Positions 1-64,000 of a stretch of DNA of 64,000 nucleotides are shown here, one piece after another; positions within the stretch are counted from its first letter, which is position 1, and the number at the start of each line of letters is the position of its first letter. The translations under genes and the position numbers were made by a program. The notes under the pieces were generated by a model. It was not told the DNA's origin and did no database searches. It was given only the letters and a program-made list of their open reading frames with translations. The stretch covers positions 62,001 through 126,000 of the forward strand of contig NZ_JAUSAR010000116.1 in assembly GCF_030652515.1 (NCBI RefSeq), read 5' to 3'. The stretch comes from Aquabacterium sp. (GTDB lineage: Bacteria > Pseudomonadota > Gammaproteobacteria > Burkholderiales > Burkholderiaceae_C).

Positions 1-669
1 ATCGTCAACGTGGGCCAGCAGGGCCTGATCCAGGGTGATGGCTGGGTGCCGCGGACCGTGCTGGTTCGGCCCGCCGATGGCCAAAAGCCAGCAGGCCATG
101 AAGCCGTGGAGGCTCGCGCCTACCTGACCACGATTCCGGCGGCGGGCGCCTTGCGGGCCTTGCCCAAGTGGCCGATCACGGTGGCCAAGGGCAAGAAGCC
201 CGTCCTGCCGCCCGCCTCAGAGCCGACGTCTGTCAAGGTTGAGTCGATCCTGAACCGGCGCTGGGTCATGGGCATGGCTTTCGTGGTGGTGGTGGCGGCC
301 TCCGGGCTGTGGGCGCAGCGCCAATCGACGCGCTCCCAGCCTCAAGACATGCTGACCGGCGCGGCCGCTGCCGCCAGTGTGGTCAGTGCCAAGGCCAGCG
401 CTGCATCAGGCAAGTCGGCACCCGCCAAGGCGGTGAAAGGCGAGCCCGGCCTTGAGGACGATCAAACGGCCAGAACGCGCAAGCGCGCGGGCAGCAATGT
501 GGGCGATGTGGCGGAGCCACTCAATCCCAGGCAGGCCTGCGGATCACGCACCTTCATCTCGCTGGCGATCTGCATGAAACGGCATTGTTCACGTCCCGCT
601 TACGCAGGGCACGCCGAGTGCAAGCGCATGACCGAGCAGGAGCAGGGGCAACGGTCTGCGTTCCCCTGA
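1..669 (+). CDS. C-terminal part of a single-pass membrane protein of unknown function (5' end outside window)
   Basis: The reading frame is open from the first base, so the true start lies upstream and only about 222 residues are visible. A hydrophobic segment (WVMGMAFVVVVAASGLWA) lies near residue 90. It is followed by an Ala/Ser/Lys-rich linker and a C-terminal Cys-containing motif (CGSRTFISLAICMKRHC, then HAECKRM), in which four Cys residues could form disulfides or bind metal. From memory, similar Cys-rich tails follow a membrane helix in some Burkholderiales serine/threonine kinases, but no kinase domain is visible here, so that link is only an inference. The stop lies 6 bp from the stop of the convergent exonuclease gene. 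Confidence 0.55.
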   Translation: MVNVGQQGLIQGDGWVPRTVLVRPADGQKPAGHEAVEARAYLTTIPAAGALRALPKWPITVAKGKKPVLPPASEPTSVKVESILNRRWVMGMAFVVVVAASGLWAQRQSTRSQPQDMLTGAAAAASVVSAKASAASGKSAPAKAVKGEPGLEDDQTARTRKRAGSNVGDVAEPLNPRQACGSRTFISLAICMKRHCSRPAYAGHAECKRMTEQEQGQRSAFP

Positions 670-675
670 GCCGGA

Positions 676-1206
676 TCAAGCCACGGCGGCTTGCTGCTTC
701 AAGGCCTTCAAGGTGGATTGCAGCAGGCGCGCGTCCGAGCTGGCGCGGTGCCGCTGAAGGATCATGCCCAGCGCCACCTGCCGCTTCAATTCGTGCCAAG
801 AGGCGGCTTCGCTTTCCGACAGCAGGGCGCGCAGGTTCTCCAGCTTGAAGTGCGGTGTGCGGTTGGCGGCGTCATACAGGCGGTTCAGCCAGGTGTAGTC
901 GTGGGCCCAGGCGTCCGAGTAGACGACCATGCCTTCCAGCCAGTCGTTCAAGGCGTCGGCCACCTCCAGGGCCGAACGGCCATGGCGTTCCAGGTTGTCC
1001 CGGGTGATGTGGTGGACATCTGCCGCGCTGGGGTCCCAGTGTTGCCACTCGGGCTCGGGCTTGACCAGGCTGCACCAGGAGCTGCCGTCGGGCATCACGA
1101 TGCCCACTTCAATCGGGTAGCTGCCCAGGCCGAACCCCGACGCCTCGATGTCAAGGATCGGAGGGGGGTAGTCAAGGGACGAATAGGTAGGCATGAACGA
1201 CGACAT
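676..1206 (-). CDS. DEDDh-family 3'-5' exonuclease-like protein
   Basis: This 176-residue protein has the signature of the RNase T/DnaQ exonuclease fold. Exo I is DIEASGFG (D19, E21), Exo II lies in YSDAWAHDY (D98/D103), and Exo III is HRASSDA (H153, D158), which is the DEDDh arrangement. It would remove nucleotides from 3' ends of DNA or RNA using two metal ions. The protein is a single exonuclease domain with no polymerase-associated extension, so it is probably a stand-alone nuclease and not the Pol III epsilon subunit. The start could instead be Met5. The substrate cannot be read from the sequence. Confidence 0.8.
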   Translation of the reverse strand: MSSFMPTYSSLDYPPPILDIEASGFGLGSYPIEVGIVMPDGSSWCSLVKPEPEWQHWDPSAADVHHITRDNLERHGRSALEVADALNDWLEGMVVYSDAWAHDYTWLNRLYDAANRTPHFKLENLRALLSESEAASWHELKRQVALGMILQRHRASSDARLLQSTLKALKQQAAVA

Positions 1207-1255
1207 CTGGACCCTGGCGTTTATTGGGTTATTCAGACCCTAGTCTCTCACTCGT

Positions 1256-2473
1256 TTAATCGGGTGCATCCAAGGGTTTGAACGGTTTTCGGTCATCCAA
1301 TTCATCGATGTAGTGCTGAATTTGGCAACCTTCACGATGCAAAAAATCAGCCACGGCCTGTTTGAAGCCTGGGTGGGCCAACCAGTGCACCGACTGCGTG
1401 GGCGTACCCAGCAGGCCCCGTGCCAGCTTGTGCTCGCCTTGGGCGCCACCCTCGAAACGCTGGTAGCCCTTGGCGATGCACCAGGCCATGGGTTGGTAAT
1501 AGCAAGCCTCGAAATGCAGGCAGGACACGGTGCTCAGCGCGCCCCAGTAGCGACCGTACGCCAGACCCAGTTCGGTGTCCACCGCCAGCAGCGCGCAGGC
1601 CATGCGCTCGCCCTCGCGGCTGGCCACGAACAGCACCCAGTCCTGGGGGCGTGACTGGCTGGCCAGGCGCCAGAACTCACGGCTCAGGTAAGGCTGTTGT
1701 CCGTGCTGCCAATAAGTCTGCGTGTAGCAGCGGTGAAAGAAATCCCAATCGCCCTGCAGGATCTGTGCGCCTTCCAGCACCTCGAAGCTCACCCCGGCAT
1801 CGCGCACCTTGCGCCGCTCCTGGTGAATCTTCTTGCGCTTGTCCCGGTGCAGGCTGGCCAAGAAATCTTCGTAATCAAAGTAAGGATCGCCCTGGCGGTT
1901 TTGCCAATGGAACTGCACGCCATGGCGTTCCAGCCAGCCTTGTGCCTTGGCGGCCTTGGCCTCCTGGTCAGACACGAACAGGATGTGGGCCGATGACCAG
2001 GCTTGCTGCTGAACCTGCTGGCTGATGGCCTGCAGCAAGCTTTCACGCAGGGCTTGCTGCACGTCGGGCGCCGCCTGTGGATCGACCAACAGACGTGGCC
2101 CTGGCACCGGCGAGAACGGCACGGCCCCCAACAGCTTGGGAAAGTAGCTGGCACCCGCCGCACCAAAGGCCCGGTCGTGGGCATCGGCCCAGGCCCAGTC
2201 AAACACATACTCCCCATAAGAGTGCGACTTGGCGAAGGTGGCGCAAGCGGCCACCAGTTGGCCGGTATCGTCACGCAAGGTGAGGAACAGTGCTTGCCAG
2301 CCCGTCTTGGCACAGGCACTGCCGCTGTCCACCATGGCCGATAAAAAGCCGTGCCGCATGAAAGGCGTGCCGCCCGGAAGGCCGGCCACCAGCCGATCCC
2401 ACTGGGCTGCATCAATGTCACCAGGGTGATCGTGCCATTGCACCGTCAGGTCCAAGGTGAGGGCGGCTACCAT
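1256..2473 (-). CDS. FemAB/GNAT-like N-acyltransferase (COG3146 family)
   Basis: The 405-residue protein resembles the COG3146 'predicted N-acyltransferase' family (DUF482, peptidogalycan biosynthesis-like), which has a tandem GNAT fold. Supporting segments are GGTPFMRHGFLSAMVDSGSA near the N-terminus, the Lys/Arg-rich stretch SLHRDKRKKIHQERRKV in the middle, and the late CACLHFEACYY-type region (here SCLHFEACYYQPMAWCI) and FEGGAQGEHKLARG. These are characteristic of the family. The substrate is unknown. It is transcribed divergently from nadE, with only 48 bp between the two starts, so their promoters overlap. Confidence 0.75.
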   Translation of the reverse strand: MVAALTLDLTVQWHDHPGDIDAAQWDRLVAGLPGGTPFMRHGFLSAMVDSGSACAKTGWQALFLTLRDDTGQLVAACATFAKSHSYGEYVFDWAWADAHDRAFGAAGASYFPKLLGAVPFSPVPGPRLLVDPQAAPDVQQALRESLLQAISQQVQQQAWSSAHILFVSDQEAKAAKAQGWLERHGVQFHWQNRQGDPYFDYEDFLASLHRDKRKKIHQERRKVRDAGVSFEVLEGAQILQGDWDFFHRCYTQTYWQHGQQPYLSREFWRLASQSRPQDWVLFVASREGERMACALLAVDTELGLAYGRYWGALSTVSCLHFEACYYQPMAWCIAKGYQRFEGGAQGEHKLARGLLGTPTQSVHWLAHPGFKQAVADFLHREGCQIQHYIDELDDRKPFKPLDAPD

Positions 2474-2521
2474 GCTGACTTGCGCGCATCCGGCGCGCCA
2501 CCATGGGTTGTCGTCTTGATC

Positions 2522-4240
2522 ATGAGTTCCGTTTCAATCATTGCCCCACCAGTGTCCGCCACCGCGCCCTTGTCGGTGGCCTTGCTGCAATTCAACCCCA
2601 CCGTGGGTGATTTGGCTGGCAACGCCCGCCAGATCATCGAAGGCAGCCAGCAAGCCTACACCGAGGGCGCCCGCCTGGTGGTCACCCCCGAGCTGGCTTT
2701 GTGCGGTTACCCGCCTGAAGATCTGCTGATGCGCCCGGCCTTTCTGGCCGCCTGCGATGCCGCGGTGCAAGACATCGCCCGCGCCCTGGCCCACCTGCCT
2801 GACCTGCACCTGGTGCTGGGCCATCCTCGGGCTGGTCAGGCCGAAGAGCTCCGCACGCGTTCGGTGTCGGCGCCCAGCTTGCTCAACGCCGCCACGGTGC
2901 TGAACGCTGGCCAGGTGATCGCCAGCTACGCCAAGCGGGAGTTGCCCAACTACCAGGTGTTCGATGAGCGCCGCTATTTCATCAGCGGCCGCGAGGCGGG
3001 CCTGGGCTCGGTGGTGATCGACTTGGGCGGGTGGCGCGTGGGCCTGTTGATCTGCGAAGACGCCTGGTTCGACGAGCCCGCCTTGTCGGCCAAGGCCCTG
3101 GGCGCGCAAGCCCTGGTGGTCCTCAACGCCTCGCCCTTCCACGCGGGCAAGCGCGCCGAGCGTGAAGCCAGCATGGCGGAGCGGGCCCGTCAGACGGGGC
3201 TGCCTTTGCTTTACGCCCATCAGGTCGGGGGGCAGGACGAAGTCGTCTTCGACGGCGCCTCTTTCGCGGTTGACGCGCAAGGTCAGGTCCAGGCCCGCGC
3301 GCCCAGCTTCGAAGCCGCCACCTTGCAGATCACCCTTCAGCCCGGCGGCGCGGTCCAGGGCCCGATCGCCGACCACCTGTCGCCCGAGGCCGAAATCTGG
3401 GCGGCGCTGGTGTGCGGTGTGCGCGACTACATCGGCAAGAATGGTTTCCCCGGCATCATCCTTGGCCTGTCGGGCGGCATCGATTCGGCTTTGGTCCTGG
3501 CGATCGCGGTCGATGCCCTGGGCGCCGACAAGGTCCGCACCGTGATGATGCCTTCTCCCTACACGGCCGACATCTCCTGGATCGACGCGCGCGACATGGC
3601 CGACCGCTTGCACGTGCAGCACGACGAAATCGCCATCGCCCCGATGTTCGACGACTTCAAGGCCTCGCTGGCGCCGCTGTTCGTGGGCCGCGCCGAGGAC
3701 ACCACCGAAGAGAACATCCAGGCCCGCATCCGCGGCACCTTGCTCATGGCCTTGTCCAACAAGACAGGCGCCATTGTGTTGACCACGGGCAACAAAAGCG
3801 AGCTGGCGACTGGCTATTGCACCCTGTATGGCGACATGGCGGGTGGGTTTGCCGTCATCAAGGATCTGGCCAAAACGCTGGTCTACAAGCTGTCGCGCTG
3901 GCGCAATGAGCAGGCTGTAGCCGCTGGCCAAGTCGAGCCCATCCCCGAGCGCATCATCACGCGCCCCCCCTCAGCCGAACTGCGCCCCGACCAGACCGAC
4001 CAGGACAGCCTGCCGCCCTATGAGGTGCTGGACGCCATCCTGGAGCGCTACATGGAGCACGACCAGTCCATCGAGGACATCGTGGCCGCGGGCTTCAAGC
4101 GGGCCGATGTGGACCAGGTGACCCGGCTGATCAAGATCAATGAATACAAGCGACGTCAGGCCCCGGTCGGGGTGCGCATCACACACCGTGCATTTGGCCG
4201 GGATTGGCGTTATCCCATCACCTCCAAGTTCCGCGCCTGA
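2522..4240 (+). CDS. nadE: Glutamine-dependent NAD+ synthase
   Basis: The enzyme makes NAD+ from deamido-NAD+, ATP and glutamine, the last step of NAD synthesis, in the cytoplasm. The N-terminal half is a nitrilase-type glutaminase with the E-K-C triad visible as TPEL (E57), AKREL (K138) and LLICEDAW (C178). The C-terminal half is the synthetase with the ATP-pyrophosphatase loop LGLSGGIDSALVLA. From ATG 2522 (MSSVSIIAPP) the protein is 572 residues, usual for the two-domain form. The frame stays open further upstream, but that would run into the divergent acyltransferase gene, so 2522 is preferred. glnB follows after 63 bp, a common Burkholderiales pairing. Confidence 0.96.
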   Translation: MSSVSIIAPPVSATAPLSVALLQFNPTVGDLAGNARQIIEGSQQAYTEGARLVVTPELALCGYPPEDLLMRPAFLAACDAAVQDIARALAHLPDLHLVLGHPRAGQAEELRTRSVSAPSLLNAATVLNAGQVIASYAKRELPNYQVFDERRYFISGREAGLGSVVIDLGGWRVGLLICEDAWFDEPALSAKALGAQALVVLNASPFHAGKRAEREASMAERARQTGLPLLYAHQVGGQDEVVFDGASFAVDAQGQVQARAPSFEAATLQITLQPGGAVQGPIADHLSPEAEIWAALVCGVRDYIGKNGFPGIILGLSGGIDSALVLAIAVDALGADKVRTVMMPSPYTADISWIDARDMADRLHVQHDEIAIAPMFDDFKASLAPLFVGRAEDTTEENIQARIRGTLLMALSNKTGAIVLTTGNKSELATGYCTLYGDMAGGFAVIKDLAKTLVYKLSRWRNEQAVAAGQVEPIPERIITRPPSAELRPDQTDQDSLPPYEVLDAILERYMEHDQSIEDIVAAGFKRADVDQVTRLIKINEYKRRQAPVGVRITHRAFGRDWRYPITSKFRA

Positions 4241-4264
4241 CGATAATCTGGCGATCGTGCTTAA

Positions 4265-4642
<378 letters not shown>

Positions 4643-4652
4643 TTGAAGCTGC

Positions 4653-4673
4653 GCCGCCCTAGCGGCGGCTTTT
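4653..4673. terminator. Intrinsic terminator after glnB
   Basis: A GCCGCC...GGCGGC stem (4653-4658 with 4664-4669) and a short T run lie 10 bp after the glnB stop. They run up to the stop codon of the convergent LOG-family gene. The T run is only four bases, so efficiency is uncertain. Confidence 0.6.
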
Positions 4674-5314
4674 CAGATGTCGGGCGACACGCCGCCTGGG
4701 CCGATTTCGTTCGCGCCCGGCGGCGTTTGCTTTTGAGCCTCCAAAGCCTCTAAGGCCTTGAGCTTGATCGCATCGACCTGCAACTGGTCCAGCAAGCTGC
4801 CAGCCTGGGTGTCCAGCAGCAGCAGCTCCTGAACATCAGGCCACAGGAAGCCGCCATCCCGGCTGCGGTCGATGAACTTCAGCAAGTCGTCGTAGTACCC
4901 CGCCGTGTTGAGCAGGCCCATGGGCTTGTGGTGATAGCCCAACTGCCGCCAGGTCCAGACCTCGAAGATCTCTTCCATGGTGCCGATGCCCCCCGCCAGT
5001 GCCACAAAGGCATCGGACTGCATGGCCATGCGGTGCTTGCGCTCGTGCATGGTGTCCACCACCTGCAAGTCGGTCAGGCCCGGGTGGCCCAGTTCGCGTT
5101 GAACCAGCCGGTGGGGGATCACGCCGATCACCGAGGCGCCGTGCGCCAAAGCGGCATCGGCCACGGCGCCCATCAGGCCTGTGCTGCCACCGCCATAAAC
5201 CAGTTGCCAGCCTCGCAGGCCGATCTGGCGGCCCACCTCGCGGGCGGCGGTTTCAAAGGCAGGATCATTGCCGGTGCGGGAACCGCAGTAAACGCACACT
5301 GAAAAAGCAGCCAT
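4673..5314 (-). CDS. LOG-family (TIGR00730) nucleotide phosphoribohydrolase
   Basis: This is a Rossmann-fold protein of the TIGR00730/LOG family, whose members cleave nucleoside 5'-monophosphates such as cytokinin ribotides or AMP to a free base and ribose 5-phosphate. The signature motifs are the N-terminal CVYCGSRTG, the phosphate loop YGGGSTGLMG, MHERKHRM, and AGGIGTMEE (the family PGGxGTxxE motif with Ala in place of Pro). The start at 5314 (MAAFSVCVYC) gives 213 residues, normal for the family. The frame is open further upstream, but that extension overlaps the RDD gene and is low-complexity shadow sequence. It lies 11 bp downstream of the RDD-protein stop and is probably cotranscribed with it. 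Confidence 0.88.
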   Translation of the reverse strand: MAAFSVCVYCGSRTGNDPAFETAAREVGRQIGLRGWQLVYGGGSTGLMGAVADAALAHGASVIGVIPHRLVQRELGHPGLTDLQVVDTMHERKHRMAMQSDAFVALAGGIGTMEEIFEVWTWRQLGYHHKPMGLLNTAGYYDDLLKFIDRSRDGGFLWPDVQELLLLDTQAGSLLDQLQVDAIKLKALEALEAQKQTPPGANEIGPGGVSPDI

Positions 5315-5325
5315 GGGTGAAGGAG

Positions 5326-5871
5326 TCAGGTTCGGGTGTCGATGAGGCGGGTCTGGCACAAGGCATCGTGCAGGAACTGCCGCTGGGGGTGCAGCCAACT
5401 GAGCAGGGCATAGATGGCCATCCAGCCGAATAGCGCGCCGTACAACCATTTGGATTGGTGCCAGCCCGCCAGCCAGGCGCCCATCAGTGCGGGCGCGAAC
5501 CATAGCCAGGAGCTGACGTAGCGCATCAGGGCCTGCTGGAGGCTCAGCCCCGCACCGTTGACCGCCACGACGCGCAACTGCCAGGTCTTCATCGCCAGGG
5601 TCTGGCCACCATGCGTCCAGAACCACATGAAGTACAGCGACAGCACAACGAACACCGTGGCTTGCAGCCCTTGGCGGTGTTGCAAGGCGTGGCGCTGGCC
5701 GACGATCACGCCAAAAATCAAGCCGACCACCATCACCACGCCGAACAGCAGCACGCCTTCGTACAAGAAAGCGGCCAGGCGGCGGCGCAAGGCGGGCGCA
5801 TGGCCCTGGGCGCGCACCGCACATTCAGCGGCGGACAAAGGCACAAAGGGGACGGCGGGACGGGATTTCAT
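5326..5871 (-). CDS. RDD family integral membrane protein
   Basis: The protein is about 181 residues from MKSRPAVPF. A start 13 codons upstream at 5910 is also possible. It has RDD-family character: an Arg-rich N-terminal segment (ALRRRLAAFLYEGVLL), several hydrophobic helices (GVVMVVGLIFGVIVG; VFVVLSLYFMWFW; LYGALFGWMAIYALLSWL), and the conserved GGQTLAMKTWQLRVV and FLHDALCQTRL near the end. RDD proteins are inner-membrane proteins of mostly unknown transport role, and some are linked to Na+/Li+/H+ antiport. It is the last gene of the sigma factor-DUF3619-DUF3106-RDD series, an arrangement common in Burkholderiales. Confidence 0.85.
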   Translation of the reverse strand: MKSRPAVPFVPLSAAECAVRAQGHAPALRRRLAAFLYEGVLLFGVVMVVGLIFGVIVGQRHALQHRQGLQATVFVVLSLYFMWFWTHGGQTLAMKTWQLRVVAVNGAGLSLQQALMRYVSSWLWFAPALMGAWLAGWHQSKWLYGALFGWMAIYALLSWLHPQRQFLHDALCQTRLIDTRT

Positions 5872-5938
5872 CGGCAGGTGAAACAGGGCAAGGCGCGAAC
5901 AATACACCACGGCGCCATGTGCCCAGGCCCGGGAGATG

Positions 5939-6742
5939 TCAGCGCGATTGCGAGGCGGGCACGGTCGTCATGGCCGCCCCTTGCGCACCCTTTTTGGGCA
6001 GCAAGGTGACCGGGTCCACGAACCCCTTGGTCGCGGCGATTTTCGGCAGCCCCGTTTGCTGGTGCAGGGGCGGCGTGGGCCGTTGGCTGACCAGTGTGGT
6101 GGTGGCACCGCGCCCGGCCTTGATGAGGGAAGGGGCCACGGCCACTTGTGCCGGGGCATTGGCCGTGGCGCCAGGCACCCAGTTGGATTTGCGGGTGGAT
6201 TCGTTGTCGCGCAGCCGCTTTGACGCCTGTTGCGCCCGCTCGCGGGGGCCGGCCATGTTGTCGCTCAGCACCACGGGTTGCTGCTTGCGCCGGGCCTGCT
6301 GCGCCAATTCGCCCCGTTCTTCAGGGCTCAGGGCTTGGTAGGAGGCCCATTTTTTCTGGCGCTCTTCGGGCGACAACTGGCGGGTTTGCTGAAAGCGCAG
6401 GCGCGCTTCACCGCGCTGCTGCGGTGGCAACTTGGACCATTGGGTCATGCGCTCCTGCATGCGCTGCTGTTCCTGGGGTGACAGGCTGCCAAACCGGTTG
6501 GCCACATTCACCCAGCGTTGTTTGTTGGAGATTTCCATCGTCGGCCACAAGGCGGCCAAGGGTTGCAAAGCCCGGCGTTGGGGGCCGCTGAGGCCCGCCC
6601 AGGTGTTTGAGCCGTCTGATGAGGCGCTGGCGGCGATGGCCGCCGAGGTGTTCTTGGGCGGTGGGGCGGCCATGCTCAGATGGCAGCAGGCCAGGCCCAT
6701 GCCCAACACCGCCAGTGCCCAGGCCGTCGCGGCTCGCGTCAT
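5939..6742 (-). CDS. DUF3106 domain periplasmic protein
   Basis: The 267-residue protein has an N-terminal signal peptide (MTRAATAWALAVLGMGLACC to about residue 25, cut near SMAAPP). The middle region is rich in W, Q and R with repeated 'LSPEERQ/LSPQEQQRMQERM' units (about residues 55-155), as in DUF3106 proteins. These repeats recall Spy/CpxP-like periplasmic helical hairpins, but that is an inference. The C-terminal third is low-complexity and Pro/Thr-rich. The start overlaps the stop of the upstream DUF3619 gene (ATGA), so the two are translationally coupled. The role is unknown; context suggests an envelope function controlled with the sigma factor upstream. Confidence 0.8.
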   Translation of the reverse strand: MTRAATAWALAVLGMGLACCHLSMAAPPPKNTSAAIAASASSDGSNTWAGLSGPQRRALQPLAALWPTMEISNKQRWVNVANRFGSLSPQEQQRMQERMTQWSKLPPQQRGEARLRFQQTRQLSPEERQKKWASYQALSPEERGELAQQARRKQQPVVLSDNMAGPRERAQQASKRLRDNESTRKSNWVPGATANAPAQVAVAPSLIKAGRGATTTLVSQRPTPPLHQQTGLPKIAATKGFVDPVTLLPKKGAQGAAMTTVPASQSR

Positions 6743-7389
6743 GGCTGCGCCTCAGCCTCGCCGTCGCTGCCTTCGCTTTCGTCGCTGGCTTCACCGTCTG
6801 ACTCGGCCAGGGCCGACTCGTCGGTTTCCGCCAAGGCAGGCTCCGCACTGATCGGCGGTTCGGTCTGCAGGTACTCTTCAAAACCAGGGTCGGCGTAGGC
6901 GGCCGGGGGCAAGTCGTCGGTCAGCAGCGCCATGTCCACGTCAGAGGCGGCTTGCACCTTCTCCGACTGGTACCAGATGTGGATGCCCCACAAACCCATC
7001 ACCAGCGCCAGGGCTGGCAAGGCGGACGCCAGGCGCCAGCCCCAGGGCAAGGGGCCGTCGTCCATGTTGCGGCCATGGCTTGCGTCGCGGTGCTGCATGC
7101 CGTCACCCCAGCCCGAGAGCGAGGCCTGCCCGGACGAGCCGGATCCTGCCATGCTCACCCCGGCCAGTTGGCGGGACGGCGCGTATTCGGGGGCGGTGAC
7201 CACGGCCACCTGGGGGCGGGCCAGCACGGCCGCACGAACGGCCTGCTCGCGCGCCACGCGCAAACGCTCGGTGATGTCGTGGGGCAGCGCCTTGGCGGAA
7301 TCATCCAGCCGCGCACTGACGCGCAGGGCAAAGCGGGCTTCGATGGCCTCGATCTGCGCGCTCGACAATGGGGTGTTTGGACTTTTCAC
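6739..7389 (-). CDS. DUF3619 family single-pass membrane protein
   Basis: The protein is 216 residues from a GTG start at 7389 (VKSPNTPLSSAQIEAIEARF), placed just after the sigma factor stop at 7407. The N-terminal cytoplasmic part contains an amphipathic segment, FALRVSARLDDSAKALPHDITERLRVAREQAV, described here only by its character. One membrane helix (LASALPALALVMGLWGIHIWY, about residues 135-155) precedes a very acidic Glu/Asp/Ser tail. This N-in topology beside an ECF-type sigma factor resembles an anti-sigma factor, but no zinc-binding anti-sigma motif is present, so that role is an inference. Downstream the gene overlaps DUF3106 by 4 bp. Confidence 0.75.
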   Translation of the reverse strand: MKSPNTPLSSAQIEAIEARFALRVSARLDDSAKALPHDITERLRVAREQAVRAAVLARPQVAVVTAPEYAPSRQLAGVSMAGSGSSGQASLSGWGDGMQHRDASHGRNMDDGPLPWGWRLASALPALALVMGLWGIHIWYQSEKVQAASDVDMALLTDDLPPAAYADPGFEEYLQTEPPISAEPALAETDESALAESDGEASDESEGSDGEAEAQP

Positions 7390-7406
7390 GATGCGACTGC
7401 TTTGAT

Positions 7407-7991
7407 TTACAAGGATATTCCGCGCCCACGCAGGGCTTTGGACAAGGCCTGAACCGCCCGCGAACAATGCGTTTTCACGCTGCCCTCGGAGCAACCCATG
7501 GCGGCCGCCGTTTCAGCGACGTCCATTTCCTCCCAGTAACGCAGCAGGAAGGCTTCCCGTTGACGCGCTGGCAAGTTTCCCACTTCGGCCTCGATGATCT
7601 TGAGCGTTTCGCCCCGGCTGGCGGTGTCCTCAGCACCTTCCGTGCCCGGATCGTCGATCCTCAGGGAATCCAGCAGGTTGAAGTCGCCATCGCCGTCGTC
7701 CGAGGATGACTCGAAGTCTCCCAGGTTCTGGAAAACGGCGTTGCGCACTTTTTGGCGCCTGAACCAATCCAGCGTGGCGTTGGACAAGATCCGCGCGAAC
7801 AGCATGGGCCATTCGTTGGACGGCCGGTCGGCGTAGCTTTGCGTGAGGCGGATCATCGCGTCCTGCACGATGTCCAGTGCCGAATCCTCGTCACGCACGG
7901 CAAAGGCGGTGCGTTTGAATGCGCGGCGCTCAACACTTATCAGGAAGTTGTTGAGTTCGTCTAAGGTGGAGGGACTGGGCAGGGGGGTCAA
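7407..7991 (-). CDS. ECF-type RNA polymerase sigma factor
   Basis: The protein is 194 residues with sigma-70 region 2 (about residues 25-90; DEDSALDIVQDAMIRLTQSY and NATLDWFRRQKVRN) and region 4 (about 130-190; LPARQREAFLLRYWEEMDVAETA and the helix-turn-helix GCSEGSVKTHCSRAVQAL). An acidic, Ser-rich linker joins the two. It directs RNA polymerase to a dedicated promoter set. It heads the leftward operon with DUF3619, DUF3106, RDD and possibly the LOG gene, and probably controls its own operon. The ilv genes start divergently after 262 bp. Confidence 0.88.
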   Translation of the reverse strand: MTPLPSPSTLDELNNFLISVERRAFKRTAFAVRDEDSALDIVQDAMIRLTQSYADRPSNEWPMLFARILSNATLDWFRRQKVRNAVFQNLGDFESSSDDGDGDFNLLDSLRIDDPGTEGAEDTASRGETLKIIEAEVGNLPARQREAFLLRYWEEMDVAETAAAMGCSEGSVKTHCSRAVQALSKALRGRGISL

Positions 7992-8056
7992 GACGCGAAG
8001 ACTTGCGGCGCCAGATCGGCGAGGGCGGATTATGGCACCGTGGCGGCCACTTTCAG

Positions 8057-8065
8057 TGCGATAAT
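8057..8065 (+). promoter_or_regulatory. Possible extended -10 promoter element for ilvB
   Basis: TGCGATAAT at 8057-8065 matches an extended -10 element (TGn before a TATAAT-like hexamer), about 190 bp before the ilvB start. No convincing -35 hexamer is seen 17 bp upstream. The long leader that follows has no run of Leu/Ile/Val codons, so a classical peptide attenuator is not evident. The rest of 7992-8253 holds no gene that can be supported. Confidence 0.35.
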
Positions 8066-8253
8066 GTTCGTCTTTGCGTCATCCCGATCTGGCCTGAATC
8101 GTCACCCCAACTGGTTTCGGTGGCAGGCCGCGCAGGCTCCAAATCCGCCTCACAAGGGCGAGCACGCTGGTGATCCGTCACCGCAGATGCTGTTTGAGGA
8201 GGGGCACCGATCGTTTTTCGTTAGAGAAAAATCCGAAAGGTCTTTTTTACATC

Positions 8254-9993
8254 ATGGACATGTCATCTCCCACCACGCCTGAAGTTCTCAATGGTTCTGA
8301 CATCCTCGTGCGCTGCTTGCAGGCCGAAGGTGTCAAATACATGTGGGGCTATCCCGGCGGCGCCGTTCTGTACATCTACGACGCCCTCTACAAACAAGAC
8401 ACCATCCAGCACGTGCTGGTGCGCCACGAACAGGCCGCCGTCCACGCTGCTGACGGCTACGCACGCGCCACCGGCGACGTCGGCGTGGCCCTGGTCACCT
8501 CTGGTCCCGGCGTGACCAATGCCATCACTGGCATCGCCACGGCCTACATGGACTCGATCCCCATGGTGATCATCACCGGTCAGGTGCCCACGCCCGCGAT
8601 CGGCCTGGACGCCTTCCAGGAGTGCGACACCGTCGGCATCACGCGCCCCATCGTCAAGCACAACTTCCTGGTGAAGGATGTGGCCGACTTGGCCGTCACC
8701 CTGAAGAAGGCTTTCCACATTGCCCGCACCGGCCGCCCTGGCCCCGTGGTGGTCGATGTCCCGAAAGACGTCTCGCTCAACAAGACCGCGTTCAGCTACC
8801 CTGAAACGGTCGAGATGCGCTCGTACAACCCAGTTCGCAAGGGCCATGGCGGGCAGATCCGCAAGGCCGTGCAACTGATCCTGGGTGCCAAGCGGCCCTA
8901 CATCTACACCGGCGGCGGCGTGATTTTGGCCAACGCGGCCAACGAACTGCGCGAGCTGGTCAACCTGCTGGGCTACCCCACCACCAGCACCCTGATGGGG
9001 CTAGGCGCCATTCCCGCGTCCGACAAGACCTTCCTGGGCATGCTGGGCATGCACGGCACCTACGAAGCCAACATGACCATGCAAAGCGCCGACGTGGTGC
9101 TGGCCGTGGGTGCCCGCTTCGACGACCGCGTGATCGGCAACCCCAAGCACTTCGCCCAGGTCGAACGCAAGATCATCCACATCGACATCGATCCTTCCTC
9201 GATCTCCAAGCGCGTCAAGGTCGATATCCCGATCGTGGGTGATGTCAAGGATGTGCTGATCGAGCTGATCGCCCAGATCAAGGAATCGACCCAACGCGCC
9301 GACCCGAACGCCCTGGCCACGTGGTGGAACCAGGTCAACGAGTGGAAGAAACGCGAGTGCCTGAAGTACAAGACGTCGGACGAAGTCATCAAGCCGCAAT
9401 TCGTGGTCGAAACGCTGGCCAGGCTGACCCGTGGCACCGACTGCTACGTCACCTCCGACGTGGGCCAGCACCAGATGTTCGCCGCGCAGTTCTACCCGTT
9501 TGACGAACCCCGCCGCTGGATCAACTCCGGTGGCCTGGGCACGATGGGCGTGGGCCTGCCTTACGCCATGGGCATCAAGCTGGCCAAGCCCGACGCCGAC
9601 GTGTTCTGCGTGACGGGTGAAGGCTCGATCCAGATGTGCATCCAGGAGCTGTCGACTTGCCTGCAGTACCAGACCCCGGTCAAGGTGCTGTCGCTGAACA
9701 ACCGCTACCTGGGCATGGTTCGCCAGTGGCAGCAGCTGGATTACGGCAGCCGCTACTCGCACAGCTACATGGACGCGCTGCCCGACTTCGTGAAGCTGGC
9801 CGAGGCCTATGGCCACGTCGGCATGCTGATCGAGCGTCCCGGTGACGTCGAAGGCGCTTTGCGCGAAGCCATCAAGCTGAAGGACCGCACCGTGTTCCTG
9901 GACATCCGCACCGACCCGACGGAAAACGTCTGGCCGATGGTGAAGGCTGGCCAGGGCATTTCCGAGATGCTGTTGGGTTCCGAAGACCTGTAA
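8254..9993 (+). CDS. ilvB: Acetolactate synthase, large catalytic subunit
   Basis: This is a ThDP- and FAD-dependent enzyme that condenses two pyruvates to acetolactate, or pyruvate with 2-oxobutyrate, the first step of valine/leucine/isoleucine synthesis. From ATG 8254 ([11 protein letters not shown]) it has 579 residues. The N-terminal pyrimidine-binding domain carries the catalytic glutamate in [16 protein letters not shown]. The central domain binds FAD. The C-terminal domain has the ThDP motif in the form [13 protein letters not shown]...NNRYLGMV, with Glu in place of the usual Asp of GDG. The ATG at 8254 is preferred over codons further upstream because GAAAGG precedes it. It forms an operon with ilvN and ilvC. 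Confidence 0.96.
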
Positions 9994-10166
9994 GGCTTTA
10001 TCTTCCCGGCCTTTGCAAGGGGGCCGCAGCCAGGTGCTTGCCGGTGCCTGCGCGGGCGGTTTCTCAAGCGATGCCGGGGTTTCAACACTCCTGATTCATC
10101 GAACAACGTGGCCACGGCCATCGGGTTACCGCCCGCTGGCTCAAGAGCGCGAAGGACGATCCTGAC

Positions 10167-10658
10167 ATGAAACACATCATTGCATTGCTGCTTGAAAACG
10201 AACCCGGCGCGCTGTCGCGTGTGGTCGGCTTGTTTTCTGCCCGGGGCTACAACATCGAGAGCCTGACCGTGGCCACCACCGAGGACGCCTCCCTGTCGCG
10301 CATGACCATCGTCACCAGCGGCTCGGACGACGTGATCGAACAGATCACCAAGCACCTCAACCGCCTGATCGAAGTCGTCAAGGTCGTTGACCTGTCCGAA
10401 GGCCCTTTCACCGAGCGTGAGCTGATGCTCATCAAGGTGCGCGCCGTGGGCAAGGAGCGCGAAGAGATGAAGCGCATGGCCGACATCTTCCGCGGCCGCA
10501 TCGTCGACGTGACCGACAAGACCTACACCATTGAATTGACAGGCGACGCCTCGAAGCTCGATGCCTTCATCGAAGCCATTGATCGCGCCGCCATCCTAGA
10601 AACCGTGCGCACCGGGACCAGCGGGATCGGGCGTGGCGAGCGCATCTTGCGCGTCTGA
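10167..10658 (+). CDS. ilvN: Acetolactate synthase, small regulatory subunit
   Basis: This is the 163-residue regulatory subunit (also called ilvH) that raises large-subunit activity and confers valine feedback inhibition. The N-terminal ACT domain is clear: KHIIALLLENEPGALSRVVG, then ARGYNIESLTVATTED. The C-terminal ALS_ss domain follows from about residue 80 (ELMLIKVRAVGKEREEMKR). It starts 173 bp after ilvB. That spacer contains no supported gene or obvious terminator, so transcription probably continues through it. Confidence 0.95.
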   Translation: MKHIIALLLENEPGALSRVVGLFSARGYNIESLTVATTEDASLSRMTIVTSGSDDVIEQITKHLNRLIEVVKVVDLSEGPFTERELMLIKVRAVGKEREEMKRMADIFRGRIVDVTDKTYTIELTGDASKLDAFIEAIDRAAILETVRTGTSGIGRGERILRV

Positions 10659-10714
10659 ACTTTCCCGCTTTTCCTCAGCTGTTTTTAGCACCCCCATTCA
10701 ACCGATTCAACTGA

Positions 10715-11752
<1,038 letters not shown>

Positions 11753-11777
11753 TCTTCACTGATCAGCGCTTGCATTG

Positions 11778-11809
11778 AAAAGCCGCCTGGGCAACCCGGC
11801 GGCTTTTTT
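11778..11809 (+). terminator. Rho-independent terminator of the ilv operon
   Basis: AGCCGCC (11781-11787) pairs with GGCGGCT (11798-11804) around a 10-nt loop. It has an A run before and six Ts after, 25 bp beyond the ilvC stop. Confidence 0.88.
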
Positions 11810-11922
11810 CATGTCACGGCATGCCAGGTCTTTGGTTGGGTGATCTCGATGTCCGGGTAATGCTTGGCCGGGTGAGTGTGGTCGATGAATTCAGTGGACC
11901 GCAGGTAAGGTGTCAAAGGCAT
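11809..11922 (-). pseudogene. Possible 37-codon relic of a transglutaminase-like gene
   Basis: A short frame (MPLTPYLRSTEFIDHTHP, ending TWHAVT) begins at 11922 and stops inside the ilvC terminator. The opening YLRSTEFIDHTHPA recalls, from memory, the N-terminus of bacterial transglutaminase-like proteins (YLxxTxxIDxDHPAV). The rest of such a gene is absent. It may be a decayed fragment or chance. The remainder of the 11811-12093 stretch shows no supported gene. Confidence 0.2.
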
Positions 11923-12093
11923 GGTTGTTTCAAAGCGGAATGACGGCGTTGGGCAAAATCTGTCACGATCAAGCATGGCCGCAAGATTAACGGTTTACGC
12001 AGCTTTACACCGGGTTGACCCGCCCTTGTCGGCGCAGCGGTGCGTCCCCACGTTGAACACCCATCGCCCACTTTCGAGGCGAGCGGAGGGTTC

Positions 12094-12732
12094 ATGAATT
12101 CAAGCAGCATTGCCACCCTGGCCTTGAGGCAACTGATGGTGGCCGCCGCCCTGATGCTGTTGTCGGGGGCGTTCGGTTTGCCCGTGCCGGTGCAGCCCGG
12201 AATTGCCCACGCAGCCAAACTGGAAGGTCAGGGTTTTGACGACACCCTGGTGTTGTCTGACCGCACCCTGCGCCTCAATGGCCTCGGCCTGCGGGGCGTG
12301 GCTTGGGTCAAGGCTTTTGTGGCCGGGCTGTACCTGGCTGCTCCGTCCAGGGATCCCTCGCAAATCCTGGCCATGCAAGGCCCCAAGCGCCTGCGCTTGA
12401 AGGTCATGCTGGAGGCGCCCAGCACCGAGATGACCAAGTCCATGCGTCGGGGCGTGCAGCGTAACGAGCCGGCCGAGGTCCATGCCCAACTGAAGGCCCG
12501 TGTCGAGCTGCTGGCCGCCGGTCTGGACAGCATCGGCACCTTCCGGCCGGGCGATGTGCTCGACCTGGATTTCGTGCCAGGCCAGGGCACGCAGCTGGTG
12601 CTGAACGGCAAGGCCTTGTCCAAGCCCATCGCTGGCGACGATTTCTACCGTGCCATCTTGAAGATCTTCATTGGCGAGCGGCCGGTGGACAAGCGAATGA
12701 AAGCGGGGTTGCTGCGTGGTTCGGCTGCCTGA
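12094..12732 (+). CDS. Exported chalcone isomerase-like protein
   Basis: The protein is 212 residues from ATG 12094, preceded by GGAGGG. An N-terminal signal peptide or anchor covers about residues 10-45. A chalcone-isomerase-fold domain of the bacterial type follows: LRLNGLGLRGVAWVKAFVAGLYL near the start, LRLKVMLEAPSTEMTKSM in the middle, and LDFVPGQGTQLVLNG with KPIAGDDFYRAILKIFIGERPVD at the end. Bacterial members of this fold usually lack flavonoid isomerase activity and may bind fatty acids, so an enzymatic role should not be assumed. It overlaps xerD by 17 bp, suggesting coupled translation. Confidence 0.82.
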   Translation: MNSSSIATLALRQLMVAAALMLLSGAFGLPVPVQPGIAHAAKLEGQGFDDTLVLSDRTLRLNGLGLRGVAWVKAFVAGLYLAAPSRDPSQILAMQGPKRLRLKVMLEAPSTEMTKSMRRGVQRNEPAEVHAQLKARVELLAAGLDSIGTFRPGDVLDLDFVPGQGTQLVLNGKALSKPIAGDDFYRAILKIFIGERPVDKRMKAGLLRGSAA

Positions 12733-13636
12733 CGAGCCGCGGGCGTCTGACGACCCGCACCTGCACCGCTTCATCGACGCGCTGTGGCTGGAAGATGGCC
12801 TGAGCGCTAACAGCCTGGCCGCGTACCGGCGCGATCTGGCGGGGCTGGCCGTCTGGCTGGCCAAGCAAGCGAATGCCCCCACCTTGATACAGGCCCGAGA
12901 GCAGGATCTGCAGGCCTATGCCCTCCATCGCCACGCCGAGTCCAAGCCCACCTCGGTGGGGCGACGTCTGAGCGTGTTCCGGCGGTTCTACCGCTGGGCC
13001 TTGCGCGAAGGCCTCACCACGCAGGATCCCACCCTGCGCATGGACGCGCCCCGCCAGCGCTTGCGCACGCCGGGCACCTTGACCGAGCAGCAGGTGGAGG
13101 CCTTGTTGGCCGCACCCGATGCCGACGAAACCCTGGGCTTGCGCGACCGCGCCATGCTGGAGCTGATGTACGCCAGTGGCCTGCGCGTGAGCGAGTTGGT
13201 CGAACTCAAGACCGTGCACGTCGGCTTGAACGAAGGCGTGCTGCGCATTACCGGCAAGGGCAGCAAGGAGCGGCTGGTGCCTTTTGGCGCCGAGGCGGGG
13301 GTGTGGCTGCAGCGCTACCTGATCGACTCGCGCGCCTTCATCCTGAACGGCCAGAGCAGCGATGCCTTGTTCGTCACCGCGCGCGGCGGGCCCATGACGC
13401 GGCAGATGTTCTGGAAGCTGGTCAAAAAATATGCGGTTCTGTCCGGCATCAGCCAGGCGCTGTCGCCGCACACTTTGCGCCACGCCTTTGCCACGCACCT
13501 CCTGAACCATGGCGCCGATTTGCGCGTGGTGCAGATGCTTCTGGGGCATGCTGATATCTCGACCACCCAGGTGTACACGCACGTGGCGCGAGAGCGGCTG
13601 CGTTTGCTGCATGCGCAGCACCATCCGAGGGGTTGA
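12716..13636 (+). CDS. xerD: Site-specific tyrosine recombinase XerD
   Basis: This is a 306-residue chromosome-dimer resolvase that acts with XerC at dif near the terminus, activated by FtsK. An N-terminal SAM-like core-binding domain (about 15-105) is followed by the catalytic domain with all active-site residues: R157 (SGLRVSEL), K181 (GKGSKERLVPF), H252 and R255 (HTLRHAFATH), H278 (LLGHADISTT) and Y287 (VYTHV). The start is GTG at 12716 inside the preceding gene. Its neighbours are housekeeping genes, which fits host XerD and not a mobile-element integrase. Confidence 0.93.
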   Translation: MVRLPDEPRASDDPHLHRFIDALWLEDGLSANSLAAYRRDLAGLAVWLAKQANAPTLIQAREQDLQAYALHRHAESKPTSVGRRLSVFRRFYRWALREGLTTQDPTLRMDAPRQRLRTPGTLTEQQVEALLAAPDADETLGLRDRAMLELMYASGLRVSELVELKTVHVGLNEGVLRITGKGSKERLVPFGAEAGVWLQRYLIDSRAFILNGQSSDALFVTARGGPMTRQMFWKLVKKYAVLSGISQALSPHTLRHAFATHLLNHGADLRVVQMLLGHADISTTQVYTHVARERLRLLHAQHHPRG

Positions 13637-13637
13637 T

Positions 13638-14459
13638 TCACTGCGGCTGCGGTGGCGGAGCCTCGCTTTTAGACGTCCAGAACTGTTCCAGCGCGTACAG
13701 CTCATCCTCTTCGAAGCCGGCGGCACGACGGGCTTCCATGTTGAATGGCCCTTTGAGCCGCGGCGCGTTGAAAGCCGCTGCCAGCTCTGCATAAGTGGAC
13801 AGAGGATCAAGGCCCCGATCGGCACAGAGAACGCGGTACCACTTGTTGCCCACGGCCACGTGCCCGATTTCATCCCTCAAGATGATGTCCAGGATGTCTG
13901 CGCCGCGCTGGTCGTCAATCGTCAACAGCTTGGCCTTGATGGGCGGCGATGCATCGAGCCCCCGGGCTTCCATGGTTCGCGGCACCAGGGCGATGCGGGC
14001 CAGCAAACTGCCCTTGGTTTTCTCGGCCATCTCCCAAAGTGAGTTGTGCGCCGGGAAATGGCCGTAGTCGTAGCCAAGGCTCAGCAGGTGATCGCGAAGC
14101 AGGCTGAAGTGCAAGGCCTCTTCTTTGGCCACCCCCAGCCAATCCTGGTAGAACTCGTCGGGCATGCCCGGAAAACGCCATGCCAGGTCAAGCGCCAGAT
14201 CGATGGCGTTGAGTTCGATGTGGGCGAGCGCGTGGATGAGGGCAGCGTGGCCCTCCGGGTTGCGCACCGAGCGTGTCTTGAGTTGGGTGTGAGGCACCAG
14301 CTCCGGGCGAGGTGGGCGGCCCGGGATGCCTGTGGGCTCAGCCATGACTTCGGCTGAACCAAGGTGGCCATCCAGGTCCAGGCCCATGGCGCCCTCGGCT
14401 TTGGCCTTCGGGTCACGGGTCAGCAAAAGCTGAAGAGCCTGGGTTCGGAGCGTGTTCAT
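13638..14459 (-). CDS. DUF455 ferritin-like protein
   Basis: The 273-residue protein belongs to the DUF455/COG2833 family with a ferritin-like helical bundle. Candidate metal ligands are in [19 protein letters not shown] (E, H), [16 protein letters not shown] (EE..H) and [15 protein letters not shown] (DE..H), the spacing expected of a di-iron carboxylate site. Its biochemical activity is unknown. The start overlaps the uppP stop by 4 bp, so it is coupled to the gene upstream. It converges on xerD with 1 bp between stops. Confidence 0.82.
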
Positions 14460-15304
14460 TCAGCCCACGAGATCCAACCTTGGTGGGCAGACACCAGCAC
14501 CAAAATCCCGAACGCGATCCGGTACCAGGCAAACGGCACGAAATTGTGCGTGGCCACGTAGCGCAGCAACCAGCGCACGCACACCCACGCGGAAAGGAAG
14601 GAAAACGCCAGGCCGACGCCGAACAGCGGCAGGTCGTCCGCCGACAGCAGCTCGCGTTCCTTGTAAAGGCTGTACAGGCCCGCCCCAACCAGGGTGGGGA
14701 TGCCCAAAAAGAAGCTGAATTCGGTAGAAGCCTTGCGCGACAAGCCCAGGAACATGCCGCCGATGATGGTGGCGCCCGAACGGCTGGTGCCGGGAATCAT
14801 GCCCAGGCACTGGATGCAGCCCACCTTGAGCGCATCCAGCAGGCTCATGTCATCCACGGTTTCGACGCGGTAGTGGCTGGTGCCGGCCTTGGTGGCACGG
14901 CGCTCGGCCCACAAGATGATCAGGCCGCCGACGATGAAGGCGCTGGCCACCACCGGGGCATTGAACAAATGCGTCTTGATGAGCTTGCCGAACAGCAGGC
15001 CCAGGATGGCTGCAGGCAGGAAGCCGACGATGACATTGAGCGCAAAGCGCTGGGCTTTGGGCTCGGACCCCAGGCCGGTGACCGTGTCGCGCAAACGCTG
15101 CCAGTAGACCAGCACGATGGCGAAGATGGCGCCCGACTGGATCGCGATGTCGAACACCTTGGCCTTGTCAGCGCCCACATTGGATTGAAAATCAAGCAGC
15201 GAACCTGCCAGGATCAGGTGCCCGGTGCTGGAGATGGGCAGGAACTCGGTCAGCCCCTCGACGATGCCCATCAACACGGCTTTGAAAAACAGCAAGGTAT
15301 CCAC
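14456..15304 (-). CDS. uppP: Undecaprenyl-diphosphate phosphatase
   Basis: This is a 282-residue polytopic inner-membrane enzyme (formerly BacA) that dephosphorylates undecaprenyl pyrophosphate to recycle the lipid carrier for peptidoglycan and O-antigen; overexpression gives bacitracin resistance. Both family motifs are present: the E-rich motif in [20 protein letters not shown] and the [17 protein letters not shown] loop with the catalytic Arg/Ser. Eight or so hydrophobic helices are visible. It is followed directly by the DUF455 gene. Confidence 0.95.
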
Positions 15305-15433
15305 GTCGGCGAGTCCTGTGTTGCAAGCAAAGCGGCATCTTAGGGCAGGGCAAGCGCCTCAAAGCCCCATGCCCATCGCCAGAAATTGCCCACTCCCACC
15401 CTTGGATGGGGGGTCTTGTCTACACTTCGCCAC

Positions 15434-16975
15434 ATGTCTTCTGATCTCGATGCTGTTTTCGCCCCGCCAGCCCACGACTGGGTCAACCGCTATGCGCAGC
15501 TGAGCGAATCGTGGCGCACGCGTTTGCAAGCGCCCATGGCCACGGCCGTGAGTGCCCAGGCCCTGCCCGAGCCGCGCTGGGTGGCCTGGAGCGACCCGCT
15601 GGCGCACGAGCTGGGCTGGCCCGCCGATTGGCGCGAGGGGGACCTGCCTTTACAGGTCTTGACCGGCAATGCGCAATGGCCCGGCATGCAGCCCGTGGCC
15701 ACGGTTTACAGCGGGCACCAGTTTGGCGTGTGGGCCGGCCAGTTGGGCGATGGCCGCGCACTGCTGTTGGGTGAATTGCAAACGGCGGTGGGCACACGCG
15801 AGTTCCAGCTCAAGGGCGCGGGCTCGACACCTTATTCGCGCCGGGCCGATGGCCGGGCCGTGTTGCGCTCGTCCATCCGCGAGTTCCTGTGCAGCGAGGC
15901 CATGCACGCCCTGGGCATCCCCACCACCCGCGCTCTGGCCCTGACCGCCTCGCCGCAAGGCGTGCGGCGCGAAACCATGGAAACCGCCGCCGTGGTCACC
16001 CGAGTGGCGCCCAGCTTCATCCGCTTCGGCCACTTCGAGCATTTCGCGCACAGCGGCGAGGGCGGCCACCACGAGGTCTTGCAGGCCCTGGTGGACCACG
16101 TGATCGAACACCAATTGCCCGAACTGCGCAATGCGCCCCAGCGCACCGTGGCCTTGCTGCAGTACGCGGTGGACAGCACCGCCCGCCTGATGGCCGCCTG
16201 GCAGTCGGTGGGTTTTTGCCATGGCGTGATGAACACCGACAACATGTCGATCCTGGGCCTGACCATTGACTACGGCCCCTACGGTTTCCTGGATGGCTTC
16301 GACCCCCAGCACATCTGCAACCATTCCGATGATCAAGGGCGTTACTCATGGCAGAACCAGCCACAGATTGGCTACTGGAACCTGCGCGCCCTGGCTCAGG
16401 CCCTGGTGCCAGTGATCCCCGAGTTCGATGGCGACGAGGACGTCATCCTCAGTGTGCTCAAGTCTTATGAGCAGCGCTTTCCGCAAGCCATGACCGAGCG
16501 CTGGCGCGCCAAGCTGGGCCTGGCCACCGAGCAGGAGGGCGATGGCGCCCTGGCTGTGGACCTGCTGACCGTGATGGCCGAGCACCGCACTGACTTCACC
16601 ATCACCTTCCGCCGCCTGGCCGACTACCAAAGCAGCCTGCCGCCCGATGACGCCGCCAACGCCAGCGTGCGCGATTTGTTCATCAACCGCGAGGCTTTTG
16701 ACGCCTGGGCACGCCGCTATGCCCAGCGCCTGAAGCTGGAAAACAGCGTGGATGCCGAGCGTCGCGCGCGCATGCGCCGCGTCAACCCGGCCTACGTTTT
16801 GCGGAACCATTTGGCCGAAACAGCGATCCGTCTGTCTCAGGCCGGTGACGACTCCGAGGTGCGGCGCTTGCATCAGCTCTTGCAAACCCCCTATGACGAG
16901 CAACCCGGCTGCGAGGCCGATGCCGATTTCCCGCCCGACTGGGCTCAAGCCATTGAGGTGTCCTGTTCATCATGA
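15434..16975 (+). CDS. selO: Protein adenylyltransferase SelO (YdiU/UPF0061)
   Basis: This is a pseudokinase-fold enzyme that transfers AMP to protein Ser/Thr/Tyr residues and is linked to oxidative stress. From ATG 15434 ([12 protein letters not shown]) it has 513 residues, a normal length. Family segments are [65 protein letters not shown] (catalytic/metal-binding Asn and Asp), and [15 protein letters not shown]. Its stop overlaps the msrB start (ATGA). The coupling to a methionine sulfoxide reductase fits a redox-stress operon. Confidence 0.93.
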
Positions 16976-17370
16976 GCGATTACAAAGTCAAGAAGTCCGA
17001 CGCGGAATGGCGTGCCCAGTTGGACCCGATGCAATTCGAAGTCACGCGCCACGCGGCCACCGAACGGGCTTTCACCGGCCAGTATTGGGACCACTTCGTG
17101 GATGGCGCCTATCGCTGCATCTGCTGCAACGCCAAGCTGTTCGAATCAAGCACCAAGTTCGACGCGGGCTGCGGCTGGCCCAGCTACTCCCAGGCGGTGG
17201 ACGACAGCAGCGTTGAGCGCGTGGTCGACAAAAGCCACGGCATGGTGCGCGTCGAGGTGCGCTGCAACAATTGCGGCGCCCATTTGGGCCACGTGTTCGA
17301 CGACGGGCCGGCGCCCACCGGCGAGCGTTTCTGCATCAACTCCGCCGCGATAGACTTCGAGCCGCGCTGA
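16972..17370 (+). CDS. msrB: Peptide-methionine (R)-S-oxide reductase
   Basis: This 132-residue enzyme repairs methionine-R-sulfoxide in proteins. Structural zinc is held by two Cys pairs (C49/C52 in CICC and C98/C101 in CNNC). The catalytic Cys is C121 in [13 protein letters not shown], where many homologues have RYCIN or RFCIN. A possible recycling Cys is C67 in AGCGWPSY. It has no signal peptide, so it is cytoplasmic. It is coupled to selO by a 4-bp overlap and followed by yciB after 31 bp. Confidence 0.96.
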
Positions 17371-17401
17371 TCCGCGCCTTTGACCCTCAACCCGGTTCCC
17401 C

Positions 17402-18043
17402 ATGAAGATCTTTTTTGACCTGTTACCACTCTTGCTGTTCTTTGGCGCCTACACCTGGGCCGGTGGCCACAAAGAGCTGGCGGCCGAGTGGATGACCCAG
17501 TACCTGGGCTTCATGGTGTCGGGTGGCGTGGTGGCGGCCAAAGAAGCGCCCATGCTCTTGTCCACCGTCGTGATGGTGGCCTGCGGCGTGGTCCAGATTG
17601 CTGTGCTCAAGATCCTGCGCCACAAGATCGACACGATGCTGTGGGCCACCCTGGGCATCGGCATCGTGCTGGGCGGCGTGTCGATGTGGCTGCACAGCGC
17701 CATCTTCTTCCAGTGGAAGCCCACGGTGCTGTACTGGCTGATGAGCGCGGGCTTTCTGGTGGCCGAGATCATCATGAAGCGCCGGGTGCTGCACAAGATG
17801 ATGGGTGGCCAGATCGACGCGCCCGATGCCGTCTGGCTCAAGCTGGGCTGGGCCTGGGTCGGCTTCTTCGCCTTCATGGGCGTGCTCAACCTGTACGTGG
17901 TCTACAACTTCACCGAAGAGCAGTGGGTGAGCTTCAAGGTCTGGGGGGCTTCGGGCCTGATGCTGCTGTTCATGCTGGCTCAGGGTTTGTACCTGAGTCG
18001 CCACATGCCCGAGCTGACCGATGACACGGCTAAGGCCAAATGA
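17402..18043 (+). CDS. yciB: YciB/IspZ intracellular septation membrane protein
   Basis: This is a 213-residue inner-membrane protein of the YciB (IspA/IspZ) family with about five or six hydrophobic helices. It begins MKIFFDLLPLLLFFGAYTWAG, the typical start (KxxxDxxPLxxFF). The conserved segment HSAIFFQWKPTVLYWLMS lies in the middle. Family members affect envelope integrity and cell division and may work with YciA or ZipA-linked machinery, but the biochemical role is not settled. It sits between msrB and bolA in an order common in Burkholderiales. Confidence 0.92.
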   Translation: MKIFFDLLPLLLFFGAYTWAGGHKELAAEWMTQYLGFMVSGGVVAAKEAPMLLSTVVMVACGVVQIAVLKILRHKIDTMLWATLGIGIVLGGVSMWLHSAIFFQWKPTVLYWLMSAGFLVAEIIMKRRVLHKMMGGQIDAPDAVWLKLGWAWVGFFAFMGVLNLYVVYNFTEEQWVSFKVWGASGLMLLFMLAQGLYLSRHMPELTDDTAKAK

Positions 18044-18059
18044 ACTTTCAGGCTTGAGC

Positions 18060-18329
18060 ATGACTCCACTCCAAGGCGTGACCGCCGAACAGATCCAATC
18101 CGCTTTGACACTGGCGCTGCAGCCGCTCAGCATCGACGTGACTGACGACAGCCACCTGCATGCCGGGCACGAAGGCGCCAAGTCTGGACGGCATTTCAGC
18201 GTGCATTTGCGTGCCCAGTGCTTTAACGGACTGTCACACGTTCAACGGCATCGCCTTGTGTATGATGCCCTTCGCGATTTGATACCGCAGGGCATCCATG
18301 CGCTGGCCATCAAGGCCGAGCCTGTCTGA
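18060..18329 (+). CDS. bolA: BolA family protein
   Basis: This is an 89-residue BolA/IbaG-type protein with the class II KH-like fold. Conserved parts are DDSHLHAGHEGAKSGRHFSV, with the His residues that ligate [2Fe-2S] in complex with monothiol glutaredoxin, and CFNGLSHVQRHRLVYDALRDLI. It is thought to serve iron-sulfur trafficking and stress morphology control. ATG at 18060 is the best start. It sits between yciB and the PpiC gene and is probably cotranscribed with them. Confidence 0.92.
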   Translation: MTPLQGVTAEQIQSALTLALQPLSIDVTDDSHLHAGHEGAKSGRHFSVHLRAQCFNGLSHVQRHRLVYDALRDLIPQGIHALAIKAEPV

Positions 18330-18357
18330 CAACGAAACAACCTCACAAAATTCGCTC

Positions 18358-19185
18358 ATGAAGACTTTCCGCACCCATGTCATCAAGTCCGCCGTGCTGG
18401 CCGCGACCCTGTCGCTGGCCGCGCCCCTGGTGATGGCCCAGAACATCGCCATCGTCAATGGCAAGCCCGTGCCCAAGGCCCGGTTCGACGCCATGATGAC
18501 CCAGATCCTCAAGCAAGGCCAGCAGGCCAAGACGCCTGATCTGGAAGCCAAGGTCAGAGAAGAACTGGTGCTGCGCGAGATCTTCGTGCAAGAGGCCGAA
18601 AAGAAGGGCATCGCCGCCACCAGCGACTACAAGACGCAAATGGAATTCGCGCGCCAGTCGATCTTGATCCAAGGCTTGTTTGCTGACTTCCAGGCCAAGT
18701 CCAAGGACAGCGAAGCTGACCTGCGTGCCGAATACGACAAGATCAAGGCCCAGAACGGCGACAAGGAATACCGCGCTCGCCACATCCTGGTCGAGAAGGA
18801 AGACGAAGCCAAGGCCCTGATCGCCCAGCTCAAGGCCGGTGCCAAGTTTGAAGACCTGGCCAAGAAGAGCTCCAAGGATCCTGGCTCTGCCGAAAACGGT
18901 GGCGACCTGGATTGGGCGGCACCGGGCAACTACGTGCCTGAGTTCTCCGAAGCCATGTCCAAGCTGGAAAAAGGCAAGTTCACCGAAACCCCGGTGAAGT
19001 CGCAGTTCGGCTACCACATCATCAAGCTGGAAGATTCGCGCGCCACGCAGTTCCCGCCCTACGAGGAAGTCAAGGCCCAACTGGAACAGCGCAATGCGCA
19101 AGCCAAGCTGGCCAAGTACCGCGACGACCTGAAGGCCAAGGCCAAGACCGACTTCAAGTTCAGCGCACCTGCCGCTGCCAACTGA
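18358..19185 (+). CDS. Periplasmic parvulin-type peptidyl-prolyl isomerase
   Basis: The protein is 275 residues from ATG 18358, with a clear signal peptide ending near LAAPLVMAQN. The N-terminal chaperone-like helices (SurA_N type, about 25-130) precede a PpiC rotamase domain (about 135-235) with YRARHILVEKEDEA, KKSSKDPGSAENGGDLDW, and SQFGYHIIKLED. The last segment is a Lys/Ala-rich tail. It isomerises prolyl bonds in envelope proteins, like SurA/PpiD or the Bordetella Par27 type. It is the last gene of the selO-ppiC series. Its stop is 12 bp from the putA stop (convergent). Confidence 0.9.
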   Translation: MKTFRTHVIKSAVLAATLSLAAPLVMAQNIAIVNGKPVPKARFDAMMTQILKQGQQAKTPDLEAKVREELVLREIFVQEAEKKGIAATSDYKTQMEFARQSILIQGLFADFQAKSKDSEADLRAEYDKIKAQNGDKEYRARHILVEKEDEAKALIAQLKAGAKFEDLAKKSSKDPGSAENGGDLDWAAPGNYVPEFSEAMSKLEKGKFTETPVKSQFGYHIIKLEDSRATQFPPYEEVKAQLEQRNAQAKLAKYRDDLKAKAKTDFKFSAPAAAN

Positions 19186-19197
19186 TCGCCGATCGGG

Positions 19198-22100
19198 TCA
19201 GTGTCCTTGCGTCAGCAGCGCGGCATTGCCGCCTGCCGCTGCCATGTTGATGCTGACCACCTGCTCGGTGCAAAACCGCAGCAGGTAATGAGGGCCCCCG
19301 GCTTTCGGGCCGGTGCCGCTCCACCCCTGGCCGCCAAAGGGTTGCGACCCGACCACGGCGCCCGTCATCCCCCGGTTCACATACACATTGCCCACACGCG
19401 TGCGGCGTGCAATGTGCTGCGCGCGTGAATCGATGCGTGTTTGCACGCCCAAGGTCAAACCATAGCCGGTGGCGTTGATCTGCTCGATCAGCGCGTCGAT
19501 GTCGGGCGCCTGGGTGCCAGGCCCCCAGCGCACCACGTGCAGGATCGGGCCAAAGTGCTCGGCCGTGAGGGCGCTGACGCGGGGCAGGGTGTAGGCGGTG
19601 GGCGGCACGATGTGCGGTGCGGTTGACGGCGCAGCCAAGGTGGTCCGGCCGATCAGGCGCACGCCGGAGCGAGGCTGTTGCGCCTGGTGATCCAACTCCG
19701 ACAAGTGGGCGTTGAGCAGATCGTGAGCCTGTGCATCGATGACGGGGCCCACGTCGGTGGCCCAGTCGGCGCTGTCGCCCATCACCAGGGTTTGCAAGGC
19801 GCCCGCCAGCATGGCTTCCAGCGCATCGGCGGTGGCGCTGTGCAGGCACAGCAGGCGCAAGGCCGAGCAGCGTTGGCCCGCGCTCAAAAAGGCGCTGGCC
19901 ACCACGGCGTCCATCACCTGTTCGGGCAAGGCGGTGCTGTCCACCACCATGGCGTTGAGGCCGCCCGTCTCTGCAATCAAAGGCACGATGGGGCGGTCGC
20001 CCTGGGCCAGCATGCGCTGGATGCGCTTGCCCGTGGCCACCGAGCCGGTGAAGGCCACGCCCGCGCAGTGCTTGCTGGCCACCAGGGCTGCGCCCACCAC
20101 CGCACCGGGGCCGCAGGCGCAGCCCAGCACGTCGGCCGGCACGCCAGCCTGGTGCAGCAGGGCCACGAAGCGGCGCCCGATGTCCGGGGTCTGGTCGGCG
20201 GGCTTGGCGGCCACGGCGTTGCCGGCCACCAGCGCGGCCATCACTTGCCCGCCAAAAATGGCCAGCGGGAAGTTCCAGGGCGCGATGCAGACGAACACGC
20301 CCCGGCCACGCAGTTGCCATTCATTGCTTTCGCCGGTGGGGCCGGGCAGCAACTGTGCTTGCAGGTGATGGCGGCCTTGCTGCGCGTAGTAGCGCGCCAG
20401 GTCGATGGTTTCGCGCACCTCGGCCACGGCATCGCTCATGGTCTTGCGGGCTTCCACCACCAGGTCGGCGGCCCAACTGTCGAACTCGGCTTCCAGCAGG
20501 TTGGCCACTTTGTCGAGCATCGCGCAGCGTGTGGGCGAGGGGGTTTCTTCCCAGCCTTGCCAGCCTTGGCTGAGCGAGTCCATCAGCGCCTGGGCCTCGG
20601 CGGCGCACAGGGCGTGGCAAGGTGATGGCAAGGTGGCTTGCTGGCGCCTGACGTGCACCGCGGCCTCCAGGGCATCACGGTGCATCTGGCAGTTCAGGTC
20701 GCGGCCAACCGCGTTGCGCCGGTCGGGGCCGTAGAGCCTGGCGGGTGGCACCACGCCAGGGCCGTGTTCGGTGTCGATGGCCGTGAGCCAGGGCGAGGCC
20801 AGCAGCTCATCCAGGCTGACCTGCGGGTCGGCCAATTGGTGCACGAAGGATGCATTGGCGCCGTTTTCCAGCAGGCGCCGCACCAGGTAGGCCAGCAGGT
20901 CGCGGTGCTCGCCCACGGGGGCGTAAATGCGCAGGGCTGCGCCGGTCTCGGGTGAGATCTTGGGGCGGCGAAGCTCGCGGTACACGCCTTCGCCCATGCC
21001 GTGCAGGCGCTGCCATTCGTAGCGCTCTGGGCCGACGCCATGTTGCCTGGCCAGTTGCATGACAGCGGCGATGGTGGCCGCGTTGTGCGTGGCGAATTGT
21101 GGGTACAGCACATCGCTGCGGGCCAGCAGCGCATCGGCGCAGGCCAGGTAAGACAGGTCGGTGTTGGCCTTGTGGGTGTAGACCGGGTAGCCGTTCAAGC
21201 CCAGTTCCTGAGCGCGCTTGATCTCGGTGTCCCAATAGGCGCCTTTGACCAGACGCACGGTGAGGCGCTTGTCGTGCAAGGTGGCCAGGCGCTGCACTTC
21301 GTCGATCACGGCCAGGGCGCGGTGCTGGTAGGCCTGCACGGCCAGGCCCAGGCCATCGCCAGCGGCGGGCATCAGGCGGGCCAGCAGGTCCAGCTGCAAT
21401 TCCAGGCGGAAGGATTCTTCGGCGTCCAAGGTCAGCAGCACACCGGCCTTGTCGGCCTGGCGGGCCAGTTGCTCCAGCCTGGGCAGCAGTTCGCGCACCA
21501 GGGCGGGGTGCTGCGAAGGGTCGAAGCGGGGGTGCAGTGCGGACAGCTTGATCGACAGTCCGGGGCGTTGCGAAAAAGGCAGTTGCCGCGCTTTCTTGTC
21601 GCCGGGCTGGCCCAGTTGCGACAAGGCCCTTTGGTAAGACGCCAGGTAGCGGTCGGCATCGGCCCAGGTGCGGGCGCCTTCGCCCAGCATGTCGAAGCTG
21701 TGGCGGGTGGTCAGGCCTTGGTCGGCGTCGGACTGGGTTTGCTTGCGGGCTTGGGCCAAGGCCTCTTCCACGGTCTGGCCGAGCACGAACTGGCGACCCA
21801 GCAGTTGCAGGGCGCGGGCGGTGGCAGACACCACGGTGGGGCCTCCCAAACGCTGGACCAAGGTGGGCGCGGCCGCGCGGCCATCTTTTGAGGGCAGCAA
21901 CTGGTGCGCCAGGTCCAGCACACGGGCTGAGGCACTGGACAACCAGGGGTGGGCGGAGCCGTTGCCGGCGTGCTTGGCAAAGTCGGCCTGGGTCAGCTGG
22001 TCGCCGATCAGGGCCTGGGCGGTGTCTTGATCGGGCACGCGCAACAGGGCTTCGGCCAGTCGCATCAAGGCCAGGCCTTCGGTGCTGGACAGGGGGAATT

Positions 22101-22284
22101 CTTGCAGCAGGGATTCGAGTGCCCAGAAGGGCGGCGGGCGGTGGCGGATGCCGCGCACCCAGGGCTCGCATTGCTGGCGCACCATGCCCCAGTCGAGCTT
22201 GTCTTGCAGGCGCAGCCTCAGCTTGTCGATTTGCGCGGCTTCATCGGCCCAGGGCAGTGGTAAGCGGTCGGAGAGTTTATTCAC
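19198..22284 (-). CDS. putA: Bifunctional proline dehydrogenase/glutamate-semialdehyde dehydrogenase
   Basis: This 1028-residue enzyme oxidises proline to glutamate in two steps. The proline dehydrogenase barrel spans about residues 170-490, with LVKGAYWDTEIKRAQ near 345, RLHGMGEGVY near 426 and YLVRRLLENGAN near 467. The aldehyde dehydrogenase spans about 520-1010, with E772 (AETGG) and catalytic C806 (SAGQRCSA). The usual N-terminal ribbon-helix-helix operator-binding domain of trifunctional PutA is absent, and so is the long C-terminal extra domain. It is therefore the minimal type A form, which cannot repress its own gene by that route. Confidence 0.95.
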   Translation of the reverse strand: MNKLSDRLPLPWADEAAQIDKLRLRLQDKLDWGMVRQQCEPWVRGIRHRPPPFWALESLLQEFPLSSTEGLALMRLAEALLRVPDQDTAQALIGDQLTQADFAKHAGNGSAHPWLSSASARVLDLAHQLLPSKDGRAAAPTLVQRLGGPTVVSATARALQLLGRQFVLGQTVEEALAQARKQTQSDADQGLTTRHSFDMLGEGARTWADADRYLASYQRALSQLGQPGDKKARQLPFSQRPGLSIKLSALHPRFDPSQHPALVRELLPRLEQLARQADKAGVLLTLDAEESFRLELQLDLLARLMPAAGDGLGLAVQAYQHRALAVIDEVQRLATLHDKRLTVRLVKGAYWDTEIKRAQELGLNGYPVYTHKANTDLSYLACADALLARSDVLYPQFATHNAATIAAVMQLARQHGVGPERYEWQRLHGMGEGVYRELRRPKISPETGAALRIYAPVGEHRDLLAYLVRRLLENGANASFVHQLADPQVSLDELLASPWLTAIDTEHGPGVVPPARLYGPDRRNAVGRDLNCQMHRDALEAAVHVRRQQATLPSPCHALCAAEAQALMDSLSQGWQGWEETPSPTRCAMLDKVANLLEAEFDSWAADLVVEARKTMSDAVAEVRETIDLARYYAQQGRHHLQAQLLPGPTGESNEWQLRGRGVFVCIAPWNFPLAIFGGQVMAALVAGNAVAAKPADQTPDIGRRFVALLHQAGVPADVLGCACGPGAVVGAALVASKHCAGVAFTGSVATGKRIQRMLAQGDRPIVPLIAETGGLNAMVVDSTALPEQVMDAVVASAFLSAGQRCSALRLLCLHSATADALEAMLAGALQTLVMGDSADWATDVGPVIDAQAHDLLNAHLSELDHQAQQPRSGVRLIGRTTLAAPSTAPHIVPPTAYTLPRVSALTAEHFGPILHVVRWGPGTQAPDIDALIEQINATGYGLTLGVQTRIDSRAQHIARRTRVGNVYVNRGMTGAVVGSQPFGGQGWSGTGPKAGGPHYLLRFCTEQVVSINMAAAGGNAALLTQGH

Positions 22285-22355
22285 AGCGCACTCCAGTCAA
22301 CGTCTTCAGCGTAACGTCAACGGGTGCGCGGGGTCTAGGTCATGAGAGGGGCTTT

Positions 22356-23069
22356 TCAGCGCTTTTTGAACACCAAGTCCCAAACACCGTGACCAAGTTT
22401 CAGTCCGCGGTTCTCGAACTTGGTCAGTGGGCGGTAAGCGGGCTTGGGCGCATAGCCTTCGGCGGTGTTGACCAGGGTGGGTTCGTCGCTCAGCACTTGC
22501 AGGATCTGGCGGGCGTAGGGCTCCCAGTCGGTGGCGCAGTGCAGGTAGGCGCCGGGGGCCAGGCGAGAGGCCAGGTGGGCCACCAAAGGTGCTTGGATCA
22601 GGCGGCGCTTGTTGTGGCGGGTCTTGTGCCACGGGTCGGGAAAGAAGATGTGCACACCGGCCAGCGAGGCAGGCTGGATCATGTGGTCCAGCACTTCGAC
22701 CGCGTCGTGGCGGATCAGGCGCAGGTTGGTGATGTTCTGATCGCCAATGCGCTTGAGCAGGGCGCCCACGCCGGGCTCATGCACCTCAACGCCGATGAAA
22801 TCCACGTCGGGCAAGGATTGCGCGATGGTGGCGGTGGCGTCGCCCATGCCGAAACCGATCTCCAGCACGACGGGGGCCTGGCGCTGAAAAGTGGCGGGGT
22901 AGTCCAGCGGCGCCTTGTCAAAAGGCAGCAGGTACTTGGGGCCCAGTTCAGCCAAGGCCTTGGCCTGGCCCTCCGTGGTCCGCCCCGCGCGCATCACAAA
23001 GCTGCGGATGGTGCGGTGGGGGTAGGCGGGCTCGGGTTGGTCGTCGTCGGGGGGCAGGGCGGTGCTCAT
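22356..23069 (-). CDS. trmB: tRNA (guanine-N7-)-methyltransferase
   Basis: This 237-residue enzyme places m7G at position 46 of tRNA using S-adenosylmethionine. SAM binds at [16 protein letters not shown]. The catalytic and tRNA-binding motif [17 protein letters not shown] is typical, and the C-terminus has the family [15 protein letters not shown]. The N-terminal 30 residues are variable. It lies upstream of putA on the same strand with a 71-bp gap, and no terminator is visible between them. Confidence 0.95.
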
Positions 23070-23292
23070 GGGTGAAATCGGGAAATGCTGGCTTGAGACA
23101 GGCCGCCATTGTCGTTGACCCGACGCCCTAGGGCTGTCCCTTAAGCAGGACAGGGTACTAAATCACGCAGAAGCCAGATCGGTGTGGGGCAGCCATTCAT
23201 CTGGGGGGTGATCAGTCCGTTTTTCTCGGCATTGGGCGAGCATCATAGGTTGAGCGGATTTGCCCGCCAACAGCCTGTGTGGAGTTCTGACC

Positions 23293-23520
23293 GTGAGCCG
23301 TGTCCCTTTGTTGCTGAATGCCAGTCGCTGTGTGGTGGCCTTCAGTTTGCTCGTCGGCATCAGTGCCTATGCTGCTGCATCGGGGGCGTCGGGCAAGACC
23401 AAGGATCCGGCGTCCAGCCCTGTTGCCACGGTGAGTGAGTCGCCCAGTTTTGCCTTGTTGGGCTTGGGCTTGGTCGCCATCGGATTGCATGGACTGGGCA
23501 GGTCTCGGCGCCATCGGTGA
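23293..23520 (+). CDS. Small exported protein with a PEP-CTERM-like C-terminal anchor
   Basis: From GTG 23293 the protein is 75 residues; a TTG at 23260 would add 11. It has a signal-peptide-like N-terminus (VAFSLLVGISAYAAASG) and a short Lys/Ser/Pro linker. The tail ESPSFALLGLGLVAIGL is followed by a basic end, GRSRRHR. The order motif, LALLGLGL-type helix and terminal Arg cluster is that of PEP-CTERM sorting signals, but the motif is degenerate (ESPS rather than PEPS). No exosortase gene is in the window. The role is unknown. It is oriented with the lipase gene downstream, 156 bp away. That gap holds no other supported gene. Confidence 0.5.
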   Translation: MSRVPLLLNASRCVVAFSLLVGISAYAAASGASGKTKDPASSPVATVSESPSFALLGLGLVAIGLHGLGRSRRHR

Positions 23521-23676
23521 CTGTGATTCTGGTAAACGCTGTTATCAGAAACCCGAGTTTGGACCACGGATGAGATTCCCATCCTGGTGTTGTGTGCATG
23601 ATGAACATCTGCGTTGCGGTGCACGTCCAGCCCGTGACTGCCCCCATGTTCAAACTCACAACGCCAGGAGACACCG

Positions 23677-24993
23677 ATGTCATTCCGTCCCACCACCAAA
23701 CACCTGTTGCTAACGGCAGTCCAGGCGGTAGTCGCCACGCTCATGGTGCCGAGCATGGCGAGCGCCGCCACCGATCCGTTCTACCAGTACACGGATGGCA
23801 CCCCGCTGGCGAGCTTTGCGCCTGGCACGGTGTTGAAGAGCCGCACGATCACGGCGTACATCGCGGGTTTCAAGACCTCGTACAAGGCCACGCAAATCGT
23901 GTATCGCTCAACCGATGCCAAGCAGCGGCCTACCGCGAACGTGACGACCATCTTCACGCCCGAATGCACCTCGTCCTGCCCGAACAAGAACAAGGTCATC
24001 TCTTACCAGTCTTTCTATGACTCGCTGAATCCGGAAGACGGGCCTTCGCGCGCCTACGCGGGCGGTAAGCGCCTGCCGGACCTGCTGCCGGCTGTCGAGA
24101 CGGTCCTGTTCGGCACGTATGTGAAGAACGGCTACACCGTCGTCATCTCCGACACCGAAGGTCAGAACGCCAATTTTGCCGCCGGCCCCGAATACGGCTA
24201 CAACACGCTGGACTCGATTCGCGCTGCGCTGAATTCGCCAGAGATCGGCCTCGACCGGAGCGCCAAGGTCGCGTTGCTGGGTTACTCGGGCGGCGCCATC
24301 GCCACCGAGTGGGCCGCCGAGCTGGCGCCCAGCTATGCACCCGACCTGAAGCCCAACCTGATCGGTGCGGCCTTCGGTGGCACGCTGGTGAGCCCCGAGC
24401 ACAACCTGACCTATGTTGAAGGCGCGCCCATTTGGGGCGGTGTGATGCCCATGGCCGTCGTCGGCGTCGCGCGTTCTTACGAGATCGACATCAAGAAGTA
24501 CCTCACCCCGCGCGGTCTCGAGGTCTACGACAGGATTCAGAAGGCCTCGATCGCCTATGTGCTCGGCCAATATGGCAAGGTGACCTGGAAGGACCTGGTC
24601 AAGCCAGAGTTCCAGGATCGCACCAAGATCCCTGAATACGTGGCTGCTGTGAACACGGTCATCATGGGCACCGGCGGCACCCCCGAGATCCCACTGCAAA
24701 TCGGTCAGGGCACCGGCGGCATCTGGGAAGGTACGAAGACATCGCCAATCTGGGGCAAGGGAGACGGCGTGATGCTGGCGGGCGATGTCCGCACGCTGGC
24801 GCGCCAGTACTGCGCTCAGGGTGTGGCGGTGGAGCACAAAGAGTATGGTTCAAGCCACTTCTTGACCATGCTCAACTGGCTGCCTGCGGCAACCGCCTGG
24901 ATCGATGACCGATTCGCTGGGAAACCTGCTCCGCAGAACTGCGCCAGCATCGCGCCGGGCAACTCGCTCGCTCCGCTCGTTTACAAGCCCTGA
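23677..24993 (+). CDS. Secreted lipase (LIP family, PF03583-like)
   Basis: The 438-residue alpha/beta-hydrolase has a signal peptide (about residues 1-31, cut after ASAA). The nucleophile elbow is GYSGG (S204), and a likely catalytic His is H394 in YGSSHFLTML; the acid residue may be D363 or nearby. The overall pattern matches secretory lipases of the PF03583 family: YQSFYDSLNPEDGPSRAYAGG, then VVISDTEGQNANFAAG, then GYNTLDSIRAAL. Paired Cys residues (C97/C101, C379/C422) suggest disulfides in the exported enzyme. AGGAGA lies 8 bp before the ATG. It probably hydrolyses triglycerides or other esters outside the cell. Confidence 0.85.
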   Translation: MSFRPTTKHLLLTAVQAVVATLMVPSMASAATDPFYQYTDGTPLASFAPGTVLKSRTITAYIAGFKTSYKATQIVYRSTDAKQRPTANVTTIFTPECTSSCPNKNKVISYQSFYDSLNPEDGPSRAYAGGKRLPDLLPAVETVLFGTYVKNGYTVVISDTEGQNANFAAGPEYGYNTLDSIRAALNSPEIGLDRSAKVALLGYSGGAIATEWAAELAPSYAPDLKPNLIGAAFGGTLVSPEHNLTYVEGAPIWGGVMPMAVVGVARSYEIDIKKYLTPRGLEVYDRIQKASIAYVLGQYGKVTWKDLVKPEFQDRTKIPEYVAAVNTVIMGTGGTPEIPLQIGQGTGGIWEGTKTSPIWGKGDGVMLAGDVRTLARQYCAQGVAVEHKEYGSSHFLTMLNWLPAATAWIDDRFAGKPAPQNCASIAPGNSLAPLVYKP

Positions 24994-25019
24994 GCGGGGG
25001 GGCGGTTTTTTACCAATAG

Positions 25020-25053
25020 AAAGGCCGCCAGGTGTATCTACTTGGCGGCCTTT
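25020..25053. terminator. Long perfect hairpin between the lipase gene and the element end; probable original tRNA-Gly terminator
   Basis: AAAGGCCGCCA (25020-25030) and TGGCGGCCTTT (25043-25053) form an 11-bp perfect stem around a 12-nt loop. Read on the minus strand it is followed by TTTCTATT. It lies 12 bp beyond the left att copy. In an uninterrupted chromosome it would therefore sit just 3' of the tRNA-Gly gene. It can also end lipase transcription on the plus strand. Confidence 0.7.
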
Positions 25054-25064
25054 AACTTATCTGT

Positions 25065-25081
25065 TGGAGCGGGTGATGGGA
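25065..25081. repeat. Left attachment site (17-bp repeat of the tRNA-Gly 3' end)
   Basis: The 17 bases match the last 17 bases of tRNA-Gly(CCC) at 31110-31126 exactly; the flanking base differs on each side. The site continues into CCCGCTCC, so that GGAGCGGG (25066-25073) and CCCGCTCC (25083-25090) form an inverted repeat across the junction. Confidence 0.88.
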
Positions 25082-25249
25082 GCCCGCTCCACTTCTAAGC
25101 CTCAGGGCAACGGTTATGGTTAGATCTACTTTGTAGCACATTGATGTAGATCCTAGTGTTGCCTTAGAACCGGTGGCCTGACCTGTATCCAGCTTCCTCT
25201 GGAATTCGACTATCATGGATTTGATAATCGTCATCTGAGGGAGATTTTT

Positions 25250-25720
25250 ATGAACTGGAAAAAGTTCGGATTTATTTTGCTGTTTGCTTCATTAGCCATC
25301 TCGGCTTATGGGATCTATTCAAATTTTCAGACCCAGGATCAAATAAGAACGGAAGTCGTTAAGGCTTTTAATAGGCAAGTGATGGAAGGGTTTTTAACTA
25401 CAATTCCAGTGCGTGCAGAACTTCGCGAGACGGCAAATATCGCAAAGATGTGCATGCTCATTGGCGGCTTCGGATCAATCATTGGAGTTGCATTTTTATA
25501 TTCTTCTAGTTCCTCTCGGAAGGAAGCAGTAGAAATAGAAAAATTGGACGAGATGAAGGAAAAAATTTGGCCGAAATCTGTAGAGCCTGATCTGGAAGCA
25601 GTTAAAAGAAAACGCAGTCAGAGTGGTCTATGTATACATTGCGGGGGAGCGCTGACATTATGGAAGCTTGCCTTGGGTCAACTGGCTCATCCGGAGTGTG
25701 AGAATGAAAAATCTATGTAA
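25250..25720 (+). CDS. Element protein with two membrane helices and a C-terminal zinc-knuckle-like motif
   Basis: The 156-residue protein is not recognised. It has a hydrophobic helix at about residues 7-24 and a second at 66-85. A charged coiled region (EAVEIEKLDEMKEKI) follows, and then a C-terminal C-x2-C-x15-H-x2-C pattern (C128, C131, H147, C150; LCIHCGG and AHPEC) that could bind zinc. GAGG precedes the ATG. It is the outermost gene at the left end and converges on the KAP NTPase with 9 bp between stops. Codon use is AT-rich like the rest of the element. The 25082-25249 stretch before it holds its presumed promoter and no gene. Confidence 0.7.
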   Translation: MNWKKFGFILLFASLAISAYGIYSNFQTQDQIRTEVVKAFNRQVMEGFLTTIPVRAELRETANIAKMCMLIGGFGSIIGVAFLYSSSSSRKEAVEIEKLDEMKEKIWPKSVEPDLEAVKRKRSQSGLCIHCGGALTLWKLALGQLAHPECENEKSM

Positions 25721-25729
25721 TCTTTCAGA

Positions 25730-27058
25730 TTAAACATTTAAATCAAATCGACTGAAGAGCCAAGACATATAAGTTTTTGGGTTCTTCCAGCGGCCTTGAC
25801 CGTTTACAAATTGATTTGCTTCATCGCTAAGTTGTGTTTGAAAATCACCAAGCCCGCAAGCATGAAGTGCAATGAAAATATCAAAAATCCACGGGTTGGC
25901 AACATTTCTGCTCTTTAAATGTTTTGCAAGTTGACCAGCTTCTTTATGAGCTTCAATTTCATGGTGACTTACTCTTCTGAAGAGGTCTGGATTGTGAATT
26001 TTTAATGCAATGGGCCAAGCTGCAACTACTTCCGATTGATTGAGTGGGTGGGCAAATGAATAGAGCGCAACCCCGTTTTCAACATCGCGAAGTGACATTT
26101 TCAAGAGTGTCGCAATTGATCCGAAATCGGATACAAAGTCCGATCGGCCACTTGGGCCTAAAAGCCTGTATCTACTAAGCGTAGCTTCACAATGTTTTTT
26201 ATTGTCGTCAGGGCTGTGCTCTTCAGCACCTAGTTTTTTTGGCAGGTTGAGTGAAAGCTGAACAAATTTTGCCAAATAGGCATTTGAATCAATCCTTGAG
26301 CCATAGATGCCCTCAACAGCAGCAGCAAGTTGCTTGCGATTCATTAAGAGAACAAAAACAATCCCAGGGACTTCAAAAAAATGTTTAATTCTTTCGACTG
26401 TTTTGACAGCAAAATCTGGTCGGCAGCGATCTAGTTCATCAAGAAAGATGATAACTGGCTCTTCCTTTTCTTTGGAAAATTCTTCTAAAGTATCTTTGAA
26501 GTTTTCGACTGTTTTTTTATCATCTTCGTAACTGCTAAGGCGCTTGCTAATCAAGTCTTCTAATTTGCTGGCCGCGTCGTTCTCTAAATCGCTAATAGCC
26601 TTTGCTAGGTCATCCGCCAAATCGGTTTTGCCAAGTAGCCAATGGCCTGCAGAATTCACTGCTATTTTGGCTGCGGTTGGTAATAGAGTCGCCCCTAGTT
26701 TTGTTCCGGTTTTTAATAAACTCCCAACGGTCTTGGATTTGTTAAGCTTGGTTAATTCTACTAGTTCCCCGGCAATCATTAGAAACGGATCTTCAACATA
26801 GTCGCGTTGGAAGCAGTCAATATAGATTGTTCTATATTTTTCATTTAGGAGTGACGCATGCCAATGTCGACCAAACCACGTTTTTCCTTCACCCCAAGGA
26901 GCATCAATAGCTATCACACCGCCATCAGGCAATCTCGTCAAAAAGCCAGTTAGGCGTTTTGCAAGTTCCGCTCTTTCAAAGGCATCCCCTTGAAATGGCA
27001 TATCGTCATGTTTAAAAGCTGGGGGGCGTAAAAAAAGTGGAATGATCGGAGTGTTCAT
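25730..27058 (-). CDS. KAP family P-loop NTPase
   Basis: The protein is 442 residues from ATG 27058 (MNTPIIPLFLRPP). Walker A is APWGEGKT (53-60). Walker B, with the KAP hallmark, is PVIIFLDELDRCRP (201-214). Between the two motifs lies a moderately hydrophobic, Gly/Ala-rich stretch (about 110-143), at the place where KAP proteins insert membrane segments. The C-terminal 200 residues are helical with no recognised domain. KAP NTPases are membrane-linked and many sit on mobile elements, with several implicated in phage exclusion; a defence role here is an inference. The frame stays open upstream to 27148, but that extension would overlap the recombinase gene. Confidence 0.82.
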   Translation of the reverse strand: MNTPIIPLFLRPPAFKHDDMPFQGDAFERAELAKRLTGFLTRLPDGGVIAIDAPWGEGKTWFGRHWHASLLNEKYRTIYIDCFQRDYVEDPFLMIAGELVELTKLNKSKTVGSLLKTGTKLGATLLPTAAKIAVNSAGHWLLGKTDLADDLAKAISDLENDAASKLEDLISKRLSSYEDDKKTVENFKDTLEEFSKEKEEPVIIFLDELDRCRPDFAVKTVERIKHFFEVPGIVFVLLMNRKQLAAAVEGIYGSRIDSNAYLAKFVQLSLNLPKKLGAEEHSPDDNKKHCEATLSRYRLLGPSGRSDFVSDFGSIATLLKMSLRDVENGVALYSFAHPLNQSEVVAAWPIALKIHNPDLFRRVSHHEIEAHKEAGQLAKHLKSRNVANPWIFDIFIALHACGLGDFQTQLSDEANQFVNGQGRWKNPKTYMSWLFSRFDLNV

Positions 27059-27102
27059 GATTAATTTTCGTTTAGCGGGGTTGTCGTTGCTGGTATACCG
27101 GG

Positions 27103-27768
27103 TTACGTGATTTTGTGAAAAATTCGCTGAATTTGCGAAATTCTCCATATACCACCTTTTGGCGTTGGCACGTTTAGATCATTTAGCTCTTTTGCCATAG
27201 CCCTTTGGGATAAACCTCTGGCATTCATCCCATTAAATAAAGGGCGCAGTTTATTTGCAAAAATGATAGCTTCTTGCCTTCGTTGCTCAATGTTGGGTCG
27301 CAGATTTTTAGGCCCGGCGCTTCCGAGTTGAACTCCCCGCGCCTTAGCAATAGCCAAGGCTTCCTTTGTTCGCTGGCTGATGCGCTTAGCCTCATGTTCA
27401 GCAAACGCAGCCATGATGTGAATGGTTAATTCGTTTGCTTCTGGCATATCGCATGCAATAAATCGCACTTGGCTTTCCATGAGCCCGGATACAAAGTGAA
27501 CATTGCGTGCCAACCTATCCAATTTTGCAATGATCAAAGTAGCGTTATTCTTTCGGCATGCATTTAAAGCGGCGCGAAGTTGGGGCCGTTTTGCCAATGG
27601 CTCCGCACCTTTTCCAGTTTCGACCTCCCTAAACTCTCCGGCTAGTTCTGCATTCCTTTGGGAAAGAAAACTAAAAACGGCGGCTTGCTGAGCTTCCAGT
27701 CCCAAGCCACTTTGGCCTTGCTTGGTTGTGCTAACTCGGTAGTAGGAGATGAACTTTTGCTTTGTCAT
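27103..27768 (-). CDS. Small serine recombinase (resolvase/invertase family)
   Basis: The protein is 221 residues from ATG 27768 (MTKQKFISYYRVST). The resolvase domain has the catalytic serine S13 in YYRVSTTKQGQSG and the Arg-rich active-site segment IIAKLDRLARN. It also has HIMAAFAEHEAKRISQRTKEAL, typical of the long helix E. The C-terminal part has a helix-turn-helix (GLSQRAMAKELNDLNVPTPKGG). It lacks the large C-terminal domains of phage serine integrases, so resolution of dimers or inversion of a segment within the element is more likely than integration. It lies upstream of the KAP gene on the same strand and is probably cotranscribed. Confidence 0.88.
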   Translation of the reverse strand: MTKQKFISYYRVSTTKQGQSGLGLEAQQAAVFSFLSQRNAELAGEFREVETGKGAEPLAKRPQLRAALNACRKNNATLIIAKLDRLARNVHFVSGLMESQVRFIACDMPEANELTIHIMAAFAEHEAKRISQRTKEALAIAKARGVQLGSAGPKNLRPNIEQRRQEAIIFANKLRPLFNGMNARGLSQRAMAKELNDLNVPTPKGGIWRISQIQRIFHKIT

Positions 27769-27771
27769 GGC

Positions 27772-27808
27772 TGACCACGTGACTAGAGGTTCGTTTAATG
27801 TGTGGTCA
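27772..27808. promoter_or_regulatory. Inverted repeat upstream of the serine recombinase
   Basis: TGACCAC (27772-27778) and GTGGTCA (27802-27808) form a 7-bp inverted repeat with 23 bp between arms. It lies just upstream of the recombinase start, in the 154-bp region shared with the divergent Rep-like gene. It could be an operator or part of a recombination (res) site. The evidence is only the symmetry and the position. Confidence 0.35.
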
Positions 27809-27922
27809 TTGTAGGATGACGGCGAGAAAAAATTCCGACAATTCTGCAAAACGCTTACTACACTGAGTCAAGGCGACGTTGGGTGTTCATCCCAATCAAG
27901 CAGTTAATTAGTAGGTGATATT

Positions 27923-28846
27923 TTGGAATACGGCGATTTAAAAATTATTGCGGCAATTGATTGGGTTGAGTTTGAAGTTTCGTTGGTGAACGCTTCGAAT
28001 CATCAGACTTTGTCCAGGGCTTTAAGAAGCTTCCAGGTTGCGGAAAAGGTGTGGGTTGAGCCGGTTGAGCCAACTAGTAAAAACAAGACCTCTAGGAAGT
28101 TTCGCTTTCGTCTTCATGATCCAAAGAGTTGTGCTGATAGTCAGATTATTCTCACTAAGCTCGGGTCGAGATTTGAGTTTTCAGATGAGCCTGAAATAAC
28201 AGCGGTGGAGGTTGCTGTTGATTTCTTTAGTCCTTCGCATGATGCGGAGCGATTGGTGGAGGCCACCATTTCTCTTTATACATATCATGCGAATCTCGTC
28301 AGTGAAAATCGCCGTGCTTCTGGCCGGGAAGCGACAACTGGGCAGGCAAAAGGGATCTTAGTTCGTAAAGATCTCCTAAATGCGGTTCACTCAGAATTGT
28401 CGCTGAACATTGGGAATGTCTCGGATGCGGTTCATCAAAGAATCTACTTGAAGAAGAAAAATAAGCAGTTGCATTTGCCCATAGCAGAACATCGGGCCAG
28501 GGTTGAGGTAACACTGCAGCATGAAAATTTGCCATTCACAACGATAGAGCAATGGTCAAAATTTCAATTTAGTAGTCTGGCAAATTACTTTAAATGGCGG
28601 AAAGACTCCGTATTAACTCCCTTGCAGCAGTGCTTGAGGTCTGTGCAAGCTAATGTAGGAACAGTTGAGATTGCCCAATTTGAACGTCTGGCGCGCCGAA
28701 CTACGTTGTCTTCTACCGTAGCCGATGGTCGCCTGAATGACCGGGTCTATGACGCATTGAGAAGCTTGACAACCAAGCAACGAAAGCCGGTAAAGCTACA
28801 AAAAAACCGGGTGAAAGCGCATGTGCCGCTTCTGCTAAGTGCTTGA
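27923..28846 (+). CDS. Element protein weakly resembling Rep_trans replication initiators
   Basis: The protein is 307 residues from TTG 27923, which follows a weak purine-rich site (TAGGTGAT). No other good start is seen. It is not confidently recognised, but three segments fall in the order seen in Rep_trans/phage replication initiators: IDWVEFEVSL near the N-terminus, EITAVEVAVDFF near residue 95, and YLKKKNKQ...RARVEVTLQ near residue 175-195. The C-terminus is very basic (KQRKPVKLQKNRVK), consistent with DNA binding. It is divergent from the serine recombinase. If it is a replication initiator, the element may have an excised replicating circular form. Confidence 0.5.
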   Translation: MEYGDLKIIAAIDWVEFEVSLVNASNHQTLSRALRSFQVAEKVWVEPVEPTSKNKTSRKFRFRLHDPKSCADSQIILTKLGSRFEFSDEPEITAVEVAVDFFSPSHDAERLVEATISLYTYHANLVSENRRASGREATTGQAKGILVRKDLLNAVHSELSLNIGNVSDAVHQRIYLKKKNKQLHLPIAEHRARVEVTLQHENLPFTTIEQWSKFQFSSLANYFKWRKDSVLTPLQQCLRSVQANVGTVEIAQFERLARRTTLSSTVADGRLNDRVYDALRSLTTKQRKPVKLQKNRVKAHVPLLLSA

Positions 28847-29144
28847 TTCTCAACAATGATTCACCAGATGTGCGCATTGGATGTAAATACTTAATACATT
28901 GAAAAGAACAAGACATGGTCAAGGGCTCTGCAGAGCATTGACTCTTAGAGGCAACCGAAGTCCTAGATTCGGAGACCCCACCCCCTGACCATCTTCGTTT
29001 CCTCTCCGGGCAGCTTTTCAAAGTCAGATCCTTAGATATGACTGTTCACTAAGGATCGCTTAACCGGCATCTTATTGTTTTATTTGAAATAGTGATTTTT
29101 TAAAAATCACCAATCCTTATAAATAAGCCCGATTTAATGCCGGT
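28847..29144. other. Non-coding stretch of the element with several inverted repeats
   Basis: No gene is supported here. Three symmetric pairs are present: AACCGGCAT (29062-29070) with ATGCCGGTT (29137-29145); AAGGAT (29051-29056) with ATCCTT (29113-29118); and a near-continuous palindrome GTGATTTTT/AAAAATCAC (29092-29110). The last is AT-rich and suited to a bidirectional terminator between the convergent Rep-like and integrase genes. The interlocked order of the others is unusual and could mark an origin or a recombination site. Confidence 0.5.
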
Positions 29145-31024
29145 TTAGAGTTTTTTTAGGTGATGAGGCCGGCTAGATTTTCTTCTTGTTGCATCTTCAA
29201 GTGCCTTGATTCCGGCTTCTATGTCAAATGAAATAATCGTTGGCAGCTTAAAATCAAGTTGCGAGATTATTTTCAATAAATGATCTGGAAGGTGGTCGCT
29301 TGCATAGGTCCGACCAGATGTCGTTTGTCCGCGCTCATGACCGGTAAGTTGATTTGAAATCGATTCTTCGATGCCCAGTTCTCTTTGGCAAAAGTTAATA
29401 AATGTGTGCCGAAATGAATGGAAGACCTTTTTGCCATCCCTCGGCCAGCCAAATTTATTGCCAAGCAGGCGATCATTGAACCACTTAATTGGAGCTTTTG
29501 TGTAACCCTTGTTCGGGTCGTATGAGAACTCCGGGAAGAGTCTTTCATGCCCCTTGGCAATTAATTTGACTTGCCACTTTATTAAACCTAGCTCAATTAA
29601 GGAAGGGTGAACCGGAATCTTTCGAATTGCATTTGTGTTTTTGAGCTTCTGATCGTCGTTTTCCTGATTGATCGAAATATACCAAGAGCCTTTGTCCGTT
29701 TTTTTATGTCGCTCAAATGAAGTTGACAGAGTTCTCCAATTCTTGCTCCAGTGAACAAGCCTAGCAACGGTAGCCAGTAATAGTGGGGCTGAAATTCCCT
29801 AAAGGTGTTCGCCTTAGATAGTTCGCCTCTTCCGGTTTGATACCATTCCTCGCCAAATATCTGGGTTAGTTCGTCATGCGTAAAATGATCTCGTTGATCC
29901 TGCTCCCGGCCTTGCTTTTTTTTGGTGGCAACATCGAAAGCTAGATTTTCTGCCGGATCGAAGTCAATCCAATTTTGATTTTTTGCCCAACGGAAAAGGG
30001 AACTTAAATTATTTAATCGCTTTTGAATTTCTTGTTCCGAAATTCTTGGCCACTCTTCCGGGATGTTCATTCCGTGCTTCAAAAGAGCTTTGGTTTTGTC
30101 TGCCGGTTCAGCTTTGAGCTTTGGCACGTAATGGGATAGACGTTCTCGATCAACATCCCCGAGCTTGGGGTCAGACTCTGCATCTATGAAGTGCTGGCAA
30201 GCGGCTCTAATGCGCCTTGCTTGGTCACTGGCTACCTTCCCGCCTTTGATCGCCATAAAGGCGTTTAGAACCTCTGACATGCGTTTTTGACCTTTGCCCC
30301 GACTCGGATTGATAGCAGGCCGCTCGCGAGAAAGTTCCAACTGCTCAGGCGTCATCCTGGCTTTGATGACAACGCGTAGTGCCTCCACGCCGGATGCTTC
30401 GAATTCGATTGAGTCCTTTGTGATCTTCTGTGCCTGCTCAGGCGCAAAGCCTTCCTTTGAATTCCCCAGGACACTGAAAAGCACCGCCTCACATGATCCA
30501 GAGCCCAGCAGAGCCGCTGCGACTTCGCGGGCACCCCTGACCCCTAAGACGCCGCAAAAATCGGCCTGGCGGGCGCCTGATGGCATTTGACTAGAGAGGG
30601 GAACGACATAGCCGCCCTCTGGTTGTTCAACTTCCATTGCAGTAAACGGCACGAAATGGCCAGGCATGGCGGCAGTCCTAACAAACAAACTAAGGGCACC
30701 TTTCTCGACCTCCCTTAGCAAGTGCTCTTCATCAATTCCTGATGTTGCCGTCGCATCAGCGAGCCTCATGTATCCCTGCCCGACAAGCATTGGCGAGCCG
30801 ATAGCAATCTGTTCGAAGTTCATGGTTTGTTCAAGTCGAAGGAAGCGCTCACGCCAGTGTGCAAGTTGGGCGCTGGCGATGGCCTTGGCAACAGCGGGTG
30901 TGCGGCTTCCGGTTGATAGGTGCAACTCGCCCTTACCAACTGCTTGCCGAAGACGCACCGGCACAACAAGTCGCACAGCGTAGATGCCGCTGCGTCGTCT
31001 ATAGAGATTGGAATTTTGGGCCAC
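29145..31024 (-). CDS. Tyrosine integrase of the element, read in two frames joined at an A7 heptamer
   Basis: From GTG 31024 the first frame codes a DUF6538-like N-terminus (NLYRRRSGIYAVRLVVP), an arm/core-binding region and the start of the catalytic domain, with R428 in TGARIGELCQLH. That frame then ends at 29597 (475 residues). At 29699-29705 the codons ATA AAA AAA contain A_AAA_AAA. A -1 shift there continues as TDKGSWYISIN and stays open to TAA at 29145, giving 626 residues. The shifted part supplies HSFRH (H536, R539), TGHE (H563) and RTYAS (Y574). Without it the protein has no nucleophile. Whether this is programmed frameshifting, a one-base deletion or a read error cannot be told here. 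The gene is codirectional with and 86 bp below tRNA-Gly. Confidence 0.85.
29699..29705 (-). other. Slippery heptamer A_AAA_AAA in the integrase gene
   Basis: Seven consecutive A residues (minus strand) are phased as A_AAA_AAA followed by CGG. This is a canonical -1 slippage sequence of the kind used by many insertion-sequence transposases. No strong downstream stem is obvious by eye, and no Shine-Dalgarno-like stimulator is obvious just upstream. Confidence 0.6.
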
Positions 31025-31100
31025 TTTAGCACTCGCTTATGTAGGAGTGCCCTGTAGCAGAGAGTTGGAAGTGCTAAAAATCGTTATAGATCAAGCACTT
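31025..31100. promoter_or_regulatory. Repeated AGCACT boxes between the tRNA and the integrase
   Basis: AGCACT occurs at 31028-31033 and 31094-31099, and its complement AGTGCT at 31070-31075. The first and third form the 9-bp inverted repeat TTTAGCACT (31025-31033)/AGTGCTAAA (31070-31078). A further pair is GCACTC (31029-31034)/GAGTGC (31045-31050). Clustered repeats beside an att core fit integrase arm-type binding sites or an operator for int. Function is inferred from the pattern only. Confidence 0.4.
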
Positions 31101-31109
31101 GCGCAGGTG

Positions 31110-31126
31110 TGGAGCGGGTGATGGGA
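31110..31126. repeat. Right attachment site within the tRNA-Gly 3' end
   Basis: This is the second copy of the 17-bp repeat, and it forms the last 17 bases of the intact tRNA (T-arm 3' side, acceptor strand and CCA). Integration has thus preserved a complete tRNA gene at this end. Confidence 0.88.
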
Positions 31127-31183
31127 ATCGAACCCACGTTATTTGCTTGGGAAGCAAGAGTCCTACCATTGAACGACACCCGC
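31110..31183 (-). tRNA. tRNA-Gly(CCC)
   Basis: The 74-nt gene includes an encoded CCA. The acceptor stem is GCGGGTG/CACCCGC and the D arm is GTTC/GGAC with loop AATGGTA. The anticodon loop is TTCCCAA (anticodon CCC). The T arm is GTGGG/CCCAT with loop TTCGATT. The first anticodon-stem pair is a C-A mismatch, while the rest pairs. Its 3' end is the integration target of the element, and its natural terminator appears to have been displaced to 25020-25053. Confidence 0.93.
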
Positions 31184-31220
31184 GGACAGGGCGCATTCTA
31201 AACCCACAGTTCAGACTTCT

Positions 31221-31493
31221 TCATTCGCTGGCTGAAGAAGCGGGTGGCGTGGGCAAGCCGAGCTTGCGGGCGGTTTTGTTGACGGCATGGCCTGTGGCGG
31301 AGGCTCCGCGTTCAACCGCGCTGGCTGCTTTTTGAAGGCCATGCTTGACAGATTTTTCAACCTTGGCCGCCACCGATGAGGCTTTGCTGGCAGCGGTGGT
31401 GACAAACTGAGGAGGCTCTGCCGCGCTGGCGATGGCGCAGGTGGCGCTCAGCACGGACGTCAACACGAGGTGCCTGATGAATTCATGGGACAT
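31221..31493 (-). CDS. Small exported Ala/Ser-rich protein of unknown function
   Basis: From ATG 31493 (MSHEFIRHLVLTS) the protein has 90 residues; a start at 31553 would add 20. It has a signal peptide ending near AIASAAEPPQ. The mature part is an amphipathic Ala/Ser/Lys-rich helix (KASSVAAKVEKSVKHGLQKAASAVERGASATG), similar in style to small periplasmic stress proteins. No family is recognised. It is transcribed toward the tRNA, and its start lies 41 bp below the kinase gene stop. Confidence 0.55.
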   Translation of the reverse strand: MSHEFIRHLVLTSVLSATCAIASAAEPPQFVTTAASKASSVAAKVEKSVKHGLQKAASAVERGASATGHAVNKTARKLGLPTPPASSASE

Positions 31494-31534
31494 AAGGGCT
31501 CCGGTTATTGGCAGTGCGCTCACACGATGATGAA

Positions 31535-33322
31535 TCATGTTGCCGAAGAGCAAGGCGATGGTGATTCGCCAAAACTGAAGTAGAAGGTGGCGCCTTGACC
31601 AGGCGTGCCTTCCGCCCAGACCTTTCCACCGTGCCGATCAATGATGCGCTTGACGATGGACAGGCCCACGCCTGAGCCTTCAAAGCGAGAATCGTGCAAT
31701 CTTTGAAATGGTTTGAACAGCCGTTTTGCCTGTTCCGAGTCAAAGCCAACCCCGTTGTCACGGACGAAAAACACTGGTGGGCCCGCGGACTGGACCACGC
31801 CCACCTCGACATGGGGTTTGCTGGCCTCTGCCGCGAACTTCAGCGCGTTGCCAATCAGGTTCACGAAGACCTGCCGAGCCAACTCAAGATCAGCCTCGAT
31901 TTGCGGCAGCGGGGTGGGGACCACTGGAATCGACCCGGCCGATCGGGCCAAGCGGAGGGACTCGATCACCTCACTCAGGAGTGCGTTCATGTCCACGCTG
32001 CGTGTTTCCAGGGTGACGTTGCTGGTTCGCGCCAGTGCGAGCAGTGACTCGACCACCTTCTCGGTCATCGTGGCCTGCGCGGCAACAGCTTGCAGCAGGC
32101 GGATGGCCCTGGCCTTTTCATCGGCCTCAATGAAATCCTGGGCCATTTTGGCCGCGGCGGCGATGCCCCCCAGCGGGCCGCGGATGTCGTGAGAGACGTT
32201 TCGATTGAAAGTTTCCAGGCCCTCGATGGTTTCGCTGAGCTCGGCCGTGCGAAGTTGAACGCGGTGTTCCAGCGTCTCGTTGGCTTTGACCAATGCCTCC
32301 GCGGCCAGCCTGCGCTCCACGATCTCGATCTGCAGTTGCTCGGCGGTGCGTTTGATCTCGTTGTAAAGGCTGCCGTTTTCGTAGATGCGGCCGGCTTGTG
32401 CAGCGTGGATGGTCAACAACTGCTCGTCGTCAGGCGTGAAGGCGTGTGAGCCCAGCTTGTCGACCAGCAGGATCCATCCATAGGTGCGGTTCAGCGACAT
32501 GACCGGGGCGAGCAACCAGCATTCCGCCTCAGGGTAGCTGGCAGGCAAACCCGATGTGGAGGGGGGCACGTCCGACCGGGAAAACCGCCGGGCACGGCCT
32601 TCCGCCATGGCTTCGCCAAAGATGCGACCGTCTATGCCCAGGCTTTTGATCTGCTCCGCTTGTTCCGGCGCCAGGCCCCAGGTGGAGAAGTACTCATCAC
32701 CGCCACCATTCTTGTCGCGCACGCCCAAAACGCTGTAGCGCGCACCCAGCAAATCCCTGGCACCACGGCACACCTTGTCCAGCAGCACGTTGGGATCCCG
32801 CTCGGAGGCCAGTTGCAAATTCAGATCGGTCAGCGCAGACAGCCTCTGATTGGCGCGTTCCAGTTCGCTGACCTTGAAGGCCAGCTTGTCGGTCAGCAGC
32901 CGCAAATGCTCGCGGTCGAACTGCAAGTTGTCTGGTTGCATCTCGGTCGAGCTGGCATGGGCCAGGGCGTGCTCGACGATGCGCAGGATTTCTTGCGGTT
33001 CGCAAGGCTTGATCAGCACGTTGGACACGCCGCAGGCATTGGCCAGGCTGCGGGCTTCCCGTTCCATGAATGTCGCCGTGTAGAAGATGACTTCGGTTTG
33101 GGCGATGGCAGGGTCGGCACGCAGCTGCCTGACAAACTCATAGCCGTCCATGGTCGGCATGAGGATGTCGCAGATCACCAGGTCCGGTCGTTCGGAGCGA
33201 ACCTGCTCCAGGGCAATGCTGCCATCCCAAGCCTCGATCGATTGGTGTCCGCTGTAGCCCATGAGCGCCACGATCAGATCTCGGTTGGGCGCGTGGTCAT
33301 CGACGACCAGGATCTTTGCCAT
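31535..33322 (-). CDS. Receiver-GAF-histidine kinase hybrid
   Basis: The 595-residue protein begins with a receiver domain (phospho-acceptor D52 in LVICDILMP, Lys in LIKPCEP). A GAF domain follows (about 165-315, without the chromophore-binding Cys being evident), then a coiled linker (about 320-365). The HisKA domain has H378 in NVSHDIRGPLGG. The HATPase has VNLIGNALKF, VRDNGVGFD and GSGVGLSIVKRIIDRHGG. It has no membrane helix, so it is cytoplasmic. A receiver placed before the kinase suggests that upstream phosphorylation controls the kinase. It is the last of three signalling genes in a row, with 12 bp separating it from the response regulator. No DNA-binding output is linked. Confidence 0.9.
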   Translation of the reverse strand: MAKILVVDDHAPNRDLIVALMGYSGHQSIEAWDGSIALEQVRSERPDLVICDILMPTMDGYEFVRQLRADPAIAQTEVIFYTATFMEREARSLANACGVSNVLIKPCEPQEILRIVEHALAHASSTEMQPDNLQFDREHLRLLTDKLAFKVSELERANQRLSALTDLNLQLASERDPNVLLDKVCRGARDLLGARYSVLGVRDKNGGGDEYFSTWGLAPEQAEQIKSLGIDGRIFGEAMAEGRARRFSRSDVPPSTSGLPASYPEAECWLLAPVMSLNRTYGWILLVDKLGSHAFTPDDEQLLTIHAAQAGRIYENGSLYNEIKRTAEQLQIEIVERRLAAEALVKANETLEHRVQLRTAELSETIEGLETFNRNVSHDIRGPLGGIAAAAKMAQDFIEADEKARAIRLLQAVAAQATMTEKVVESLLALARTSNVTLETRSVDMNALLSEVIESLRLARSAGSIPVVPTPLPQIEADLELARQVFVNLIGNALKFAAEASKPHVEVGVVQSAGPPVFFVRDNGVGFDSEQAKRLFKPFQRLHDSRFEGSGVGLSIVKRIIDRHGGKVWAEGTPGQGATFYFSFGESPSPCSSAT

Positions 33323-33334
33323 GGCGGATAGACC

Positions 33335-33736
33335 TCAATGGCCCGGCACAGGACGCGGCAAACGCATGTGCTCTGGCAGAAACGATTCGATCTGGCTGAC
33401 GAAATTTTCAGGTTCGATGGGCTTGGAGATGTAGCCGTTGAACCCGGCTGTCAGGACCTTTTGGCGGTCGTTGGGCATGGAAAAGGCCGTGACTGCGATC
33501 ACGATGGGTTGCTCGCCTTGGGTGTTGGCACGCAGTCGCTCAAGCACCTGATAGCCGTCCAGTCGGGGCATCTGCAGGTCGCAGATGATGAGGTCTGGCC
33601 GCTCATGCAATGCGATATCGAGCCCTTGTTGACCGTCGCGCGCCAGCAGTACCTTGTAGCCGCTGAATGTCAACAAATAACGCACCAGCTCCATGTTGGC
33701 CGCGTTGTCTTCGATGATGAGGAAGCTTGTCGTCAT
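33335..33736 (-). CDS. Single-domain response regulator (CheY/DivK type)
   Basis: The 133-residue protein is only a receiver domain: acidic pocket IIEDNAAN, phospho-acceptor D53 in LIICDLQMPRLDG, conserved Thr in VTAF and Lys in YISKPIEP. With no output domain it must act by protein contact or as a phosphorelay shuttle between the two kinases that flank it (3 bp and 12 bp away). The cassette order is sensor kinase, receiver, receiver-kinase. Confidence 0.92.
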   Translation of the reverse strand: MTTSFLIIEDNAANMELVRYLLTFSGYKVLLARDGQQGLDIALHERPDLIICDLQMPRLDGYQVLERLRANTQGEQPIVIAVTAFSMPNDRQKVLTAGFNGYISKPIEPENFVSQIESFLPEHMRLPRPVPGH

Positions 33737-33739
33737 GGC

Positions 33740-35212
33740 TCAGCACATCGGTAGGACCAGTGAGAAGGTACTGCCTTTCCCGCCTTCGCTTTGAAAAGTG
33801 ATTTTACCCCCCAGCAATTCAGCGAGTTTCTGACTCAAATGCAGGCCCAGTCCAGTGCCTTCGGGTGCGTCAGGCCGCTCATTGCGCACGCGGCTGAACG
33901 CGCCGAAGAGCTTGTCTTGATCTTCCGCAGGGATGCCGATGCCGGTGTCTTCGACGTGGATTGTGGTCGGGGCACCTTTCATGCCTGGCACCAGGATGAG
34001 CCGCACGTGGCCTTGTTCGGTGAACTTCAGTGCATTGCCGACCAGGTTCAGCACGATCTGGCTGAGCGCCCTTCGGTCGGTCTGGATCATGGTGTCCTGC
34101 AGCGGTCCCTGCACGGTCAGTGTCAAACCCTTGCTGATGGCCTGAGGCTGCAAGGTGGCGGCAACCTCATCCAGCAAAGCCCGCGTGTCCACCGGTTCGA
34201 TGTTCAACTCCACCTTGCCGGCTTCAATCTTGGAAACATCCAGCAGGTCGTTGATCAGCGTCAGCAGGTGGCGAGCGCTGGATTGAACGGTCTTCAGCTG
34301 CTTTTGCTGTTCATCGTTCAGAGGCCCTGGCAGTTTCATCAGCAGCGTACCTGTGAAGCCGATGATGGCGTTCAGGGGCGTGCGCAACTCGTGGCTCATG
34401 CCGGCCAGAAACCGGTCCTTGGCTTGATTGGCGTTGGCCAGTTCCAGGTTCTTTTCCTGAAGGGCCTTCTCAAAACGCTTGCGTTCACTGATGTCCCGGA
34501 TGGCGCTCATCACGAAAGCGCTTTCTTCCGTGCGCAATGGGCTGAGGCTGATCTCGATCGGAAATTCGCTGCCATCCTTGCGCAGCCCCGACAAATCCAG
34601 GCCCGACCCCATGGCGCGCTTGCGAGGTTGTAAAAAGTAGTTGGAGCGGTGCCCCACATGGGCCTTGCGGTAGCGCTCGGGAAGCAGCTCATCGACGGAG
34701 CGACCTCGCAATTCGCCTTCGGCATAGCCGAACAAGCGCTCCGCTTGGCTGTTGGCGATGACAATGTGGCCAGTGGGGTTGGCCATCACGATGCCATCAG
34801 GGGTTGACTCCAGCAAGTCGCGAAACCTGGCTTCCATCAGCTTGGCGTCTCGCAGCACCTTGATGGTGGTCACATCCTTTTCGGCGGACAGCACCATGGG
34901 TTCCAGATCAGCCGTGTGCACCAGCCTGGTAGTGACATCGACATACAGCAGGGAGCCGTCTTTCCTGCGGCGCACGGCTTCATAGGTGACCGTGCCGAGA
35001 CTCAAAGTTTCCCGGATGCGGATGCCTTGCTCGGTCGCGTGGTCGGTGGGTACACCGAGGGTCTCCCAGTGTTGGCCATCGACTTCTTGCGCGCTGTATC
35101 CAAAGATGGACTGCGCGCCTTTGCTCCAGTGCACGACATGGCCTTTGGCCGTCAACAAGACCAGGGCGTCGGGCGATTCGCTGGTCATCAATGCGACGGT
35201 CTCGGCTTCCAT
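33740..35212 (-). CDS. PAS-PAS sensor histidine kinase
   Basis: The 490-residue kinase has two PAS domains (about 7-115 and 128-245; the second contains FRDLLESTPDGIVMANPTG and ISERKRFEKALQEKN). HisKA has H274 in GMSHELRTPLNAIIGF. The HATPase domain (about 375-490) has LNLVGNALKF, VEDTGIGIPAED and GTGLGLHLSQKLAELLGG. No membrane helix or signal peptide is seen, so it senses a cytoplasmic cue, perhaps redox or a ligand via PAS. It is first in the three-gene signalling operon. Confidence 0.92.
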   Translation of the reverse strand: MEAETVALMTSESPDALVLLTAKGHVVHWSKGAQSIFGYSAQEVDGQHWETLGVPTDHATEQGIRIRETLSLGTVTYEAVRRRKDGSLLYVDVTTRLVHTADLEPMVLSAEKDVTTIKVLRDAKLMEARFRDLLESTPDGIVMANPTGHIVIANSQAERLFGYAEGELRGRSVDELLPERYRKAHVGHRSNYFLQPRKRAMGSGLDLSGLRKDGSEFPIEISLSPLRTEESAFVMSAIRDISERKRFEKALQEKNLELANANQAKDRFLAGMSHELRTPLNAIIGFTGTLLMKLPGPLNDEQQKQLKTVQSSARHLLTLINDLLDVSKIEAGKVELNIEPVDTRALLDEVAATLQPQAISKGLTLTVQGPLQDTMIQTDRRALSQIVLNLVGNALKFTEQGHVRLILVPGMKGAPTTIHVEDTGIGIPAEDQDKLFGAFSRVRNERPDAPEGTGLGLHLSQKLAELLGGKITFQSEGGKGSTFSLVLPMC

Positions 35213-35290
35213 GGCGTGAGCCCCTTCCCCATTTCTGTATCTGCCATTAAATCATTGATCAGGCGGCGATACCAGATGGTGCGGATTGCC

Positions 35291-36220
35291 TCAGTAAAAC
35301 AACGCCCAGAGCAATCCACCGATCATCAACCACTTGCCCACGTAGTAGGCCGTGCGGTTGCGCGCTTTCAAGACCTTGGCTTTGGCGCGCAGTTGGTAGA
35401 AGTGGAAGAAGAACTTGTTCAGGCCACCCACGGGTTCGCCTTCCACGTTCTGGGTGGCGGCGGCCGTCATCACCAGCGAGCCAAAGCCGTGGTTGATCCA
35501 GCGCATGATGGGCGTCCAGACCGGGCGCTCGATGTCGGCGAACAAGATGATGCGGGGGTGGTCGGTGGTGTTTTCGGCGTAGTGGATGTAGGTCTCGTCG
35601 AACATCACCACTTCGCCGTCTTTCCAGTGGTACTTCTCACCATCGACATCGATGTAGCAGCCGGGGTCGTTGGGGGTGATCAGGCCCAGGTGGTAGCGCA
35701 GCGAGCCGGCGTAGGGGTCGCGGTGGCGCACCAGGCGGGCGCCGGGTGGCAATGAGGCGAACATCGCGGCCTTGATGCTGGGAATTTGCTTGAGCAAGGC
35801 CACCGTCTTGGGGCACAGCTCCTGGGCCGAGGGCAGCTCATCGGCATACCACTTCAGGTAGAAGCGCTTCCAGCCCGTTCGGAAAAATGAGTTGAAGCCA
35901 ATGTCGTTGTAGGTGTCCGCCGCCTTGATGTTGCCGCGACCGTCCAGGTGCAAGGCCTCTTCGCGCATGACCTGCCAGTTGTCCTGCAGCAGCTTCAGCT
36001 CGGGAAACTTGGTCGGGTCCAGGTAAGGCTGCGAGCCGACCTTTGAGAACATCACCATCAGCGAATTCAACGGCGCGATCAGCACCGTGAAGTCGGTCAG
36101 TGCGCGCACCAGGCCGAAGCGCATCTTGCCGCGCAGGTGCGAGTGCAGGGCGGCGGCGATGAAGGCCAGCAACACCCAGTGGCGTGGCGCCAAAGGCCAC
36201 AGGTCGTTCAGAAAAGTCAT
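35291..36220 (-). CDS. Aspartyl/asparaginyl beta-hydroxylase family protein, LpxO-like
   Basis: The protein is 309 residues from ATG 36220 (MTFLNDLWPLAPRHW). It has a hydrophobic N-terminus (about 10-25) and a C-terminal membrane segment (YYVGKWLMIGGLLWALFY). The Fe(II)/2-oxoglutarate site is visible as HRDPYAGSLRYHLGL (H-x-D) and ETYIHYAENTTDHPRIILF (distal His and 2OG-binding Arg). LpxO adds a 2-hydroxyl to the secondary acyl chain of lipid A at the inner membrane. Length and membrane segments agree, but another membrane substrate is possible. It starts 7 bp below gabD and is probably cotranscribed with it. Confidence 0.82.
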   Translation of the reverse strand: MTFLNDLWPLAPRHWVLLAFIAAALHSHLRGKMRFGLVRALTDFTVLIAPLNSLMVMFSKVGSQPYLDPTKFPELKLLQDNWQVMREEALHLDGRGNIKAADTYNDIGFNSFFRTGWKRFYLKWYADELPSAQELCPKTVALLKQIPSIKAAMFASLPPGARLVRHRDPYAGSLRYHLGLITPNDPGCYIDVDGEKYHWKDGEVVMFDETYIHYAENTTDHPRIILFADIERPVWTPIMRWINHGFGSLVMTAAATQNVEGEPVGGLNKFFFHFYQLRAKAKVLKARNRTAYYVGKWLMIGGLLWALFY

Positions 36221-36227
36221 GCTCGGC

Positions 36228-37715
36228 TCACTTGTCCAATCCGCCAAGGCAAAGGTACTTGGCTTCCAGGTAATCGTCCATGCCCTGGCGCGCGCCTTCG
36301 CGGCCCAGGCCGGATTGCTTGACGCCACCAAAGGGCACTTCGCAGGTTGAAATCAGGCCGGTGTTGACGCCGACCATGCCGTACTCCAGCGCCTCGCCCA
36401 CGCGGAAGATGCGGCCCACGTCGCGGCTGTAGAAATAGCTGGCCAGGCCGAACTCGGTGTCGTTGGCCATGGCGATGGCCTCGGCTTCTGTGTTGAATTT
36501 GAACACCGGGGCCACCGGGCCGAAAATTTCTTCGCGTGCCAGGCGCATGTCGCTCGTCACGTTGGACAGCACCGTGGGGGTGTAGAAGTTGCCACCATCC
36601 AGTGGCGCGCGTTGTCCGCCGGTGACCACCTTGGCACCCTTAGCCAGGGCATCGGCCACCAGGTCTTCAACCTTGGCCAGCGCCTGGTCATCGATTAGCG
36701 GCCCTTGCACCACGCCAGCCTCGAAGCCGTTGCCCACCTTCATCTGCGCCACACGCTCCGACAGCTTGGCCACGAATTGATCGTAGACCTCGGCTTGCGC
36801 ATACAGGCGGTTGGCGCACACGCAGGTCTGTCCCGCATTGCGGTATTTGGCGATGAGGGCGCCTTCCACGGCCGCATCAATGTCGGCATCGTTGAACACG
36901 ATGAAGGGCGCGTTGCCGCCCAACTCCAGCGACAGCTTCTTGATGGTGGGCGCGCATTGCTTCATCAGAATGCGGCCCACTTCGGTCGATCCGGTGAAGG
37001 ACAGGTGGCGCACCGTGTCGCTGGCGCACAGCGCTTTGCCCACTTCAATCGACCGGTCGGCGTCAGCGGTGATGATGTTCAACACGCCTGGCGGCATGCC
37101 CGCACGCAGGGCCAGTTCGGCCACGGCCAGGGCCGACAGCGGCGTGGCCTCGGCGGGCTTGATGACCACTGGGCAGCCAGCGGCCAGCGCGGGTGCCACC
37201 TTGCGGGTGATCATGGCGATGGGGAAGTTCCAGGGCGTGATGGCCGCGCACACGCCAATCGGCTGGCGGATCACCAGGAAACGCTTGGTGGGGTCGGTGC
37301 TGGGCACGGTTTCGCCATACACGCGGCGGGCTTCTTCGGCAAACCACTCGATGAAACTGGCGCCATAGGCCACTTCGCCCTTGGATTCGGACAGAGGCTT
37401 GCCTTGCTCGGCGGTCATGATCCGCGCCAGGTCGTCCGCGTGCTCATGCAGCAGGGCGAACCACTTCATCATGATGGTGGCCCGGGCCTTGGCTGTGAGC
37501 CCCTTCCAGGCGGGCCAGGCGCGGTTGGCGGCGCCAATGGCCAATTCGGTTTGGGCGGCGCCCAGATTGGGCACTTGCACCAGCAATTGCCCCGTGGCAG
37601 GGTCGCGCACGTCGAAACGCTCGGCAGCGTCCACCCATTGCCCGTCGATCAGGGCCTGGGTCTTGAGCAGGGTTGGGTCTTTCAGCGCGGCCAACGGGGC
37701 GGGGAAATCGGTCAT
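36228..37715 (-). CDS. gabD: Succinate-semialdehyde dehydrogenase, NAD(P)+-dependent
   Basis: This 495-residue aldehyde dehydrogenase converts succinate semialdehyde to succinate. The general base is E264 (LSLELGGNAPFIVF) and the nucleophile C298 (NAGQTCVC), with a second Cys at C300 that in GabD enzymes can take part in redox control. The cofactor loop FTGSTEVG and APWNFP-like TPWNFPIAMITRK are intact. Best overall similarity is to the GabD subfamily. A start 8 codons upstream (37739) is possible. It lies upstream of the LpxO-like gene. Confidence 0.88.
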   Translation of the reverse strand: MTDFPAPLAALKDPTLLKTQALIDGQWVDAAERFDVRDPATGQLLVQVPNLGAAQTELAIGAANRAWPAWKGLTAKARATIMMKWFALLHEHADDLARIMTAEQGKPLSESKGEVAYGASFIEWFAEEARRVYGETVPSTDPTKRFLVIRQPIGVCAAITPWNFPIAMITRKVAPALAAGCPVVIKPAEATPLSALAVAELALRAGMPPGVLNIITADADRSIEVGKALCASDTVRHLSFTGSTEVGRILMKQCAPTIKKLSLELGGNAPFIVFNDADIDAAVEGALIAKYRNAGQTCVCANRLYAQAEVYDQFVAKLSERVAQMKVGNGFEAGVVQGPLIDDQALAKVEDLVADALAKGAKVVTGGQRAPLDGGNFYTPTVLSNVTSDMRLAREEIFGPVAPVFKFNTEAEAIAMANDTEFGLASYFYSRDVGRIFRVGEALEYGMVGVNTGLISTCEVPFGGVKQSGLGREGARQGMDDYLEAKYLCLGGLDK

Positions 37716-37771
37716 GGCGGTTCTCGGGAAAGCATGCACGGGCCAGAATGATAGGCCACCCCCCTGAAACC

Positions 37772-37777
37772 TATAAT
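37772..37777 (+). promoter_or_regulatory. alaS: Candidate -10 box of the alaS promoter
   Basis: A perfect TATAAT lies 73 bp before the alaS start in the gap between divergent gabD and alaS. The -35 hexamer 17 bp upstream (TGATAG) is weak. Confidence 0.5.
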
Positions 37778-37850
37778 CAGAAGCTTTGCTTCACCCGGCT
37801 GCCGTCAGGCCCGGGTCGCCCCGCCCACGTCCCGAACCGGAAGCCCCAAG

Positions 37851-40490
<2,640 letters not shown>

Positions 40491-40508
40491 TGTCGCGTGT
40501 TCATCCCA

Positions 40509-40533
40509 AAAGGCTCCTTCGGGAGCCTTTTTC
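40509..40533 (+). terminator. Rho-independent terminator of alaS
   Basis: AAGGCTCC (40511-40518) pairs with GGAGCCTT (40523-40530) across a TTCG tetraloop, followed by a T run. Confidence 0.9.
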
Positions 40534-40649
40534 TTTGTGCGAATGTCGGCGCCAATGCCATCTTGTCATCCAGCATCCTGTGAACGACGGTACCCCATCC
40601 CTATAGTTCAATCACCGAGGACCGACTTACTACAAGAAAGGTGTTGCTC

Positions 40650-41534
40650 ATGACCACCCCCGTTGCAATCCATCCCATCGTCCCCCGCGAGAAGCTGAAC
40701 TTCAACCTGGACGGCGACATCCCCAAGTACTGGTTTGGCGGCGACCCTTTCAAGTCGCGCTTCTGGGATGCCCTGTCGATCATCTTCCCGCCCGGTGAAA
40801 AATTCTTCATGACCTGTGTGCGCGATTTCCGCGATCAGGTCACCGACCCGAAGATGCTGCAAGAGATCAAGGACTTCAACAAGCAGGAAGCCCAGCACGG
40901 CATCGTCCACCGTCAGGACAATGAACGCATCCGCAAGCAAGGCATCGACACCGAAGCCCTGAGCGCCTGGGTCGAAAACTTCCTGACCAACCGCTACCGC
41001 AAGTGGTACAGCCGCAGCTACACCGTGGCGGTGACCGCCGCTTTGGAGCACTTCACCTCGATCATCGCCCACAGCATGTTCGACCAGCGCGACCTGCTCA
41101 AAGAAGCCGACCCCCGTGTGCGCGCCATGTACGCCTGGCACGCCATTGAGGAAGTCGAGCACAAGGGTGTCGCCTACGACGTCATGGTTGATGTGGCCAA
41201 GGTGGGCTACTTCAAGCGCGTGCTGGCCCTGGTTGATGCCACCATCCTCTTCCCCGCCACCATCTTCTACATCCAGCGCAAGATGTTGATTCAGGACGGT
41301 TTCACCCTGGCGCAACGCATGAAGCTGATGGCGGGCGGCATCTGGTGGCTGATCAAGCCCAACGGCTTGCTGGCCCCCATGGCCAAGGCTTACTGGACCT
41401 ACTACAAGGTGGGTTTCCACCCGTGGCAAGAGTCCGAGCAACGCGGCTACACCGAATGGCTGGCCGCCTTCAACACCAGCGGTGGTGATCCGGTCAAGGC
41501 CAGCGAGCAAATGCGCCAGACCCTGGCCATGTGA
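40650..41534 (+). CDS. Predicted metal-dependent hydrolase (PF10118 family)
   Basis: The protein is 294 residues from ATG 40650 (MTTPVAIHPI); TTG at 40641 would add three. The family's metal-binding segments are present: FNKQEAQHGIVH, ALEHFTSIIAHSMF and WHAIEEVEHKGVAYDVM, which together supply Glu and His ligands in a helical bundle like a di-iron protein. Hydrophobic stretches near residues 190-210 suggest membrane association. The substrate is unknown. It stands alone between two terminators. Weak promoter-like TATAGT lies at 40602. Confidence 0.8.
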   Translation: MTTPVAIHPIVPREKLNFNLDGDIPKYWFGGDPFKSRFWDALSIIFPPGEKFFMTCVRDFRDQVTDPKMLQEIKDFNKQEAQHGIVHRQDNERIRKQGIDTEALSAWVENFLTNRYRKWYSRSYTVAVTAALEHFTSIIAHSMFDQRDLLKEADPRVRAMYAWHAIEEVEHKGVAYDVMVDVAKVGYFKRVLALVDATILFPATIFYIQRKMLIQDGFTLAQRMKLMAGGIWWLIKPNGLLAPMAKAYWTYYKVGFHPWQESEQRGYTEWLAAFNTSGGDPVKASEQMRQTLAM

Positions 41535-41554
41535 TTGAGTTCACGACCCAAGAG

Positions 41555-41580
41555 GCCTCCGGTGACGGAGGCTTTTTTTT
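41555..41580 (+). terminator. Rho-independent terminator
   Basis: GCCTCC (41555-41560) and GGAGGC (41567-41572) form the stem, followed by eight T. It ends the hydrolase transcript. Confidence 0.88.
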
Positions 41581-41649
41581 GCGTCGCTGTTGAAACCCCG
41601 ATCTTCGGTAGACTGCGGCACACTCACGTTGAGTGGGCCGTTTTCATTT

Positions 41650-42711
41650 ATGCAGATTCCATCGATCGTTCTCAAAGCCCTGGGCATCAAGCCCATTCCG
41701 CTGTTCATGCTGTCCAGCTGGATCAAGGCGGCCGCCAAGTGCGGGTTCAACGTGCAACCGCTGTTCAAAGAGGCCGGCATCACCATCGACCTGATCCGCC
41801 TGGAAGACGCCCGCGTGTCGCCCTTGCAGTTGATCTCGGTGCTGGAGCAATGTGTGGCCATGTCGCCCCACAAGCATTTCCCGGTGGTGCTGGGCGACAC
41901 CTTCGCGTTTGAATCCCTGCCCGAATTTGAAACCCTGCTGACCACCAGCCCCACCTTGCGCCAGGCCCTGGACGTGGCCGAAATGGCCAAGCGCATGGTG
42001 CTGCCCTGGGCGCAGTTCGACATCCGCGAAGAGGGCGATCTGGCCTACGTGGCCATCAGCTTCGAGATCCCGATGGTCGATGTTCAGAACCTTGGCCTGC
42101 CACTGCACTACGTGACCGAAGCCCTACTGGCCTGCATCCGCAAGTTCGGCCGCTCCTTGCAGGGCTCGTCTGACGGCTTTGTGTCGGTGTCCATCAAGCG
42201 GCCCCCTCCGCCATATGCCGAGCAATTGCAGCAGTTCTTTGAAGTGCCGGTTCACTTCAACCAGCCTATGGACGCGCTCGTGTTTGAAAGCCGCATCCTT
42301 GACCAACCCCTGGAGGGCGCTTTCCCGGCCCTGCACGAGCAGGCGCATTTCCTGGCCGAGCAGCGCCTGGGCAAAGAGGCCCGTCGCCAGGGCGTGGCCG
42401 CCGAGATCGAAGAAATCATCGCCCTGAAACCTGGCTTGCTGGCGCTCGGCGTGGAAGACATGGCCGAACGCCTGAACCTGCACCCCCGCACGCTGCAGCG
42501 CCGCCTGAAGGACGAGGGCGACGGCTACCTGCACCTGCAGGCCCGCATGCGCCACCGCTTGGCCTGTGAGTGGCTGCGCAAGGGGGACATGTCCATCGAC
42601 GACATCAGCGCCCGCCTCGGCTTCTCGGATCGGCGGGCTTTCACCGCAGCCTTCAAGCGCTGGGAAGGCTGCACCCCCAGCAACTGGCGTGACCAGCAGG
42701 GCAGGTCTTGA
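41650..42711 (+). CDS. AraC family regulator with PF12625-type N-terminal domain (copy 1)
   Basis: The protein is 353 residues from ATG 41650 (MQIPSIVLKALG). The N-terminal ligand-binding domain of the 'arabinose-binding' PF12625 type spans about 20-200. The C-terminal AraC HTH pair spans about 255-350: GVEDMAERLNLHPRTLQRRLKDEG for the first helix-turn-helix and SIDDISARLGFSDRRAFTAAFKRW for the second. It resembles OruR/VirF-type regulators. It is paralogous to the next gene, at 43024, in both domains. The target genes are unknown; the PF10118 gene upstream or its own neighbourhood are candidates. Confidence 0.88.
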   Translation: MQIPSIVLKALGIKPIPLFMLSSWIKAAAKCGFNVQPLFKEAGITIDLIRLEDARVSPLQLISVLEQCVAMSPHKHFPVVLGDTFAFESLPEFETLLTTSPTLRQALDVAEMAKRMVLPWAQFDIREEGDLAYVAISFEIPMVDVQNLGLPLHYVTEALLACIRKFGRSLQGSSDGFVSVSIKRPPPPYAEQLQQFFEVPVHFNQPMDALVFESRILDQPLEGAFPALHEQAHFLAEQRLGKEARRQGVAAEIEEIIALKPGLLALGVEDMAERLNLHPRTLQRRLKDEGDGYLHLQARMRHRLACEWLRKGDMSIDDISARLGFSDRRAFTAAFKRWEGCTPSNWRDQQGRS

Positions 42712-43023
42712 GTCGCTGAATCCCCCCGAATTTGGCTTGGCGTACGGACAACGTTCGTATCCAAATGATCTGGCTAACTCGTCGCCAATTTGCCTGGTGT
42801 GGCCGCCATCGTCCTTGAACCCCCTGCCATGTCAGGGCTGACGAGTCATGTTTATCGACATGGGTGCGAGCTATGTCGTCAATTGTTCCTGCATTGATGC
42901 CTGAAATGCTTGTGGTGGACTGCGAATTTAAATAGATTGGGATAACCGATTCATACGATCGTTCGATATTCGTTGAATCACCCCATTTATTCGAAAACAC
43001 GCGTGTTCAGATATTGATTGGAA
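42712..43023. other. AT-richer intergenic region between the two AraC paralogues
   Basis: No gene is supported in these 312 bases. The last 130 bases are clearly AT-richer than the surroundings and probably hold the promoter of the second regulator. TCATACGATCGTTCGATATTC near 42951 contains the 8-bp palindrome CGATCG with flanks and may be an operator, but this is weak. Confidence 0.4.
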
Positions 43024-44151
43024 ATGATTTTGCTCACCTCCCATGTCCAATCCAGGCCAACCGTGGAATCTGCCTGGAATCCTGAGATTTCGAGCTTGTC
43101 TGCCACCATTCCCATGTTCGGCTTGCCGAGTTGGGTGCGGGCTGCCGTCCGTTGTGGCTTTCCGGTCGAGGCTGCGTTCCGGGAGGCAGGTGTTGAGCTG
43201 GACGTGAACAAGCCCCACGGCGGCATGGTGACCGCCGACGCCCTGCTGCGGGCCATCGAGGTGTGCGTCAATCGCTCGACCGAGCACTATTTCCCCCTGG
43301 CTTTGGGTGAAGCCTATGTGTTTGACCGCTTCCCCCAGGTCGAGGCCTTTCTGGCCACCAGCCCCACCATGCGCGAGGCCATCGAGGCCTTGCCCTGGAT
43401 TCGGGCCATGGAGTTGCCCTGGCTGTGGGTCAGCCTGGAAGAGACCGAAACCGAAGCGGCGATCGTTGTGACTCTGGATCCTGAATTGGCCCGACGTCCC
43501 GAAGCGCCTTACGTGATTGAAATCGTGCTGACCGCCTGCCGCAAATTTGCCAAGGCCATGCTTGGGCGGTCCTTGGCGCTGTTTTCTCAGCCGATGCATG
43601 CCGTGCAGTTTCAGAGGGCGCGGCCTGAGAATGCCGCCGTTTTTCAGGATTTCTTCCCTTGCCATGTTCAATTCGGGGCGCCCCGCAATGCCTTGGTGTT
43701 TCCCAAAGCCATGCTGGATGTCGCGCTGCAAGGCGCGCTGCCTTCCGTCCACGGCCAGGCACGTCAGGCCATCGTGCGAGAGCTGGAGGCCAGCAAGCCG
43801 CACTTTGCCTCGACCGAGGCCGTCCGCCAGGCCTTTGAAGGCCAGTCGGACCTGCTCAAAGGTGGCCTGGACGAGGTGGCTGACGCCATGGGCATCCATG
43901 CCCGCACCTTGCAGCGGCGCCTGCAGGCCGAAGGTTTCAAGTTCGCGGATTTGCAAGCCCAGGCCAAATATGCCCGCGCGCGTCAGATGCTGAGCAAAAA
44001 AGCCATCAGCATGGAAATCATCAGCGTGGAGCTGGGTTTTTCTGACCGGCGCGCTTTCACCTACGCTTTCAAGCGTTGGTCGGGCATTTCGCCCAGCACC
44101 TACCGTGCGCGGGTTCTTCAGTCGCCCGTGACGGCCTTGCGGCATCCTTGA
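43024..44151 (+). CDS. AraC family regulator with PF12625-type N-terminal domain (copy 2)
   Basis: The protein is 375 residues from ATG 43024 (an in-frame TTG lies two codons upstream). It has the same build as the preceding regulator: a PF12625-type domain (PMFGLPSWVRAAVRCGFPVEAAF at about 30-55, matching PLFMLSSWIKAAAKCGFNVQ in copy 1) and an AraC HTH pair (DEVADAMGIHARTLQRRLQAEG; SMEIISVELGFSDRRAFTYAFKRW). The paralogues are tandem but diverged, so the duplication is old or they were acquired separately. The ligand is unknown. Confidence 0.87.
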   Translation: MILLTSHVQSRPTVESAWNPEISSLSATIPMFGLPSWVRAAVRCGFPVEAAFREAGVELDVNKPHGGMVTADALLRAIEVCVNRSTEHYFPLALGEAYVFDRFPQVEAFLATSPTMREAIEALPWIRAMELPWLWVSLEETETEAAIVVTLDPELARRPEAPYVIEIVLTACRKFAKAMLGRSLALFSQPMHAVQFQRARPENAAVFQDFFPCHVQFGAPRNALVFPKAMLDVALQGALPSVHGQARQAIVRELEASKPHFASTEAVRQAFEGQSDLLKGGLDEVADAMGIHARTLQRRLQAEGFKFADLQAQAKYARARQMLSKKAISMEIISVELGFSDRRAFTYAFKRWSGISPSTYRARVLQSPVTALRHP

Positions 44152-44187
44152 GTCGGCGGGCTGGACAAGCCTGCTAGAGTCCGGCCC

Positions 44188-45423
44188 ATGTCAGAACGTT
44201 CAGATCTCCTGGGCAAGCACATCGTGCTGGGCCTGACAGGCGGCATCGCCTGCTACAAATCGGCCGAACTGGTCCGCCTGCTGGTCAAGGCAGGCGCCAC
44301 CGTTCAAGTGGTCATGACCGAAGCGGCGCAGGCCTTCATCACCCCGGTGACGATGCAGGCGCTGTCCGGTCGGCCCGTGGCCACCAGCCAATGGGATGCG
44401 CGCGAGCCCAACAACATGGCGCACATCAACCTCAGCCGCGAGGCCGATGCCATCCTGGTGGCGCCCGCCAGCGCTGATTTCATGGCGCAACTGGTGCAAG
44501 GCCGTGCGCATGAACTGCTCAGCCTGCTGTGCCTGGCGCGCCCTCGTGAGCGTTGCCCCTTGCTGGTCGCCCCCGCCATGAACCGCGAGATGTGGTCGCA
44601 CCCGGCCACGCAGCGCAACGCGCAAACGCTGCGAAACGACGGCACCATCCTGCTGGGCCCCGACAGTGGCGACCAGGCCTGCGGCGAAGTCGGCGATGGC
44701 CGCATGAACGAGCCCGCCGACCTGCTGGCCGACCTGATCGCCTTTTTCCAGCCCAAGATCCTGCAAGGCCAGCGGCTGCTGATCACCGCCGGGCCCACCT
44801 TCGAATCGATCGACCCGGTGCGCGGCATCACCAACCATTCCAGCGGCAAGATGGGTTTTGCCCTGGCGCGCGCCGCGGTGGAAGCGGGTGCCCAGGTCAC
44901 CCTGATTGCCGGTCCGGTCCACCTGCCCACACCCCGGGGTGTGCGCCGCATCGACGTGATGTCGGCCTTGCAGATGCAGGACGCCGTGCTACCCGCGGCC
45001 AGTGACCACGACGTGTTCATCGCCACCGCGGCGGTGGCCGACTGGCGCCCAGCCTCGCTGAGCCAGCACAAGATCAAGAAGGAAGGCAAGAAAGTGGCGC
45101 CCACTTTCGAGCTGACCGAGAACCCCGACATCCTGGCTGCCGTGGCCGCCTTGCCCAAAGCGCCTTACTGTGTGGGCTTTGCCGCCGAAAGCGAAAACCT
45201 GCTGGAGCACGCTCGGGCCAAATTGCTGCGCAAGCGCATCCCCTTGATCATCGGCAACCTGGGCCCCGCCACTTTTGGCCACGACGACAACGCGCTGCTG
45301 GTGGTGGATGCCAACAGCCAGCGGCAGTTGCCCGAAGACGGCAGCAAGGCCGACAAGCTGGTGCTGGCGCGCGCGCTCATGGTGGAGCTGGCGCACCGCC
45401 TGAATCTTCTTCCTGTGAACTGA
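44188..45423 (+). CDS. coaBC: Bifunctional phosphopantothenoylcysteine decarboxylase/phosphopantothenate-cysteine ligase
   Basis: The 411-residue enzyme performs two successive steps of coenzyme A synthesis. The N-terminal CoaC flavoprotein (about 1-185) has TGGIACYKSAEL, the catalytic His in MAHINLSREA (H79), PAMNREMW and the late Cys segment GDQACGEVGDGRM. The C-terminal CoaB domain (about 190-411) has ITAGPTFESIDPVRGITNHSSGKMG and the Lys pair in HKIKKEGKK. It is followed after 6 bp by dut, the usual coaBC-dut arrangement. Confidence 0.96.
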   Translation: MSERSDLLGKHIVLGLTGGIACYKSAELVRLLVKAGATVQVVMTEAAQAFITPVTMQALSGRPVATSQWDAREPNNMAHINLSREADAILVAPASADFMAQLVQGRAHELLSLLCLARPRERCPLLVAPAMNREMWSHPATQRNAQTLRNDGTILLGPDSGDQACGEVGDGRMNEPADLLADLIAFFQPKILQGQRLLITAGPTFESIDPVRGITNHSSGKMGFALARAAVEAGAQVTLIAGPVHLPTPRGVRRIDVMSALQMQDAVLPAASDHDVFIATAAVADWRPASLSQHKIKKEGKKVAPTFELTENPDILAAVAALPKAPYCVGFAAESENLLEHARAKLLRKRIPLIIGNLGPATFGHDDNALLVVDANSQRQLPEDGSKADKLVLARALMVELAHRLNLLPVN

Positions 45424-45429
45424 ATTGAC

Positions 45430-45879
45430 ATGACGACCGTTGACATCAAAGTGCTGGATGCACGCATGGCCGATCACTTGCCCGCTTACGCCACGCCGGG
45501 CAGTGCGGGGTTGGACTTGCGCGCTTGCCTTGACCAGGCCGTGGTGCTGGAGCCAGGGCAGGCTCAACTGATCCCCACGGGCTTGTCGATGCACCTGGGC
45601 GACCCCGGTCTGGCTGCCATGATCCTGCCCCGCTCCGGGCTGGGCCACAAGCACGGCATCGTGCTGGGCAATCTGGTTGGGCTGATCGACTCGGACTACC
45701 AGGGCCCGCTCATGGTCAGCTGCTGGAACCGTGGTAACGCGCCTTTCACCATCGAACCGATGGAGCGCATCGCGCAGATGGTCATCGTGCCGGTTGTGCA
45801 GGCCAGCTTTCGGCGCGTTGAGTCGTTTGAAGCCACGGCGCGAGGCGAGGGTGGCTTCGGTTCAACGGGCCGAGGGTAG
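45430..45879 (+). CDS. dut: dUTP diphosphatase
   Basis: This 149-residue trimeric dUTPase hydrolyses dUTP to dUMP, keeping uracil out of DNA and feeding dTMP synthesis. The five motifs are visible: [11 protein letters not shown] (1), [11 protein letters not shown] (2), [15 protein letters not shown] (3, with catalytic Asp), [10 protein letters not shown] (4) and the P-loop-like [12 protein letters not shown] (5). It forms an operon with coaBC and converges on the slyD-like gene. Confidence 0.97.
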
Positions 45880-45887
45880 GGCCAGCA

Positions 45888-45908
45888 GGCTCAGTGCAAC
45901 ACTGAGCC
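45888..45908. terminator. Perfect hairpin between convergent dut and slyD-like genes
   Basis: GGCTCAGTG (45888-45896) and CACTGAGCC (45900-45908) form a 9-bp stem with a 3-nt loop. It includes the slyD-like stop codon. There is no T run on either side, so it may be a Rho-assisted or mRNA 3'-end stabilising hairpin serving both genes. Confidence 0.5.
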
Positions 45909-46415
45909 CGGCGGTGCCTGACTGGGTGCCAGCGTGAACACCGATTCGGCCACCGAGCCCTGCTCGATCTCTTCCAGCGTGGCCGTGCGCACGCCTTCCA
46001 CCTTCATGGACAAACGCAGCGCCACACCAGCCAATGGGTGGTTACCATCCAGCACCACGTGGGTGTCGTAGACCTCGGTCACGGTGTAGAGCACGTCCAG
46101 TGGCAGGTCGGGCGTGGTCGAGCCTTCAGGGGGGCCTTCAAACTGCATGCCCACGTCCACTTCGGCGGGAAAGATGTCGCGGGTTTCAAAGAAAACCAGC
46201 TCGGCTTTGTAGTCGCCAAAAGCCTCTTCGGGCTCCAGGTTCAGGTCGGCCGCGAATCCTGGGGCTTGCCCGATCAGGACCTCTTCGACCTTGGCCAGCA
46301 GGTCATCGCCACCGACGAAGAACTCCATGGGTTCGGGCAGTTCGTCGATCAGTTGGCCTTGCGCATCTTCGAGTCGCCAGACCAGGCTGACGACGCAGGG
46401 GGAGGAAATCATCAT
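45891..46415 (-). CDS. SlyD-like FKBP-type peptidyl-prolyl isomerase
   Basis: The 174-residue protein is a split FKBP domain with an inserted IF (chaperone) domain, as in SlyD: LVWRLEDAQGQLIDE, FFVGGDDLLAKVEEVLIG, LEPEEAFGDYKAEL and HVVLDGNHPLAGVALRLSMKV. The His/Cys-rich nickel-binding tail of E. coli SlyD is missing, so a role in nickel handling is less likely. It is divergent from the RoxA-like oxygenase gene. Start at 46415 or the next Met. Confidence 0.88.
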   Translation of the reverse strand: MMISSPCVVSLVWRLEDAQGQLIDELPEPMEFFVGGDDLLAKVEEVLIGQAPGFAADLNLEPEEAFGDYKAELVFFETRDIFPAEVDVGMQFEGPPEGSTTPDLPLDVLYTVTEVYDTHVVLDGNHPLAGVALRLSMKVEGVRTATLEEIEQGSVAESVFTLAPSQAPPGSVLH

Positions 46416-46465
46416 CCCTCAATCATCTCATGGCCGCCATTCCAGCTTGGGCCAGTGGTCGCACA

Positions 46466-47641
46466 ATGGCGACCATGACATTGACCACCAACGACCTGAA
46501 CCACGCGCCGCTGGACGCGCCATCGACCTTGCTGGGCGGCTTGTCCCCACAGCAATTCATGCGCCGCCATTGGCAGAAAAAACCCTTGCTGATTCGCCAG
46601 GCCATGCCCGGCGTCAAGCCACCGGTGGACCGCTCCGCCTTGTTCGCCCTGGCGGGCCAGGACGAGGTCGAATCCCGCCTGATCGTGCAAGACCTGGCCA
46701 GCAACGACTGGCGCCTGCGTCAAGGCCCGATCCCCCGTCGCGGCCTGCCCAAGCTGGACCAGCCGGGCTGGACTTTGCTGGTGCAAGGACTGGACCTGCA
46801 CGTGCCTGCCGCCCACGCGATGCTGCGGCAATTCGGCTTCGTGCCGCAGGCCCGCGTCGACGACCTGATGATCTCGTACGCCAGCGATGGCGGCGGTGTC
46901 GGGCCGCACTACGATTCTTACGATGTGTTTTTGCTGCAGGTCCACGGACGGCGCCGCTGGCGCGTGGGGCCGCTCAAGGACGCCAGCCTGCGCCCGGACC
47001 TGCCGTTGAAGGTGCTGGCCAACTTCGAGCCGCAGGAAGAATGGCTGCTGGAGCCCGGCGACATGCTCTACCTGCCCCCCATGTGGGGCCACGATGGTGT
47101 GGCCGAGGGCGAATGCATGACCTGCTCGATCGGTTTTCGCGCGCCCGAGGCCACCGAGATCACCCGCGAGGTGTTGGGCCGCTGTGCCGAAGCCATGGAG
47201 CCTGCCCTCCAGCCACGCCTGTACAAAGACCCCAAGCAACCCGCGACCGATCAGCCCGGGCGCATCCCGGCCGACCTGCAGCAGTTTGCGCTGGAGGCCG
47301 TGCAGCGTTTCCTGAACGATCCACAACAGATCCAGGCCGCATTGGGCGAATCCTTGACGGAACTCAAACCTCGAGTCTGGTTCGAACCCGGTGAGCCTTT
47401 GCCCGATGGCGTTGGCGTGGTGCTGGACGCCAAAACCCGCATGGCCTACGACGACAAACGCATCTTTGCCAATGGCGAATCCTGGCTGGCGGCGGGTGCC
47501 GATGCGCGCTTGATGCGGGCGCTGGCCGATCGCCGCCAGCTCAGCGCCGCCACCGTGGCCAAGGCCAGTGCCGATGCCCGCGAGTTGCTGGACCAATGGT
47601 CGGAAGATGGCTGGTTGCATCCTGACCTGTCGACAATTTGA
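46466..47641 (+). CDS. JmjC/cupin ribosomal oxygenase, RoxA (YcfD)-like
   Basis: The protein is 391 residues from ATG 46466 (MATMTLTTND); ATG 46475 is an alternative. It is an Fe(II)/2-oxoglutarate oxygenase with the metal triad visible as GPHYDSYDVFLLQ (H148, D150) and MWGHDGVAEG (H209). Bacterial relatives hydroxylate an Arg of ribosomal protein L16. The N-terminal LSPQQFMRRHWQKKPLLIRQA and the C-terminal winged-helix-like region agree with the YcfD family. It reads toward a conserved hypothetical gene 22 bp downstream. Confidence 0.87.
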   Translation: MATMTLTTNDLNHAPLDAPSTLLGGLSPQQFMRRHWQKKPLLIRQAMPGVKPPVDRSALFALAGQDEVESRLIVQDLASNDWRLRQGPIPRRGLPKLDQPGWTLLVQGLDLHVPAAHAMLRQFGFVPQARVDDLMISYASDGGGVGPHYDSYDVFLLQVHGRRRWRVGPLKDASLRPDLPLKVLANFEPQEEWLLEPGDMLYLPPMWGHDGVAEGECMTCSIGFRAPEATEITREVLGRCAEAMEPALQPRLYKDPKQPATDQPGRIPADLQQFALEAVQRFLNDPQQIQAALGESLTELKPRVWFEPGEPLPDGVGVVLDAKTRMAYDDKRIFANGESWLAAGADARLMRALADRRQLSAATVAKASADARELLDQWSEDGWLHPDLSTI

Positions 47642-47663
47642 TGGCTGATGGAGGCTGCTTGCC

Positions 47664-48191
47664 ATGGATCACACTGAAATGACGCCCCCCCCTGGCGAAC
47701 CCGGCGAATTGGCCTTGGGCCGCATCGAGGGCTGGCCGGACTTCATTGACCGCGTGCGTGCCGCGATGGCCATGGCGGCAGCCCACCCGGTGCCTTTGTA
47801 CTTTTGCGATGGCGATTTCAGCCGGTGGCCACTGGGCGAGCGCAGTGTCATGGAGGCTTTTCAGCAATGGGGGCTGAACAGCCGGGTGACTCATTGCACG
47901 CTGGTGGCCGCCACGCTGGATGAGCTGCCTCGTCGGCATCCGCGCTGGGTGGCCTGGCGCGGTACCTGGGCGCACCGCGTGAAATGCTATTTGGCCGATC
48001 CTGACCAGGGGCCCTCTTTGATGCCCACCCTGGTGCTTGAAAATCAGCTCGGCTTGCGCCTGCTGGATCCCATCTCGGGGCGGGGCTTGTGGTCTCGCAG
48101 GCCCTCCGACCTCAGCGAATGGCGTCAAGAAGCTGATGTTATTTTGCAACGTTGTAGCGAGGCCTTGCCTCCGACGACTTTGGGCCTATAG
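47664..48191 (+). CDS. Conserved protein of unknown function, Burkholderiales type
   Basis: The 175-residue cytoplasmic protein has no recognised domain. Notable are its Trp-rich segments (EGWPDFIDRVRAAMAM; YFCDGDFSRWPLGERSVMEAFQQWG; RHPRWVAWRGTWAHRVKCYLAD). The layout, with a likely beta-strand before CDGDF and a central helix, is consistent with a small alpha/beta fold. It starts 22 bp after the RoxA-like gene and is probably in the same transcript. Codon use is like the host. Confidence 0.65.
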   Translation: MDHTEMTPPPGEPGELALGRIEGWPDFIDRVRAAMAMAAAHPVPLYFCDGDFSRWPLGERSVMEAFQQWGLNSRVTHCTLVAATLDELPRRHPRWVAWRGTWAHRVKCYLADPDQGPSLMPTLVLENQLGLRLLDPISGRGLWSRRPSDLSEWRQEADVILQRCSEALPPTTLGL

Positions 48192-48210
48192 GGAATTGCC
48201 CGAAGCATCG

Positions 48211-48216
48211 TATAAT
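48211..48216 (+). promoter_or_regulatory. Candidate -10 box for the Ala/Ser-rich lipoprotein gene
   Basis: A perfect TATAAT lies about 135 bp upstream of the lipoprotein start, just after the preceding gene's stop. It leaves a long leader that includes an AT-rich stretch at 48270-48340. No good -35 is seen at 17 bp. Confidence 0.4.
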
Positions 48217-48351
48217 TGCAGTCTGAATGAGTGGCAATTTAACGATTGCTGCACATCCAAAGTCACCGTCTCACATTTTTTTGGGGCTGTGAGCTTTGCA
48301 CATAGTTCCATAGAACCCCGTTTTTTGACTATTCCTTTTGAGGACACAAGC

Positions 48352-48594
48352 ATGAAAAAGTCGCTCCTGCTGGCTTCGTTGATCGCTGCCATGGCCCTGG
48401 CCGCTTGCGGTAAGAAAGCTGAAGAAACCGCTGTTGCTGAAGCCGCTTCGGCAGCTTCGGAAGCCGCTTCTGCCGCTTCGGCTGTTGCTGAAGTCGCTTC
48501 GGACGCTGCAGCTTCTGTGGCTGCTTCCGCTTCGGAAGCTGCTTCGGCCGTCGTTGAAGCTGCTTCGGCCGCGACTGACGCTGCCTCGAACTAA
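48352..48594 (+). CDS. Small Ala/Ser-repeat lipoprotein
   Basis: The protein is 80 residues. A lipoprotein signal peptide has its lipobox at LAAC (Cys19). Almost the whole mature part is built from degenerate repeats of AASEAASAAS/VAEVASDAAASV with Glu or Asp every 4-7 residues, which should form one long, acidic amphipathic helix. GAGGAC lies just upstream and a strong terminator lies 18 bp downstream, so it is a single-gene unit. Alanine-rich outer-membrane lipoproteins of this style (Lpp-like) can assemble as coiled coils. No family is claimed. Confidence 0.75.
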   Translation: MKKSLLLASLIAAMALAACGKKAEETAVAEAASAASEAASAASAVAEVASDAAASVAASASEAASAVVEAASAATDAASN

Positions 48595-48611
48595 TCTGTC
48601 CTCGCAGATTG

Positions 48612-48640
48612 AAAAAGCCGCTCTTCGGAGCGGCTTTTTT
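48612..48640 (+). terminator. Rho-independent terminator of the lipoprotein gene
   Basis: GCCGCTC (48617-48623) pairs with GAGCGGC (48628-48634) around a TTCG loop. It is flanked by A and T runs. Confidence 0.9.
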
Positions 48641-48668
48641 GCGTCTGGCTGAGGCATCGGTCTATGAA

Positions 48669-48705
48669 AAAAGCCCTGGCTGGTTCATACCAGCTCAGGG
48701 CTTTT
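48669..48705 (-). terminator. Terminator of bamC
   Basis: AAAAGCCCTG (48669-48678) with CAGGGCTTTT (48696-48705) and the inner pairing GCTGGT/ACCAGC form a stem of about 16 bp with a single bulge and a TCAT loop. It is flanked by A/T runs on both strands and lies 24 bp beyond the bamC stop. Confidence 0.85.
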
Positions 48706-48728
48706 GGCTTTTGGGCCGGTGGGTGCGG

Positions 48729-49892
48729 TCAGCTGAGTTCGTCCAGCAACTGCTTGGTGATGCGACGGCCGGTATCCGACGTCTCGGCTTCGCCCTTGCT
48801 GTTCAGCACCTTGACGGCGCTGTTGATGCCCTTGGCGGAGACCTGAACGCGGTAACGCTTCAGGCCATCGGCATTGGTGTCCGATGAGCCGAAGAGGCGC
48901 GAGAAGAAACCGGGCTTGCTGGCATTGGGATCGGTGCTTGGGGCCAGGCGGATCTCGTAGGTGCCTTGGCTGCGGTCGCGGTCTTCAATCGTGAAGCCGC
49001 CACGGTCCAGGGCCAGGCCCACGCGGCGCCACACGGTGTCGAAATCGTCATCGGCGGCCAGCGAAACGCCATCGGCTTCCAGCCTGACGCGGGCGGGCGC
49101 AGCAGGGGCAGCCGTGCCCGCAGCCACACTGGCCTTGGCGGCGGCCGCCGTGTCCTTGGGCGAACCCAGCTTGAGCATCAAGCGCGACAGCATTTCTGCT
49201 TCCAGGCTCGTGTCAGCGGGGCGGGCTACCCATTTGGTCTGGTCCTTGCGCGAGTCTTCGTAGATTTCCTGCGTGCCGCGGTGGGTGATGTAGATCTCGC
49301 TGCCTTGTGCGGTGCGCTCGATGCGGGTGCGGAATTGATCGCGCTCGCCAGTGTCGTACAGGCTGTCGAGGATGCCGCCCAGCAGTTTGCGCACGCCGCT
49401 TTGCGGCAGCTTGGCGCGGTTTTCCGACCAGTTGGTTTCCATGAGGCCGGTGCTGGCTTGTTCCACCGGTAATTCAAAGCCGGACTCCAGCCAGAAAGAC
49501 TTGACCTGTTCCCAGACTTTTTCCGGGGGCAGGGCCACGCTCAGCCAGCGGTTCTGGCCGCTGCGCTCCAGCTTGACCAAACCGGATTGCGGCATGGCGA
49601 CGGTGGTGCCTGCATCAACGCCGGGCGTGCGTTCCGGGATGGCCATGCTGCTGGCCGACACGGTGGAAGGCTGCGTTTGCTGGCCGTAGCGGGACTGGCC
49701 TGACAACTGGGTCAGGTCGGGGGGCACATCCAGGTTCACGGTTTTGGCACCGCTGCTGCGGTAATCCACTTTGTCGCCCGACAGCACATTGCTGACGGAT
49801 GAGCACCCGGTGGTGCTCAGTGCGCCGATCAGCGCCAGGCTGAGAGCGGTCAGGCGGAGAGGGCTTGGTGTCTTCAACATGGGCAAGGGCAT
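48729..49892 (-). CDS. bamC: Outer membrane protein assembly factor BamC
   Basis: The 387-residue lipoprotein (lipobox LSTTGC) is part of the BAM complex that inserts beta-barrel proteins into the outer membrane. It has an unstructured N-terminus (DVPPDLTQLSGQSRY, the BamD-binding lasso) and two helix-grip domains (about 105-235 and 275-385), the first with WLSVALPPEKVWEQVKSFW. An Ala/Pro-rich linker joins them. It lies downstream of dapA with 55 bp between, the arrangement known from E. coli dapA-nlpB. Start could be Met5. Confidence 0.9.
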   Translation of the reverse strand: MPLPMLKTPSPLRLTALSLALIGALSTTGCSSVSNVLSGDKVDYRSSGAKTVNLDVPPDLTQLSGQSRYGQQTQPSTVSASSMAIPERTPGVDAGTTVAMPQSGLVKLERSGQNRWLSVALPPEKVWEQVKSFWLESGFELPVEQASTGLMETNWSENRAKLPQSGVRKLLGGILDSLYDTGERDQFRTRIERTAQGSEIYITHRGTQEIYEDSRKDQTKWVARPADTSLEAEMLSRLMLKLGSPKDTAAAAKASVAAGTAAPAAPARVRLEADGVSLAADDDFDTVWRRVGLALDRGGFTIEDRDRSQGTYEIRLAPSTDPNASKPGFFSRLFGSSDTNADGLKRYRVQVSAKGINSAVKVLNSKGEAETSDTGRRITKQLLDELS

Positions 49893-49947
49893 CCGGGGTC
49901 AAGTCAATCGGCGCATGGATTGCGCACAGGGCGTGATCCTACAGGGA

Positions 49948-50829
49948 TCACAACAAGCCGCATTCGCGCAGCGCGGATTCAACGATGGTCTGGCCAGACT
50001 CGGTCAGCGTGGTCAATGGCAGGCGCAGCGCGCCACCGGCCTTGCCCATGCGGGCCAGGGCCCACTTGACGGGGATGGGGTTGGGCTCGACGAACAGGTG
50101 CTTGTGCAGTGGCAGCAAGCCCATGTGCAACTCGACTGCGCGCTGGGTGTCGCCGGCCATGGCGGCCTTGCACAGTTCGGCCATGCCACGCGGGGCCACG
50201 TTGGCCGTCACGCTGATGTTGCCGTGTCCGCCCAGCAGCATCAGGGCCACGGCGGTGGGGTCATCGCCCGAATAGATGCTGAAGCCCTTGGGCGCTTGCT
50301 TGATCAACCAGGCGGCGCGTTCGATGTTGCCGGTGGCTTCCTTCAGGCCGATGACGCCGGGCAGCGTGGCCAGACGCAGGGCGGTCTCGGGCGTCATGTC
50401 GGCCACGGTGCGGCCGGGCACGTTGTACAGCACCACAGGGATGTCCACCGCGGAAGCGATGGCCTTGAAGTGCTGGTAGATGCCTTCTTGCGTGGGCTTG
50501 TTGTAGTAAGGCACGACCTGCAGGGTGCAGTCGGCACCGACTTTCTTGGCGTACTCGCTCAGCTCGATGGCTTCGCGGGTGGAGTTGGCGCCAGCACCCG
50601 CCATGATCGGCACGCGGCCAGCGGCTTGTTCCACGGCCACGCGGATGATTTCGCGGTGTTCCTCGAATGACACGGTGGGCGATTCACCCGTGGTACCCAC
50701 CACGCCGATGCAATTGGTGCCCTCGGCGATGTGCCAGTCGATCAGCTTGCGCAGACTGTCATAGTCAACGCTGCCGTCGTCGTGCAGGGGGGTGATGAGG
50801 GCGACGATACTGCCAAAAATGGATTTCAT
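49948..50829 (-). CDS. dapA: 4-hydroxy-tetrahydrodipicolinate synthase
   Basis: The 293-residue TIM-barrel aldolase condenses pyruvate with aspartate semialdehyde in lysine and diaminopimelate synthesis. The Schiff-base lysine is K163 (IGLKEATGN), the catalytic Tyr is Y135 ([10 protein letters not shown]), and the Thr pair is in [10 protein letters not shown] (T46/T47). Length and motifs are canonical. It is upstream of bamC on the same strand. Confidence 0.97.
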
Positions 50830-50936
50830 GCTGATTCCTTCAATCGCGGGATTTTACCCAGCGCGACGGGGTCCTGTGTAAAGGGGCGTGCGGGGTATGC
50901 CCGGGGCCCTGTGGCGGCGCTGTTGAACAACACCGC

Positions 50937-51758
50937 CTAATGCGGGTGAACGTCTTGTTTGAGCGCGGCCAGGGCCAGTTTGTCGACCAGGCCCGGCGCG
51001 ATCAGTTTCAACCAACGCGCCAGCTTGCCTTTGGCTGACATGACGACTTCACGCTGGCGATTTTCAGCACCCAGGCGGATGAGTCGGGCGCATTCTTCAA
51101 TGGACATGGCGCCGCGTTCGTCCAGGCCACTTTGGCCGGCTGGTTGCCCTTGGGCATTGAAGCCCCGGTAGCGGATTTCGGTGGCGACCACGCCCGGGTA
51201 CGTGAGGGTGACCGTGACGCCGTGCGGCAGCATTTCAATGCGCAGGGCCTCGAAGAAACCGGTCATGGCGAACTTGGTGGCGCTGTAGGCAGTGCGCCCG
51301 GGCACACCGACCAGTCCAGCGAGGCTGGAGACGACCACGATGCGGCCCCGGCTGGCCTTCAGGTGCGGCAGGGCGGCGTGGGTGCACCAGGCGCTGCCCC
51401 ACAGGTTGATGCGCATGAGTTGTTCGTACCAGGCCATGTCGGCCACGTCTTCCAACAGCGCATGCGCCGACATGCCGGCGTTGTTGACCAGGGTGTCGAT
51501 GCGGCCAAATCGGGCCACGGTGTCGGCGATCAGGCCTCGGCAGGCGCCTTCCTGGCCCACATCGGTGGGGCGCACCAGCACCTGGGCACCTGCCTGGCGG
51601 CATTGTTCGGCCACTTGTTCCAGTTTGTCAGCGCTGCGGGCCGCCAGCACCAGGTCCAGCTTGGCGCCGCCTTGCCGGGCCATTTGCCGGGCCAGTTCGG
51701 CGCCAATGCCGTCAGAGGCGCCGGTGATGATCACGACTTGTCTCAAAAGCAACTCCAC
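50937..51758 (-). CDS. Short-chain dehydrogenase/reductase
   Basis: The 273-residue classical SDR has the nucleotide-binding TGASDGIGAEL, the NNAGMSA motif and the catalytic YSATK (Y-x3-K) preceded by the active-site Ser in VVSSLAG. The substrate is unknown. The start is a GTG at 51758, which overlaps the end of the small membrane protein gene upstream by 16 bp, so translation is probably coupled. The C-terminus (KGKLARWLKLIAPGLVDKLAL) looks amphipathic and may touch the membrane. Confidence 0.88.
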   Translation of the reverse strand: MELLLRQVVIITGASDGIGAELARQMARQGGAKLDLVLAARSADKLEQVAEQCRQAGAQVLVRPTDVGQEGACRGLIADTVARFGRIDTLVNNAGMSAHALLEDVADMAWYEQLMRINLWGSAWCTHAALPHLKASRGRIVVVSSLAGLVGVPGRTAYSATKFAMTGFFEALRIEMLPHGVTVTLTYPGVVATEIRYRGFNAQGQPAGQSGLDERGAMSIEECARLIRLGAENRQREVVMSAKGKLARWLKLIAPGLVDKLALAALKQDVHPH

Positions 51759-51892
51759 AGACGCGAGGCCAGGTCAAAGACCAGGTGGCTTCGGAAATAC
51801 ATGAGGAAGACCAATGCGAGCAGGGCAGCCGCACCCACGTAGGCCAGCCAGCGCCATGGCCGTTTTGAGGGCATGAAAAAGGGCATGGTCAT
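51743..51892 (-). CDS. Small single-pass membrane protein
   Basis: This 49-residue frame (MTMPFFMPSKRPWRWLAYVG...) has one clear membrane helix (WLAYVGAAALLALVFLMYF) preceded by basic residues. It lies between the MFS gene and the SDR and overlaps the SDR start by 16 bp. Tight coupling and the sensible topology support it being real. Alternative start at 51886. Confidence 0.5.
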   Translation of the reverse strand: MTMPFFMPSKRPWRWLAYVGAAALLALVFLMYFRSHLVFDLASRLWSCF

Positions 51893-51905
51893 CGCGACTC
51901 GGAAA

Positions 51906-53147
51906 TCAGGCCCTGGCCAAGGTTCGGCCTGCCGGGGCTTCGTTTTCCTTGACCGGAAGGTTCAGGGCCGCGGCCAACAAACCCAGGCCCACGGCCAACC
52001 ACCAGACGACATCGTAGCTGCCCGTGAGGTCATACAAGCGCCCACCCAGCCACACGCCCATGAAAGATCCGATCTGGTGCGAGAAGAACACCAGCGCACC
52101 CAGCATGGACAAATGCTGCACCCCCAGCATCTGCGCCACCACGGCGTTGGTGGGCGGCACGGTGGACAGCCACAAGGCGCCCATCGCAGCGGCGAACAGG
52201 CCCACGCTGAGTGGACTGAGCGGGGTCAGGATGAAGGCGATCATCACCACCGAGCGCAAGGTGTAGATGCCTGACAGGATCCAGGTCTTGCGGTACTTCT
52301 GCCCCAGGGCGCCCGCCACGTAGGTGCCGACCACGTTGAAAAGGCCGATCAGGGCCAGGGCCGTGGTGGCCACGGTGGGATCGAGTTGGTGGTCTTTGAG
52401 GTAGCTGGGCAGGTGCACGCCGATGAACGCCAACTGGAAACCGCACACGAAGTAGCCGCCGGTCAGCAGCAGGTAGCTGGGGTGCGTGAGGGCTTCGCGC
52501 AGGGCTTGGCCGGCGGTTTGCTTCAGTTCGGGATTCAGGATGTTGCGGGCGGTGGCCTCGGCACGCAGGGCTTGAGGGTCGTCGCGCAGGCCCCAGGCCA
52601 GGGGAATCAACAGCAGCGCGAAGCTGGCCAGCACCCACAGGGCTTGTTGCCAGCCCAGGTGGCTGATCAACAGGCTGGACACCGGCACCATCAGGAATTG
52701 TCCGAAAGACCCGGCCGCCGCCGTGATGCCCATGGCCCACGAGCGTTTCGCCGGGTCGACATGCCGCCCCAGCACGCCATAGACCACAGCGTAGGTGGAG
52801 CAGGCCTGGCCCAGGCCGACCAGCACGCCGGTGCTGAGCATGAACAGGGTCGGGGTGTCGGCCATGGCCATGCCAAGCAGGCCACAGCCGTACAGCAGGG
52901 CGCCCGCCCACAGCACCCAGAAGGCGCCACGTCGGTCGGCCCACCAGCCCACGATGGGGCCAGCGGCACCCCACACCAGGTTTTGCACGGCCATGGCCAG
53001 CGAAAACGACTCGCGGCTCCAGCCTCGCTCCATGATGATCGGCTGCAGCCACAAGCCAAAACCGTGGCGGATGCCCATGGACAAGGTGACGACCAGGGCG
53101 CCGCACAGCAGCAGCTGCTGCAAAGGCAGGCGGGAATCGTTGCGCAT
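51906..53147 (-). CDS. Major facilitator superfamily transporter
   Basis: The 413-residue protein has twelve predicted helices with the MFS loop motif in GWWADRRGAFWVLWAG (between helices 2 and 3). A longer cytoplasmic loop follows helix 6 (DDPQALRAEATARNILNPELKQ). It resembles the OxlT/monocarboxylate-type MFS group (COG2223/2807) by the opening LSMGIRHGFGLWLQPIIMERGWSR. The substrate is not identifiable. It is the first of the leftward series MFS-small membrane protein-SDR. Confidence 0.85.
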   Translation of the reverse strand: MRNDSRLPLQQLLLCGALVVTLSMGIRHGFGLWLQPIIMERGWSRESFSLAMAVQNLVWGAAGPIVGWWADRRGAFWVLWAGALLYGCGLLGMAMADTPTLFMLSTGVLVGLGQACSTYAVVYGVLGRHVDPAKRSWAMGITAAAGSFGQFLMVPVSSLLISHLGWQQALWVLASFALLLIPLAWGLRDDPQALRAEATARNILNPELKQTAGQALREALTHPSYLLLTGGYFVCGFQLAFIGVHLPSYLKDHQLDPTVATTALALIGLFNVVGTYVAGALGQKYRKTWILSGIYTLRSVVMIAFILTPLSPLSVGLFAAAMGALWLSTVPPTNAVVAQMLGVQHLSMLGALVFFSHQIGSFMGVWLGGRLYDLTGSYDVVWWLAVGLGLLAAALNLPVKENEAPAGRTLARA

Positions 53148-53195
53148 GAGGAGGGCGCCCGGCCAGGCGCGGTGGATTGAACAGGGGCGGGTCGG

Positions 53196-53546
53196 TCAGA
53201 CCTGCATGTTCATGATATCCGTGTACGCCTGAACCAGCTTGTTGCGCACCTGAACCGCCGACTGAAAGCCCAATTGAGCCTTCTGCATGGAGATCATGGT
53301 TTGTTCCAGACTGACGGTGGGGTTGTCGAATTGCACTTCGCGCTGCATGGCGCTGGCCTGGTTCTGAGCTTGGCTGACCGAACCCAGGGCGCTGGAAAAA
53401 GCCGCCTGGAAACTGGATTTTTCAACGTTGCCGGCGCCGCCCAGGGCGTCCAGCCGTGTTTTGGCCTGAACGCGCTCGGCGATGTCGGACATGCCCGCTT
53501 TGGCAGCGGCCTGTGCGAAATCAAAAGGCTTAAGTTTCAGGTCCAT
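53196..53546 (-). CDS. fliE: Flagellar hook-basal body complex protein FliE
   Basis: The 116-residue adaptor joins the MS ring to the proximal rod. The C-terminal signature is clear: PTVSLEQTMISMQKAQLGFQSAVQVRNKLVQAYTDIMNMQV (positions about 76-116). The N-terminal half is helical. It is divergent from fliF, with a shared 206-bp upstream region, whereas in many bacteria fliE leads the fliF operon. Confidence 0.93.
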   Translation of the reverse strand: MDLKLKPFDFAQAAAKAGMSDIAERVQAKTRLDALGGAGNVEKSSFQAAFSSALGSVSQAQNQASAMQREVQFDNPTVSLEQTMISMQKAQLGFQSAVQVRNKLVQAYTDIMNMQV

Positions 53547-53752
53547 GGTGCCGTTATCTCAGACAAGGCGTGATGCAGTTCACCACGATGCCAATACTAG
53601 GCGTCCATGCTTGATCCGAAGTTGGGAAGTGCCCGGTAAATCTGCGGCTGTTCCCGGCACTTTTGCCCGCTCTTCCTCCGAATAATGGACGTGTTCCGGC
53701 GGGTTTGCGGCATCGTATGGTTTCGATGCGCGACCCAACGCTTCGACCACAC

Positions 53753-55480
53753 ATGGAAGTCACAGTCGCACCAACTCAAGCTGTCATCGCATCGCCGAAT
53801 CAGGTGATCGAACCCACGCCGCCGCTCAATTTTGTTCAGCGCGTGGGCGCTTTGCCCATGCAGCGCAAGTTGATGCTGGGGGGCGGCCTGGCGGCCATCG
53901 TTGCCATCTTCATTGCCATGGTGATGTGGGGCAAGCAGGGCGATTTCCGGGTGCTGTATGCCAATTTGTCCGACAAGGACGGCGGCGCGATCGTGGCCTC
54001 GCTGCAGCAGATGAACATTCCCTACAAGTACGCCGACGGCGGTGGTGCTATCCTGGTGCCAGCCGACAAGGTGCACGATGTGCGCCTGAAGCTGGCCTCT
54101 GCCGGTTTGCCCAAGGGCTCGGTGGTGGGTTTTGAATTGATGGAAACCCAGAAATTCGGCGTGACCCAGTTCCAGGAGCGCCTGAACTTCCAGCGCGGCC
54201 TGGAGGGCGAGCTGACCCGCTCGATCCAGACCTTGAACGGCGTGCAGAGTGCCCGTGTGCACCTGGCGCTGCCCAACCAGAACGGTTTCTTCCGCGAACA
54301 GCAAAAGCCCTCGGCCTCCGTGGTGCTGACCTTGTACCCTGGCCGCACCCTGGACCGTGGCCAGGTGGCAGGCATCGTGCACCTGGTGTCGTCCAGCGTG
54401 CCTGAGATGCCCACCAAGGCCGTGAGCGTGCTGGACCAGTCGGGCGGCCTGCTGTCAGGCCCCAATGATGGTGTGGATCAGGCAGGCCTGGACGCCCAGC
54501 AATTGCAGTACGTGCATCAGATCGAGGCCAACTACACGCAGCGCATCAAGGACATCCTGGAGCCAGTGCTGGGGCAGAACAACCTGCGCGCCCAGGTCAC
54601 GGCCGATGTCGATTTCTCGCAGGTGGAATCGACCGCTGAAGAATACAAGCCCAACCAGGGCCAGGCGCCCGCTTCGGTGCGCAGCCAGCAAAGCACGGAG
54701 CAATCAGGTGGTGGCGCGGCCACGCCTTCGGGCGTGCCAGGCGCGGCCAGCAACCAGCCGCCGACCCCCGCCACGGCGCCGGTGAATGGCACGGCGCAAG
54801 CGTTGCAAGCAGGCCAGGGCGCCGGTGGCACCAACGGCACCAGCCGCCGCGAGGCCGTCACCAATTACGAAGTGGACAAGACCGTGCGTGTGACGCGCAA
54901 TGCCACTGGCACGATCAAGCGCCTGAACGCCGCCGTGGTGCTGAACAGCCGCTCGGTCACCGATGCCAAGGGCAAGACCACGGTGCAGCCCATCAGCCAG
55001 GAAGAGCTCGACAAGTTGACGGCGCTGGTGCGCGAGACCATCGGCTTCAACGAGCAGCGTGGCGATTCGGTCAAGCTGATCAACACGCCTTTCCAGGTGG
55101 TGAAAGACGAGCCCGACAACACCCCGTTCTGGAAGAGCCCCGAGACGGTGGACCTGTTGCGCACGCTGGCCGTGCCGGGCGCCTTGACGCTGGCAGCGCT
55201 GATCGTGGTGTTTGGCGCGATCCGCCCGGCGATCAAGGCTGCCCAGCCTGTCGTGTCTGAAGAAGACAAACAACCCAAATTGAACGCGGTGGTCGATGAC
55301 CTGCAAGAGCTGCCTGGCTTGCAGACGATCCCGCCCGGCATGGTGATGGGCCCGAACGGCCAGCTGTTGCCGGCCCTGGGCGCACCCACGGGTGATGCAC
55401 GCCTGGAAGCGGCACGTCAGTTGGCGCGGGAGAACCCCGCGGCCATGGCCGGTGTGATGCGCGATTGGATGGCTGGTTAG
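53753..55480 (+). CDS. fliF: Flagellar MS-ring protein FliF
   Basis: The protein is about 575 residues from ATG 53753 (MEVTVAPTQAVIAS); in-frame starts at 53717 and 53726 are also possible. It builds the MS ring in the inner membrane. There is a membrane helix at about residues 45-65 (LGGGLAAIVAIFIAMVMWG), then the ring-building motifs (DFRVLYANLSDKDGGAIVASL; GVTQFQERLNFQRGLEGEL). A Pro/Ala/Gly-rich periplasmic loop (about 300-370) follows, with a second helix (LAVPGALTLAALIVVFGAI). The C-terminal tail binds FliG. Confidence 0.94.
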   Translation: MEVTVAPTQAVIASPNQVIEPTPPLNFVQRVGALPMQRKLMLGGGLAAIVAIFIAMVMWGKQGDFRVLYANLSDKDGGAIVASLQQMNIPYKYADGGGAILVPADKVHDVRLKLASAGLPKGSVVGFELMETQKFGVTQFQERLNFQRGLEGELTRSIQTLNGVQSARVHLALPNQNGFFREQQKPSASVVLTLYPGRTLDRGQVAGIVHLVSSSVPEMPTKAVSVLDQSGGLLSGPNDGVDQAGLDAQQLQYVHQIEANYTQRIKDILEPVLGQNNLRAQVTADVDFSQVESTAEEYKPNQGQAPASVRSQQSTEQSGGGAATPSGVPGAASNQPPTPATAPVNGTAQALQAGQGAGGTNGTSRREAVTNYEVDKTVRVTRNATGTIKRLNAAVVLNSRSVTDAKGKTTVQPISQEELDKLTALVRETIGFNEQRGDSVKLINTPFQVVKDEPDNTPFWKSPETVDLLRTLAVPGALTLAALIVVFGAIRPAIKAAQPVVSEEDKQPKLNAVVDDLQELPGLQTIPPGMVMGPNGQLLPALGAPTGDARLEAARQLARENPAAMAGVMRDWMAG

Positions 55481-55490
55481 CCAAGGACGG

Positions 55491-56492
55491 ATGAACATGG
55501 ATGACAAGGGACTCGAAGACGCCGCAATCTTGCTCATGTCACTGGGCGAGGAAGAGGCTGCCGAGGTCTTCAAACACCTGGAGCCCAAGGAAGTGCAGGG
55601 CCTGGGTGAAACGATCGCCAAACTCAAGTCGGTGCCGCGCGAGCGTGTCGAAAAGGTGCTGACGCGCTTTGCCGACGATTCGAACGACCTTGGTGTGCTG
55701 GTGCCCGACACCGACGAGTACATCAAGGCCGTGCTGCGCAAGGCCTTGGGCGACGAGAAAGCCAATCTGCTGATCGACCGGATCATCCAGGGCAGCGATG
55801 TCACGGGCATCGAAAGCCTGAAGTGGATGGACGCCCAGTCGGTGGCCGAACTGCTGCGCAACGAGCACCCGCAGATCGTGGCCGCCATCCTGGTTCACCT
55901 GGATCCGGACCAGTGTTCATCGGTGCTGAAGTCGTTCTCCGACCGCCACCGCAATGAGGTGATGGTGCGCATTGCCACGCTGGACGGCATCCAGCCGCAA
56001 GCCTTGAAGGACCTGAACGAAGTGCTGTCGCGCGTGCTGGCGGGTGGCACGCAGGTGCGCAAGTCCTCGTTGGGGGGCGTCAAGCCTGCGGCGGAAATCA
56101 TCAACCTGATGGGCTCCAGCCTGGAGACCTCGGTGCTGGATTACATCCGCGAAAGCGACGCGGACCTGGCGCAGAAGATCATGGACAACATGTTCGTTTT
56201 CGACGACCTGGAGAAGCTGGACGACAAAGGCTTCCAGGCCCTGCTCAAGGAAGTGCAGACCGAGTCGCTCATCATCGCCCTCAAGGGTGCTTCGCCAGAG
56301 ATCCGCGAGAAGGTGTTCAAGAACATGTCCAGCCGTGCCGCCGAAACGCTGCGCGAAGACCTGGAATCACGCGGCCCGGTCAAGTTGTCCGAGGTGGAAG
56401 GCGAGCAAAAGGAAATGCTCAAGATCGTGCGGCGCCTGGCCGACGAAGGCCAGATAGCCCTGGCCAGCGGAGGCGACGATGAGTACGTCTAA
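55491..56492 (+). CDS. fliG: Flagellar motor switch protein FliG
   Basis: The 333-residue C-ring protein couples the stator to the rotor. The N-terminal FliF-binding domain, the middle EHPQ motif domain (LLRNEHPQIVAAILVHLD, about 130) and the C-terminal torque domain (MFVFDDLEKLDDKGFQALLKEV with the charged helix at about 280-300) are complete. The stop overlaps fliH by 14 bp. Confidence 0.97.
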   Translation: MNMDDKGLEDAAILLMSLGEEEAAEVFKHLEPKEVQGLGETIAKLKSVPRERVEKVLTRFADDSNDLGVLVPDTDEYIKAVLRKALGDEKANLLIDRIIQGSDVTGIESLKWMDAQSVAELLRNEHPQIVAAILVHLDPDQCSSVLKSFSDRHRNEVMVRIATLDGIQPQALKDLNEVLSRVLAGGTQVRKSSLGGVKPAAEIINLMGSSLETSVLDYIRESDADLAQKIMDNMFVFDDLEKLDDKGFQALLKEVQTESLIIALKGASPEIREKVFKNMSSRAAETLREDLESRGPVKLSEVEGEQKEMLKIVRRLADEGQIALASGGDDEYV

Positions 56493-57540
56493 ACCGGTGC
56501 CGCCGGGTGGTGGCAACAACAACGGTGGCAACGGCAATGGCGGCAATGTGCCGAACTCGTACACGCGCTTCATCCCGCGCGAAGAGCTGGGCTCCTTTGC
56601 CGCCTGGAACCCCCAAACATTTGAACAGCCCACGGCCGACAAAGGCGACCCTGCGGGCGAATCGGGTGTGCGCAAGCAGACATTTTCGGAGCGTGCCGCT
56701 GCCAGCGTGCCGCTGACGGTCAAGCCGACGGCCGGTGCCGGGACTGCGGCCAAACCCGCGCCTGCCAGCGCGAAACCTGCGGCCGCCACCGCCCGGCCTG
56801 CGCCCAAGCCCGCGCCCAAGGCCACGGTGACCAGCATCAAGCGCCAACCCCTGGTGGGCGGCATGCCCGGTGAAGAAGCCCCACCGCCCCCAGAGCCTCC
56901 TGCGCCACCAGAACCCACCCCGAATGTGGAAGAGCTGATCGACAAGGCCCACAAGTCGGGCTACCAGGACGGCTACCGCAATGGCCTGATCGCGCTGGAA
57001 AGCTACAAGCAGACCCAGGCGGCGCAACTGGCCGCTTACATGAATGACCAGATCGGCGCGCTGGCGTCTGATTTCCACCATCGCCTGGAATCGCTGGAGC
57101 AGCAACTGGCGGGCCGGATTGCCGGCGTGGCGCTGGAGCTGGCCCGCCAGGTGGTGCGCAGCGAACTGGACCAACGCCCCGAAGCCGTGCTGACCGTGGC
57201 CGAAGAAGCCCTGAGCGTGTTGCTGTCGTCCGCCAAACAGATCGTGGTGCGCTTGAACCCCGACGACAACGCGCTGGCACAAGGGTCTTTGACCGAAGTG
57301 TTGCAGGCGCGCGGCGCCCGTTTGTTGCCTGATTCAGCGGTGACGCGTGGCGGTTGCGTGGTCGAGTCCGACATTGCCGTGGTGGACGCCAGCGTGGAAG
57401 CGCGCTGGTTCCGCGCCGCCGCCGCGATGGGCAGCCAGACCGAATGGCATGGCGGGCACGAAGTGCCTTACACGCCCGTGGACAACGGTGACAGCACCGA
57501 CATGGACGACGAACTGCCTTCCCCCGGAGATGCTGCATGA
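56479..57540 (+). CDS. fliH: Flagellar export ATPase regulator FliH
   Basis: This 353-residue protein inhibits and anchors the FliI ATPase. A long low-complexity N-terminal half is rich in Gly, Asn, Pro and Ala (about 1-150; poly-Asn/Gly near the start and APEPPAPPEPTP-like stretches). The family domain follows: ELIDKAHKSGYQDGYRNGLIALESYKQ, the helical stalk, then ALELARQVVRSELDQRPEAVL and RLNPDD. The N-terminal half is longer than in enteric FliH (about 235 residues). It overlaps fliG by 14 bp and fliI by 4 bp. Confidence 0.93.
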   Translation: MSTSKPVPPGGGNNNGGNGNGGNVPNSYTRFIPREELGSFAAWNPQTFEQPTADKGDPAGESGVRKQTFSERAAASVPLTVKPTAGAGTAAKPAPASAKPAAATARPAPKPAPKATVTSIKRQPLVGGMPGEEAPPPPEPPAPPEPTPNVEELIDKAHKSGYQDGYRNGLIALESYKQTQAAQLAAYMNDQIGALASDFHHRLESLEQQLAGRIAGVALELARQVVRSELDQRPEAVLTVAEEALSVLLSSAKQIVVRLNPDDNALAQGSLTEVLQARGARLLPDSAVTRGGCVVESDIAVVDASVEARWFRAAAAMGSQTEWHGGHEVPYTPVDNGDSTDMDDELPSPGDAA

Positions 57541-58970
57541 ACATGCCCATTCGCGCCGCCGGCCAAGGTGTGGCCATGGACCGCTGGAACCGCTTCCTGG
57601 GTGACCTGGACGACTGCGCCAGCACCGCGATCCCGCTGGAGAATCAGGGCAAGCTGGTCCGCGTGGCCGGCCTGGTGCTGGAGGCCGCTGGCCTGCGTTT
57701 GCCGGTGGGGGCCGTTTGTGAAATCCATTCAGAAACCCGCCTGGAAGCCCAGCCCGTGCTGGCCGAAGTGGTGGGTTTCGCGGGCGACCGCGCCTACCTG
57801 ATGCCAACCGCCGAAGCGCACGGTTTGTCCAGCGGCGCCCGCGTGGTGCCGCGCGCCATCCCCATCAACCCGCCATTGCTGGGCCGCCCCAATCACCCCT
57901 GGCGCCGCAGCGAAGACCGCACCCGCCACCTGCCCATCGGCAGTGGCCTGTTGGGCCGCGTGGTCAATGCCCATGGCGAACCCCTGGACCGCCACGGCCC
58001 CTTGAACCACGTCCGCAGCGAGCCCCTGGTGCGCCGCCCCATGAACGCCATGGAGCGCGACCCCGTTCGCTTGCCCCTGGACACCGGCGTGCGCGCCATC
58101 AACACCATGCTCACCGTGGGCCGTGGCCAGCGCATCGGCCTGTTCGCCGGCTCCGGTGTTGGTAAATCGGTGCTGCTGGGCATGATGGCCCGTTACACCC
58201 AGGCCGACGTCATCGTGGTGGGCCTGATCGGTGAACGCGGCCGTGAAGTCAAGGAATTCATCGAAGACATCCTGGGCGAAGACGGCCTGGCCCGCTCGGT
58301 GGTGGTGGCCGCACCTGCGGATGCACCCCCATTGACGCGCATGCAGGGCGCGAACTACGCTACCGCCGTGGCTGAACACTTTCGTGACCAGGGCCTGCAT
58401 GTGCTGCTGCTGATGGATTCGCTCACCCGGTATGCCATGGCTCAGCGCGAAATCGCCCTGGCCATTGGCGAACCACCTGCCACGAAGGGCTATCCGCCCT
58501 CGTGCTTTGCCAAGCTGCCCCAACTGGTGGAGCGCAGCGGCAATGGCCTGAACGGCCACGGCTCGATCACCGCCTTCTACACCGTGCTGTCCGAAGGCGA
58601 TGACCAGCAAGATCCCATCGCCGACGCGGCCCGCGCCATCCTGGACGGGCACATCGTGCTGTCGCGCGACCTGGCCGAGGCGGGGCACTTCCCGGCCATC
58701 GACATCGAAAAATCGGCTTCGCGCGTGATGAACAACGTGGCCAGCAGCGAGCACATCGATTCGTCGCGCCGCTTCCGGCAGCTGTGGTCCAAGTACAGCA
58801 AGGCGAAGGATCTGATCCAGCTGGGCGCCTACGTGCCCGGACACGACCGCGACCTGGACCAGGCCGTGAAACTGCATCCGGCCATGGTGGCCATGCTCCA
58901 ACAAGACATGCACTTGCCCGCGCGCCTGGACGACAGCGTCGAGCAACTGCGTCACATCGTGAGCGACTGA
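57537..58970 (+). CDS. fliI: Flagellum-specific ATPase FliI
   Basis: The 477-residue ATPase of the flagellar type III export apparatus is related to the F1 beta subunit. Walker A is AGSGVGKS (204-211) and Walker B is in HVLLLMDSLTRYAMAQREI. The catalytic Glu lies in LIGERGREVKEFIED, and the export-ATPase signature is LARSVVVAAPADAPPLTR. The N-terminal 25 residues bind FliH. It is translationally coupled to fliH (ATGA overlap) and separated from fliJ by 1 bp. Confidence 0.97.
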   Translation: MNMPIRAAGQGVAMDRWNRFLGDLDDCASTAIPLENQGKLVRVAGLVLEAAGLRLPVGAVCEIHSETRLEAQPVLAEVVGFAGDRAYLMPTAEAHGLSSGARVVPRAIPINPPLLGRPNHPWRRSEDRTRHLPIGSGLLGRVVNAHGEPLDRHGPLNHVRSEPLVRRPMNAMERDPVRLPLDTGVRAINTMLTVGRGQRIGLFAGSGVGKSVLLGMMARYTQADVIVVGLIGERGREVKEFIEDILGEDGLARSVVVAAPADAPPLTRMQGANYATAVAEHFRDQGLHVLLLMDSLTRYAMAQREIALAIGEPPATKGYPPSCFAKLPQLVERSGNGLNGHGSITAFYTVLSEGDDQQDPIADAARAILDGHIVLSRDLAEAGHFPAIDIEKSASRVMNNVASSEHIDSSRRFRQLWSKYSKAKDLIQLGAYVPGHDRDLDQAVKLHPAMVAMLQQDMHLPARLDDSVEQLRHIVSD

Positions 58971-58971
58971 C

Positions 58972-59466
58972 ATGAGCACCATCCAACCCCTGTTGATTTT
59001 GCTGGACTCGGCCGAGAAGGCCCGGGACGATGCCGTCTCGCAGATGGAAAACGCGCGCCGAGCCCACGAGGCCGCGCGCCAGCAAGCCCAGTCCCTGGCG
59101 GATTGGCGCAAGGAATACCAGCAGCGTTGGAGCAGCCAGTTCGCCAAGTCGGGTGGCATGGAAATCATGCGTTGCTACCAGGACTTCACCGCGCGCCTGG
59201 GCGATGCGGTGTCCGAGCAGGACAAGCGGGTTGATCAAGCGGCCCTGTTCATGGAGCAATGCCGCCTGCAGTTGATCGAACGTGAACGCAAGGTGGCCGC
59301 CGTCGGCCAGCTGATTGATCGGCGCCAGCTTGAATCGGCCCAGCGCGAACAGCGCCGTGACCAGAAAGCCACCGACGAACAGGCCGCGCGTGCTGGCCGA
59401 GGTGGTTCTTCGCCAATGGCTTCGTCCATGGGCTCGGCCACCAGCTTCGTGCCGACGTCTTACTGA
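58972..59466 (+). CDS. fliJ: Flagellar export protein FliJ
   Basis: The 164-residue protein is a long coiled-coil hairpin (about 1-140) like the central stalk of the export ATPase. It begins with the FliJ-typical LLILLDSAEKARDDAV and has many Gln/Arg/Glu heptads (EAARQQAQSLADWRKEYQQRW). The tail (about 145-164) is Gly/Ser-rich. Position straight after fliI supports the call. Confidence 0.88.
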   Translation: MSTIQPLLILLDSAEKARDDAVSQMENARRAHEAARQQAQSLADWRKEYQQRWSSQFAKSGGMEIMRCYQDFTARLGDAVSEQDKRVDQAALFMEQCRLQLIERERKVAAVGQLIDRRQLESAQREQRRDQKATDEQAARAGRGGSSPMASSMGSATSFVPTSY

Positions 59467-59495
59467 ATTGATGAATGATTTTGAAAGGTTGTGAC

Positions 59496-60893
59496 ATGAA
59501 CGGTCCCCTCAATACCACCAACTCTGGCAAATCCGGCACCACCAACAGCGCGGCGACCGATTGGGCGGCGAAGTTGTCGTCCTCTTCCAACCAGGCGAGT
59601 GGCACCGATCAGGCCGCGATGCAGTCCGATTTCTCGCGCTGGATGGCGAAGGCTGCTGCGACCACACAGCAACCTGCGGCCACCGCTGCTCAGTTGTCGG
59701 CGAATGCCGCTGCGCCCGGCAAAGCCAGCGCAGGGCAGGGCAGCTCGTCCACCTCGGTGGAGGCACGCAATGCCCTGGCACGCGCCCAGGCCAATGCCGC
59801 GCAGGCCAAGCGCCAGGCCCCTGTCAACCATTCCGAAACGGCCCATGCGCCCAAGGCTGAAAAGCCCAAAACTGCATCGGCCGATGCCAACAAATCCGCC
59901 AAGACCGATGCCGCCAAGGCCAAGCCCAAAGAAGGCGCTGACCAGGCCGATCGCAGCAATGAGGCGGGCCGGGACCAAGCGTCTGTGGACGAAGGCAAAG
60001 GTGCGGCCACGCAGCGCGAAGTCGCCGCCAAGGACCAGCAACCGGCCGAAAGCGCCACGTCCAGCGATCCCTCGTCGATGTTGGCCTGGTTGGCCAGTCT
60101 GACGCACGGTGCGGCCAAAACGGCGACGCTGGGCGGTGATGCCCAGAAAGCCGGTGCCGATGCCAACGAAGCGCAATTGCAAGCCAAGGATGGCGCCATG
60201 CCGGTCGCCACCACGGGGCACGATGCCCTGGCGGCGATGAACACCGCCAACGACCCAGGCGCCATTGACGTCTCGACCCTGCAAGCCGCCGAAGGCCGCC
60301 TGGCCGTGGTGGATGGTGCGGCCGATTCATCGGCCAAGGGGGCGGACTTTGCCAGCACCTTGTCCACCGAAATGATGCGCGGCCTGGCTGGCAAAACCAG
60401 CGAAGCCAGCGCCACGGCTCAGACCAGCGCCACCCTGGCCCCAGCCGTCAACAGCCCCGAGTTTCCGCAAGCCCTGGCCGACCGTGTGGGCATGTGGGTG
60501 AACGCCATGGGTGAAGACGGCACGATGTCGGCCGAGCTGCACCTCAATCCCGCCGAAATGGGCCCCATCAGCGTGAAAATTTCACTGGATGGCCAGTCGG
60601 CGCAAGTTGATTTTGCGGCAGCCAACCTGGAGACCAGGCGTGCCATCGAGGCCAGCCTGCAAATGCTGTCTGCATCGTTGGACGAGGCGGGTCTCAAGCT
60701 CGGCGGATCGGGCGTGTCCGATCAATCGCCCCAGCAACAGTTCAACCAGGCCTCGGGTCAGCCTGGTGGCGCCCCGGCCTGGGGTGGTGGTGCGGCGGGT
60801 CTGGAGTCGTCCGGTGGTGAACCCCACGAAGGTCGCATGGCCACTGCGGCCGCCCGGGCAGGGCGACGGGGTGGCCTTGACCTGTATGCATAG
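59496..60893 (+). CDS. fliK: Flagellar hook-length control protein FliK
   Basis: The 465-residue molecular ruler stops hook growth and switches export specificity. The first 320 residues are low-complexity (Ala, Thr, Gln, Ser, Lys), as usual for FliK. The C-terminal Flg_hook domain (about 325-415) has the hallmark SAELHLNPAEMGPISVKISLDG and LETRRAIEASLQMLSASLDEAGL. ATG 59496 is preferred to one 7 codons upstream because GAAAGG precedes it. Confidence 0.92.
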   Translation: MNGPLNTTNSGKSGTTNSAATDWAAKLSSSSNQASGTDQAAMQSDFSRWMAKAAATTQQPAATAAQLSANAAAPGKASAGQGSSSTSVEARNALARAQANAAQAKRQAPVNHSETAHAPKAEKPKTASADANKSAKTDAAKAKPKEGADQADRSNEAGRDQASVDEGKGAATQREVAAKDQQPAESATSSDPSSMLAWLASLTHGAAKTATLGGDAQKAGADANEAQLQAKDGAMPVATTGHDALAAMNTANDPGAIDVSTLQAAEGRLAVVDGAADSSAKGADFASTLSTEMMRGLAGKTSEASATAQTSATLAPAVNSPEFPQALADRVGMWVNAMGEDGTMSAELHLNPAEMGPISVKISLDGQSAQVDFAAANLETRRAIEASLQMLSASLDEAGLKLGGSGVSDQSPQQQFNQASGQPGGAPAWGGGAAGLESSGGEPHEGRMATAAARAGRRGGLDLYA

Positions 60894-61035
60894 GCCTGGG
60901 CCTGCCCTGTCCAGAATCGCGCGGATTTCACATCGCTTATCGGTTCTTCAGTTTTGGCCCTGACTTCCAATAATCCCATCATGCCCCTTTCGACTTTTTC
61001 AGGGTCGAAGGGCTTGAATTTCAGGAGATTTGCGA

Positions 61036-61686
61036 ATGTCAGCTGCTTCCGCTGCGGCGCCTGCCGAAGGCGATGCCCCCAAGAAGGGGCCTAAAAAGCT
61101 CATCATCATCATCGTGGCCGTGCTGCTGCTGGTGGTGATTGGTGGCGGTGCGGCGGTCTTCGTGATGAAGAAGAACGCGGCTGCGGCTGCGGCCGCTGCC
61201 GAGGGTGAAGACGGCGAAGCCGCTGACACCTCGCACGCCAAAGCGGCGACCAAGCCCAAGAGCAAGGACGAGCACGCCGCCCCACCGGCCTTTGTGCCGC
61301 TGGATCCGTTCATCGTCAACCTGGCCGACAAGGAAACCGAACGCTTTGCGCAGATCGGCTTGACCTTGCAGGTGGACGATCCGAAGATGGCCGAGGAAAT
61401 CAAGACCTACATGCCGGCCATCCGCAATGCGGTGCTGATGATCTTGTCGCACAAGACGTCTGATCAGTTGCTGACCCAGGAAGGCAAGGAAAAGCTGGCC
61501 GAGCAGATCCGCCGTGACGCCGCGCGCGCCATGGGCTACGAGATCGACGAGCCGGAAGACGAGGAAGCGGCCGCCGCCCAGGAAGACGAAGACGTGGCGC
61601 CCAAGAAGAAAAAGAAGAAGAAAAAGAAGGTTGAGCAGTACAACCCGATCGTCAAAGTCAACTACGCCAATTTCATCGTTCAGTGA
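61036..61686 (+). CDS. fliL: Flagellar basal body-associated protein FliL
   Basis: This 216-residue single-pass protein supports the stator around the motor. A membrane helix (LIIIIVAVLLLVVIGGGAAVFV, about 22-44) is followed by an Ala/Glu linker and the periplasmic FliL domain (about 80-216) with FVPLDPFIVNLADKE and ending NYANFIVQ. Within the domain an acidic run (EDEEAAAAQEDED) precedes nine consecutive lysines (K190-K198), longer than the usual basic patch. AGGAG precedes the ATG. The 142 bp between fliK and fliL contain no supported gene. Confidence 0.92.
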   Translation: MSAASAAAPAEGDAPKKGPKKLIIIIVAVLLLVVIGGGAAVFVMKKNAAAAAAAAEGEDGEAADTSHAKAATKPKSKDEHAAPPAFVPLDPFIVNLADKETERFAQIGLTLQVDDPKMAEEIKTYMPAIRNAVLMILSHKTSDQLLTQEGKEKLAEQIRRDAARAMGYEIDEPEDEEAAAAQEDEDVAPKKKKKKKKKVEQYNPIVKVNYANFIVQ

Positions 61687-61707
61687 GCCAACCGCAGTAG
61701 CCAGGCC

Positions 61708-62709
61708 ATGAATCAGCAAATCCTCTCGCAAGACGAAGTTGACGCCCTCCTGCAAGGCATCACTGGTGAAAGCCAGAAGCTGGAGCAGGAAGACGTGCCC
61801 AAAGAGGGCATCCGCGACTACAACCTCGCGAATCAGGAACGCATTGTTCGCGGGCGCATGCCCACGATGGAAATCGTCAACGAGCGCTTTGCCCGCAACA
61901 TCCGCATTGGCCTGTTCAACCTGATCCGCAAGTCCCCTGAGGTGTCGGTGGGTGGCATCAAGGTGCAGAAGTACAGCGCCTTCCTGCGCGAGATCGTGGT
62001 GCCCACCAACTTCAACATCATGGCCATCCGGCCCCTGCGTGGTTCGGGCCTGGTGGTGTGCGACCCCACGCTGGTCTTCGCGGTGATCGACTCCCTGTTT
62101 GGCGGCGCTGGCAAGTACCACACCCGCATCGAAGGGCGTGATTTCTCGCCCACCGAACAGCGCATCATTCTGCGGTTGATCGAGGTGGTTTCCGAAGAGT
62201 ACAAAAAGGCCTGGCGCGGCATCTATCCCTTGGAGCTGGAATACCAGCGCTCGGAGATGCAGCCCCAGTTCGCCACCATTGCCACGCCCGCCGAGATCGT
62301 GGTGTGTTGCTCGTTCACGCTGGAAATCGGCGATGCCAGCGGCACCATCCACATCTGCATCCCTTACTCCACGCTGGAGCCGATCCGCGACATCCTGTTC
62401 TCGTCGATCCAGGGTGATTCGGCCGAACCCGACCGCCGCTGGGTGAAGTTGCTGACGCAGCAGATCCAGTCGGCCGAGGTGGAGCTGGTGGCCGAGATGG
62501 CCCATGCCCCCGCCACGGTGGAGCAACTGCTGGCACTCAAGCCCGGTGATTTCATCGAGCTGGACCTTGAAAAACTCATTGAAGCCAAGGTGGACGGTGT
62601 GCCCATCCTGGAGTGCTACTACGGCACTTCCAACGGCAAATACGCCTTGCGCATTGACAAGCTACTGACCTCGGCCAGCCATGGCTGGCTAGGAGACCAA
62701 CATGTCTGA
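61708..62709 (+). CDS. fliM: Flagellar motor switch protein FliM
   Basis: The 333-residue C-ring protein binds phospho-CheY. The N-terminal peptide LSQDEVDALLQGI is the canonical CheY-binding motif. The middle CheC-like domain (about 50-230) contains PTEQRIILRLIEVV and LEIGDASGTIHICIPY. The C-terminal SpoA domain ends in DGVPILECYYGTSNGKYALRI. It overlaps fliN by 8 bp. Confidence 0.97.
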   Translation: MNQQILSQDEVDALLQGITGESQKLEQEDVPKEGIRDYNLANQERIVRGRMPTMEIVNERFARNIRIGLFNLIRKSPEVSVGGIKVQKYSAFLREIVVPTNFNIMAIRPLRGSGLVVCDPTLVFAVIDSLFGGAGKYHTRIEGRDFSPTEQRIILRLIEVVSEEYKKAWRGIYPLELEYQRSEMQPQFATIATPAEIVVCCSFTLEIGDASGTIHICIPYSTLEPIRDILFSSIQGDSAEPDRRWVKLLTQQIQSAEVELVAEMAHAPATVEQLLALKPGDFIELDLEKLIEAKVDGVPILECYYGTSNGKYALRIDKLLTSASHGWLGDQHV

Positions 62710-63193
62710 CACTGAACCCGAAACGACTTCTCCCGACGCCGCCCCGAACGAAGAACAGGACGCGATGGCCGCGGAGTGGGAAGCTGCGCTGGCGCAGCAA
62801 AGCACTTCGGCCGCGTCCACCGATGACATCTTTGGATCGGCCAGCGAAGTGGCCAGCCCCGCCGCCCAAGGCACGCCAGCCGCCTTTGCCAATTTCGCTG
62901 CTGCCTCGTCCACCAACCCGGCGGGCAACGACATCAACATGATCCTGGACATCCCCGTGCAGTTGACGGTGGAGCTGGGGCGCACGCGCATTCCCATCAA
63001 GAACATCCTGCAATTGGCGCAGGGTTCGGTGGTGGAACTGGATGCGATGGCCGGTGAGCCCATGGACGTGCTGGTCAATGGCTTCCTGATCGCTCAGGGC
63101 GAAGTGGTGGTGGTGAACGACAAGTTCGGTATCCGCCTGACCGACATCGTGACCCCGTCCGAACGCATGCGCCGTCTGAGCCGCGGCAACTGA
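62702..63193 (+). CDS. fliN: Flagellar motor switch protein FliN
   Basis: The 163-residue C-ring protein has a variable N-terminal half rich in Ala, Ser, Glu and Asp (about 1-75). The C-terminal SpoA domain (about 80-160) has ILDIPVQLTVELGRTRIPIKNILQLAQGSVVELD and the closing GIRLTDIVTPSERMRRL. It is coupled to fliM by overlap. Confidence 0.96.
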   Translation: MSDTEPETTSPDAAPNEEQDAMAAEWEAALAQQSTSAASTDDIFGSASEVASPAAQGTPAAFANFAAASSTNPAGNDINMILDIPVQLTVELGRTRIPIKNILQLAQGSVVELDAMAGEPMDVLVNGFLIAQGEVVVVNDKFGIRLTDIVTPSERMRRLSRGN

Positions 63194-63217
63194 CCAGATT
63201 AGAACAAGGAGACACAC

Positions 63218-63580
63218 ATGCAATCCACAGGAATGCTGATTTTCTGGTTCGTGTTCATCGTGGCCATGATCCCCTTGAGCTTGTACATGCTCAAAAAATC
63301 CGGCCTGGCCAAGAACCGCATTGGCGCGGGCGATGCCGTGCTCAAGACGGTGAGCCAGCTGTCACTGGGCCCCGGCCAGCGCCTCGTCACCGTCGAGCTG
63401 GGCGCGGGCGATCAAAAGACCTGGTTGGTGCTGGGCGTCACGGCACAAAGCATCACCGCCCTGCACAGCCTGCAACCCACGCAGGACAGCCAGGAGCAGG
63501 CAGAACGCGAGGGGACCGCGTCGACGTTCCCGATCTTGCTCAGGCGTGCATCCGACGTCGGTGAGCCCCCCAAGGTTTGA
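63218..63580 (+). CDS. fliO: Flagellar export gate assembly protein FliO
   Basis: The 120-residue protein has one N-terminal membrane helix (MLIFWFVFIVAMIPLSLYML). The cytoplasmic domain is of the FliO type: VSQLSLGPGQRLVTVELGAGDQKTWLVLGVTAQSITALHSL. FliO helps assemble the FliP ring. AAGGAG precedes the ATG and fliP follows after 23 bp. Confidence 0.9.
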   Translation: MQSTGMLIFWFVFIVAMIPLSLYMLKKSGLAKNRIGAGDAVLKTVSQLSLGPGQRLVTVELGAGDQKTWLVLGVTAQSITALHSLQPTQDSQEQAEREGTASTFPILLRRASDVGEPPKV

Positions 63581-63603
63581 CGAGCGACCGACCAGGACAC
63601 CTC

Positions 63604-64000
63604 ATGCATTTCTCGAAGCGATTGAAGGCCACGGCGGTGGCCCTGGGGCTGGCTGCGTGCTCCGTGGCCGCGATGGCCCAGACCATCCCCACACCCGGTG
63701 GCGGTTTGCCCTTGCTGATCGGGCAGGGCGCCGGTGGCACCAACTACTCGGTGCCCATCCAGACCTTGCTGTTCTTCACGGCGCTGAGTTTCTTGCCCGC
63801 GCTGCTGCTGATGATGACGGGCTTCACCCGCATCGTCATTGTGCTCAGCCTGATGCGCCAGGCCATTGGTGCGCAAGCCGCACCGCCCAACCAGGTTATC
63901 GTCGGCCTGTCGCTGTTCTTGACGCTTTTCGTCATGGGCCCCACGCTGGACAAGGTTTACAAGGACGCCTACGAGCCCTTCGCCGCCAACCAGATCAGCT
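63604..64000 (+). CDS. fliP: Flagellar export gate protein FliP (3' end outside window)
   Basis: 132 codons are visible of about 250. The protein has a cleavable signal peptide (about 1-26, AAMAQ) and the first membrane region: QTLLFFTALSFLPALLLMMTGFTRIVIVLSLMRQAIG, the family signature near residue 55-90, then PPNQVIVGLSLFLTLFVMGP. FliP forms the core of the export gate with FliQ and FliR, which probably follow beyond the window. Confidence 0.95.
   Translation, partial: MHFSKRLKATAVALGLAACSVAAMAQTIPTPGGGLPLLIGQGAGGTNYSVPIQTLLFFTALSFLPALLLMMTGFTRIVIVLSLMRQAIGAQAAPPNQVIVGLSLFLTLFVMGPTLDKVYKDAYEPFAANQIS

Follow-up and report, generated by a model that had tools for sequence, protein, structure and literature searches.

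The window is a 64,000-nt stretch of Aquabacterium sp. DNA; its host is congeneric with an Aquabacterium MAG and thus belongs to the Burkholderiales, as the original prediction had guessed. It contains an element of about 6.05 kb at the 3′ end of a tRNA-Gly(CCC) gene (31110–31183, minus strand). Reading from the integrase end, the element encodes a DUF6538 tyrosine integrase (29145–31024, minus strand), a Rep-like protein (27923–28846, plus strand), a small serine recombinase of resolvase/invertase size (27103–27768, minus strand; PF00239, E = 1.9e-24), a KAP-family P-loop NTPase (25730–27148, minus strand; PF07693, E = 1.9e-30) and a small membrane protein whose C-terminal region is rich in Cys (25250–25720, plus strand). 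Downstream of rep is a non-coding stretch with stem–loops (28847–29144). These domain scans uphold the gene calls of the original prediction, with a correction to the integrase, whose frame is broken in the catalytic domain: it is open from 31024 to 29597, and the rest of the domain, including an HxxR...Y box recognized by eye, continues in a different reading frame on the same strand to about 29145 (end also set by eye). No other tyrosine integrase was found in the element by Pfam. The assembly of the window strain is a draft of 229 contigs with 8.99% contamination, so the break may be a sequencing error; if it is genuine, this copy may be unable to excise alone.

The 10 smaller open reading frames of the segment (at least 60 amino acids) matched no Pfam family above the cut-off. 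Likewise, neither Pfam scans of these and the five main proteins nor PHROGs scans of the five main proteins revealed AlpA, primase, capsid, terminase, or capsid-redirecting or packaging genes. A DNA search of plasmids and phages with the whole element returned almost only tRNA matches, plus a 103-bp piece of a KAP gene.

Integration site and empty sites

An exact 17-bp direct repeat, at 25065–25081 and 31110–31126 in the whole-window sequence, bounds the element; we estimate that about 0.0004 chance matches of 17 bp would be expected per 64 kb. The proximal copy is the 3′ end of the tRNA gene, CCA included, and the distal copy reproduces that end exactly. G+C content is 0.41–0.47 across the bulk of the segment and 0.54 towards the integrase, compared with 0.58–0.70 in the flanks profiled. 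The exact repeats, the G+C profile and the tRNA-Gly(CCC) 3′ end together bear out the predicted AT-rich insert in tRNA-Gly between perfect 17-bp repeats.

The site is uninterrupted in two congeneric genomes, G436 (locus L041) and G414 (locus L044), in which the matches to the two flanks overlap by exactly 17 bp. In L041 the left-flank match ends at 11726 and the right-flank match begins at 11710; in L044 the corresponding positions are 12847 and 12831. Strains with an empty site, which the original prediction had proposed to look for, therefore exist among the relatives, and their flanks confirm that the repeat lies exactly at the edge of the variable segment. Two further loci (L042 and L043) keep the tRNA gene and the right flank and have no element; they are less clean empty sites because a left stretch with a lipase gene is missing.

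At the distal end, positions 25065–25091 read as a symmetric 27-bp core composed of a 9-bp arm, a 9-bp spacer and an inverted 9-bp arm. This looks like a tyrosine-recombinase core-site pair, of which the element would supply one arm. The symmetry was not found in a relative inserted at the same tRNA (L081).

The Rep protein resembles Rep_trans nickases

Sequence searches placed the Rep protein only loosely. It scored 16.8 bits against PF02486, below the gathering score of 29.6 (E = 0.0052), and matched no PHROG; a Rep profile matched no PDB sequence, and the E. coli Rep relative had no Pfam match. An AF2 model based on an alignment of 10 sequences (mean pLDDT 82.1, pTM 0.80) was compared with the PDB using Foldseek, and ranks 1–5 were taken by chains of 4cwc and 4cij, the Rep_trans proteins RepDE and RepSTK1 (E values of 1.1e-7 to 4.4e-6), with low TM-scores of 0.36–0.44 and with TBP chains following from 6.7e-5. 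Two among the best BFVD fold matches bear Inoviridae protein names.

The Rep_trans active site has been described as three acidic metal ligands, a nucleophilic tyrosine and a lysine two residues further on, in a family that includes the CTXphi initiator (PMC4797284, available text). In our alignment, D13, E96, D100, Y175, K177, R193 and E195, among them a YxK and an RxE motif, are invariant in 10 of 10 Rep rows, and D13 and Y175 stay nearly invariant when more distant members are included. By our own reading of the accessible part of PMC4797284, these residues would pair with D46, D142, D146, Y191, K193, R212 and E214, with E96 occupying a position where the family has an aspartate. Fold and residues support the view that Rep is a Rep_trans-type nickase, acting as a rolling-circle initiator or as a MOBT-like relaxase. 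The two roles are indistinguishable here because MOBT relaxases have the same motifs (PMC6499999, in part), and one protein can act as both initiator and relaxase (PMC5704250, in part). The available text of PMC6499999 also defines MOBT proteins by an N-terminal helix–turn–helix (HTH) plus PF02486 and places the known systems mostly in Firmicutes. The HTH is absent from the predicted Rep model, in which the first strand begins at residue 7, and we rejected MOBT relaxase as a name for Rep on this ground. Of the earlier statement that the element has no conjugation, capsid or relaxase gene, the part on conjugation and capsid genes stands; 'no relaxase' cannot be claimed given the active-site signature of Rep.

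The non-coding stretch at 28847–29144 is a candidate origin. Its stem–loops at 28990–29130 fold with z = −2.78, a stability equalled in 3 of 200 shuffles, and in seven enterobacterial relatives the matching region is conserved for some 290 bp. When the sequences downstream of 17 rep genes were searched for motifs by expectation–maximization (EM), the scores were 52, 79 and 91, against 44–48, 59–67 and 80–88 for shuffled sequences, which were run with fewer starts; there was no coherent site and no motif common across lineages. As the scores were only somewhat above those of the shuffles and lacked a coherent site, we claim no origin motif.

Integrase and Rep recur together

Scans with the single Rep sequence retrieved no relative from genome contigs, viral contigs or phage records, and an alignment profile was needed. 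With Rep as bait we gathered 30 loci; as L010 and L075 are one locus, 29 of them are distinct. Relatives come from Betaproteobacteria and Enterobacteriaceae, including E. coli. A serine recombinase was present at 19 of the 30 loci, a tyrosine integrase at 19 and both at 16 (15 distinct); the other 14, some of them at contig ends, lack one or both partners. As controls we took 20 loci centred on tRNA-Gly genes from the same genus. Neither Rep nor the serine recombinase was found in them (0/20 each), and integrase-like open reading frames occurred in four. What the integrase profile detected in these controls were XerC/D-size proteins in three loci and a fragment in the fourth.

Neighbouring genes of the Rep loci include tmRNA (L075 and L080), tRNA-Met (L076), tRNA-Leu (L077), tRNA-Thr (L078) and tRNA-Gly(CCC) (L081). 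Exact direct repeats, 5,486–13,416 bp apart, were found at eight of the ten loci tested, L076 and L084 being the two at which none was found. All eight integrases of relatives that were scanned are intact and match DUF6538 and Phage_integrase. In the integrase tree, those of the window element and L081 are not sisters despite their common tRNA site; we thus rejected the rule that the same site means the same clade for this pair, although the Leu and Thr groups do follow it.

Counting the window strain each time, Rep was detected within the host's family in 12 of 399 genomes (several weakly, such as G450 with E of about 1e-5) and within the genus in 2 of 42. A class-wide search at E ≤ 1e-8 detected it in 2 of 369 genomes, which indicates that it is sparse outside the host's family. 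No further Rep copy was found in the window strain's genome. On plasmids, relatives of about 26% identity were found in 27 records, and a Rep relative lies near mob genes on MOBH plasmids. A tblastn search of 50,697 phage records found no Rep match, and one locus with all three genes (L098) was binned as viral.

The association also emerged with the other gene as bait. The window integrase matched 10 other genomes out of 398 at E ≤ 1e-30 (33–39% identity), and we inspected loci in nine of them. Seven adjoin tRNA-Gly(CCC) and two tRNA-Arg(CCG). Rep lies within the stretch in four of the nine (once as a fragment) and about 32 kb away in a fifth (G459), and none was found in the remaining four; the serine recombinase was found in three and not in the other six. 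With both samples taken as the same genomes, Rep and integrase genomes overlap in five cases against 0.28 expected (p = 1.4e-6), so the link between integrase and Rep is strong, with the serine recombinase as a common but optional partner.

The serine recombinase of the window is 53–57% identical to those of L101, L078, L099 and L076 and 23–38% identical to eight others. In IMG/VR contigs, its close relatives adjoin apparent tailed-phage terminase genes. Of the 15 distinct loci that have both the serine recombinase and the integrase, all but L079 (14) have the recombinase gene divergent from rep; an E. coli locus (L104) is a further exception.

In these gene neighbourhoods, the recurring core is a tyrosine integrase and a Rep_trans protein, often accompanied by a small serine recombinase. 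We define the group accordingly, by a DUF6538 tyrosine integrase at a tRNA or tmRNA gene together with a Rep_trans protein, a definition that the window element fits. The conserved five-gene order that had been anticipated did not materialize: among the loci inspected, the KAP NTPase and the small membrane protein occur only in the window element. The suggestion of an undescribed family of minimal integrative elements survives in that the set is recurrent and no name for it was found in the literature; 'minimal' describes only one end of the range, because repeat spacing runs from 5.5 to 13.4 kb.

Relatives in E. coli and transfer between genera

Among 5,426 complete E. coli genomes, 27 have a Rep with full-length identity of at least 89%, and five more have short, weak matches. 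We inspected 10 loci from these 32 genomes; some of the loci are near copies of each other. All 10 contain an HTH gene, a serine recombinase, rep, a NIPSNAP gene and an integrase (a pseudogene in one). By annotation, tRNA-Leu is present at three and tRNA-Thr at one, and paoD is on the far side of four. Fixed slots hold cargo that includes a reverse transcriptase (6/10), an AAA ATPase (4/10) and TIGR04141 (5/10). The reverse transcriptase of L099 is that of a type XII retron (PADLOC, E = 2e-181), and the AAA ATPases of L099 and L101 match PDC-S06.

Over 13,471 alignment columns (about 13.5 kb), the element of Phytobacter (L078) and that of E. coli L099 share 94.6% identity, whereas identity is 78.0% between the adjacent Phytobacter proAB region and that of E. 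coli L104; this difference shows, at the sequence level, recent transfer between the two genera. Individual genes differ in their similarity between elements: L077 and L099 share 95% identity in Rep and 45% in the integrase, and the serine recombinase of L077 is 98% identical to that of L105 and 25% identical to that of L101. Judging from these comparisons, modules are exchanged among the elements.

Cargo

The KAP NTPase matches PDC-S20 of PADLOC (1.1e-80) and, more weakly, PifA (8e-16) and QatA (1e-11); PDC is a label that we take to mean phage defence candidate. Its family makes the NTPase probable anti-phage cargo. A second KAP protein, 42% identical, is encoded elsewhere in the window strain's genome. 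The small membrane protein had no above-threshold family in Pfam, PHROGs, PADLOC or NCBIfam and no relative among the plasmids searched; it is a passenger alongside the KAP NTPase, and probably anti-phage as well. Relatives carry retron RT-TIR_XII, PDC-S06, PrrC-like AAA_13 and type I restriction–modification cargo, the last in an integrase-related locus that also has a weak Rep (L133). Another integrase-related locus (L140) contains Zorya, which may belong to one element with the distant Rep.

Proposed working and alternatives

We consider it probable that the element is a tRNA-integrated defence island that is excised by its integrase, replicated by its Rep_trans protein and moved by a helper, as part of a loose, recurrent group in Beta- and Gammaproteobacteria with interchangeable, often anti-phage cargo. 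The integrase would recombine the two 17-bp copies, releasing a circle and restoring the tRNA gene. Rep would then nick an origin, perhaps within 28847–29144, to start rolling-circle replication, with the serine recombinase possibly resolving multimers or performing a second recombination, and the KAP NTPase and small membrane protein riding as passengers. Because the element has no conjugation or capsid gene, a helper would be needed to supply transfer, the sequence evidence for which comes from a relative only. Neither a VirB4-family protein (PF03135) nor a Zot-family gene was matched in the window strain's genome, so a present helper of these kinds was not found. A bolder extension, about which we are doubtful, is that such elements form a widespread, unnamed set of proteobacterial Rep_trans-driven defence elements that excise, multiply as rolling circles and travel single-stranded by means of conjugative or filamentous-phage helpers. 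If so, rolling-circle multiplication would raise the dosage of defence genes, and some of the 'integrase-only' defence islands, to which no mode of movement has yet been assigned, would be explained by such elements.

Other readings differ mainly in what Rep does and who exports its product. It could act chiefly as a relaxase that nicks an oriT, a resident conjugative system exporting one strand of what would be an integrative mobilizable element (IME). The shared Rep_trans and MOBT motifs (PMC6499999), the existence of dual initiator/relaxases (PMC5704250), the resemblance of streptococcal MobT IMEs in tRNA genes, all from the available parts of these sources, and the Rep relative near mob genes on MOBH plasmids favour this. 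However, the Rep model has no MOBT-type HTH, known MOBT systems are mostly from Firmicutes (PMC6499999, in part), PF03135 is missing from the window strain's genome and no oriT was identified in the analysis, and we regard the idea as a minority possibility. Packaging of the circle or single strand by a filamentous or tailed helper phage, which would make the element a phage satellite, is unlikely in our view: the Inoviridae-named fold matches, the Rep_trans initiators of filamentous phages such as CTXphi (PMC4797284, in part), the terminase neighbours of serine-recombinase relatives, the viral binning of L098 and the frequency of defence cargo in satellites (PMC10803314, in part) point towards it, but capsid, terminase, AlpA and primase genes are absent from the element, as are a Zot-family gene from the strain's genome and a Rep match from the phage records.

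Two further readings concern the history of this copy. A formerly mobile element may have become fixed in the window strain through its broken integrase, and we give this slightly less than even credence. The interruption in the catalytic domain and the lack of a second Rep copy agree with a dead relic, yet the break may stem from the draft, contaminated assembly, the remaining four genes have uninterrupted frames, and the repeats and tRNA gene are intact. Very improbable, by comparison, is a single capture of a small rolling-circle plasmid by an unrelated tRNA integrase, with accidental gene neighbours. Rep relatives do occur on plasmids and partners do differ between loci, but integrase and Rep co-occur whichever gene is used as bait, and the backbone recurs in 10 of 10 inspected E. 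coli loci.

Relation to known systems

Published work describes it as an open question by what means small defence islands travel when they have neither phage nor conjugation genes (PMC10121019 and PMC11389934, available text). A Rep_trans nickase found repeatedly beside an integrase suggests a concrete route, through excision, rolling-circle copying and single-strand export or packaging, and the pair of Rep and DUF6538 integrase offers a search handle for further islands and new defence genes. The window by itself is of modest weight, as one possibly disabled member. The earlier judgement that the gene set matches no standard phage satellite or integrative conjugative element agrees with our full-text literature search, in which no paper found named the combination and the term 'DUF6538' did not occur, most subscription papers being outside its reach.

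Several described elements share part of this design. PICMI satellites are likewise islands of about 6 kb that combine an integrase and a replication gene with defence genes, but their core is int, alpA and prim next to fis in Vibrionaceae (PMC10803314, in part), and alpA, prim and fis were not seen here. GInt elements of the Tn6571 type carry three integrases together with a small HTH protein (PMC10121019, in part). With no AlpA, primase or triple integrase, we rejected assignment to PICMI, P4 or GInt elements. Islands at tmRNA genes transduced by a jumbo phage resemble ours in their tmRNA or tRNA site, direct repeats, tyrosine integrase and defence genes; their core is intY and alpA, and 'replication initiat', 'resolvase' and 'serine recombinase' are absent from the available text (PMC12595487). 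Plasmids of the pT181 type and Rep_trans filamentous phages use the same type of replication protein as free replicons, whereas here rep is tied to a chromosomal integrase.

The E. coli 'integrase-only' islands of Hochhauser et al. (2023) also occupy tRNA sites and combine an integrase or recombinase with defence genes and no recognized mobility genes (PMC10121019, in part), and our E. coli relatives fit that description, on which the comparison is based. The available text points out no replication initiator, and the word 'replication' is absent from it. Streptococcal MobT/Rep_trans IMEs such as IME_Sag2603_tRNAlys are likewise small and tRNA-integrated, with a tyrosine integrase, a Rep_trans-family nickase and no mating apparatus (PMC5704250, in part). 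The present group differs in its proteobacterial hosts, DUF6538 integrase, frequent serine recombinase, defence-type cargo, Rep without an HTH and lack of a known helper. Among the systems compared, the streptococcal MobT IMEs are the closest in kind and the E. coli 'integrase-only' islands the closest in setting.

Variable and accessory genes

Immediately left of the element, the secretory-lipase stretch (window 23513-25064) matched the two same-genus genomes with an empty site (L041 and L044) and had no match at the corresponding position of L042 and L043, relatives that carry the tRNA without the element; on sequence comparison, it forms a second variable stretch at the element's tRNA. Accessory proteins of two related islands, L101:3753-4250 in Escherichia coli and L081:6163-6741 at tRNA-Gly(CCC), matched PHROGs phrog_20749 and phrog_6823 (function unknown), so their relatives had been classed as phage proteins. 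The element's own genome encodes another KAP NTPase (G000:C212:53429-54178), 42% identical to that of the window.

In G459:C14 (~132-166 kb; L089 and the integrase-bait locus L140), ~32 kb separates Rep from the tRNA-Gly-linked integrase, and this region may represent a far larger version of the island. The L089 and L140 stretches read contain Zorya, KAP-like and type I RM-like genes.

Related modules in phage-like contigs and plasmids

Relatives of the window serine recombinase (60-66% identical) occur in four IMG/VR contigs (L109, L110, L112 and L114). By eye, these are apparent tailed-phage contigs, in some of which terminase-like genes adjoin the recombinase. Two further loci, L111:3253-6687 and L113:3925-6106, pair serine recombinase with Rep or integrase beside P2-like-looking genes (by eye), and their modules may lie inside prophages. 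MOBH plasmids of the IncHI1B type from Salmonella and E. coli (L005 and L006) also encode a Rep relative (26% identical), flanked by IS1 copies and mob genes; the L006 plasmid carries a serine recombinase as well.
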